A stretch of 37,630 bases of DNA from a virus, in IMG/VR virus record IMGVR_UViG_3300030099_005390, positions 1 through 37,630 of that record. One strand, given 5' to 3'. Shown piece after piece: positions 1 to 37,630 of this stretch. A program made the position numbers and the translations under genes. Within the stretch, counting starts at the first letter, position 1. The number at the start of each line of letters is the position of its first letter. A model generated the notes under the pieces. The model was given only the letters and a program-made list of their open reading frames with translations, searched no databases and was not told the origin of the DNA.

Positions 1-23
1 GAAGGCACGCCCGGATTTGGTAA
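1..23 (+). other. Possible 3' end of the right-edge gene (if circular)
   Basis: The reading frame that leaves the right edge of the window continues, if base 37630 is joined to base 1, for eight more codons and then meets TAA at 21-23. That would give a 137-residue protein. This fits a circular or circularly permuted genome, but a random frame would also hit a stop this early about one time in three, so it is only suggestive. Confidence 0.35.
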
Positions 24-45
24 ATTAAAATAAATTATTTTTATC

Positions 46-84
46 TGTCAGATTTCGGCGGTCTTATCCGTCTAACACTGTAGA
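46..84 (+). promoter_or_regulatory. Repeated upstream box, copy A
   Basis: TGTCAGATT (46-54), then 14 bases, then CGTCTAAC (69-76), with a small dyad TCTA-N6-TAGA (71-84). The same arrangement recurs at 487-525 before the next gene. It does not read as a clean sigma70 promoter, so it may be an operator or a phage-specific control site. Function is inferred only from the repetition and the position upstream of two early genes. Confidence 0.45.
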
Positions 85-91
85 ACCCCTT

Positions 92-108
92 GCCCGCTTA
101 TCGCGGGC
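92..108 (+). terminator. Leader hairpin, possible attenuator
   Basis: GCCCGC (92-97) and GCGGGC (103-108) form a perfect six-pair GC stem with a five-base loop, followed by TTTGTGGG. It lies in the leader of the gene at 148. The weak T tail makes it a poor terminator; it could end the right-edge gene if the genome is circular, or act as a leader attenuator. Confidence 0.4.
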
Positions 109-147
109 TTTGTGGGTAGAGCTAACCTAATTATCAAGGGATTTATT

Positions 148-435
148 ATGACAGTATCAGAAGAAACCTACCGCAAGGTTAAGGAATTAACCGGATGCAA
201 TACCCGCGTTCTTAACTACAAATACCTAGGACCAACTAACTTCAAGGGGAGCCGCGTCAAAATCACTGACAAGCGCTTTAAGCGGTCTAAGACTATTTCC
301 TATGACCATCAATTCAGCAACGCGGTTGAAGTCGCAGTTAATTACCTGCTCTCTCATGGCTGGGATGTGGTGGGAACCAATAGCGATGCGTGCGTAATTA
401 TCATGGGTTCGTGGAACTCGGATAAACAACTGTAA
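148..435 (+). CDS. Unknown small early protein (95 aa)
   Basis: I do not recognise this 95-residue protein. It is basic in its first half, with a KVKELTGC stretch near the N-terminus and KRFKRSKTISYDH in the middle, which suggests nucleic-acid contact, but no family can be named. The start chosen is the ATG at 148, which has AAGGGA eight bases upstream; a GTG at 112 in the same frame lies inside the leader hairpin and is rejected. A leader box sits at 119-126. It is the first of the rightward early genes and is separated from the next by about 100 non-coding bases. Confidence 0.7.
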   Translation: MTVSEETYRKVKELTGCNTRVLNYKYLGPTNFKGSRVKITDKRFKRSKTISYDHQFSNAVEVAVNYLLSHGWDVVGTNSDACVIIMGSWNSDKQL

Positions 436-486
436 GACGCTTTACCAGTCCCATCGGTGCAAATCGGTGGGCCTGCATAAATCGTT

Positions 487-525
487 TGTCAGATTAAAAA
501 ATAAATTTCGTCTAACTTAGTAGAC
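487..525 (+). promoter_or_regulatory. Repeated upstream box, copy B
   Basis: TGTCAGATT (487-495), 13 bases of A/T-rich sequence, then CGTCTAAC (509-516) within the perfect dyad GTCTA-N6-TAGAC (510-525). It matches copy A at 46-84 and sits just before the leader box and start of the gene at 544. The rest of 436-543 holds a short direct repeat, ATCGGTG, spaced ten bases apart, and no gene. Confidence 0.45.
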
Positions 526-543
526 ACAAGAGGAGCTAACCCA

Positions 544-774
544 ATGTTTGAAAAAGTTATTCTTTGCCCGAATTGTAATGCGGGCATGTTTTCCACAACT
601 AAAGCACGGGCAGAAGCCCATTGGCTCTTGAGCGGTAAGCGCTCAACCGTGGCCATGCAAGGTCCTTGGACTTGCGGCGTTTGCAAGGCTGACTTTCACG
701 GTGGCCATGGCTTTGAAGGTGTGGTTGAGGATTTTGACGCAATGGTTCAAGCGGCCGAGGGGTTCAAGTTATGA
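544..774 (+). CDS. Small zinc-ribbon protein (76 aa)
   Basis: A 76-residue protein with two cysteine pairs, CPNC at residues 8-11 and CGVC at about 44-47, the layout of a one-zinc ribbon. HGGHG follows the second pair. Such small ribbons in phages usually bind DNA, RNA or a protein partner, but the exact role cannot be read from the sequence. The ATG at 544 is preceded by AGGAGCTAACCCA, in which the Shine-Dalgarno and the leader box overlap. Its stop overlaps the next start as ATGA, so the two are probably translationally coupled. Confidence 0.75.
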   Translation: MFEKVILCPNCNAGMFSTTKARAEAHWLLSGKRSTVAMQGPWTCGVCKADFHGGHGFEGVVEDFDAMVQAAEGFKL

Positions 775-1007
775 GAATGTTTATCCGAAAATGGAAAGCA
801 TGGGGCCTTATGTTTCGTCAATTGTGGCGAGTGACCCCGGATGACGCAAAGGGCCAACTCTTACTTGAGTTGTTATTTGACCCCGCGAAAATTCAACAAC
901 GGATGGACGCGGAGCATAATCACCAGATCAGAATGCGTGCGATGTTTTCGCGGCGTGCGTCAAGTTCGGAAATGATGTTCAGAGCAATGCTCAAAAGGAG
1001 AAAATAA
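771..1007 (+). CDS. Unknown basic early protein (78 aa)
   Basis: A 78-residue protein rich in Arg, Lys and Met, with basic ends (RMFIRKWKAW at the N-terminus, MLKRRK at the C-terminus) and a predicted helical middle. No family is recognised. The start overlaps the previous stop by four bases and the next gene begins three bases after its stop, so it is the middle member of a three-gene coupled set at 544-1249. It has no leader box of its own, in keeping with the rule that only the first gene of a set carries one. Confidence 0.7.
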   Translation: MRMFIRKWKAWGLMFRQLWRVTPDDAKGQLLLELLFDPAKIQQRMDAEHNHQIRMRAMFSRRASSSEMMFRAMLKRRK

Positions 1008-1009
1008 CA

Positions 1010-1249
1010 ATGACCGAAAAAATTATTGAAGGGACTTACGGGTCCCAATTCACCCCTTGCCAAGTGTTCGTATGCGGCGCTTGGTACGTCGTAGAGGGCG
1101 GTTCAACCGTCAACCGTGCGGCGTGTCCGTCCGTCCTTGTTGATGGTGTTGACGTTGAAACCATTCAGGACATCGACTGCTTCACCACTTCAGAAGTCGA
1201 CAGCTTAGAAGAGCTGGCCTCTGAGGTAGACGATTTTATCTACGGCTGA
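1010..1249 (+). CDS. Unknown acidic early protein (79 aa)
   Basis: A 79-residue acidic protein, the C-terminal third being strongly negative (DSLEELASEVDDF). Four cysteines (CQVFVC, ACPS, DCF) are not spaced as a known zinc site. No family is recognised. AGGAG lies just upstream, inside the 3' end of the preceding gene. Small acidic early phage proteins often bind and inhibit host proteins, but that is only a general tendency. A strong hairpin at 1262-1296 follows its stop. Confidence 0.7.
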   Translation: MTEKIIEGTYGSQFTPCQVFVCGAWYVVEGGSTVNRAACPSVLVDGVDVETIQDIDCFTTSEVDSLEELASEVDDFIYG

Positions 1250-1261
1250 TTGGCTCTACAT

Positions 1262-1296
1262 CAATCAGGTCGGTCTTGTTCAGGTCGGCCTGATTG
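1262..1296 (+). terminator. Intergenic hairpin, terminator-like without T tail
   Basis: CAATCAGGTCG (1262-1272) pairs with CGGCCTGATTG (1286-1296), 11 pairs with one G-U, around a 13-base loop that contains TTCAGG. No T run follows on either strand, so it may stabilise a 3' end, serve as an RNase site, or work as a DNA-level dyad, rather than terminate. A leader box begins seven bases downstream, at 1303. Confidence 0.5.
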
Positions 1297-1327
1297 AATG
1301 TTGAGCTAACCCATTCAGGAGAAAATT

Positions 1328-1579
1328 ATGATGTATAACGCACCAGAGAAAGACAGAGTCCTTATTTTTTCAAACAAGGCAAAAGCCCAGAGCTTCGTAA
1401 AGTCTCTCGATAAGAACGAAATTCGCGGGAAGTTTTCAGTTAAGAAAACAAAAGGGTGGAACACCTACAGCGTCGTGTTCAAACCACATTCGTATGCAGA
1501 CACTATCGAACTCATGAAAAAGTACGAGCCTGAAAAAAAGCACTACCGCGATATTAGTAAAGACGTGTCTAAAGGATAA
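1328..1579 (+). CDS. Unknown basic early protein (83 aa)
   Basis: An 83-residue lysine-rich protein. The pattern of alternating short helices and strands (KAKAQSFVKSL, then GKFSVKKTKGWNTYSVVF, then DTIELMKKYEP) suggests a small alpha/beta fold, possibly RNA- or DNA-binding, but no family is recognised. Two adjacent ATGs at 1328 and 1331 are both possible starts; CAGGAG at 1316-1321 suits either. A leader box lies at 1303-1310, and the box plus CATTCAGGAG forms a combined ribosome-binding region nearly identical to that of the next gene. Confidence 0.7.
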   Translation: MMYNAPEKDRVLIFSNKAKAQSFVKSLDKNEIRGKFSVKKTKGWNTYSVVFKPHSYADTIELMKKYEPEKKHYRDISKDVSKG

Positions 1580-1613
1580 ACAAAACCAGAGCTAACCCAT
1601 CCAGGAGATAACT

Positions 1614-1757
1614 ATGCCGCTTTATCTAATCACTACGCCCAAGGGCGAAAAATATGTAAGCCGATTCAGGTCAGAAACCGAGTGCGGCGACTGGGCTAAG
1701 AAATTTCTTGGGGCGGGTTGCCAAGTAAAAGAAATTCAGGACGCCCTTAAGAGCTAA
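1614..1757 (+). CDS. Unknown very small protein (47 aa)
   Basis: A 47-residue protein beginning MPLYLITTPKG, probably a single beta-hairpin plus helix. It is supported by a strong CCAGGAG six bases before the ATG and by the leader box at 1589-1596, the same architecture as the gene at 1328. No family is recognised. Its last codons, AGC TAA, are part of the next leader box at 1751-1758, so the box itself supplies the stop codon. Two ATTCAGG heptamers lie inside it, in different reading frames. Confidence 0.7.
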   Translation: MPLYLITTPKGEKYVSRFRSETECGDWAKKFLGAGCQVKEIQDALKS

Positions 1758-1769
1758 CCCATTCAGGAC

Positions 1770-1805
1770 TTGACGCGGGTATCAATCCCGTACTACAACA
1801 ACTAA
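1770..1805 (+). other. Possible 11-codon minigene or gene relic
   Basis: After the leader box at 1751 and a CATTCAGGA stretch, exactly as before genes 1328 and 1614, there is no ATG. A TTG at 1770 opens an 11-codon frame that stops at 1803-1805, and the next leader box begins at the very next base. It may be a minigene, the scar of a deleted gene, or promoter DNA, since TTGACG here resembles the -35 boxes at 7172 and 37176. Confidence 0.3.
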
Positions 1806-1833
1806 GAGCTAACTTTCAACAGAGGACAAAACT

Positions 1834-2112
1834 ATGAAAAATTTAAGAATCGATTGCGACATCAATCCGCCATCTCATTATGGGCTTGATTCAGGTCAGG
1901 CGTCATTGTGCGAGTTCACCGTCATGGTGGGCAAAAATTCATTCAGGTTGGATGAGTGGCTAAATGTTGACGGAACGCTTGAGCAGGTTGATAGTCACAT
2001 TAAGATTAATCAATCCGAAACATTCACCCAGGTCGTCAGCGCCCTGGGTTGCACCGATGAAGAGCTTTGGGACGCTTTGAGCGCATCGGCGTTGGACGAG
2101 GTGACGGTATGA
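1834..2112 (+). CDS. Unknown acidic early protein (92 aa)
   Basis: A 92-residue protein with a beta-rich N-terminal half and an acidic helical C-terminus ending in ALDEVTV. Not recognised. AGAGGA lies ten bases before the ATG and a leader box is at 1806-1813. The stop overlaps the next start as ATGA. Codons 19-38 contain two ATTCAGG copies, read in different frames, so the heptamer is not kept for the sake of the protein sequence. Confidence 0.7.
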   Translation: MKNLRIDCDINPPSHYGLDSGQASLCEFTVMVGKNSFRLDEWLNVDGTLEQVDSHIKINQSETFTQVVSALGCTDEELWDALSASALDEVTV

Positions 2113-2327
2113 CAGAGCCATTATCGTTTTACTCCGCGTGGGCTCCATGGATAAAGGAGTCCAGGAGTTTTCAGCACCTTGTTGACCTTATCATGTTTTA
2201 TTTAGACTGGCCGGAAGGCTCCACTTATCAGGAGAATATGTTTGAGGCTCTTTTTGTCGAGGAAGAATCAAAGGCCGAGGAGCTAATCGGTACAGCGCAC
2301 TGGGTTCATGAGGGGCTACCGACATGA
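2109..2327 (+). CDS. Unknown acidic early protein (72 aa)
   Basis: A 72-residue aromatic-rich acidic protein (FYSAWAPWIKES at the start, FVEEESKAEEL later). The start chosen is the ATG overlapping the stop of the previous gene; an in-frame GTG-type start at 2067 would lie deep inside that gene and has no reason to be preferred. Its own stop overlaps the next start by four bases. No family is recognised. It is the middle of a coupled set running from 1834 to about 3791. Confidence 0.65.
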   Translation: MTEPLSFYSAWAPWIKESRSFQHLVDLIMFYLDWPEGSTYQENMFEALFVEEESKAEELIGTAHWVHEGLPT

Positions 2328-3436
2328 CAAACATCCTACATTTTGACACCGATACCAGTTCAATCACAGCGGGGCCGGGTTCTAAAAATTCAGGTCAACC
2401 GGGCCGGGTTCATTTTGAGGTGGTGAAGAAACGAGTCGAGAAGTCGAGCCGCAAAAAGCTTACGCCTGAAGAATATCTCAAAGTGACATTCAGGACGATG
2501 TATCATATTGACCGGGACTTCTTGAACCGGGGACAAATGCCAAGTGAACACGTTCACCACAACAGCCTCGTAATGACCGCCGACTTTATTGAATCTGGTC
2601 GGCAGGTTTTTGAATTAGGACCAGTCTTGGCCGATGCTTTTCTTTCGACCAAGCTGACCAACATCAAGCTCGAACACGTCCGTACTCCATTCAGGACAAT
2701 TTATATCACAATCCCGCAAGGACTGGCTCAGGTCTGGGGTGGAAGGCGTACGGGGTTTCATAACGTCGATGGTGTCTACATCACTCGGGACACGACGGGC
2801 GCTTTGAAAATCATGTGGTGGGGTGGGCCTAACGCCAAATCACTAGACCCGTGCGATGATGCCATGGGATGGCTAACGATTAAGCCGGAAGTTCTTTCTG
2901 GTCCTGTGCCTGAAACAGTAGAGGATTATCTCGATGTGCTCTTTTCAGGTGCTTCTGCCTATCGTCCTGATTCGCTCGGAGACAGGCCGAGCCCGGAAGA
3001 GTTCAGACACCTATCTCATCTTGAAGACACCAACGCGCGTAGAGCGGTGCGTCTTGCCATAAACACCTGTCTCTATCTGACATCGCCAAAGAACCCGGTT
3101 GCAGTCGATAGGCGACACAAGCAGCAGAACGACTTGGTGAATAAGCTATGCGAAAACAAGCCCAAGACAGAGCGAGAGGCCAAGAAGCTGGCGACAAAGG
3201 TGAGCAAGTTTAAGCAGGTCTACCTTACGAGGCTCGGGCCTGACATCGAGAAAGAGGGCAAGAAAAGCCCCGACAAGAAAACACCCGGCACATGGGTCAT
3301 GGCTCACTGGTCCCTGTACTGGACTGGTAAGGGTCGCCAAATACCCAGGATGGTGTTCAAGAAGCCTTACTTTAGAGGCAACTTAGAAGATAAAGACCAA
3401 GGCAAGAACTACGACGTGAGGAGCGAAAGAACATGA
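2324..3436 (+). CDS. Phage/plasmid accessory protein, AcrVA2-like C-terminus (370 aa)
   Basis: A 370-residue protein and the largest of the early block. Its C-terminus, about residues 320-360, carries a VMAHWSLYWTGKGR segment followed by KKPYFRG. From memory, this matches a pattern (VxxHW, GxGR, then PYxRG) shared by large uncharacterised phage and plasmid proteins and by homologues of the anti-CRISPR AcrVA2. That link rests on a remembered motif and is not proof of anti-CRISPR activity. A central lysine-rich region (about 265-315) is probably helical. The N-terminal 25 residues look disordered. It overlaps its neighbours by four bases on each side, so it is translated together with them as an early, possibly counter-defence, protein. 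Confidence 0.55.
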   Translation: MTNILHFDTDTSSITAGPGSKNSGQPGRVHFEVVKKRVEKSSRKKLTPEEYLKVTFRTMYHIDRDFLNRGQMPSEHVHHNSLVMTADFIESGRQVFELGPVLADAFLSTKLTNIKLEHVRTPFRTIYITIPQGLAQVWGGRRTGFHNVDGVYITRDTTGALKIMWWGGPNAKSLDPCDDAMGWLTIKPEVLSGPVPETVEDYLDVLFSGASAYRPDSLGDRPSPEEFRHLSHLEDTNARRAVRLAINTCLYLTSPKNPVAVDRRHKQQNDLVNKLCENKPKTEREAKKLATKVSKFKQVYLTRLGPDIEKEGKKSPDKKTPGTWVMAHWSLYWTGKGRQIPRMVFKKPYFRGNLEDKDQGKNYDVRSERT

Positions 3437-3618
3437 CAAAGCTAACAAAATACAAAGAGGGGGCGCAGGAGTTTGTTGTTTATCCTGAGCCGTCCAATGA
3501 CTGGATTGATACCTTTATGGGCGGCGTGCTTACGCTCGGGGTGTGCGGGTCGGTCACGCTTGGCGTTCTTATTATTCTCAAAACACTTTTAAATATTTTA
3601 ACGGGGGCAGGACAATGA
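3433..3618 (+). CDS. Small single-pass membrane protein (61 aa)
   Basis: A 61-residue protein with a hydrophilic first half and one clear transmembrane segment at about residues 29-51 (FMGGVLTLGVCGSVTLGVLI). The N-terminus is probably cytoplasmic by charge. No family is recognised. It starts by overlapping the previous stop and ends overlapping the next start. The sequence AAGCTAAC lies within its codons 3-5 (KLT), the same place the box takes in the helicase gene. Confidence 0.65.
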   Translation: MTKLTKYKEGAQEFVVYPEPSNDWIDTFMGGVLTLGVCGSVTLGVLIILKTLLNILTGAGQ

Positions 3619-3791
3619 AAGGCAGAATGACACGAAGCGTTAAAACAATAACCCATCCCGAGTACGGGGATGTCGAATGGATTGACACCAATGACTCAGG
3701 CACCGAAATAAAAATCCGATACTGGGACCCTCGTGATGGACTAATTACACGCTGGGTTGACTGGACATTTCCAACAAAGAAAGAGAGCTAA
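3615..3791 (+). CDS. Unknown small protein (58 aa)
   Basis: A 58-residue protein with a probable all-beta core (GDVEWIDTNDSG then EIKIRYWDPRDG), tryptophan-rich, ending FPTKKES. The start is the ATG overlapping the previous stop and preceded by GGGGGCAGGA; an upstream in-frame start at 3543 falls inside the membrane protein and is rejected. Its stop codon lies in the next leader box (AGC TAA at 3787-3791), as in the gene at 1614. Confidence 0.65.
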   Translation: MKGRMTRSVKTITHPEYGDVEWIDTNDSGTEIKIRYWDPRDGLITRWVDWTFPTKKES

Positions 3792-3793
3792 CC

Positions 3794-4465
3794 ATGACAG
3801 ACAGAAAAATAATCGACTCTATGGGGCAATTGACAACAAGCATTATGCTCTCCGGTGGGAACAACTACGTAGACCGCTCAGGCTGGAGGCCAGGGCCATG
3901 GATGTTTGAGCGCCGTGATGAATACCAATGGACAGACCAAAAAACGGGATTCAGGTGCTGTATTCGCAGGCATCCCCGATACGGAACCCTTAATGGCTAT
4001 GTCGGACTTCCCCCGGGTCACTTTGGCTACGGGCAAGACCCGAACGAGGCGGGGAATAAGTTCTGGTGGGACTACAGTGTTCACTGGGGCGTAAACTTTG
4101 GGGGCTATGTAAATAATCCCGAGCACCCTGAAACTCAAAGAATGTGGCCCGGGTCGAAGTTTCCAGAAGAGAATAACCTGTGGTGGGTTGGTTTCGATTG
4201 CAACCACTCAGGTGACGCGGTTCCCTCCTCGGTTGACCACATCGTAGGGTGTAACGATTATAAAGATATCGGATTTGTGCGCAGACAGATTGAGGGATTA
4301 CTGGAGCAATTAGAGGAAAAAGAGAGAGAGATGGAAGAGGAAGAAAAGAAAGCACCTAAAGCTAAAATTGTACTTACGGCGAAGGTTGTGGTTGATGGCG
4401 TGGTAATCTTGGAGCAGGACGTTTTAACGATTGCCAAGCCAGAAGAAGAATGGCAGCAAGTCTGA
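3794..4465 (+). CDS. Conserved mobile-element hypothetical protein with Glu-rich tail (223 aa)
   Basis: A 223-residue protein. Residues 1-170 match, by memory of the pattern, a hypothetical protein common on phages, plasmids and integrative elements: PWMFERRDEYQW, CIRRHPRYGTLNGYVGLPPG, VHWGVNFGG, then WWVGFDCNHSGD. The usual family motif is VHGGLTF; here Gly is Trp (VHWG). The conserved His, Cys and Asp (FDCNH, GD) look like a metal or catalytic site, but the function is unknown. A long acidic helix (EQLEEKEREMEEEEKK) and a short beta-like tail follow, which I do not associate with the family. The leader box runs directly into the ATG at 3794. Confidence 0.65.
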   Translation: MTDRKIIDSMGQLTTSIMLSGGNNYVDRSGWRPGPWMFERRDEYQWTDQKTGFRCCIRRHPRYGTLNGYVGLPPGHFGYGQDPNEAGNKFWWDYSVHWGVNFGGYVNNPEHPETQRMWPGSKFPEENNLWWVGFDCNHSGDAVPSSVDHIVGCNDYKDIGFVRRQIEGLLEQLEEKEREMEEEEKKAPKAKIVLTAKVVVDGVVILEQDVLTIAKPEEEWQQV

Positions 4466-4494
4466 TTGACTGACAGGCTTCTCGCCTATACTTT
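4466..4494 (+). promoter_or_regulatory. Probable sigma70-type promoter for the helicase gene
   Basis: TTGACT (4466-4471), 17-base spacer, TACTTT (4489-4494), inside the A/T-rich string TATACTTTTATATT. It begins one base after the previous stop codon and about 50 bases before the helicase start, so the helicase may be transcribed separately from the early block. Confidence 0.6.
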
Positions 4495-4541
4495 TATATT
4501 TCAATTTTAATGTGGGGCGCTGCGCGGCGCTGGGGAAAATC

Positions 4542-5936
4542 ATGAATGAGCTAACCCGCTATGTATCAGATAGCTTGAGCGAGCTTACACCTTCATCCGG
4601 GAGTGACCCGGTACTGGCTAGGCTTTTGATTGAGGTTTTAGAACGCAAGGGAGAAGGCTTTAAAACCGTCAGCACTGACGGAAGCTTCTACCTTTTCACA
4701 GGGATTCACTGGGAGCGTGTAACGCACGAGGTTCTCAAAAGCATGGCCTTGGAGCTGGATGGGCTATGGCTACCGGGGGAGAAGCCCAAGCGCCTCATGG
4801 TCAATCTGAAGAAGGCTGAATCCATAGCCAAGACTATGCTCCTGGTTCATGAGATTCGAAAAGAGAAACTCTTCGAGGATGCCCCTGCTGGGGTAGCTGC
4901 TGCTGATGGGTTCTGGACGATTGACGAATTTGGTGCCGAGATGTTTGAGCACTCGCCGGATAACCTTTGCACTTGGTCCTACGATTTTGAGATCAACCCG
5001 CAGGTCAAGCCAGTCAAGTGGCTTCAGTTTCTTGATTCTCTTTGGAGGGATGACGAGGATAAGCAGTCCAAGATTGACGCAGCGCAGGAGTGGCTAGGCG
5101 CTTGCTTGATCGGCAAGGCTACGGATTACAGTCGTGCCCTCTTGTGCCTCGGCTCAGGTGGGAACGGCAAGAGCTTATTTATGAAGTGCGCCGAGCTTCT
5201 CTTCAACATTGAGCAGGTCGCAAGTGCGAGCCCGAAGCGCTGGGATCATGAGTATTATGTCAGCACCCTGATAAATGCCCGTTTGAATCTTTGCGCCGAG
5301 CTGCCGGAATATAAGGCACTGGAAGCCAGCGACATGTTTAAGTCTGTTATTTCTGGTGACAGATTAAGCGCACGGCAGCCCCATTGTCCGGTCTATACTT
5401 TTGTCCCTCGATGCGGCCATTTGTTCAGCGCCAACTCTTTGCCCTCAATCGGGTCGGGTGATTATTCGGATGGGTTCTTTCGGCGCTTCTTGGTCCTCTC
5501 TTTTAACCGCAGTTTTACAAATGATTATGCACTGGAGCGCCGCAGTCAGTCCGACATCATTGAGGAGATAGAGGCCGAGCGTCCCGCGATAGTGCACTGG
5601 GCGCTTGAAGGTGCTTCCAGGTTGCTTCGACGTGGTGAGTATACGCTTCCTCATTCTCATAGTGCGACAATTGTGCAATGGCACGAGGATTCGGACCCGG
5701 TTAAGGACTTCGTAAAAGCGTGCTGCACTGGGGGCGAGAGTCGGCTGGCTGATTTGTATGATGCCTTTAAAGAGTACTGCCTATCTACAGGCAGGAGGCA
5801 CGGGAGCAGCAAGGCGATGGCTAAGAGGTTGCGCCTTCATGGGCACAATTCAAAGCTGAAAACAGCCGGTACGGTGTTTGATATTCAAACCAAGCTCCGC
5901 GCCGACTGGTCAGATTGTAATTCTTCAGGCTTCTAA
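4542..5936 (+). CDS. D5/P4-type helicase (SF3 AAA+), replication protein (464 aa)
   Basis: A replicative helicase of superfamily 3, of the kind that unwinds DNA at a phage origin. In the 464-residue protein, the N-terminal 190 residues correspond to the D5_N type region. The Walker A motif GSGGNGKS lies at about 204-211, a Walker-B-like NLCAELPEY at about 250, a sensor-like FSANSLPS near 305, and the arginine pair FFRRF after it. The C-terminal 90 residues probably form a DNA-binding winged helix. The start chosen is the ATG at 4542 with GGGGAAAA upstream; the in-frame GTG at 4512 gives only a low-complexity extension. The leader box lies inside the gene, as codons 3-5 (ELT). The Prim-Pol it would work with is encoded separately at 8934. 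Confidence 0.88.
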   Translation: MNELTRYVSDSLSELTPSSGSDPVLARLLIEVLERKGEGFKTVSTDGSFYLFTGIHWERVTHEVLKSMALELDGLWLPGEKPKRLMVNLKKAESIAKTMLLVHEIRKEKLFEDAPAGVAAADGFWTIDEFGAEMFEHSPDNLCTWSYDFEINPQVKPVKWLQFLDSLWRDDEDKQSKIDAAQEWLGACLIGKATDYSRALLCLGSGGNGKSLFMKCAELLFNIEQVASASPKRWDHEYYVSTLINARLNLCAELPEYKALEASDMFKSVISGDRLSARQPHCPVYTFVPRCGHLFSANSLPSIGSGDYSDGFFRRFLVLSFNRSFTNDYALERRSQSDIIEEIEAERPAIVHWALEGASRLLRRGEYTLPHSHSATIVQWHEDSDPVKDFVKACCTGGESRLADLYDAFKEYCLSTGRRHGSSKAMAKRLRLHGHNSKLKTAGTVFDIQTKLRADWSDCNSSGF

Positions 5937-6146
5937 TTCATCAAGCCAAGCCTCTGGTGGAATGCCGCAGGCTTTCTTGAACTTCACAGCGAGTTCGAGG
6001 CTTGGCTTATACTTCCCACTCATTACCCTCGATGCGTGCTCTGGCGATATGTCCACCATATAACTAATCTCATTTTGATTCTTGTCGTTCTTCTTCATGA
6101 ACTGGCGGAGTTTCTTCACACCTTTGTTTGGTATCGCTTTCGTCAT
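5925..6146 (-). CDS. XRE/Cro-type helix-turn-helix regulator (73 aa)
   Basis: A 73-residue single-domain DNA-binding protein. Residues 24-58 fit the classical helix-turn-helix: NQNEISYMVDISPEHASRVM, then SGKYKPSLELAVKFKKACG. It has no oligomerisation or peptidase domain, so it resembles Cro or an HigA-type antitoxin rather than a full CI repressor. AAGGAG lies just upstream of the ATG, within the 3' end of the nuclease gene, so it is co-transcribed with that gene. Its 3' end overlaps the helicase by 12 bases. It is the only recognisable transcription regulator in the window and therefore a candidate to bind the dyads at 36123, 7172 or 510, but no direct evidence links them. Confidence 0.8.
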   Translation of the reverse strand: MTKAIPNKGVKKLRQFMKKNDKNQNEISYMVDISPEHASRVMSGKYKPSLELAVKFKKACGIPPEAWLDELEA

Positions 6147-12459: not shown

Positions 12460-14615
12460 AAACCTCCCACGACACGAAGGCCGCTTGAATATAAAAGTTT
12501 GATTTCATTCGCCGATAATGCCCGTTTATAAATTCTTGGATAAGCAACAGCACCGCTCCATTTTGCGCCACCGTCCTGCCCACCTATCCACAAAGCTGCG
12601 GTTGAAGGGCTAGTTTGAGTTCGCGCACTAATATCGACCCCACTGGCTCCCGCAGCTCCATCAGTAAACTGGTCTGCTGTAGTCCACTCGTCTCCGTCAT
12701 CATTAACTCTCAAAACAAAAGCATAATGGTGCCAGTTGTTATCAGATAAAGTCCCGGTCCCAACGTCAGTATTGCCTACTGTCCCGTCACCAAAATTAAA
12801 CTGAATACCATCGCTCACGTCATCCCTGATGTTGAGATACATGCGGCTAGCAGATGAATTAACTTCCTTACTCATCATCGAAGTTGATATACCGTTACCC
12901 AGGCAAGTAGATTTAGCCCATACTGAAATCGTATAGCCGTCAGTGATAGTAGGGTTAAGGTCAGCGTCATTGGCGACCTGCACGTACGAATAACCGTCAA
13001 GATTGATTACGGCATTATCCAAACGCTTCTCTTCAGTGTTACCGAATAACGTTTTTCCCGCTGTAGTACCCTCCGGTAAGACTGATAAGACAGGGCTACC
13101 CGTAGAAGACCCATCGTTATTAAAAGCAGTTAAGTCTTGAATAGTGTGAAGATTGTTAAGCTTCCACCACCCCTTCAAGCTGCTGCTAACATCGTAATTC
13201 CCAGAATCGGACAAGAGATCAAAACCTTGCACGCCTGAGTTATATATCGCCGCCACAGCGTCAGCATCTAACACGGTTTTCCACATGGCAACTTCTGAAA
13301 TGTAGCCATCCCAACAACGATTGGGGGTGTCATTGTTCCCAATAATTTTTGCTGCTGAATCGGCTGGGGTGGTTCCAACTGGAGTCTGTTGCTCTGTTAT
13401 GGCCGTCGCGCTTCCGTTGATGTAAATAACAGGGTCATTCGATACCGATGATGCGTCGTAGGCAAACACAATATGCTGCCAAGTGCCATAAGTAATAACC
13501 TGATTGTCGGTTATCCATTCACCAGAAGTTGTGCCGTGGTATGTTTTAAATAAAATCTTTGCGGTTCCCGAGGAATCATTTTGAAGATATACGGTATAGC
13601 CGCCGGTTCCGGTATAAACCAAGTAGGCGACAACCTCATGTCCAATCGACATTGCTTGAGCCCAGAAAGCCAGGGTTCCTCCACTACTAAACAGACCGTT
13701 AATATCTGAATCGGCTCCAATGCTTACGTAAGAATCATCAACCGTGTAACGCCGCGAAGTGCTCGGCATTAATCCAAGCTGTGGGCAAGGCGGCTGCTCT
13801 GCTCGGTCCATACCCCCGCCAGAGGCCGACGTGTTTGTCATATAACACAAGCCGTTTACCTTGTCGGCACCAAGGTCCATGACATATAAACCATTGAGGC
13901 TATCTGCGCTTGGGTTCTGATAATCGCATAAAGGGTAATACCGTTTAAGATTTGCAGCGGCAACGCCTGTGGGCAATATCTGTTCAGGGTTATTGTAAAG
14001 CTCAAGCGCTTGGGCCGCTGTCAGCGGAGTATTGAAAACTTTGCAGCCTGCAATAGAACCGTGAAAATAATAGGAGGTCCCGCTGTCCCAACGCCCAATA
14101 GCCGTTTTACTTGTTCCCGTTGCGCTTTTGTTGGAGCCGTAGGATTCGGTCATGCTCACGCCGTTTACATAAAGCGCTATAGTGTTTCCGTCAGCCGACA
14201 CTGTACCGACAACGTGATACCACGTACCCGCTGAAACAGCTGTGGAAGTGTGGCCATCATAGCCGCCACTGAAAAGACGAGTAACATAGAACTTTGATTC
14301 GCTTTCCGATAGACCTATCGCAAATCGCCCATTAACCACACACGATTCAAGGATTGAAGTAAGCCCGCCGCTCCCAACCGTTCCAGGCTTCACCCAGGCC
14401 ACTAGCGATGACCCAGATGCAGTAGCATCTACGCCTGCACCGCAATCGATGTAATCCGCTGCACCGTCGAACAAAACAGCACGACCAGAAACCAACGTTC
14501 CGGTGTTTGAGTCTCCCGACAAATCCCGCGCATTGCCTTCACCGACAACAAAGCGAGAATCGAGCGTTAAGCTAGTCTTCGGGTAAGTTTGGCTAATGTC
14601 GGGAACTGGTATCAT
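12456..14615 (-). CDS. Triple LamG-like lectin, probable receptor-binding protein (719 aa)
   Basis: A 719-residue protein made largely of three laminin-G/concanavalin-type modules. The modules are at about 30-215 (SLVAWVKPGT, TWYHVVGTVSADGNTIALYVNG, GSIAGCKVFNTPL), about 285-460 (GTLAFWAQAM, TWQHIVFAYD, GYISEVAMWKTVL) and about 535-705 (YTISVWAKST, NWHHYAFVLRVND, AVAYPRIYKRAL). Each shows the W-H-V-x-G strand and the terminal A-x-x-IYN motif. Such modules bind glycans, so this is a likely tail appendage for host attachment. The start is the ATG at 14615 with AGAAGG upstream; a TTG 36 bases earlier overlaps the preceding gene and is less likely. Confidence 0.75.
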   Translation of the reverse strand: MIPVPDISQTYPKTSLTLDSRFVVGEGNARDLSGDSNTGTLVSGRAVLFDGAADYIDCGAGVDATASGSSLVAWVKPGTVGSGGLTSILESCVVNGRFAIGLSESESKFYVTRLFSGGYDGHTSTAVSAGTWYHVVGTVSADGNTIALYVNGVSMTESYGSNKSATGTSKTAIGRWDSGTSYYFHGSIAGCKVFNTPLTAAQALELYNNPEQILPTGVAAANLKRYYPLCDYQNPSADSLNGLYVMDLGADKVNGLCYMTNTSASGGGMDRAEQPPCPQLGLMPSTSRRYTVDDSYVSIGADSDINGLFSSGGTLAFWAQAMSIGHEVVAYLVYTGTGGYTVYLQNDSSGTAKILFKTYHGTTSGEWITDNQVITYGTWQHIVFAYDASSVSNDPVIYINGSATAITEQQTPVGTTPADSAAKIIGNNDTPNRCWDGYISEVAMWKTVLDADAVAAIYNSGVQGFDLLSDSGNYDVSSSLKGWWKLNNLHTIQDLTAFNNDGSSTGSPVLSVLPEGTTAGKTLFGNTEEKRLDNAVINLDGYSYVQVANDADLNPTITDGYTISVWAKSTCLGNGISTSMMSKEVNSSASRMYLNIRDDVSDGIQFNFGDGTVGNTDVGTGTLSDNNWHHYAFVLRVNDDGDEWTTADQFTDGAAGASGVDISARTQTSPSTAALWIGGQDGGAKWSGAVAYPRIYKRALSANEIKLLYSSGLRVVGGL

Positions 14616-14616
14616 T

Positions 14617-14838
14617 TCAAATGCCTTCTGTGGTATGGCCGCCTTCTTCAAGCTTTGCCTTTAGCGCTGCTTTAGCTGCCGCAATAATTGCCGCCGTGTC
14701 ACTAGCCTCAAACTCAATAAACTCTGACCCACTGAGGCCAACGTCTGCTACCTTAAATAAGGCAGTAGCTTGACCACCAGTAATACCATCCACTTCAGAG
14801 ATGTTGATTATAATTCCTGTTACGCTTTTTAATGCCAT
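14617..14838 (-). CDS. Unknown small virion-type protein (73 aa)
   Basis: A 73-residue protein: a beta-rich first half (TGIIINISEVDG) and an alanine-rich helix at the end (AAIIAAAKAALKAKLEEGG). Not recognised. It stands between a fibre-like gene and the LamG gene and ends two bases before the latter's ATG, so it may be a linker or chaperone for the appendage proteins. Confidence 0.6.
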   Translation of the reverse strand: MALKSVTGIIINISEVDGITGGQATALFKVADVGLSGSEFIEFEASDTAAIIAAAKAALKAKLEEGGHTTEGI

Positions 14839-14849
14839 CTTAAATTTCC

Positions 14850-16001
14850 TTAGCTGAAGTTTTGACCAATCACCGAAGCATAAATGTCTCGGTTAGCGTT
14901 GCCGTGAGGCAAGCAAGTAAACTGGACAATATCAATCTGGTTATTACCAGTGCTTAATACGTGCGCTGCACCGCCCGACCAAAGAAGGTTACCGGCTGCT
15001 GTGCTAGATGTGTTCCAGTAAACTGTTACACTGCTATAAGACAATGTGACCGCAGACGATGCTTGTTTGATTTTCACGGTCATTGTCTGGGCTGACCCAT
15101 GACGAGGAGCGTTGTAAACCTTAATGGCTGTGATGTTATTGGTGAGCGTTACCTCTCCGACTGAACCGTGTTCGTAATCAATAACCAACGTGTCGTTTGT
15201 TGATGATGTCGTTGCCAGATAAACAGGGCGACTGGTGTTTGTTACTGAATCCCTGGCAGTGGCATCGTACGCAGTTGAATAGCGCATTTTGCCCATGCCA
15301 TACTCATTGTACCTCATGACGTGCTCACCAGCATCATCCTGCCGTGGACTTTCCCCATTGTATTTTGAATAAAGGCGCGTGTAATCGCCATTATGAATAT
15401 ACTGAATCATTCCCCCGGTATTGTCACCGTCTACATTGGCACCATCGGCAAACGCAATGGTGTTGGAGTTGCTGCTGCTTCCAGCGCAAAGCGTTAAGCC
15501 CGCGTTGACGCTGTCTTTTACAACTAAGCTGTTTGCAATGGTCCAGTGACTATCGGGGTCTGATTCACCGATGCCCACATTTCCTGTCCCATGGGGCACA
15601 AGAACGATTGGCTTGTTGCCGCTTTCGGTCTTAATAAGAAAGCTTGCATCAGTACCGACAATTGAACTGTATTCTGTATCAGCTTCTCTAAATCGAATCT
15701 GTGCGCCGTTTGCGCCGTCGCTGTTGATATCGATAGTGCAGGCAGTATTACTGTCGCCCGTGCTGTTCTCAACAAGTAGTGCGCAGTTTGTGGCCGGAAT
15801 TGAAAACCCAGTGGTTCCACCGGGGCCGGTAATTTTTGTTGCTTGGCCAAGGGTTATGCTCTCGCTGCCATCGGTTGTATTGGCGGTAATATAGTCCTTC
15901 GCATCAGTCGATTCGATATCAAGCGCCGTGCTGTTGTTATCTGGGATAGCGACAGAGGTAGCAATACCGTGATTAGCCCCAAAAATTTTAGTGTTGCTCA
16001 T
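14850..16001 (-). CDS. Tail fibre / appendage protein (383 aa)
   Basis: A 383-residue beta-rich protein. Near residues 135-150 it has HGTGNVGIGESDPDSHW, the GNVGIGT-DP signature found in many phage fibre and head-fibre proteins just before a shaft or chaperone domain. The first 130 residues are repetitive and Thr/Asp/Asn-rich; the C-terminal third (VEVTLTNNITAIKVYN, MTVKIKQASSAVTLSY) looks like a receptor-tip beta domain. It is likely a fibre subunit in the particle. No enzymatic motif is seen. Confidence 0.65.
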   Translation of the reverse strand: MSNTKIFGANHGIATSVAIPDNNSTALDIESTDAKDYITANTTDGSESITLGQATKITGPGGTTGFSIPATNCALLVENSTGDSNTACTIDINSDGANGAQIRFREADTEYSSIVGTDASFLIKTESGNKPIVLVPHGTGNVGIGESDPDSHWTIANSLVVKDSVNAGLTLCAGSSSNSNTIAFADGANVDGDNTGGMIQYIHNGDYTRLYSKYNGESPRQDDAGEHVMRYNEYGMGKMRYSTAYDATARDSVTNTSRPVYLATTSSTNDTLVIDYEHGSVGEVTLTNNITAIKVYNAPRHGSAQTMTVKIKQASSAVTLSYSSVTVYWNTSSTAAGNLLWSGGAAHVLSTGNNQIDIVQFTCLPHGNANRDIYASVIGQNFS

Positions 16002-16003
16002 AA

Positions 16004-16330
16004 CTATTTCCTCGCCGTCGTAACTTCAATTTCAGTAAATCCAGAAGTGCCATCTGCCGGGGTAAAGGTAATCTGAATCTTGCCCACTTTGTAATCAAAC
16101 ACTGCTGTGGTCATATTAGTATAAACACCGCTTGATAACGCAGCCGCCGCAACAGTAAGGGACTGGTCATCAGCTACCTTGCCGCTGTCAAAAACATACT
16201 TTGTCTTAAGGGTGCCGCCTCGGTCACAAAGGCATCGAATAGTTACGGTTGAATGCTCTTGAACATCCAAGGTCATAGCTGTCAGCTCAGTTGTCGCTGA
16301 ATGGTCAGCCGTAAATACTAACGTTCTCAT
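16004..16330 (-). CDS. Small beta-rich virion protein (108 aa)
   Basis: A 108-residue protein whose pattern of alternating strands (STVTIRCLCDRGG, KTKYVFDSGK, YKVGKIQITFTPADG) suggests a beta sandwich. Not recognised by family. AGGAGGATT precedes the ATG. It is directly followed by the fibre gene and may attach the fibre to the tail. Confidence 0.6.
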   Translation of the reverse strand: MRTLVFTADHSATTELTAMTLDVQEHSTVTIRCLCDRGGTLKTKYVFDSGKVADDQSLTVAAAALSSGVYTNMTTAVFDYKVGKIQITFTPADGTSGFTEIEVTTARK

Positions 16331-16381
16331 CTCAAAATCCTCCTAGGGCACAAGGCCGAGTCATATCTTCAACTCAAGTGG

Positions 16382-19117
16382 TTATTCTATTGCGCGAGTT
16401 ACGGGAGTAACGCTTCTGTTCGCTATTCCCTTAAGGCCAGCCACAGCTTGGCCCTGACGAGGAGCGCCTTGCTGCCCCCCGGTATTCTTATAGACAGCCT
16501 GCATTGCCGCGCCAATGTTGGCCGGAACTGTAGGTTGCTTGTTAAGTCTAGCCCATGTTTCCCTAGCGCGGAAAGAGATTTTTTCCCCTTTTTCCACGGC
16601 TTTGCGAATATTTTCGTTGTAGCCCTCGACGTATCGACCAAACAACAAAGGGTTAGCAGCCTCAGTGTTTTTGATTGTTTCTTCGGTCGGAGGCCCCGAC
16701 ATAATTTCAGTGTGAAGCTGGGCAAGAGCGGGGCCTGCAATTGCGTTTAAAGCGCGGCGAAAGTTAGCCGCGTCAGCATCAGAAACAACCACTCGCTGCT
16801 CTCCGGTCATCGGGTCAATTGCAATTACTGAGGCTTTTTGAGCTGCCGCTTTAACAAGCTCTACTTTTTTAATTTGGTCAGCAATAATTTGCTGCTTTAG
16901 CATTGGAGCATCTTCGAGAGAGCCAAGGTTCTCTTCTAGTCTTGCAGCCAAAACAGAAGGGTCTGAAATTGTTGAAAGCGCCTCTATCTCTTTGACAGTA
17001 TCCTGCTCTGAGTCGCCCGTAAGCTTTGCACCAATTAAGCCCATCAGTGAAGCTCGCTTAGACACCTTTAGGTCTTTAAATGGTGCCGTGATGTTGCCCA
17101 TTGTGCGCTTTGTTGCATTAACCGCCCACTGGTCAATCTGCTTATTAATTTCGGACTTCATCCGATGCGCGGTAATTCTTCGCCTAACCGCATCGCCAGG
17201 AGAAGCTATGTTGCGAATGTATCGAGCTGCAAGGGCACCGGGTAAGCCACCAAAAGCATAACCGCCAACAGTGGCAAACGTTTCCGAAACAAGACCTGGT
17301 TGTTTTGACAGGCTATCAAGTTCTTTTTTTGCTTCTTGAAGATACTTAAAATCAGACCATTTTGATTTTAAGTTATTTGATGCTGTTACAATATTAGGAG
17401 CAACGTCGTCTATTTTTAGGCCGACACTTTTAGCAGCGTCCACATAAGTGCTGAACGAGCTAACATATTCATCAAACATCTGCGCTTTAGTATACAACCG
17501 ACCCTCGTCTGCATGAAGCCCGTTAATAAAGCTGTCTATCTTGCCGCTGTCGGCTATGTACTGCGGCTCCCCTGGACCGGCGGCCTCGTTTTTGGTCATA
17601 AACCTTTTGCGAAAGTTTTTCTGATGCCCGATCAACTTAGTCCATGCCGCGTTAAGCATGGCTTGGCTTTCAGCGGCTTCTTTTCCGAAAAAAGAAGCGT
17701 CTTCAAGAAACTTACGAAGCCCTTCAAACCCTGTTAAGCCACGGTCATATCTCGATTGTTTAATTTTTAACTGGTCTACAATTTTAAAAATATCTTTTGC
17801 CATCCCGCCAAGGCTTTTAGAAGATATATCAAGAGCTATATCAACGCTTCCGTCTTCTAGGATAGTAGCCGCCCCTGCGCCAATGCGGTTGTTAATCAAG
17901 TTTACAATTTCCGATTTAGCCTTTGATGCCTCATTGACCAACTTGCTGGCGGCCCCCGTTGCCATGCTGTCACCAACAGTTACTTCTTTTAGGCTTCTGA
18001 TATAGTTGTCGAGCACGTTTATGGACTCGTCAATTGTCCCAAACTCAGATGAAGGCTTAATCTTCGGAAGAATTACCCTATACTTTTCGTCTGTTACCGC
18101 CTTGGTTGTGCCGTGAACGGTGTCGAACATTTCGCCAATGTGGTTGCGGGAAGCAACAGAGAGGTCGTCTCTTGTTTGTTTAAAGCCAAGGTAATCATCT
18201 AAAAACTTAGGGTCACGAGTCTTTGACAGTAGCTCGGTATCTAGCCCTGTCATTGCTGCCGTGTATTTATCCTTAAAGTCAGCTACCTTTTTGGCCAACC
18301 CTGTAGGATATTTTGTCTTAGCTTGAGACTGAAACGCTTTGGCAACTACGGCAGCAGGGGCAGAGAAAGCAGCAGTAAGGCCGCCACCCAGTAAGGCCGA
18401 CGTAGTAATGTCGCCCATAATTTGCTCGGCGGTTTTGTCGGTACGGCCAAGAAGTTCTTCTGAGAAAGTCTCACCCGCACCGAACAAAGCACCTTCCACG
18501 CCACCGGCAGCCGCCATTCCTGGCGCTGCCCGTAGCATTTTGGAGCCCCCCACCGCGCCCTCGACGCCAAAAAGCTTGGCAACGCCTTTCTCGGCAGCGG
18601 CAGCAGACCGTGCAGCAAACCCGGCAGGAGTCTGGGCAATAGCTTTTTTAGCTGCGCCCTTAATCCCGGCCCCCGCTACCGCAGTGGTTCCCCCTGTAAA
18701 AACAGCAGGAAGCAGCATCCCGCCAATTTCACCAACACCACTAAGCACCGAGTTATACTCTTCAATGTTCTCAAGCTCTTCGTTTGAGTATGCGCCCATT
18801 TTCTCAAGGGCGACATCAGACAGGCCAAACGTTAAACCTCGGCCAGCAGCAAGCAAAAGAGCCTCTACGTTTTTACCTTCATACTCTGCTTTTTCAACTC
18901 GCTCTTGACGGTCGGAAGCTAAGTCATAAGTAGCGCCAGCTCTAACGGCCTCGCCAAAGTCTTCGCCCAAAACACTGCCATAACGACCATCAGGCAGGGC
19001 AACGTGTACTCGTTCACCTTTTGCAAAAACAAAATCACCTGACGCATAGGCTTGTTGAACTTGCGCCTCGGGGACGTCAATCCACTCCTTTTTACTGACG
19101 CTGTACATTTTAGGCAT
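16382..19117 (-). CDS. Large internal/ejection protein (911 aa)
   Basis: A 911-residue protein, the largest of the internal group and a candidate for delivery into the host with the DNA. The N-terminal 60 residues contain a short beta unit (VHVALPDGRYGSV), a pattern I associate with virion proteins of several aquatic and deltaproteobacterial phages. Residues 120-260 hold three Ala/Gly-rich hydrophobic stretches (GEIGGMLLPAVFTGGTTAVA, PGMAAAGGVEGALFGAG, TSALLGGGLTAAFSAPAAVV) able to insert in membranes. The remainder is long and helical (e.g. 440-600), ending in a disordered Gln/Gly-rich tail. It overlaps the M23 gene by eight bases. Confidence 0.7.
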   Translation of the reverse strand: MPKMYSVSKKEWIDVPEAQVQQAYASGDFVFAKGERVHVALPDGRYGSVLGEDFGEAVRAGATYDLASDRQERVEKAEYEGKNVEALLLAAGRGLTFGLSDVALEKMGAYSNEELENIEEYNSVLSGVGEIGGMLLPAVFTGGTTAVAGAGIKGAAKKAIAQTPAGFAARSAAAAEKGVAKLFGVEGAVGGSKMLRAAPGMAAAGGVEGALFGAGETFSEELLGRTDKTAEQIMGDITTSALLGGGLTAAFSAPAAVVAKAFQSQAKTKYPTGLAKKVADFKDKYTAAMTGLDTELLSKTRDPKFLDDYLGFKQTRDDLSVASRNHIGEMFDTVHGTTKAVTDEKYRVILPKIKPSSEFGTIDESINVLDNYIRSLKEVTVGDSMATGAASKLVNEASKAKSEIVNLINNRIGAGAATILEDGSVDIALDISSKSLGGMAKDIFKIVDQLKIKQSRYDRGLTGFEGLRKFLEDASFFGKEAAESQAMLNAAWTKLIGHQKNFRKRFMTKNEAAGPGEPQYIADSGKIDSFINGLHADEGRLYTKAQMFDEYVSSFSTYVDAAKSVGLKIDDVAPNIVTASNNLKSKWSDFKYLQEAKKELDSLSKQPGLVSETFATVGGYAFGGLPGALAARYIRNIASPGDAVRRRITAHRMKSEINKQIDQWAVNATKRTMGNITAPFKDLKVSKRASLMGLIGAKLTGDSEQDTVKEIEALSTISDPSVLAARLEENLGSLEDAPMLKQQIIADQIKKVELVKAAAQKASVIAIDPMTGEQRVVVSDADAANFRRALNAIAGPALAQLHTEIMSGPPTEETIKNTEAANPLLFGRYVEGYNENIRKAVEKGEKISFRARETWARLNKQPTVPANIGAAMQAVYKNTGGQQGAPRQGQAVAGLKGIANRSVTPVTRAIE

Positions 19118-19559
19118 TGTTTTGGTCCTTAAGATACTTTTCGATGTCTACCGGATTACCGTCAATCCACAGCTCTGCGTGCAAGTGATACCCAGTCCCT
19201 CTACCGGTTTTCCCTACACCGGCAACGTGATGACCTGCTTTTATTTCTTGCCCTTTTTCGACTCTCAAGCTCCCAGGCTCAAGATGCATATACTTAACCT
19301 CTCGGCCAAGCTTGTCTTTTATCTTAACAATAAAACCAGTGTTCCCGCCTTGGTTTCCGGCGTATGTTACCTCTCCGTCAAACATTGCCCTGACCGGCGT
19401 ATTTCTTGGAGCGGCATAATCAGTACCCTTGTGTTGGTCTTTTTCTGCTCCTGTCACCGGGTGCGTCCTTTCTCCAAACGGGGAACTAACTCTGAATTTT
19501 TCCCCTACGGGGTGGTTAAGGGCTAGTCTGGACTTTTTTTTTGAGCCGATTCTTCTGCA
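19110..19559 (-). CDS. M23 (LytM-type) peptidase domain, probably expressed by -1 frameshift
   Basis: Zinc endopeptidase of family M23, which cuts peptidoglycan peptides. The full family core is present only if reading starts upstream of any start codon: SSPFGERTHPVTG, then HKGTDYAAP (first ligands His, Asp), then the core strand MHLEPGSL and HLHAELWIDG with the last HxH. From the preceding in-frame stop at 19560-19562 to the GTG at 19457 this frame has no ATG, GTG or TTG. The GTG at 19457 would delete SSPFGERTHP. Between them lies a run of nine A residues (19542-19534) in the upstream gene, where a -1 slip enters this frame. The gene may thus be the second half of a 695-residue fusion. Coordinates are those of the open frame. 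Confidence 0.75.
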   Translation of the reverse strand, partial: CRRIGSKKKSRLALNHPVGEKFRVSSPFGERTHPVTGAEKDQHKGTDYAAPRNTPVRAMFDGEVTYAGNQGGNTGFIVKIKDKLGREVKYMHLEPGSLRVEKGQEIKAGHHVAGVGKTGRGTGYHLHAELWIDGNPVDIEKYLKDQNNA

Positions 19560-21196
19560 CTAACCTTATCCCTGATGCGTTTAAACTCATCAGTGTCCAT
19601 AAACGACTTTATTGACTCCTCAGTAATAACGTTGCCAGTATTGTCTTTCAGACCTTTGCTAATAGCTTGGTTATAAAGAGCGTCTTCACTCAGCAGGCCG
19701 CCCTGGGCCATAATAGCGTCGTCTAGGTTTGCTGAAATTTGACGTATTCTTGCCATGCCCTTGGCTTCACCGTCAGGCGACAAAAGAATCTTTAATGACG
19801 GCATTTGCATAAGTACGGCAGCCAAGTCTCTATCCGAGCCACGAGCACCGCTAAAAGCCTTGTTGATAGACTGAGAAGCGTTGGAAACTTGAGCGTCAAA
19901 CAGCCCTTGCAGTTGCGTCCTTGTAACATCGCCAAGGCCCAAGGCATTACCCATCTCACTCCAAACAACTTTAGCTTTGCCAAAAACACCTTCGCTTTCT
20001 TTTGCTACCGCTGTAAAAATATCTGCCAGTTTTTCAACCGAGACTCTGGCTTGCTTAAATAGCCTAAGCGTATCAGATTGTTTTCCTTGGCCCCTTAAGG
20101 CTCGGCCCTGAAACTTTTGCAGTTCTACAAGTGTCTTAACCCGCGACTCTTCCATACGGGCAATTGCCTCAAGGCCAACTTTTTTATTGGCCATGTTTGG
20201 ATATTTGTCGATAAGCGCTTGGGTTTGCATAATAGCAGAACGAAGACCCAGGACAGTTGTGGCTTTTTCAGCAGCAACTTCATTCCCAAAACGAGACAAC
20301 ATTCTAGCGTAGACGTTGTTCTTGTTTTTAAGAACGTCTTTGCGTTTCATCATTTCAGCTTTTTGAGATTCAACGTCTCTGGCAATTGCGCCTTCAATGA
20401 TTTTTAATGCAGTGTTAGGCGTGCGCCCACCGGTAAACCCTTGAGCAAACGCACCGAGAGCAATGGCAAACGCGGCAGCAACTTGGCTCCCAAGGCTTTT
20501 GTACGCTCTGTTGGGGTCAATAGAGTATGATTTTAAATCTTGCTCTGCGCTGGCAATTTCGTCTTCAACTCTCTTGGCTTCTAGTCGTTGGCGTTCCTGA
20601 AGCGCCTCAAATGCCCGGGCATCGGCTTGAGCAGCCTCTTCCCTAAGCAAGCGAATACGCTCCAAGCCTTCCATGATTTCATCTGTAGTGCTTGGCGGTT
20701 GCTCTGCCGGAGTTTCGTCTTTGCCCTCGCTCGGAGTTGTTGCCGGGATCGCTGGCTTTGGTTTTTCAGGCAAGGCAGGGGTAGGCTCAACAGCTTGCTC
20801 GGCTGTGTCGGATGTCGGCAATTCTAGCCCAAAAGCGCCCGTGCCCGTTCTTGCTTTTCGAGTCTCTGCCGCGTAGCCTGCGGCGTCCTCTGGAGACATT
20901 TGACCCGACGCGACAAGCCGGTCTAATTCATTTTGGGTTAAGCGCGTCAAGGCTTCGCCCGATGCCTCCTGTGCCTTCGTTTCCATGTCAGCAATTTCAG
21001 CCCTAGTAAAATCGAGAGGGTGGCCCTTTGCGGGGCTTTCTTCGTAAAAACGTTTTTGCGCCTTCTTTTCTTTAGACTTTGGGCGTACCGAAGTAAATTG
21101 TATGTCTCTTACCGGCCTTGGTGCCGCTTTTTTTCTCGACGCCTCTCTCAAAAGAATTTCTTGCTCTTCTTTTGATAGTCGATACGAATCAGCCAT
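19523..21196 (-). CDS. Internal virion protein (557 aa)
   Basis: A 557-residue protein, rich in Lys, Glu and Pro up to about 185 (proline-rich TPALPEKPKPAIPATTP). A helical region follows around GSQVAAAFAIALGAFAQGFTG at 230-250, then TPNTALKIIEGAIARDVESQ. I recall very similar GPNTALQII-RAI-RDI sequences in large internal proteins of aquatic and myxobacterial phages. It is probably an ejected or capsid-inner protein. AAAGGAGCGAAGAG precedes the ATG. It ends in QKKSPD just after a run of nine A residues; reading one base back there would continue into the M23 peptidase instead of stopping. Confidence 0.7.
   Translation of the reverse strand: MADSYRLSKEEQEILLREASRKKAAPRPVRDIQFTSVRPKSKEKKAQKRFYEESPAKGHPLDFTRAEIADMETKAQEASGEALTRLTQNELDRLVASGQMSPEDAAGYAAETRKARTGTGAFGLELPTSDTAEQAVEPTPALPEKPKPAIPATTPSEGKDETPAEQPPSTTDEIMEGLERIRLLREEAAQADARAFEALQERQRLEAKRVEDEIASAEQDLKSYSIDPNRAYKSLGSQVAAAFAIALGAFAQGFTGGRTPNTALKIIEGAIARDVESQKAEMMKRKDVLKNKNNVYARMLSRFGNEVAAEKATTVLGLRSAIMQTQALIDKYPNMANKKVGLEAIARMEESRVKTLVELQKFQGRALRGQGKQSDTLRLFKQARVSVEKLADIFTAVAKESEGVFGKAKVVWSEMGNALGLGDVTRTQLQGLFDAQVSNASQSINKAFSGARGSDRDLAAVLMQMPSLKILLSPDGEAKGMARIRQISANLDDAIMAQGGLLSEDALYNQAISKGLKDNTGNVITEESIKSFMDTDEFKRIRDKVSAEESAQKKSPD
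19534..19542 (-). promoter_or_regulatory. Slippery A9 run, candidate -1 frameshift site
   Basis: On the coding (-) strand the run is CAA AAA AAA AGT in the 557-residue frame, and TCA AAA AAA AAG in the peptidase frame. It contains both A-AAA-AAA and A-AAA-AAG, the classic bacterial slippery heptamers. Ten bases downstream lies a CCC...GGG element able to form small hairpins, including CCCC-GTA-GGGG. An alternative is one missing base in the run: with ten A residues the two genes would be a single frame. Confidence 0.6.
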
Positions 21197-21208
21197 CTCT
21201 TCGCTCCT

Positions 21209-21988
21209 TTAACCTATGTACGACCCGAAAGCTTTGCCGCCGACGCTTCCGATAGTAGCGCCTGCTGTTGCGCCAGCAGGATTAAACCCTGAAGCAACAA
21301 AACCAATTGTGCCGCCAACTGCGCCAAGGATACCCCCAAGCACATTAGACCACAATGACCCACTTGCCTGCTCTTGCTGGAAGGCTAACTGCTGCATTGC
21401 AAAAGCGCGGTCTTCCGCTCTTTGCTGGCCTTGAATTAGTAGCTGCTCTAGCTGAGCACCGGCTTCAAGACGAGCCTGACGCGAAGCATCGGCAATAGCA
21501 GACTCACCCTCTGTTTCTGACGCTTGAGCTGCCCCACTTGCCGCCCTCAACAAATCCGCAGCTTCAAAAGAGCCGCGAGCCTGAGCAGCGCCAAAGCCTC
21601 GCTGTGCGCCTGAAAGAATTTTAAGTTGACGCTCTGCTTCAATTTGCCCTGCTGTCTTTCTTCGACCTTCGGCTACGTCGGCTAGGCGGCTGGCGTACCC
21701 AAATATCTTATCGCCCTCCAAGCCATACTCTCGACGGCGGCCCATCATCCGAGCGTAACGGTCAGCCTGGATAGCTTGGTTGCGGTTTTCTGCAAGTTTT
21801 GCCTCGTCGGGGTCAATGCCTTGCTGCTCAAAAAAATCTTGGCGGTCAGCCTCAAAAGCTCCTTGATTTTCGTCATCCGTATAAAACGGGTCATCTCCCG
21901 CAAGGGTGTAATCACCTAAATATTTATCGCCAAAGATTTCACTGTCATCGCGTTCTTCGGTCCCGTAATATTCCTTATCCGTTGCCAT
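21209..21988 (-). CDS. Internal virion protein with glycine-rich hydrophobic tail (259 aa)
   Basis: A 259-residue protein with an acidic, probably disordered N-terminal 60 residues (DDENQGAFEADRQDF) and a long helical Gln/Ala-rich middle (SGAQRGFGAAQARGSF, LEQLLIQGQQRAEDRAFAMQQ). The C-terminus is Gly/Ala-rich and hydrophobic from about 210 (NVLGGILGAVGGTIGFVASGF, then ATAGATIGSVGGKAFGSYIG), able to insert in a membrane. This matches the layout of podovirus internal or ejection proteins. The ATG shares a base with the previous stop. Confidence 0.65.
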   Translation of the reverse strand: MATDKEYYGTEERDDSEIFGDKYLGDYTLAGDDPFYTDDENQGAFEADRQDFFEQQGIDPDEAKLAENRNQAIQADRYARMMGRRREYGLEGDKIFGYASRLADVAEGRRKTAGQIEAERQLKILSGAQRGFGAAQARGSFEAADLLRAASGAAQASETEGESAIADASRQARLEAGAQLEQLLIQGQQRAEDRAFAMQQLAFQQEQASGSLWSNVLGGILGAVGGTIGFVASGFNPAGATAGATIGSVGGKAFGSYIG

Positions 21989-22695
21989 TACATACCCCCT
22001 GCTTGGTTAGGCATCGGTGGCAGGTCGGCCATCCACCGCTTATCTTTGTCCCGTTTCTTAATAAGCTCAACAAGCTCTTCTTCGGGGCTTGCTGGAGGCA
22101 CGTACTTACCTGCCCCAGTAGTGCCTCCGTACATCAATGCGTCCTCTTGCGCCTGAAGCTGAGAAACCGCGTTTTGACCCGATGGACCGCCGTACATCAA
22201 GGCATCGTCTTGGGCTTGAAGCTGAGAGATAACGTTGCCGCCAGTAGCGCCGCCGTACATCAGCGAGTCTTCAATAACAGAAGCGCGTTCGGCATCGGTG
22301 AGAACAGGGGAAGAGTCGCGCATCCGTGTTTGTGGTGCTACTTCGCCCTCTTCTTTTTTCTCATCTTCTTCGGTTTCAGCCAAAAAGCTAATTAAGGCAC
22401 CGACTGAATCAGCGGCAGCTCCAACTATGGCCATCTTTTTCGCTTGTGCAGCTTGGTCTTTTTGCATTTCAAGCTGCGTCTTTCCTATATCGCGCCGCAT
22501 CTCTTGCCCTGCGGCCTGCTCTAAAGCCCTGCCCTTGCCCATTACTCGGCGCAAATCCGCGTTTACTTCGCCCTGTGCAAGCTGGCCCATGATTTGGCTA
22601 GATACTCGCCGAGCAATCGCGTCCTTCATCATTTGGCCGCGAGCTTCTTGAGTAGCTTGCTCCCGTAACGCTTGAGATAAAAATGCTGATGCCAT
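21988..22695 (-). CDS. Internal virion protein with 21-residue repeats (235 aa)
   Basis: A 235-residue Gln/Ala/Met-rich helical protein. Residues 1-90 are coiled-coil-like; a hydrophobic stretch follows (VGAAADSVGALISFLA at 91-106), then an acidic linker. Three copies of an (E/D)D(S/A)LMYGG unit start at 142, 163 and 184, exactly 21 residues apart, joined by VISQLQAQ or AVSQLQAQ. The C-terminus is acidic-basic (EEELVELIKKRDKDKRW). Not recognised by family. It directly follows the nozzle-like gene (stop and start overlap by one base) and is the first of the internal protein group. Confidence 0.65.
   Translation of the reverse strand: MASAFLSQALREQATQEARGQMMKDAIARRVSSQIMGQLAQGEVNADLRRVMGKGRALEQAAGQEMRRDIGKTQLEMQKDQAAQAKKMAIVGAAADSVGALISFLAETEEDEKKEEGEVAPQTRMRDSSPVLTDAERASVIEDSLMYGGATGGNVISQLQAQDDALMYGGPSGQNAVSQLQAQEDALMYGGTTGAGKYVPPASPEEELVELIKKRDKDKRWMADLPPMPNQAGGM
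22123..22272 (-). repeat. 63-bp in-frame tandem repeats (21 aa), about 2.4 copies
   Basis: The DNA coding (E/D)D(S/A)LMYGG-xxGxNxxSQLQAQ is tandemly repeated at 63-bp spacing, the third copy ending after the LMYGG part. Copies differ in the third positions and some residues, so they are not fresh duplications. Confidence 0.7.
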
Positions 22696-25600
22696 TACAA
22701 TGTCCTATCTGCTATCGTTTTAAATGTCGTTGGGTCTGGTCGTATTCCTACCTCAAAAGCAAAGCCGTCTATCTCTGCACCAGCGGTTGAGCCGGAAAGA
22801 GTAAGCAACAGTTGAATGGCTCGGGTTTTTTGCTTACCTAAATGCGCCCTATAGATGTACGGCTCTGTTGGTGCGCTTGATATTGTCTTTGTAAACGTTT
22901 CGCTGGTGTTGTCTGAGTAATCGTTTTTAATTGCCAGTGATAAATCATGGGCACCCACATATTCGCCCATAAGCATAACGCGATAAACACGGTCTTTTTT
23001 CATTACTCCGGTAGAAGAAACAAAGCCGGTTTGAATTGTAACGTCATAGTCTTGATTGCTTCCAGTGGTAGAATGATCCTGAAAAACGCTGTCATCTTGC
23101 TCAAATTGCTTTCCGTCTACAGTTAAGCGCTGAAACTTGGAGCCGTCAAAAATTTCGTCAACCTGATACTTTGTATCGTAATAGTTAATCCCGAAAGTGT
23201 GCCATTGTTTTAAGTAGTAATTGTATACACAGTAAACATCGATGCCTTTAGCTGTTGGCGATGCAGGTTGTAGCATTATGCGAATACTACTATCGTCATC
23301 ATGGCGTATCATACTAACAGCCAAATTTGACCCAACAGTATCTTCAACCCCTGCCCCAATATAGGCGACCGACATATCCCGACCTACAAGATAAATGCCT
23401 CGGTCGGTTTGATAAAAAACGCCTAAAGGAGAATCAACATGAGCCGCGCCTAGCTTTGCACCCTGGTCATTTGCAAAAAGACGTGGAGGTCTAAAAGCAC
23501 CTTCGCCGATTGCGTTAGGCCCTGACCCGGTAGTGTAGTAACCGTTGTCTTCTGTGAATATAAGAAGATGGTCAAGATTTGACTCAATTGCAGTTATCTT
23601 GCTGGGGTCACCAGAAAGGCCGACAGTAAACGGCCCAGTCGAAGGGAAGTATGGCGTCGAACCCTCTTTTATCGGAAGCGACAAGAAAACCTTGTCGTCA
23701 ATCCCGGCAGCAAACAATTTGTTTTGATGGCGTATCAAATCAGTACACGAACCAATAAACCCGTTCGCAGGAGCACCGCCCTGCGTATAAATAACTAAAC
23801 CGCTTTCTGCGATCTTGGCGTAATCAACAGGCCGATCCTTAAAGGTAACGTACATATTGGTCGGCGATTCATCAAGCTTAACCGAGCCAGCATGATAAAA
23901 AACGCTTCCGCCTTCTCCGTCGTTCCTGTAAAGCTCAATGCTAATATTCTCTTTTCGAGAAAAACTTGGAACGTAAACTTGAACACGAATGTACGACATT
24001 AAGGCAATCGCTGAAATGCTAACTTTACCTGTGCTAGTGCCCCCCGAGAGCGTAAGAACGTCGCTTGCAGTATGACCGCTTCCAGGCTCAACTACCTGAG
24101 CACTTAAGATCCCACCGGAACCGTTTACAGACCTAACCCTGATAGTTGTGCCTGTCCCGCTGCCTGCCGAGCTTGTTGTGTAAACTTGGTCCACCACAAA
24201 GCCGGTTCCAGCAGTGTGAGCAGCTACCGTATAAGCAAGCCCTGCTTCGGTTGTCACTTCATGAATATCCGAAGGACGAGACTCTATAAGGTTTCCTCGG
24301 TCGTCGGACCACACGTAAACAGCTTGATATTTTATAGTTTTGCCGTTGGGATAACCAGGAGTAGAACCGCCTGCTGAGTAACCAGAGCTACCCATGGGGT
24401 ACTGCACTACTCGACGAATAGATGGGTAAGTAATAAAGCCTTGTTCATATACTTGATTGCCATCGTAGCCATGCAAGAATCCGCCAGTACCAACCCAAGC
24501 GTTTTCTATGTCAGCCGAAGCGAGAACACGGGCAGGGTCAAAATCTACTATAAACTCAGACACTCCAAAAATATTATCAGGGTAATCTGACGATGCGTAA
24601 GTCCCCGCCCCATAACTCACGTAACCATGAAACCGTGAAGCCCCAAAAACAAAAAGAGTATCGCTGTTTTTTGATATTACTCTTTGAACCCCGTGCCACA
24701 ACCTGCGAGTTTCTCGACCTATAGCACCGCCTGCCGTAGTGTCATCGTCGGAACCGTTAGGGGGTGCAATGGTTGTCCACTCAGTCCCTAAACAACTGGC
24801 GCATTGCCCCGTTTCAAGAGCACCAATAAGTTCTTTTTCGGAGTTAATTAAAACAGAGTTATTACTTAAGCCCCTGTCGTTTCGTTTTGTTTCGCTAAAC
24901 TCCGGGTAAAGCGCGTTATCGTTTACTTGAGAAACAACACAATAGAGCTTGCTGTTGTACCTAAAGAAGTCTGAAGTAACCGAAGCATTGTAGCCCACAA
25001 CGCCACCGTTAGTAATGGATAACGAGGAGCTGTTTCTGTTTAAGGTATACTCTTTAATGTAATGCAGTGGCACCATTCCGGGCCGCACCGCTGTAGACGT
25101 GTACTCTGTTTGAGCTACCCCGTGACCAAGCGATTCATCTACGGCACCCGTCAAATTACCACTTACCGGATTATCACTTGCGTCTTCTGCCCACACGGTG
25201 CAAAAAACCGTCAAAGTATCTGCTGCGCTAGTTAAGCATCCAGCCGTTCCATTTAAAAGCCAAAGATTGCCCGTTGAAAACCCATCAGGGTAGGGGTCCA
25301 GATCATGAGCATAAAGATGAAACCCGGATAGGTCATCCTCTACAACTGCAAGCTGAGGACCTGTCACACCTGTAGCAACGTCTGTTCTTGTCCAGCCTAC
25401 AACGATTGAGTAACTAGAGTCTGCTGCGGCGTCACTTAAATGCTTGATCATAATCCCCGTGGGGGTAAACTTTGTAATTGATGCACGGGCATTGTAGCTG
25501 CCAAAAGAAGGGTGAGTTATGCCCGAGCCACCCGTAAGCTGGGCTTTTTGGGGTGAGCTTACAATAGCGCTTCCTGACCGATACAGATAAACAACCGACA

Positions 25601-26483
25601 AGTCGCCGCCGTGCCCAACGTATGCACAAACAGCACCCTCGCTGTAAATGCGAGATGTGCAGGGGTCAAGTTCAAATACAGGGTAATTGTCGTTAAGCCT
25701 AAGAGCGGAACCCGAGCTGTCGTTGATGGCAAACCCATTGGTTGAGCTACCCTCGAACCCAGTTGTCAAAACCTCGGTAACACTTGTGCAGGCGAGTGTT
25801 CGATATCTTAACTCGTGTTTATTTGCCGAGCCGTCATAGCGTTGAAAAATAATGTGAATTTTATCCGCTGGCCCTGTTACTCTTTCCGTAAAACACTGCG
25901 GCTGACCAAACTTGTACATGCACGTGACGTTGCCTGTCGAATTTGTGTCAACAGCAATATCGTTTGACCCGATAAGCTCTCGGCTTATTAGCGTCGCGCC
26001 TGTCTCAATATGAACAACATCGGCGTAAATTTTATATCTTTGAGTTGCGGTATCCCCGTCAATAAACTCGTACTCTTCCCAGACATATAAGCGCACACCG
26101 TTCTTTTCGGCTATCTGAGCGTTGCTTTGTCTTCGGTCAATCTGCTTTCGAACAATCTTGTTCTCAACGGTACAGGGCACATAGGTGCCCTTGTTCAGCA
26201 GTGAGGTGCCGGTTACCTTACAGTAAAGCTTCTCACCGTCGAGTATAAGAGTCTCATCTTGAAACTTGCTTATTGCTTTGCCGGACGTAATTGAGCTTCC
26301 GCCGATAACGTTTTGTTTGCTGTTTGTAGTAACAAACCCACCGCGTTTTTTTGCTCGGCCCTTTTTATCAAAAACGACATTATCCGCTTTTGTCAGTCCG
26401 TCAGGCGTTCTTGTAGCGTCAGATGATTTCTCATCCATCCCAGCAGTCAAAGCAAATGATAGGGTTCGTTTTTGCAGTGCCAT
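22695..26483 (-). CDS. Nozzle-like tail protein with inserted beta domain (1262 aa)
   Basis: A 1262-residue tail protein. The N-terminus (LTAGMDEKSSDAT, then LTKADNVVFDKKGRAKKRGGF) is the opening of the podovirus nozzle or stabilisation protein family, which forms the tail tip and gates DNA. The body is rich in short beta strands, as in a beta-propeller, with repeated LLNGTAGCL and YLYRSGSAIV-like strands. It is much longer than most members. At roughly residues 755-835 there is a Gly/Ser-rich module (GSGTGTTIRVRSVNGSGGIL, then PGSGHTASDVLTLSGG) that interrupts the pattern and resembles repeats grafted on many phage tail proteins. The ATG at 26483 overlaps the preceding stop; an upstream GTG at 26495 is less likely. 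Confidence 0.7.
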   Translation of the reverse strand: MALQKRTLSFALTAGMDEKSSDATRTPDGLTKADNVVFDKKGRAKKRGGFVTTNSKQNVIGGSSITSGKAISKFQDETLILDGEKLYCKVTGTSLLNKGTYVPCTVENKIVRKQIDRRQSNAQIAEKNGVRLYVWEEYEFIDGDTATQRYKIYADVVHIETGATLISRELIGSNDIAVDTNSTGNVTCMYKFGQPQCFTERVTGPADKIHIIFQRYDGSANKHELRYRTLACTSVTEVLTTGFEGSSTNGFAINDSSGSALRLNDNYPVFELDPCTSRIYSEGAVCAYVGHGGDLSVVYLYRSGSAIVSSPQKAQLTGGSGITHPSFGSYNARASITKFTPTGIMIKHLSDAAADSSYSIVVGWTRTDVATGVTGPQLAVVEDDLSGFHLYAHDLDPYPDGFSTGNLWLLNGTAGCLTSAADTLTVFCTVWAEDASDNPVSGNLTGAVDESLGHGVAQTEYTSTAVRPGMVPLHYIKEYTLNRNSSSLSITNGGVVGYNASVTSDFFRYNSKLYCVVSQVNDNALYPEFSETKRNDRGLSNNSVLINSEKELIGALETGQCASCLGTEWTTIAPPNGSDDDTTAGGAIGRETRRLWHGVQRVISKNSDTLFVFGASRFHGYVSYGAGTYASSDYPDNIFGVSEFIVDFDPARVLASADIENAWVGTGGFLHGYDGNQVYEQGFITYPSIRRVVQYPMGSSGYSAGGSTPGYPNGKTIKYQAVYVWSDDRGNLIESRPSDIHEVTTEAGLAYTVAAHTAGTGFVVDQVYTTSSAGSGTGTTIRVRSVNGSGGILSAQVVEPGSGHTASDVLTLSGGTSTGKVSISAIALMSYIRVQVYVPSFSRKENISIELYRNDGEGGSVFYHAGSVKLDESPTNMYVTFKDRPVDYAKIAESGLVIYTQGGAPANGFIGSCTDLIRHQNKLFAAGIDDKVFLSLPIKEGSTPYFPSTGPFTVGLSGDPSKITAIESNLDHLLIFTEDNGYYTTGSGPNAIGEGAFRPPRLFANDQGAKLGAAHVDSPLGVFYQTDRGIYLVGRDMSVAYIGAGVEDTVGSNLAVSMIRHDDDSSIRIMLQPASPTAKGIDVYCVYNYYLKQWHTFGINYYDTKYQVDEIFDGSKFQRLTVDGKQFEQDDSVFQDHSTTGSNQDYDVTIQTGFVSSTGVMKKDRVYRVMLMGEYVGAHDLSLAIKNDYSDNTSETFTKTISSAPTEPYIYRAHLGKQKTRAIQLLLTLSGSTAGAEIDGFAFEVGIRPDPTTFKTIADRTL

Positions 26484-26797
26484 CAGAATATCCACAATGA
26501 AGCTGTGCAGGCTGTGCCTGAGCTTTTTAAAGCAATGTACTGACTGGGCGAAGTATTCGCGCCGTCGTCTACCTGTATCGTTGCCGTCGCGTTAATCGAA
26601 ACAACAATAAAACCACTATAGCCTCTTTCCAGCCTGTGATAAATGCGCTGTACATCTGAAGCTGGAAACTCGATATCTTTAATTAAGCGGCCAGAAAGCA
26701 AGCCTTGCGACTGAAGACCATCGGCAAAAATCTCTACTTTGTCCTGAACCATCGTTAGGTCAGGGTCGTCTGTCTTGTGGCGCTCGTACTCAATCAT
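26483..26797 (-). CDS. Small tail/neck protein (104 aa)
   Basis: A 104-residue protein of likely beta-sandwich fold: QGLLSGRLIKDIEFPASDVQ, then HRLERGYSGFIVVSINATATI. This strand order (a gene-specific L-G-R-x-V pattern, then GWIVV) recurs in small proteins between adaptor and nozzle in several aquatic podoviruses, from memory. Role is unknown but virion-associated by location. Its stop overlaps the start of the nozzle-like gene. Confidence 0.6.
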   Translation of the reverse strand: MIEYERHKTDDPDLTMVQDKVEIFADGLQSQGLLSGRLIKDIEFPASDVQRIYHRLERGYSGFIVVSINATATIQVDDGANTSPSQYIALKSSGTACTASLWIF

Positions 26798-26799
26798 GA

Positions 26800-27507
26800 C
26801 TAAACCAGATTAATGTAATCATCGAGGTATGAGGTAGTTCCAACGTTTACATCTGTAATCGAGTAAGACTCGCCAGCATCGCGTTTTCCTGAGACTTGCT
26901 CAAGGCGCTGAAGCTGCTGCTGCTTTTGGACAAGGAGCACCTGAACATCGGACTCTTCTTTTTGCAGGCATTTTATAGCTGCGTCGATAATAACATATTC
27001 TTCGTAACCTTTCGCTACTTGCGGGGCTACAGCAACAATCTCTTCGTCGGTAGCTGTTGCGCTGAAGTAAGTAGGCTCCGGAACAAAGTGCAGGGTAGCA
27101 GTGCCTGACACCGTAGGGCTCGGAATAAACTTAATCTTAGAACCTTGAATATGATAAAGCGTGTTTGTTATCAGAGAAGAAACAATTCCAGGCGAGTTGT
27201 ACATGGCCCGTTCCTGAAAGTGATACGGCTTTAACCTGTAATTAGTCCCGCCAACGTCAAAATCTACACCTAAAGCCTTGTAGAAGGTTGACGGCAGGTC
27301 AAAACTACCCGTGCCGGGAAGCTCGTAAGTGGTTGAAGTTACATAGTAATCTTCAAACTTAGTGACTAGGATGTCATGAATTTCCGCCATTGCGACGTTA
27401 ATATAGTCAACAACCTCGGCATCAGAGACAAAGGTAGAGCCAACCATATCCGCACGTCGGCGAACTCCAGTAATTAAGTTTGCCAGCGTAAGGGTATTGT
27501 TCGGCAT
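26800..27507 (-). CDS. Head-tail adaptor-like protein (235 aa)
   Basis: A 235-residue protein with the look of the adaptor (neck) proteins that dock on the portal. It opens with LTLANLITGVRRRADMVGSTFVSDAEVVDYINVAMAEIHDILV, the helical start seen in such proteins. Then come beta strands around a LPSTFYKALGVDF segment and a helical C-terminus (VLLVQKQQQLQRLEQ). The start is the ATG at 27507 with GGGGGATAGG upstream; the earlier in-frame ATG at 27552 would read through the terminator stem and is rejected. It is followed by two tail genes. Confidence 0.7.
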   Translation of the reverse strand: MPNNTLTLANLITGVRRRADMVGSTFVSDAEVVDYINVAMAEIHDILVTKFEDYYVTSTTYELPGTGSFDLPSTFYKALGVDFDVGGTNYRLKPYHFQERAMYNSPGIVSSLITNTLYHIQGSKIKFIPSPTVSGTATLHFVPEPTYFSATATDEEIVAVAPQVAKGYEEYVIIDAAIKCLQKEESDVQVLLVQKQQQLQRLEQVSGKRDAGESYSITDVNVGTTSYLDDYINLV

Positions 27508-27526
27508 ACCTATCCCCCAAAGGAAA

Positions 27527-27549
27527 AGCGGGGGCACGTAGCCCCCGCT
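27527..27549 (-). terminator. Strong rho-independent terminator within the late block
   Basis: On the - strand AGCGGGGGC (27549-27541) and GCCCCCGCT (27535-27527) form a perfect nine-pair stem with a five-base loop, then TTTTCCTTT. It starts four bases after the gene that ends at 27553 and sits right before the adaptor gene. It separates the capsid group from the tail group, so it probably lowers tail-gene transcription relative to capsid. Confidence 0.8.
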
Positions 27550-27552
27550 CAA

Positions 27553-27735
27553 TTAATCCATCATAGTTGCCAAGTCGGACATCGCACTGACGACCGCATC
27601 GGCATCATTATCTTGGATGGCCTTGAGGAATTTCTCCCCTGCCTCCTTCTTCATCAGGCCGCTATCATCCTCTTCTGGGCCATCTTTTTTGGCCTTTTCA
27701 AGAATCATAAGGGCAAGATTACCTTTGCCTTTCAT
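27553..27735 (-). CDS. Small acidic/basic late protein (60 aa)
   Basis: A 60-residue protein, probably helical throughout, with a charged stretch KKDGPEEDDSGLMKK and a C-terminal FLKAIQDNDADAVVSAMSDL. Not recognised, though small proteins of this sort follow the capsid gene in several aquatic phages. AGGAGC lies just upstream. It is the last gene before the terminator at 27527-27549. Confidence 0.6.
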   Translation of the reverse strand: MKGKGNLALMILEKAKKDGPEEDDSGLMKKEAGEKFLKAIQDNDADAVVSAMSDLATMMD

Positions 27736-27748
27736 GGCAAGCTCCTAG

Positions 27749-28123
27749 TTAGGTCACACTGCTGTTTTTCAGGAATGCAATAAATTGAATTTCCTGGTCG
27801 CTGTCACTGTCGCCAGTAACATCGTCATCAGAGTGGTCATTACAGACAAACGACAGTGTTCTTGCACCGTTTACATCGTGTGCTGTGCATTCGATGTATC
27901 GCTCAGGACCGCCGGTCCCAACAACATTTGCAGCACAATACAAAAGGTCACTGTATTTATCATCAAGTGTAACTGTAAAAACACCAGAACTCATGTCGGA
28001 GCATGTAAAGCCAATGCCTTCAGATACCCCTGTCATTGTGCCGTTGGTAAACGCAATGCGCCCACCAATAATAACGACAGCACGCTCTAGCGCTTTTACT
28101 GCTTTAAAATCTCTACTCGCCAT
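27749..28123 (-). CDS. Probable capsid decoration or stabilising protein (124 aa)
   Basis: A 124-residue beta-rich protein immediately downstream of the major capsid gene, the usual place of decoration proteins. It begins with a basic helix (SRDFKAVKALERAVVIIGG), followed by alternating strands (GVFTVTLDDKYSDLLYCA, RTLSFVCNDHSD) and an acidic loop (DDDVTGDSDSDQEIQF). The family is not recognised, and the call rests mostly on gene order. Confidence 0.5.
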   Translation of the reverse strand: MASRDFKAVKALERAVVIIGGRIAFTNGTMTGVSEGIGFTCSDMSSGVFTVTLDDKYSDLLYCAANVVGTGGPERYIECTAHDVNGARTLSFVCNDHSDDDVTGDSDSDQEIQFIAFLKNSSVT

Positions 28124-28151
28124 AACTCAATCTCCCTTCAGTGAGTCCGAA

Positions 28152-29387
28152 TTATGCCAATGAAATACGACAGTTAAATCCTGGCGCGTTACAGGCGACG
28201 TTTCCGTAGTAACCAAGGCGCACCTCGTAAGCATCATCATCGCTTTCGCGAAGCATACGATTACCGTCAAGATCCAAGAACGCTGGAGCATCCCCCAGAG
28301 TGTTAAGGCTCCAAGTGTCCATCTGAACCATCCAAGCAATATCAGGCTGGCAGTTTTGATCTGGCACAACGTTAATGGTTCCACGCGGTCCCCGGATAGC
28401 AATAGAGGAAAATCCAATATCGACATCGCGAGCTTTTGCTTCGCCATAAACAACTTTAGAACCAAGAGCTTTTTCAAGGCTTGAAAAAGTCGCAAAGTCA
28501 ACGAAACAGTAATCTGGGCGACCACCTTCACGGCCAATCAAAGAAGCCCCACCAATAAGCGCCTCTTCAATTGGAAGAGCAGAACCGTCAAAGCGGTTTC
28601 CACCCAGTCGAGAAGAGTCATCAGTACGTGCTTGGCTAAACAGGGTAGAGTTGTTTGAGTCAAGAACGCGAGGGCACCAAGCTTCAAGACCGCTAACCTT
28701 ATTATTAAGGTCACCTTTTTGAAGGATTGCGTGGTGAAGCGCAGGGGTTCCTGTTGTGCCGCTTACTACAAAGGTTCCGTTTGAACGGTCTACCGATGTA
28801 ATAGTCATGTCACCACCGATCTGGTTTAAAGAATCAGGCTTACGGTAACGTGAGTCTGTGGTTGTAGCAGTTTGATGTTGGAAGATGTTAATTACCATCC
28901 CTTTTTCAAAGTTGGTAATATCTTCAGCACTGGTCAGTGTTACCGTTTTCGAGCTGTTGTCCCAGCTAGAAACTGTACCAATTGTGCCCGTGCCATCGCG
29001 GTACATACTAACGGCCAAAGAGCGCGTAAGAGAGTGCATAGCACCATCTACTTCCATTGTAGCGTAGCGCAAGAAAGCGTCGCTATCTCGCTCGGTCGCC
29101 TTAATGGATTCGCCGGTAATGCTTGCAAAAGAATAATCCTTCACCCGTGTCAAAGTGAATCGACCAAGAGAAGATGTTGAGCTGACAGCCTTGCCGTTGC
29201 TAAAGTTGGCGCTTCGGCGCTGCGGATTTCCGTAAAGCAAAGGAATCGGCATATTCTCGCCGCCGAACTTTGTATATTTCGGCATCAACGCAAGAAGCGG
29301 ATTGTCCTGATAAACCATGTTTTGCACACGGAGAGGCTTATAGTGGTCTTTAAGCGCCTGTGTGACGCTGTTAATGTCGAGTGCCAT
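28152..29387 (-). CDS. Major capsid protein, HK97-like (411 aa)
   Basis: The major head protein. It has the expected place after portal and scaffold and about the right length. The N-terminus (VTQALKDHYKPLRVQNMVYQ) matches the start of capsid proteins of a broad podovirus/siphovirus group. Residues 50-130 hold the E-loop region (NFSNGKAVSSTSSLGRFTLT, ITGESIKATERDSDAF). The C-terminal domain ends LGYYGNVACNAPGFNCRISLA, as in many relatives. AAAGTTTGG precedes the ATG poorly; an AGTTTAAAA stretch is upstream, so translation may depend on other features. Confidence 0.82.
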   Translation of the reverse strand: MALDINSVTQALKDHYKPLRVQNMVYQDNPLLALMPKYTKFGGENMPIPLLYGNPQRRSANFSNGKAVSSTSSLGRFTLTRVKDYSFASITGESIKATERDSDAFLRYATMEVDGAMHSLTRSLAVSMYRDGTGTIGTVSSWDNSSKTVTLTSAEDITNFEKGMVINIFQHQTATTTDSRYRKPDSLNQIGGDMTITSVDRSNGTFVVSGTTGTPALHHAILQKGDLNNKVSGLEAWCPRVLDSNNSTLFSQARTDDSSRLGGNRFDGSALPIEEALIGGASLIGREGGRPDYCFVDFATFSSLEKALGSKVVYGEAKARDVDIGFSSIAIRGPRGTINVVPDQNCQPDIAWMVQMDTWSLNTLGDAPAFLDLDGNRMLRESDDDAYEVRLGYYGNVACNAPGFNCRISLA

Positions 29388-29402
29388 TTTTAAACTCCAA
29401 AG

Positions 29403-30284
29403 TTAGGGCGTAGCTTCCCATTTGATCATAGCAGCGGCACGTTCAAGGGACTTTTCCTTGCTTTCTAACGTGCTGCCGGATGTTTCCGTCTTTTTAGCAA
29501 CGTCACCATTGCTAAGTGTTTTCACCCGTTTCACTGCTTGCTCGGCGGCTTCTGGAGTCTCTGACTCGCGTGGTTTATCTAACTCACGAAATCTCTCTTG
29601 TAGCTTTTTGCTACCTAAGTAACGCTCGGCTTCCGCCATAAAGTGGTCCTCAACGAGCTTTGCCGCATCACCGTACTCAAGAACCTCTTTTGTAGAGTTG
29701 TAATGCTCCTGCATTACTTGCGCTACGAGTCCATAAGCGTCATGATGCTGCACCATCTCGAAGTCACTACTATCGTCTACGAAATTCTTAATGTTGTCAA
29801 CCAACTGAGTGTGGGCCGCGTTTACCTTGGCCTGCTCTGCTTGTTGACGTTGCTCGTCATAAATCTTTTCAATCTTCTCAAGTCGGCTATTTAACCGCTC
29901 ATTCTCAAGACGAAGTTTTTGCTCTTCGGTAGGATTGCCTTCATTGATGACTTGCTGCGTTAGGTCGTCATAACTAATTCCAAGCTCGCCAAGAAGTTTG
30001 GCAGGGTTTTCTTTTGCCAGTCGCTGCAAGTCAGCTAGGCGGGTCGAGTTACCTTCAAACTGCTCTTTCTGTTTGGCAAAGTTGGCAATTTCTTGCTCTT
30101 TTTGCCGCAAAGCTCGCTCTTTTCGAGCAAGTGCCGCAAATTGACGAGAAAAGTCAGGGCGCTCTGGCTCCGCTGGCGCTTCGGCGGCTTCAGCATTTTC
30201 AACTGCTTCTTCAGCCACCTCCTCCATTAGTTCCGCGCTCGGCGCTTCCTCAACCGCTGCTTCTTGTACTGCTTCTTCTGTCAT
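29403..30284 (-). CDS. Scaffolding protein (293 aa)
   Basis: A 293-residue highly charged protein between portal and capsid genes, the usual location of the scaffold. The first 45 residues are Glu/Ala-rich and acidic (EEAVQEAAVEEAPSAELMEE). Then a long coiled coil follows at about 50-170 (KERALRQKEQEIANFAKQKE, RLENERLNSRLEKIEKIYDE), and a helical C-terminus (KKTETSGSTLESKEKSLERA). It would guide capsid assembly and then leave. AGGGG lies upstream of the ATG. No protease is seen in the window to remove it. Confidence 0.8.
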   Translation of the reverse strand: MTEEAVQEAAVEEAPSAELMEEVAEEAVENAEAAEAPAEPERPDFSRQFAALARKERALRQKEQEIANFAKQKEQFEGNSTRLADLQRLAKENPAKLLGELGISYDDLTQQVINEGNPTEEQKLRLENERLNSRLEKIEKIYDEQRQQAEQAKVNAAHTQLVDNIKNFVDDSSDFEMVQHHDAYGLVAQVMQEHYNSTKEVLEYGDAAKLVEDHFMAEAERYLGSKKLQERFRELDKPRESETPEAAEQAVKRVKTLSNGDVAKKTETSGSTLESKEKSLERAAAMIKWEATP

Positions 30285-30301
30285 AATAACCCCTTGCGTT
30301 G

Positions 30302-32143
30302 TTACGCTGTTGGGATGGGAGCCGCAGCCATTTCAGCCGCAGCTACATCATCCGGCATTCCTGCCGGGGGTGCCCCTTGTTGGGGGGCGTCTGGTCCCGG
30401 CCCCATAGCCTCCATTGGTGGCGGTGGTGCCGCTTGTGCCTGCATTCTCGCAAGCAGTCCAATGGAGTCTTCGATAAATCGTCTAAATAAGTCCAGCCGA
30501 GTTTCTGGGACTTGGTTAATTTTGGCCCGAAGGTAAGCGGATTGCATCATCGCAATACCCATCGAAAGATTCATGTACGGTTCAGGCGGCTGGTAAATGC
30601 CTTTTTCAAGAATCCGCTCAATCATCATGGTGAATATTTCTTGTGACGCCGTGGCCATACTGTTGACCGCTTCCAAATCAGGGTAATCAAGCAATGCGCG
30701 AGCTTCTTGCTGCGTAAGCATTCCTGCCTGAAGCATTTCGATGACTTTTTGAAGCTTGGCCGCTGGCGTTGTAGGTAAAAGTGAGGTCGGGTAAACCTTC
30801 ATCACATACTCATCATGCTCTAAATTGATGTCGGACCACTTAATTTTCTCGATATCGTCATCGCCGTGACTAATGACCTCAAACGACTCACCTTTAGCAG
30901 ATACTTCTCGGGCAATATCGACCATTTGAGCCGCAGCGTCCAAAAAGAGCTGTTCGTATGCTTTTGCGACCATTAAAAACCGCTCGGACTCGATATCTTG
31001 GAATTCTCGAAGCGCAACGCCCGATTCTAGGCCCGCAGGCTTCTTTGCACCCGCTGCAAGCTGACTTACACCCGCAATTTCGTATGCACGGTTAAATAAC
31101 CGGTCTAAATGGCTAAAAATTTCACCGGAGACGGTTTTTGGGACAAAAAACTGCGGCGGAGTGCCCGCATACTCAATAACACCCCAAATTTCGTTATTTA
31201 TATGCGCTTTTGAGATTTTAGAGCCACTTTCAACGAAAACCTTCGGTGTTGCGAGGTGCATCTGCTGCTGGATGTTCCGTAACAAGCGATTTATCTCTAC
31301 TTGGATGCCAGTAAGCTGCTCTGCGAGCCCTTGACCCCAAAAACCAAGCAATCGGCTGGTCCAATGGATAAAAGCAAACGGAAACTCGTCGCGCTCCCAA
31401 GAATCATCCATCAAAGTCGCGTTTTCTATTGCAATAACGTGTCTACCATCCTTTGCGCCCTTAGAGCTTGGTAGGTGCCATGCCTCAATGCACTCAATTT
31501 GTTCGCTCGCTCTATACAGCGAGTCATCATCCTCGATTGGAGACGCATCGCGAATCTGGTCCTTAAATTCCGGGAATAACGACGCCAAGACCTGCTTATC
31601 AACAACTTTGCGCTGAAACATCTGGCGAGGGTTGCCGTATCGAGCTTCAAGGTCATCAACCACAATCTCATCAGGAAACACTCGCTCGCATTTAATTTCT
31701 CCGTCATGCTCAAAAATCTTCATTACCCCAGTGCCAAAAACACAGGCATCCAGAAATACCTTGGGAGCTACTTCGTAAATTTTTGAACCGTAAAACTGGC
31801 CTGCGGTAAACTTGGTTAAGCGCTTCGCCTTGCGCTGCATTTCCCAGTCGCCGCCAGTTGTCAGATAAGTCGCCATTGGTTTGGCCTTGGCAACTCGCGC
31901 TGTAACGGTATCACACATTGATTGAATAATGTTTAAAGTTACACGGTTCTTGGCGCTTGTTTTTGCACGCTGAACCATGCCGCCATTGCCAAGGTCCCGG
32001 TAACTGATGTTTCCGTAAAGACGAGCGTGGTTGATGTTGTTCGTTGAGTGATAACCTTGATTATCCGTCAAATGCTCAACTACTTCAAAAACAAGATCGT
32101 GGGGCGCACTTGCCTCACTCCACCAATAACCTAACTTTTTCAT
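30302..32143 (-). CDS. Portal protein (613 aa)
   Basis: The dodecameric head-vertex channel. It lies after the terminase and before scaffold and capsid, at 613 residues, typical of large podovirus portals. Recognisable stretches are NRVTLNIIQSMCDTVTARVA near 65, the DEIVVDDLEARYGNPRQMFQ region, the crown-facing FAFIHWTSRLLGFWGQGLAE and LTGIQVEINRLLRNIQQQM (portal core helix), and the SGVALREFQDIESERFLMVA segment in the stem. The last 60 residues are Pro/Ala/Met-rich and probably disordered. AGTTTC is the only weak Shine-Dalgarno, so translation may depend on the gene before it. Confidence 0.87.
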   Translation of the reverse strand: MKKLGYWWSEASAPHDLVFEVVEHLTDNQGYHSTNNINHARLYGNISYRDLGNGGMVQRAKTSAKNRVTLNIIQSMCDTVTARVAKAKPMATYLTTGGDWEMQRKAKRLTKFTAGQFYGSKIYEVAPKVFLDACVFGTGVMKIFEHDGEIKCERVFPDEIVVDDLEARYGNPRQMFQRKVVDKQVLASLFPEFKDQIRDASPIEDDDSLYRASEQIECIEAWHLPSSKGAKDGRHVIAIENATLMDDSWERDEFPFAFIHWTSRLLGFWGQGLAEQLTGIQVEINRLLRNIQQQMHLATPKVFVESGSKISKAHINNEIWGVIEYAGTPPQFFVPKTVSGEIFSHLDRLFNRAYEIAGVSQLAAGAKKPAGLESGVALREFQDIESERFLMVAKAYEQLFLDAAAQMVDIAREVSAKGESFEVISHGDDDIEKIKWSDINLEHDEYVMKVYPTSLLPTTPAAKLQKVIEMLQAGMLTQQEARALLDYPDLEAVNSMATASQEIFTMMIERILEKGIYQPPEPYMNLSMGIAMMQSAYLRAKINQVPETRLDLFRRFIEDSIGLLARMQAQAAPPPPMEAMGPGPDAPQQGAPPAGMPDDVAAAEMAAAPIPTA

Positions 32144-32161
32144 TTTGAAACTCCCCGCAGA

Positions 32162-32368
32162 TTACACACCTGCCGAATAAAATAAATCTTCGTGGTATTG
32201 CTCTTCTTCGGAAAGACTCTTTGTGCCAGCGGTTTCAGGAAACACTTGTAACTGAGTACCTGCCGGTCTTGGCTTCTCCCATAGCTCTACCTCGATATCA
32301 CCAACTCTTAACCGCTTAAGCCCATGCTTTTTTGCAGCTTCGATTATTTCTTCTAGTTCAGCGTCCAT
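32162..32368 (-). CDS. Small conserved protein between terminase and portal (68 aa)
   Basis: A 68-residue protein beginning MDAELEEIIEAAKKHGLKRLRVGDIEVELWEKP, a helix followed by a beta hairpin. From memory, similar short proteins lie between large terminase and portal in several aquatic phages; no function is known. The start is the ATG at 32368 (GGGAAAACG upstream) inside the terminase gene's 3' end; an in-frame start at 32428 gives a mainly Arg/Lys/Gln extension and is unlikely. It would be translated by coupling to the terminase. Confidence 0.6.
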   Translation of the reverse strand: MDAELEEIIEAAKKHGLKRLRVGDIEVELWEKPRPAGTQLQVFPETAGTKSLSEEEQYHEDLFYSAGV

Positions 32369-33816
32369 TCGTTTTCCCACCAAGCCTCGCCGTCTTTTTT
32401 GTCGATATTGCTCTCTACGCCTTCCCAAATTTTATCTTCTAAAGCAGCATAATACTCAGGAGTTCCTTTCCTTGGAGCAATAGCTTTTTCCCTGTACGTG
32501 TAATGCTTGCTTTCACGCCACGCATATAAGCACGCATCAGACAGGTGATTCTCAAAACGCGAATCTTCTTTTTTCCTGTCCTCGTCCCACTGGAGTAAAT
32601 CCCACTCATCTAATAACTCGCATCCTTCGTAGACCTTAATAAAACCACAATGAAGGTCTGAATTCATAAGTTCAATATAGGACGCCTTGTTTCGCTTTTC
32701 TGCTGCACGCACTGGTAACTCGTAGCGGTAACGAAATTCTTCTACAATAGACTTACCAAGACCCCCCGTGTCGGCGACCATGATAGTAAAATCGTAGTGA
32801 GAATCAAGCTCTTTAATTTTTTCTGCAATCTGCGCCGGTATCATCTTCGTTTCTTTATAGGTATCGACGATGTAAAAATCCGGCAGCTCTGGACAGTAGG
32901 CTCCTACGACAAAAGCTGTTGCGTCTTCGTAACCTAAATCCACACCTAAAATAAAATTAAAGTCATGCTCGTGATGCGGCACTTCGGTGTAGAAGTTTTT
33001 GTCTTTGGTGTACTTGTAAATCAAAGAGTCGTTTGAGCGAATCCACTTGCCACGCCACTCACGCAAATAAACCGGATGGTTTTCGTCCCAATGTTTTTGC
33101 TTCATCCGGCGCTCAAGCCATTGCTCCGCATGGGGAATATGGGGGTTTTCCATAATCGTCCAATGATGATTACTATACCCTTGCGCTGGGTCAGTAGAAG
33201 CACGGAAGAACATACCCGAACAAGCAGCGTTGGGCGTTCCAATCATCGCCATTGTGCCGTTGTGGTCAATTAGCGCCGGTTCCAAAACCTCTTCCACCAG
33301 CTCCTCAAGATGGCGTCCGAAACTTGCGGCTTCGTCAAGAATAACCAAGTGGTAAGCAGAACCCCGCAGCTTATCAATATCAGCTTCATCATTCGCACCC
33401 GTCAGAACAATCTGGCTCTGGTTGGGCAGCGTAGCAATAAGCTCCGAGTTATTAAAGTGCATCCCGATGTGGTACTTGCGGTTAGCTCTTTTAAGCTCCA
33501 TCCACATAAGCCGCTTAGCGCTGTTTCGCGTCAGGGCAATATAGGCCGAAATGCTATCCGGGTTTCGAGACGCCGTTTCGATAAGGTAATAACAAGCCGC
33601 ATAAGTCTTACCAGCACGGCGGGAACACAGGGCAGTCTTAAAAGAGGCGGGGTCATTCATAAAAGCAAGCTGCTGCTCAAACAAATCCTCTTGCCACCGA
33701 TAAGTCCGGTCTTTGGCGGTGCCCTTATCCTCATTTAAGGCTTCAGGGTCGCCAAAACGCTTAATATATTCCCTGACTACCGCTCGGGCGTCATGCTTGG
33801 GCGGTGATTTCCCCAT
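32353..33816 (-). CDS. terL: Terminase large subunit (487 aa)
   Basis: The DNA-packaging motor and headful nuclease. Walker A-type SRRAGKTYA is at 65-73, Walker B HLVILDEAA at 156-164 (DE 161-162) and the C-motif TGANDEADI at 139-147. The RNase-H-like nuclease is seen in GVDLGYEDATAF near 295, VADTGGLGKSIVEEF near 350 and LSDACLYAW near 435, which carries the third Asp. The ATG at 33816 lies inside the previous gene's 3' end with AAAGG upstream, so it is translated by overlap. The type of packaging (headful or cos) is not decided here. Confidence 0.92.
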   Translation of the reverse strand: MGKSPPKHDARAVVREYIKRFGDPEALNEDKGTAKDRTYRWQEDLFEQQLAFMNDPASFKTALCSRRAGKTYAACYYLIETASRNPDSISAYIALTRNSAKRLMWMELKRANRKYHIGMHFNNSELIATLPNQSQIVLTGANDEADIDKLRGSAYHLVILDEAASFGRHLEELVEEVLEPALIDHNGTMAMIGTPNAACSGMFFRASTDPAQGYSNHHWTIMENPHIPHAEQWLERRMKQKHWDENHPVYLREWRGKWIRSNDSLIYKYTKDKNFYTEVPHHEHDFNFILGVDLGYEDATAFVVGAYCPELPDFYIVDTYKETKMIPAQIAEKIKELDSHYDFTIMVADTGGLGKSIVEEFRYRYELPVRAAEKRNKASYIELMNSDLHCGFIKVYEGCELLDEWDLLQWDEDRKKEDSRFENHLSDACLYAWRESKHYTYREKAIAPRKGTPEYYAALEDKIWEGVESNIDKKDGEAWWENEWTLN

Positions 33817-34066
33817 TGCTCTTAACCTTTACGGATTTTGGCTTTCTTCCGGCCCGTTTACGTGGTTCTTCAATAACCTCAAGGTGGGAAATAGACGACA
33901 TTGGCAGATACATCGTCCCGTGTTTTTCATGGATTACAACAATGCCGTTTTTGTTTGGTCCCCACTTAAGGGTAAACAATTGATGATTTGGTGCCTTTAG
34001 ATTGATTGCAATCTTGTCAAACACCGGTCGGCAGTCATGTTTTAGCGTAAATCCTACAATTTCCAT
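33791..34066 (-). CDS. Small protein between terminase genes (91 aa)
   Basis: A 91-residue protein with an N-terminal beta-rich half (FTLKHDCRPVFDKIAINLK) and a basic tail (EEPRKRAGRKPKSVKVK) likely to contact DNA. Not recognised. AGGGATGG lies before the ATG, and it overlaps both neighbours (13 and 26 bases), so the packaging genes 34563 to 32353 form one translational string. Confidence 0.6.
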   Translation of the reverse strand: MEIVGFTLKHDCRPVFDKIAINLKAPNHQLFTLKWGPNKNGIVVIHEKHGTMYLPMSSISHLEVIEEPRKRAGRKPKSVKVKSNGEITAQA

Positions 34067-34563
34067 TTTCCATCCCTAAATTTATCGATGCCCATCGGTT
34101 CTCTGACCTGTGGGACATAGAAAAGATTATACCTATCTCGCAGAGATTTATACACATAACCCTTATGGCTACAGATAATTGGCTCCCCTTGACGGTGTTC
34201 AAAATACTTCAGCAGCAAATTTGCCAGCCCAAGACGCCGAAAAGCATCTTTTACATAGCAATAGTGGACCAAAAGAGGGCCTGATTCGACTCTTAAGCCG
34301 CACATCCACGCAAAAATCTGATTTGGGTCGTCATCCATCACCGCCATAACGGTAACCGACTTTTCCATAAGATTTCTTATGATTTTGCGATGACTTTTAT
34401 ACAAAATGCCCCGATGCTGGTCTTTGTTTTGGTCGGCGTAGCTTCGCAGCCAAGTGCTATATACCAAGGAAGCATCAGAAGAGCTTGCAAGGCGAACCAA
34501 AACAGGCAGTTTGTCGTTGTCGCGTATGGGATTGTAGGCAAGGGTCGCATGTGGCGTCGTCAT
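34054..34563 (-). CDS. GNAT-like acetyltransferase (169 aa)
   Basis: Probable GNAT-fold acyltransferase. The family motif A is seen as LVHYCYVKDAFRRLGLANLLLKYF (about 105-130), with the R-R-x-G-x-A loop that holds acetyl-CoA, and an N-terminal alpha/beta start (VRLASSSDASLVYSTWLR). The second half (EPIICSHKGYVYKSLRDRYN) is consistent with the fold. The substrate is unknown. It is lodged between the small and large terminase genes, with four-base overlaps, so it is a member of the packaging string. The ATGA overlap fixes the start at 34563. No close characterised relative can be named. Confidence 0.65.
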   Translation of the reverse strand: MTTPHATLAYNPIRDNDKLPVLVRLASSSDASLVYSTWLRSYADQNKDQHRGILYKSHRKIIRNLMEKSVTVMAVMDDDPNQIFAWMCGLRVESGPLLVHYCYVKDAFRRLGLANLLLKYFEHRQGEPIICSHKGYVYKSLRDRYNLFYVPQVREPMGIDKFRDGKWKL

Positions 34564-35006
34564 TTAGATTTCCCCTTTAGTTTCTTGTAGGCAATATCGG
34601 CTAGGCGCTTAAGGTCATCATCAGACATCTGCTCAAGCTGATTTTGCTCCCTAATCCCGTGCTCAAGATTCGCCAGTTGGCAGATGCTTCGAGTCAATTG
34701 GCCGAAGTGCTGAGAATCGGCTTTGTCCATTCCGCCACCCGACACAGTTTGTCGCATCAGCCGTCGAGTTTCAGCATCGATAATGGAATACATATTTTCC
34801 ATCATAGAATGCAGGCTCGGCAAAATACTGACATCGATAAGGTCACGGGCGTCGCGGTTGATTTCCACAAAGGCACCTTCGTCCTCTATGTCGCGGTCGG
34901 CCTGCGCCAGAAGTTCTTCTCTGTCTTGTTTTCCGGCAGCGCCTTTAGATGCGGCTTCGTCGTATCGGACTTGAAGTTTGCCAGCGTTGAATATTTTCCT
35001 GCTCAT
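34560..35006 (-). CDS. Terminase small subunit candidate (148 aa)
   Basis: A 148-residue helical protein upstream of the packaging string, the normal place of the small terminase, which recognises the packaging site. It has a basic N-terminus (MSRKIFNAGKLQVRYDEAAS) and a helical core (LIDVSILPSLHSMMENMYSII, then DAETRRLMRQTV, then QHFGQLTRSICQLANL). No helix-turn-helix is obvious, so the name rests on gene order. The start is the ATG at 35006 with AGGAG upstream; the open frame to 35126 is a non-coding extension. Confidence 0.55.
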   Translation of the reverse strand: MSRKIFNAGKLQVRYDEAASKGAAGKQDREELLAQADRDIEDEGAFVEINRDARDLIDVSILPSLHSMMENMYSIIDAETRRLMRQTVSGGGMDKADSQHFGQLTRSICQLANLEHGIREQNQLEQMSDDDLKRLADIAYKKLKGKSK

Positions 35007-35173
35007 TATGCACTCCTGTGCTTGTCCCTCGAAAGGGCACCAAAAGGTGGCGCGATGCTGGGAGCCGGGAAGTGGAATCGTACGGACCCGGATTGGGGGT
35101 AGTTTGCAGGAACTACATCCCAACACCGCAGTGTAATCCTAAAAGATTTTTGGGGGTCGGCACAAGAGCTATA
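35007..35173. other. Non-coding gap with a UUCG hairpin
   Basis: No gene is seen in these 167 bases. On the - strand CCCT-TTCG-AGGG (35037-35026) is a very stable tetraloop hairpin 20 bases before the small-terminase start. A packaging or processing signal could lie here, but no repeat or long palindrome is found. Confidence 0.4.
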
Positions 35174-35929
35174 TTAGCCGACAGTTCCTGACATAAAGAG
35201 CGTGTAATCTTGGGCCGAGGTAACAACAGTTTTCGAGTTTGCGCCGGTAAACCCAGCGGCAATAATAAGCTCGTAGGCTTGAACGTTTCCTTTAATTTTA
35301 GCCAGCTGCCCCGGCAAAGAAACAATACCACCGGCAGGCACAAACATATTGTCCAAAGAAAAGAACTGAATACCAATGGTCCCGCTGTCATCCGTCTCAT
35401 TTGTTCCGAAAGCAGAGGACGAAATAGTTACACGGTCGGTACCGCTCACAGCGGTCGAAAAATCGCTAATCCTGGCCAGATCGTTGTTGTTGGCGGATTT
35501 AGCGCCGTAGACATTGAGGTAATTGGAGCCTTTGCTGCCGCCGTCAATGTAATCGCCTTTTTTAAAGCCATCAGCTACGGGTGTCGTAATTTGGTTGTTA
35601 CTGGCAAACACGCAGTTTCCAATAGTCGTGCCGCTAAGGTCAGCGATTAATCGGTAGTATTGAATCAACATCTCGCTGTCCGAGCGGTTATGGAGAATAA
35701 AAGTGTTGACTGTGGTCAGGCCCTGAAGGGACAGGTTGTAATAATCGTATGCGTTGTAAAGGGTGCTAGTTGACCCGACTGAGGTATTCGCCTCAAGCCG
35801 ACCATCAACGCGAACAACTTTTTCATCGGTCTGAGTCTGGGTTGCGTTCTTCAAAGACACATGGGGGTCCGAGTGGTCAGATGAGCGGCTGGATAAAGCT
35901 GAGACAATGGTTTTGACGTATTCGGCCAT
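35174..35929 (-). CDS. Unknown virion-type protein, first late gene (251 aa)
   Basis: A 251-residue beta-rich protein beginning MAEYVKTIVSALSSRSSDH. Middle strands (STLYNAYDYYNLSLQGLTTV, TFILHNRSDSEMLIQYYRLI) suggest a jelly-roll or decoration-type fold. The C-terminus is Gly/Ser-rich (DYTLFMSGTVG). Not recognised. The start is the ATG at 35929 with AGGGGAA upstream; the same frame remains open to 36142, but the extension is low-complexity, crosses the control region and is not coding. Being first in the late block it may be made in large amounts. Confidence 0.65.
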   Translation of the reverse strand: MAEYVKTIVSALSSRSSDHSDPHVSLKNATQTQTDEKVVRVDGRLEANTSVGSTSTLYNAYDYYNLSLQGLTTVNTFILHNRSDSEMLIQYYRLIADLSGTTIGNCVFASNNQITTPVADGFKKGDYIDGGSKGSNYLNVYGAKSANNNDLARISDFSTAVSGTDRVTISSSAFGTNETDDSGTIGIQFFSLDNMFVPAGGIVSLPGQLAKIKGNVQAYELIIAAGFTGANSKTVVTSAQDYTLFMSGTVG

Positions 35930-36122
35930 GAGGTTCCCCTTTGGCAAAAGAATATTCTTAGCACAGGAAAAACACAAGGATTCTATTTTTGACGCGATGT
36001 GTCGGAACTGAATTTGGGGGGAGTGACGATGAGGGTATTTAAGCCCAACGGGGGAGGACGATCCGGGGGTAGGGTAGGGTCGCCTTTGGCCCCACATGTG
36101 CGGCGATGTGCGCAAAAAAGCA
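35930..36122. promoter_or_regulatory. Late control region, G-rich, no gene
   Basis: It holds a perfect 12-base palindrome AAGAATATTCTT at 35948-35959 and a G-rich run on the + strand with four G tracts (36050-36054, 36065-36069, 36072-36074, 36077-36079) able to form a G-quadruplex. It lies between the dyad array and the first late gene, so the late promoter should be here or within the array; no strong sigma70 hexamers are seen. Confidence 0.5.
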
Positions 36123-36275
36123 TTTAATGAATGACGGTTCATTTAATCGGTCGGTTTAATGAATGGGGATTCAGTTTATCCCGAGGGGTTTAGTGAATGG
36201 TGATTCAGTGTATGGCGCGGTGTTTAATGAACCCGGATTCAGTTAACGCATCGTTTCATGAATTGGGATTCAGTG
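36123..36275. repeat. Five-copy dyad array (TGAAT-N4-ATTCA)
   Basis: Five near-identical units, TTTAATGAATGGGGATTCAG being the consensus, begin at 36123, 36155, 36189, 36223 and 36254, so 31-34 bases (about three helical turns) apart. Three copies have a perfect dyad TGAAT-N4-ATTCA (N4 is GGGG, GGTG or TGGG); the first and fourth have one mismatch. This spacing puts all sites on one face of the helix. It is a likely regulator-binding array or set of iterons, just upstream of the leftward late block. Confidence 0.8.
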
Positions 36276-36290
36276 AATAGGTCAAAAGAA

Positions 36291-36311
36291 AGCCCCGTTT
36301 GATGCGGGGCT
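36291..36311. terminator. Bidirectional rho-independent terminator
   Basis: AGCCCCG (36291-36297) pairs with CGGGGCT (36305-36311) around TTTGATG. The + strand then reads CTTG followed by T7, and the - strand reads TTCTTTT. It ends the short leftward unit 36636-36321 and shields the dyad array from it. Confidence 0.8.
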
Positions 36312-36320
36312 CTTGTTTTT

Positions 36321-36491
36321 TTATGGGACATCGTGGCGGCATCGGTAGGTGAGATGCCTTGATACATCAACCCAGACCTTTTCCAACACCCTGTGCCCTT
36401 CTAGCAATATGGCCTCACTCCATACCACACCGTGCTTTTTGTCCTTTTCCCCTGTTAGCCGTGCAAGGTCCCCCTTAAATAGTAGATACAT
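36321..36491 (-). CDS. Unknown small early protein (56 aa)
   Basis: A 56-residue protein, MYLLFKGDLARLTGEKD followed by mixed beta-like sequence (GVVWSEAILLEGHRVLEKVW) and a tail RCRHDVP. The pattern of a small SH3-like or PcfK-like barrel is possible but not recognised. The ATG is two bases inside the next gene's 3' end region (stop at 36493), so it is coupled to that gene. It is followed immediately by the terminator. Confidence 0.6.
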   Translation of the reverse strand: MYLLFKGDLARLTGEKDKKHGVVWSEAILLEGHRVLEKVWVDVSRHLTYRCRHDVP

Positions 36492-36492
36492 A

Positions 36493-36636
36493 TCAAACCC
36501 CTTGTGCCGTAATGGCCGCGTTTAGGTCCAATCGCGCGAATGCTTTCTTGATGTGGTAGACGCGGTTGTGGTTGATTCTTTCGTCTACCTTCCACGTTAG
36601 CACTAGGTCCCGTAAGTCGTTTTTGAGTTGGTTCAT
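36493..36636 (-). CDS. Unknown small early protein (47 aa)
   Basis: A 47-residue basic helical protein (MNQLKNDLRDLVLTWKVDER, then HHIKKAF-like helix, ending AAITAQGV). Not recognised. The start at 36636 is preceded by AAGGACATAATCC. Upstream lie a leader box at 36659-36666 and a promoter of the TTGACG-N3-GCATCAT type at 36699, so it belongs to the early class though it sits on the opposite strand from the other early genes at this end. Confidence 0.6.
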   Translation of the reverse strand: MNQLKNDLRDLVLTWKVDERINHNRVYHIKKAFARLDLNAAITAQGV

Positions 36637-36671
36637 TGGATTATGTCCTTTTCTTTGGGTTAGCTTACCTC

Positions 36672-36699
36672 AACTTACCATGCATGATGCCTGCGTCAA
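36672..36699 (-). promoter_or_regulatory. Promoter with GCATCAT half-site
   Basis: On the - strand: TTGACG (36699-36694), 16-base spacer with GCATCAT (36690-36684), then TAAGTT (36677-36672). The leader box starts about seven bases further on, near the expected first transcribed base. The same elements in the same order occur at 37176-37204. Confidence 0.6.
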
Positions 36700-37089
36700 G
36701 CAGATAATGTGAAAAGATGACCAAAGAAAGAACATTCGAGGCGGAAAAGGCCCCTTGAGCATACAATAACCCTTTGATTGTCCATCATATGCTCAAAGGG
36801 TAATAACGTTACTCAAATCATTGCGCCTAACTTCACCCCATTTCAAGCCAAAAAAGCCTCAAGCCATGAAGTTATGAAGCAAATGGTGTAATGTAGAAAG
36901 TTTTTTTTCTTATACTATACAGCCTATAGGCCTAAATCCTATATACCTAATGATATCATATGCTTACGCAGTATCGCTCTTTTTTGTTTGTAGAAATAAT
37001 ATTTAAGGCAATATTTACTCCATCTCCATCATTCTGAGAATAACCTTAATGTTTTTAGGTGCTTAAGTTTTTCAACCTATGGAGATGCT
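36700..37089. other. AT-rich non-coding region with inverted repeats
   Basis: About 390 bases without a gene of recognisable type. It holds two competing inverted repeats at 36755-36800, the short palindromes TAACGTTA (36804-36811), GCCTATAGGC (from 36931) and ATGATATCAT (from about 36950). A nine-pair arm CATCTCCAT (37021-37029) matches ATGGAGATG (37079-37087). Its base composition and palindromes fit an origin or an early control region. Confidence 0.5.
36755..36800. repeat. Two overlapping inverted repeats, alternative hairpins
   Basis: TTGAGCATA (36755-36763) pairs with TATGCTCAA (36788-36796), with CAAT/ATTG (36764-36767, 36777-36780) inside. CCCTTTGA (36770-36777) pairs instead with TCAAAGGG (36793-36800). 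The two arrangements share bases 36793-36796, so only one can form at a time. Confidence 0.65.
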
Positions 37090-37173
37090 ATGGAGAAAAC
37101 CCTTTACCTTATATTTTCCCTCATTTGCTCGCGTTCGTTTTTCTTCATTTTCTTCATGCTAACTTCATTATAA
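37090..37173 (+). CDS. Possible 27-residue hydrophobic leader peptide
   Basis: ATG at 37090, preceded by GGAG at 37081-37084, opens a 27-codon frame with mostly hydrophobic residues and a phenylalanine-rich centre (SFFFIFFMLTSL), ending at TAA 37171-37173, two bases before the TTGACG promoter. It could be a small membrane peptide or a chance frame in an AT-rich region; the Phe/Leu/Ile content reflects T-rich DNA. Confidence 0.3.
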   Translation: MEKTLYLIFSLICSRSFFFIFFMLTSL

Positions 37174-37175
37174 AG

Positions 37176-37204
37176 TTGACGCTTGCATCATAAACTATTA
37201 AGTT
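37176..37204 (+). promoter_or_regulatory. Promoter with GCATCAT half-site
   Basis: TTGACG (37176-37181), 17-base spacer containing GCATCAT (37185-37191), TAAGTT (37199-37204). The leader box starts at 37211, which is the expected transcription start. It drives the gene at 37240. Confidence 0.65.
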
Positions 37205-37239
37205 AATCTTAAGCTAACCAATCAACAAAAGGACACCAA

Positions 37240-37630
37240 ATGAACCGCGTAAATTACCATGACCGTCAATCTGCTAAGTTTTTCAAGTGCTCACTAACCG
37301 GCGAGCTGCTGCGCTTTACCGAGCATTACACTTGGAATGTTGTGGGCTCGCTCTCCGACTTTCCTTGTGACGAAGATACCGAATGCCCAGTGTTCTATAA
37401 CGGTGCTCCCGTTCGTGGCTACTATCTTTCTAATGAGATGGGACAAAAAGAATACGACAAGCTAACTAAGCCAGCTAGACCAAGCAAAGCCGAAATCGAT
37501 AGCAATGCGTGTGATTATGCAGAAAAGCGCATCCAGGAACTTCGGCAAGCAATTGCGGATAATCGAAGCGCGAACTACATGAACGAGCAATTCCCGCACG
37601 ATTATGTGGTTTCAATTATGAAGCACTTAA
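37240..37630 (+). CDS. Unknown early protein, incomplete at right edge (at least 130 aa)
   Basis: The frame opens at 37240 (AAAAGGACACC upstream, leader box at 37211-37218) and leaves the window without a stop. Visible residues include MNRVNYHDRQSAKFFKCSLT, then DLLR-like beta strands (GELLRFTEHYTWNVVGSLS), an acidic CPVFYNGAPV part and a helical end (SKAEIDSNACDYAEKRI). Not recognised. If the genome is circular it ends at base 23, giving 137 residues. It is under the strongest early promoter of the region. Confidence 0.6.
   Translation, partial: MNRVNYHDRQSAKFFKCSLTGELLRFTEHYTWNVVGSLSDFPCDEDTECPVFYNGAPVRGYYLSNEMGQKEYDKLTKPARPSKAEIDSNACDYAEKRIQELRQAIADNRSANYMNEQFPHDYVVSIMKHL

Follow-up and report, generated by a model that had tools for sequence, protein, structure and literature searches.

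A candidate -1 slip site between a putative internal virion protein and peptidoglycan hydrolases of different types in uncultured phages

Introduction

The closest described arrangement is that of Alteromonas phage vB_AspP-H4/4 (Foturvirus; MF278336), in which genes 39/40 were given as a -1 frameshift endolysin/internal virion protein and called putative (PMC5658483). As in the locus examined here, a peptidoglycan hydrolase and an internal virion protein are joined by a putative -1 frameshift, but the order is reversed, the hydrolase coming first and the large protein after the slip, and the H4/4 proteins do not match the profile of the protein family described below. Ig-like C-terminal extensions made by frameshift are known from the T3 capsid, Lactobacillus A2 and the SU10 head protein (PMC5009743, PMC4281155). 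As proposed for the present case, the -1 frame supplies a further domain at the C-terminus of a second virion form, and different phages use this device independently of each other; what is extended there, however, is a capsid or tail protein, and the domain gained is no enzyme. Internal virion proteins of the T7 gp16 type carry an N-terminal lytic transglycosylase (PMC4283147) and thus resemble our locus, as read here, in having a wall-cutting activity on an ejected internal protein, encoded where gp15 and gp16 adjoin in the gene order; in T7, however, the domain is in frame, is of the SLT type only and belongs to the following gene, whereas here slippage would add an enzyme to the end of the preceding one. 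Finally, in the dnaX gene of Thermus thermophilus transcriptional slippage on an A9 run gives two products from one gene (PMC1088944), and there, as here, stops in the other frames lie close behind the run. In the openly accessible literature searched, we found no report of an M23, VanY or SLT domain that a frameshift adds to an ejection protein, nor of a single slip slot serving three types of enzyme.

The locus lies in the uncultured virus record IMGVR_UViG_3300030099_005390 of IMG/VR, the whole of which (37,630 bases) was analysed and is called the window below. An earlier note on this DNA, made from the sequence alone, had proposed a -1 frameshift between an internal virion protein and an M23 peptidase.

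Results and Discussion

Two frames around the A9 run

The 557-aa gene ends in CAA AAA AAA AGT CCA GAC TAG (Table 1). The slippery run of nine A residues with AAA AAA in frame, on which the proposal was built, is confirmed by the sequence, and the overlap of the two frames thus holds an in-phase X XXY YYZ heptamer, A AAA AAA. The M23 frame runs from 19559 to its stop at 19110 on the minus strand and is open no further upstream, as had been stated. Recomputed, a -1 slip after K554 would add 141 residues to 554 and give the predicted product of 695 aa, the joint of which would be spanned by the peptide region QKKKSRLALNHP. The first-order composition of the window predicts about one run of nine per strand (0.8-0.9), so the A9 run is unremarkable when taken alone, and the window holds no other run of nine A or T; what is noteworthy about it are its phase, position and conservation.

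Table 1. Features of the window that bear on the candidate slip site
Feature	Position	Strand	Basis or remark
Gene of 557 aa, 0-frame	19523-21196	-	ORF list; product ends ..SAQKKSPD*
A9 run, candidate slip run	19534-19542	-	sequence; exact A9 kept in window, L002, L003, L004, L025
In-phase heptamer A AAA AAA	19535-19541	-	inside A9
0-frame stop TAG	19523-19525	-	9 nt past A9; GTCCAGAC between run and stop
-1 segment that would be gained after slip (141 aa + stop), M23 peptidase	19110-19535	-	ORF, Pfam, dN << dS
Peptidase_M23 (PF01551)	19146-19436	-	Pfam E 3.9e-25
GTG, sole candidate separate start ahead of the M23 core	19455-19457	-	past SSPFGERTHP, upstream of Pfam core
Possible stem GACUAGC/GUUAGUU	19484-19528	-	starts 6 nt past heptamer; no better than shuffles
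Next gene, 911 aa	16382-19117	-	behind enzyme cassette in window; directly behind homologue in cassette-less relatives
Endolysin candidate, Peptidase_M15_3	10895-11317	-	domain match, separate from M23

That the joint product would have a full M23 domain is borne out by the Pfam match and by the zinc ligands HxxxD and HxH, which are kept as QHKGTD and YHLHAE and are invariant in all six aligned sequences. The nearest solved chains to this domain are bacterial M23 endopeptidases.

Conservation and selection in the M23 relatives

About 100 related loci were gathered by capsid-profile and neighbour-gene searches, and about 30 of these could be seen to encode a homologue of the 557-aa protein. The A9 run with the M23 frame in -1 is identical in five contigs from different metagenomes, namely the window, L002, L003, L004 and L025, which form one clade in the tree. 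Relatives therefore do keep the A run and the -1 frame, which the earlier note had proposed as a check. Identity to the window in the 557-aa protein is 67-76% for L002, L003 and L004, and all four relatives share with the window the closely placed 0-frame TAG, the third frame also being shut within 18 nt in five of five. Among these members dN in the M23 frame is 0.02-0.26 against dS of 0.1 to more than 2; in the comparisons of the window with L002 and with L025 dS is near-saturated, with dN of 0.22 and 0.15, respectively. Purifying selection on the -1 frame is thus supported by the sequences, and in the stretch ahead of the GTG, too, pN is lower than pS.

In two further relatives, L035 and L129, the joint has ten A residues and both parts form a single open frame of 698 and 683 codons, so that sister phages encode the joined polypeptide in a single ordinary gene. 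Counting both groups, each of the seven M23 members has a run of nine or ten A residues. Three other loci (L012, L013, L016) carry the 20-mer found at the joint, but this is a chance match inside one ordinary open frame of an unrelated phage. The M23 matches in L007 and L130 stand in unrelated contexts, and the M23 of Pontimonas phiPsal1 is encoded by an ordinary gene of the lysis region.

Other enzymes in the same slot

In four other relatives (L085, L073, L113 and L075) the gene for the homologous protein closes with GGA AAA AAG TAA (or TAT TAG), with the heptamer A AAA AAG, the classic dnaX-type slip site, at the stop or one codon ahead of it. The -1 frame leads to a VanY domain in L085 (E 4.8e-11) and to an SLT transglycosylase domain in L073, L113 and L075 (E 1.3e-10, 4.4e-8), the run in these VanY and SLT members being only A6. 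The endolysin frame of the unrelated phage H4/4 (L123, MF278336, 4353-4838) ends in GTAAAAAAGTAG, i.e. A AAA AAG and a stop, and so shares this design with L085 and L073. An in-phase A AAA AAR within the last codons is present in 9/9 homologues with a -1 enzyme and in 0/21 without one (Fisher 7e-8 with kinship ignored, although the sequences are phylogenetically non-independent); since the members within each class are related, the independent cases number about four.

In most of the approximately 20 homologues without an enzyme the next gene starts at once, and the A run would therefore mark the boundary of a cassette. Homologues with and without an enzyme are intermixed on the tree: the sister of the A10 pair, L036, lacks an enzyme, and so does L119, which is placed among the SLT members. 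The sample is compatible with gain, loss and exchange of the enzyme alike. On the contig of L044, which has no fused enzyme, an M23 domain was seen in a separate 452-aa gene further downstream (L132, 7275-8633). By the sequences compared, an enzyme slot at the putative slip site is a trait of the phage family and is filled also by enzymes other than M23.

Is the joint protein made, and by which route?

The earlier note had allowed that a missing A would also explain the frame change, in which case the true sequence would be A10, the two frames a single 695-aa gene and the A9 an error of homopolymer assembly. The in-frame A10 of L035 and L129 points in this direction, but A9 was found in five of five contigs from different metagenomes, each with the close 0-frame stop, and together with the selected -1 frame and the fusions in relatives this makes such an error very unlikely. 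That a recent frameshift simply broke the gene has a probability close to nil: beyond the frame change itself nothing speaks for it, and the arrangement has been kept over a divergence at which dS is nearly saturated and dN much smaller. The peptidase frame has, as was said, no ATG, GTG or TTG ahead of SSPFGERTHP, yet a GTG just past the motif had been overlooked, and M23 could be a separate gene that starts there by translational coupling to the upstream stop. A weak AGGA-like Shine-Dalgarno sequence precedes this GTG by about 9 nt, and the same codon is GTG in L004 and L025 and ATG in L002; in L003, however, it is GTA, and the next start falls past the first zinc ligands. Furthermore, the -1 frame upstream of the GTG, which encodes LALNHPVGEK, is selected as protein and holds the SSPFGERxHP motif, in-frame fusions occur in relatives, and a separate start would leave the conserved A run unexplained, all of which renders a separate gene distinctly improbable. 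Two products, with and without the peptidase, had been proposed from one message. The joint product draws support from the five contigs with A9 and a -1 frame, from purifying selection and from the in-frame fusions, and on these sequences we regard a recoded joint product, by either the ribosomal or the transcriptional route, as highly probable.

The same joint protein could be made by slippage of RNA polymerase on A9, part of the mRNAs having 10 A (or 7, 13 and so on) and being read straight through with no ribosomal slip. The M23 members have the run of about nine A or longer on the coding strand that this would take, and both non-enzyme frames are shut no more than 18 nt from the run in every A9 and A10 member. 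These closures and the A9/A10 difference between relatives fit transcriptional slippage as in Thermus dnaX; the A10 of L035 and L129 would merely swap the default and the slipped product, the unslipped reading being the long form in them as in Thermus dnaX and the short form in the window. The A9 members also have no consistent downstream stem: a conserved RNA stem common to this class was sought and not found, and in the window, L003, L004 and L025 no stimulatory fold past the A9 was better than shuffles, for which reason we do not claim the possible stem of the window as a stimulator. On the other side, the in-phase A AAA AAA is a ribosomal slip site as well, and L002, as the sole A9 member, has a strong hairpin (z about -4.6) at the equivalent place and the right distance. 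In the A AAA AAG lineages the run is no longer than A6, which is short for strong polymerase slippage, and hairpins of the ribosomal type are present. In L073, L113 and L075 a GC-rich hairpin of 11 pairs starts 6 nt past the heptamer; its fold ranks in the top 0.3-2% of the 40-50 nt windows around it, with z of only -1.1 to -1.6 against dinucleotide shuffles of the same GC-rich stretch. The one paired position that differs between the stems of L073 and L113 is changed from G to A opposite U, which preserves the pair. The hairpin of L085 is larger (z about -4 over 60 nt). Six of the nine members (L004, L025, L085, L073, L113 and L075) have a Shine-Dalgarno-like sequence, seldom above background, 8-11 nt ahead of the run, and no such sequence was seen in the window, L002 or L003. 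Because of the short run, the classic heptamer and the hairpins in L073, L113 and L075, the slip in the A AAA AAG members is almost surely ribosomal. For the A9 members the sequence fits either route about equally, and we give polymerase slippage not quite an even chance; because of the A AAA AAG sister lineages, a ribosomal slip is slightly favoured for the A9 of the window.

The 557-aa protein

The gene order in this region is terminase, SU10-type portal, capsid, SU10-type adaptor, a 1266-aa protein, two smaller proteins, the 557-aa gene and the 911-aa gene. The late position of the 557-aa gene after the head and tail genes is as for T7-like internal virion proteins, so that in this point the earlier name of internal virion protein fits; searches of Pfam, PHROG and PDB profiles and a fold comparison gave no match to the protein, and no similarity in sequence or fold to T7 gp14, gp15 or gp16 was found. 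The protein is predicted to be almost all helix (pLDDT 68, a low-confidence model). A structural role, of which gene order is the basis, is putative, while gene order together with the helical prediction suggests an internal, ejected protein of the DNA-ejection kind.

Residues 1-160 differ strongly between relatives while residues 165-400 are nearly identical, i.e. the N-terminal part is variable and possibly exchanged. The capsids of L004/L018 and the window are 99% identical and their 557-aa proteins only 67%, which indicates mosaic genomes. Elsewhere in the window, a 731-aa protein with three Laminin_G_3 (ConA-like lectin) stretches (12456-14651, minus strand) is a candidate host-binding appendage, and primase-polymerase and D5/DUF5906 primase-helicase parts are found in two genes about 3 kb apart (4512-5936 and 8934-9728, plus strand). 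No isolate phage matches the 557-aa protein or its DNA, the capsids of the window and of L075 are also without an isolate-phage match, and a capsid search of 84,980 bacterial and archaeal genomes gave no relative.

A possible course of events

From this arrangement we infer how slippage, slip rate, virion location and a role at entry could be connected. Most readings would end at the TAG, yielding the putative internal virion protein of 557 aa, while a fraction would slip by -1 at the A9 and run through the M23 domain. Virions would take up both forms, so that a few copies per particle would be armed with a peptidoglycan endopeptidase, and the slip rate would set the enzyme dose. The copies bearing M23 would open the wall as the internal proteins are ejected. 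Opening of the wall at entry is our best reading of the M23 function; the window has a separate M15 endolysin candidate, and a lysis role for M23 is therefore unnecessary. In the sister lineages a VanY or SLT domain would occupy the same slot by way of the canonical A AAA AAG -1 site, which in the three SLT members is followed by a hairpin at a distance of 6 nt.

Conclusions

To get through the wall, a phage has to make do with few copies of an enzyme. If the proposed events are true, a minority of the ejection proteins is armed by recoding, with an enzyme that differs between lineages, and dose control of virion hydrolases becomes directly testable. Gene callers would miss or truncate such enzymes, because the M23, VanY and SLT domains are without a well-placed start of their own in at least several members. 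For the family as a whole, we hold it to be an evenly balanced possibility that these podovirus-like uncultured phages swap the wall enzymes M23, VanY and SLT at a single slippage slot where the gene of an ejection protein ends, with two slip designs (an A9/A10 run, or A AAA AAG and a hairpin), in which case the enzyme could follow the wall chemistry of the host while the slip rate would fix the number of armed copies per virion.

Follow-up and report, generated by a model that had tools for sequence, protein, structure and literature searches.

Organization of the early/late junction

The stretch of DNA analyzed here (the window) spans 37,630 bases, recorded in IMG/VR as a linear virus sequence, and comes from a phage that is presumably marine, judging from the identifiers of the IMG samples and the types of distant relatives it has. 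A phage collection held no DNA relatives of the window; terminase matches in it were less than 60% identical, the portal had one match (21%), and the capsid had none, which leaves these last two proteins with practically no relatives from cultured phages. Genome scans with TerL and with the portal alignment gave no prophage match from which a host could be read. The early genes lie mostly on the plus strand and encode a D5-type helicase-primase, a primase, a YqaJ exonuclease, an SSB, a VRR-NUC nuclease, and an XRE protein, and the late block (terminase, portal, capsid, tail, and endolysin) occupies the minus strand from about 35.9 kb.

In front of the late block, positions 36128 to 36272 (145 bp) hold five 14-bp dyads, which form the window's one tandem array in non-coding DNA. 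Counting down from the one nearest the late block, these are site 5 at 36128 to 36141 (TGAATGACGGTTCA, which reads TGAACCGTCATTCA on the late strand), site 4 at 36160 to 36173 (TGAATGGGGATTCA), site 3 at 36194 to 36207 (TGAATGGTGATTCA), site 2 at 36228 to 36241 (TGAACCCGGATTCA), and site 1 at 36259 to 36272 (TGAATTGGGATTCA). The spacing of 32, 34, 34, and 31 bp between successive starts, given in an earlier note on this DNA, was reproduced, and TRF reported a tandem unit of 34 bp at the array, in agreement with it. Five TGAAT-N4-ATTCA dyads, in units that are not perfect copies, had been described there; five are indeed present, the pattern being exact in three, and the other two each carry one altered base. 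The looser pattern TGAA-N6-TTCA occurs five times in the whole 37.6-kb window, always in the array; shuffling the 401 bp around it with dinucleotide counts preserved gave a mean of 0.017 and a maximum of 1. Because the array units are related in tandem, which raises the site count, conservation across relatives is the stronger evidence.

The same note had placed all sites on one face of the helix, three turns apart. Along the late strand the sites lie at offsets of 0, 31, 65, 99, and 131, and the resultant of their phases is 0.26 at 10.5 bp per turn, reaching 0.9 only at 10.9 to 11 bp per turn; at 10.5 bp per turn, the end sites of the array are thus on opposite faces. Two other step patterns found in relatives, 31/26/34 and 34/28/34/33/18/30, gave resultants of 0.23 and 0.60 at 10.5 bp per turn and include steps of 18, 26, and 28 bp between array sites. 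Strict three-turn phasing was therefore ruled out at 10.5 bp per turn, and the idea of a common face had to be given up.

Between the array and the late genes lies a C-rich, G-poor element (35987 to 36081, minus strand) of the form GACCCTACCC..CCCC..TTAAATACCCTC..TCACTC..GACRCA, with the core TTAAATACCCTC-N4-TCACTC; its opposite strand is full of G runs. This element was kept in every relative examined, including a clade with 72% TerL identity (L020 to L023) that itself has no TGAA array, and it may be a late promoter, a signal for packaging, or an RNA site of the Rho type. On the other side of the array, a hairpin that resembles a terminator and has T-runs on each strand (36291 to 36318) separates it from a set of small genes (36321 to 36640). 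The location between a terminator and the late block, as first described, is thus correct for the window, but the terminator is not conserved: it is absent from a second group of relatives, in which an early promoter takes its place.

Farther into the late side, inspection turned up a weak sigma70-like sequence, TTGTGT-N17-TATTCT (35949 to 35977, minus strand), that may be a promoter for the late block. The first late gene (35174 to 35929, minus strand, 251 aa) is missing in many close relatives and in many that keep the array. It is 99% identical to its counterpart in relative G004 and 85% identical to that of a distant-clade phage (L023), has a GC3 skew of -0.36 on its coding strand, and looks recently mobile. 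Directly before the next gene, which encodes a small TerS-like protein (34560 to 35021, minus strand) upstream of the terminase large subunit (32353 to 33816, minus strand), lies a conserved three-way-junction RNA element (35015 to 35129, minus strand). It carries compensatory changes, with eight pairs changed on both sides and a covariation score reached by no shuffle, and is built of a 12- to 13-bp closing stem and two inner hairpins followed by two small hairpins. The element recurs in relatives (L007 1000 to 1110, L128 3868 to 3980, L114 482 to 609, and others), did not turn up in a search of more distant relatives, and had no match in Rfam. In relatives that lack the gene at 35174 to 35929, it stands directly behind a sigma70-like late promoter candidate, a position like that of an antiterminator or leader RNA.

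Variation of the array among relatives

Relatives were collected by TerL and portal searches, which yielded 64 loci, and by searches with the TerS-like gene and the element pattern, which yielded further loci. As the earlier note had proposed, the array was looked for in these relatives, and those with a terminase at least 89% identical carried 2 to 7 sites at the same location as in the window. We analyzed 13 array-bearing contigs, which represent few independent lineages. One group (A: the window, L004/L119, L006/L122, and L015) has four or five sites at steps of 31/34/34/32, preceded by the terminator, and another (B: L008, L014, L018, L030, and L110) has four sites at steps of 31/26/34, with a divergent early promoter on one flank and the late side on the other. 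Seven sites are present in L017/L131 and two each in L007, L009, L010, and L016. The distance from the last array site to the C-rich element is 45 to 85 bp in all 13 contigs, so that the place of the array is constant among contigs that differ in their first late gene, terminator, and early neighbor.

In the aligned arrays of two groups of relatives, the TGAA/TTCA cores differed at 0 of 216 and 8 of 320 pairwise comparisons, the inner N4 at 24 of 108 (22%) and 23 of 160 (14%), and the spacers at 32 of 390 (8%) and 79 of 490 (16%). A site profile built from 48 unique contexts is 14 bp long and two-fold symmetric, with conserved outer bases. At position 5 and its partner, the 26 distinct sites include the combinations T-A (7), C-A (7), C-G (4), and T-G (3); since a C..A mismatch turns up as often as a T..A pair, the two half-sites are apparently read separately, and a reading of the dyads as hairpins or RNA was ruled out on the same grounds. 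These alignments show that selection acts on the half-sites while the number and spacing of the sites change, and the independent variation of the half-sites fits a dimeric protein rather than a hairpin. The earlier proposal that selection is on a dimeric binding site is thus well supported, both by core conservation and by the way the half-sites vary.

Some close relatives have no TGAA array. The L012, L013, and L019 contigs (G005, G006, and G010) have a TerL 91 to 94% identical and a TerS-like gene 90 to 91% identical, and carry at the array spot three copies of an 18-bp direct repeat, GTATGGCAACTGCAYTAC, at 20- and 40-bp spacing. Relatives of the kind that the earlier note had named as its counterexample, with the same late block and no array, hence do occur, and the array cannot be a site that a fixed late activator always requires. 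As a different repeat replaces it in these relatives, the array is better described as an exchangeable module, next to a C-rich element that is not exchangeable. The exchange left the core genes uninvolved: between G004, which has two TGAA sites, and G006 and G010, which have none, identity is 99 to 100% for the XRE protein, 91% for the helicase, 96 to 97% for the primase, and 94 to 95% for the TerS-like protein. G004 and G006 also have almost the same helicase C terminus. When all ORFs of array-bearing and array-lacking contigs were compared, no gene family tracked the array, an argument of only moderate weight because the array-bearing lineages are few (13 contigs).

Early operators and the XRE protein

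A second class of dyad, TGAYG-N4-CRTCA, has four exact matches in the window, all at sigma70-like early promoters. One, TGATGCCTGCGTCA (36685 to 36698), covers the promoter of the small leftward genes; another, TGACGCTTGCATCA (37177 to 37190), covers that of the rightward early genes; and a pair, TGACGTTAGCATCA and TGATGTTACCGTCA (7173 to 7203), occupies the divergent promoter between the XRE/VRR-NUC operon and the YqaJ exonuclease operon. Tolerating one mismatch raised the count to 14, against an expectation of 2.9, and the class was also present at early promoters of relatives (including G016, G009, G007, L142, L143, L145, and L146). The phage therefore appears to exert control through 14-bp dyad operators. 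Doubled at the promoter of the XRE operon, this early class resembles an early repression circuit of the Cro/CI kind and is probably the target of an autoregulated XRE protein (HTH_3, 73 aa; 5925 to 6146, minus strand), a candidate early repressor.

Array sites and early operators share their geometry and the outer TGA, and base 4 is A in all array sites and C or T in all early operators; the same patterns had served to find the two classes, and no mixed cluster was seen. This split makes different binders probable, although a single binder with two classes of affinity is possible as well. As the only recognized DNA-binding regulator, the XRE protein is also a candidate for the array, on mixed evidence. 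It did not covary with the array sites, and its near identity in G004 (two sites) and in G006 and G010 (none) argues against a role as strict partner.

Many early genes also have the motif GAGCTAACC a short way ahead of the start codon, at window positions 535, 1305, 1591, 1808, 3787, 7213, 10116, 36664, and 37213 and at many sites in relatives. It occurs inside operons too and is therefore not part of a promoter; a translation or RNA-level element is possible.

Possible functions of the array

Judged from the comparisons above, the array is real and appears to be a fairly ordinary kind of protein-binding control region. Our preferred reading, to which we give a probability of about 0.5, is a cluster of operators or an enhancer that serves early/late control. 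The sites would be 14-bp operators with the half-site TGAAY, in which the outer four bases are read and the inner six are mostly free, and the putative binder would be a dimeric protein of the helix-turn-helix type. Four outer and six inner bases are the geometry of XRE/434-type operators. Bound sites beside the C-rich element would most likely tune the early-to-late transcription switch of the leftward late block, with the array acting as an upstream activator or repressor cluster and as an exchangeable module at the early/late junction. We infer both transcription as the target and the late block as the regulated unit.

The closest known counterparts are the lambdoid/434-type operators (434 repressor, Cro), which likewise are 14-bp dyads with four outer bases per half and six inner ones in a phage control region, and the phage studied here encodes an XRE protein. 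Unlike the three operators around divergent promoters in those systems, the array has five sites in a row at 31 to 34 bp, far from a convincing promoter; moreover, no integrase was seen, and the XRE protein is only a candidate binder. Upstream activator sites of late promoters of the P2 Ogr type are also dyads upstream of a late block, but the array consists of multiple sites, 120 to 300 bp upstream and unphased. A classical activator is disfavored by the distance to the nearest convincing late promoter candidate, which is more than 100 bp (120 to 160 bp), and by the variable distance and phase, including the 45- to 85-bp range to the conserved element. No Ogr-like protein was found among the genes scanned against Pfam and PHROGs. 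The earlier note had offered a late activator or repressor array, or iterons of an origin; the place at the early/late junction and the conserved late-side element fit a control array or an origin, but an indispensable site of a fixed late activator is refuted.

The origin reading, in which an initiator, perhaps the D5-type helicase or a partner, would bind the array as iterons and open the DNA nearby, strikes us as unlikely. Its appeal lies in the direct repeats about 34 bp apart, as in plasmids and P4-like phages, in a tandem array that is the sole non-coding one of the window, close to the early/late divergence, and in the variation of the arrays among relatives, as is often seen for origins. 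The C-terminal end of the helicase is a weak match to Pox_D5, a domain with an origin-binding role in other phages. The cumulative GC-skew minimum is also near the array, at 34.4 kb, but the skew follows the gene strand (the minus-strand island at 6 to 7 kb is negative), so this minimum is confounded by gene orientation. Each array unit is itself a dyad, and no AT-rich stretch adjoins the array: AT content is 0.57 beside it and 0.40 to 0.57 over 36000 to 36800, and a richer stretch (0.62 to 0.71) begins about 600 bp away. The helicase of array-less relatives shares 91% identity with the one from an array-bearing relative, and its C-terminal region is nearly the same in the presence of either repeat. 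The tandem character of the array could alternatively reflect a non-functional duplication remnant, in line with the related spacers and the varying unit number. We consider such an artifact very unlikely, given that the cores are far more constrained than the N4 and the spacers in two groups of relatives. Other viral contigs with at least three such dyads held only near-perfect short tandem repeats in unrelated contexts, and these perfect minisatellites look quite different from the array.

Two further readings put the binder elsewhere. The phage might use sites for a host DNA-binding protein, e.g., an arginine-repressor-like factor, which would explain why no phage gene tracks the array; we regard this as unlikely. 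The E. coli ARG box core is TNTGAATWWWWATTCANW, with half-sites TGAAT/ATTCA and a 4-bp gap (PMC4865122), and the array has equal half-sites and gap, exactly so in three of the five window sites. In contrast to the boxes bound by ArgR/AhrC, however, the array has a GC-rich center, T or C at position 5, and five sites 31 to 34 bp apart in a viral late region. A WWWW center occurs in none of the 26 distinct sites and T at position 5 in 10 of them, whereas the carAB boxes of E. coli score 13 and 11 of 14. The array was accordingly not filed as an ARG box, membership being rejected on the E. coli consensus, and the genome scans returned no prophage or host. A packaging site (pac/cosB-like) bound by the small terminase subunit is about as unlikely. 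The array does lie upstream of the TerS-like gene, beside a strongly conserved element, and the contigs are circularly permuted with scattered ends, as headful packaging would give. Yet the TerS-like protein is about 95% identical in G004 (sites) and G006 (none), and it is the C-rich element, not the array, that is conserved with the terminase. In addition, the TerS role was assigned by position only, and a profile search with this protein gave no family match.

A bolder reading, which we hold only tentatively and think improbable as a whole, is that repeat arrays of differing sequence (TGAA dyads and GTATGGCAACTGC repeats) are swapped in and out at the spot beside the C-rich element. These would be read by a host factor or by unrecognized small phage proteins, so that close relatives could rewire the early/late switch with core genes unchanged. 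The locus offers a natural example of closely related phages that swap repeat arrays beside an unaltered late block, and a control-region map for an uncultivated marine phage lineage with two operator classes, a conserved late-side element, and a structured RNA.

Some minor observations concern other parts of these genomes. In the 72%-TerL clade, L020 (4246 to 4283) and L023 (147 to 186) each carry two copies of a 5-4-5 dyad, TAGAT-N4-ATCTA, spaced by 20 bp, one L020 copy having a changed base; the C-rich element follows about 400 bp downstream. The exonuclease/RecT/primase block is inverted in G009 and G004 relative to window positions 7233 to 9728. Before the helicase start, at about 4505 to 4545 in the window, GGGGCGCTGCGCGGCGCTGGGGAAAAT has stayed nearly the same even in relatives with as little as about 65% identity in the helicase.
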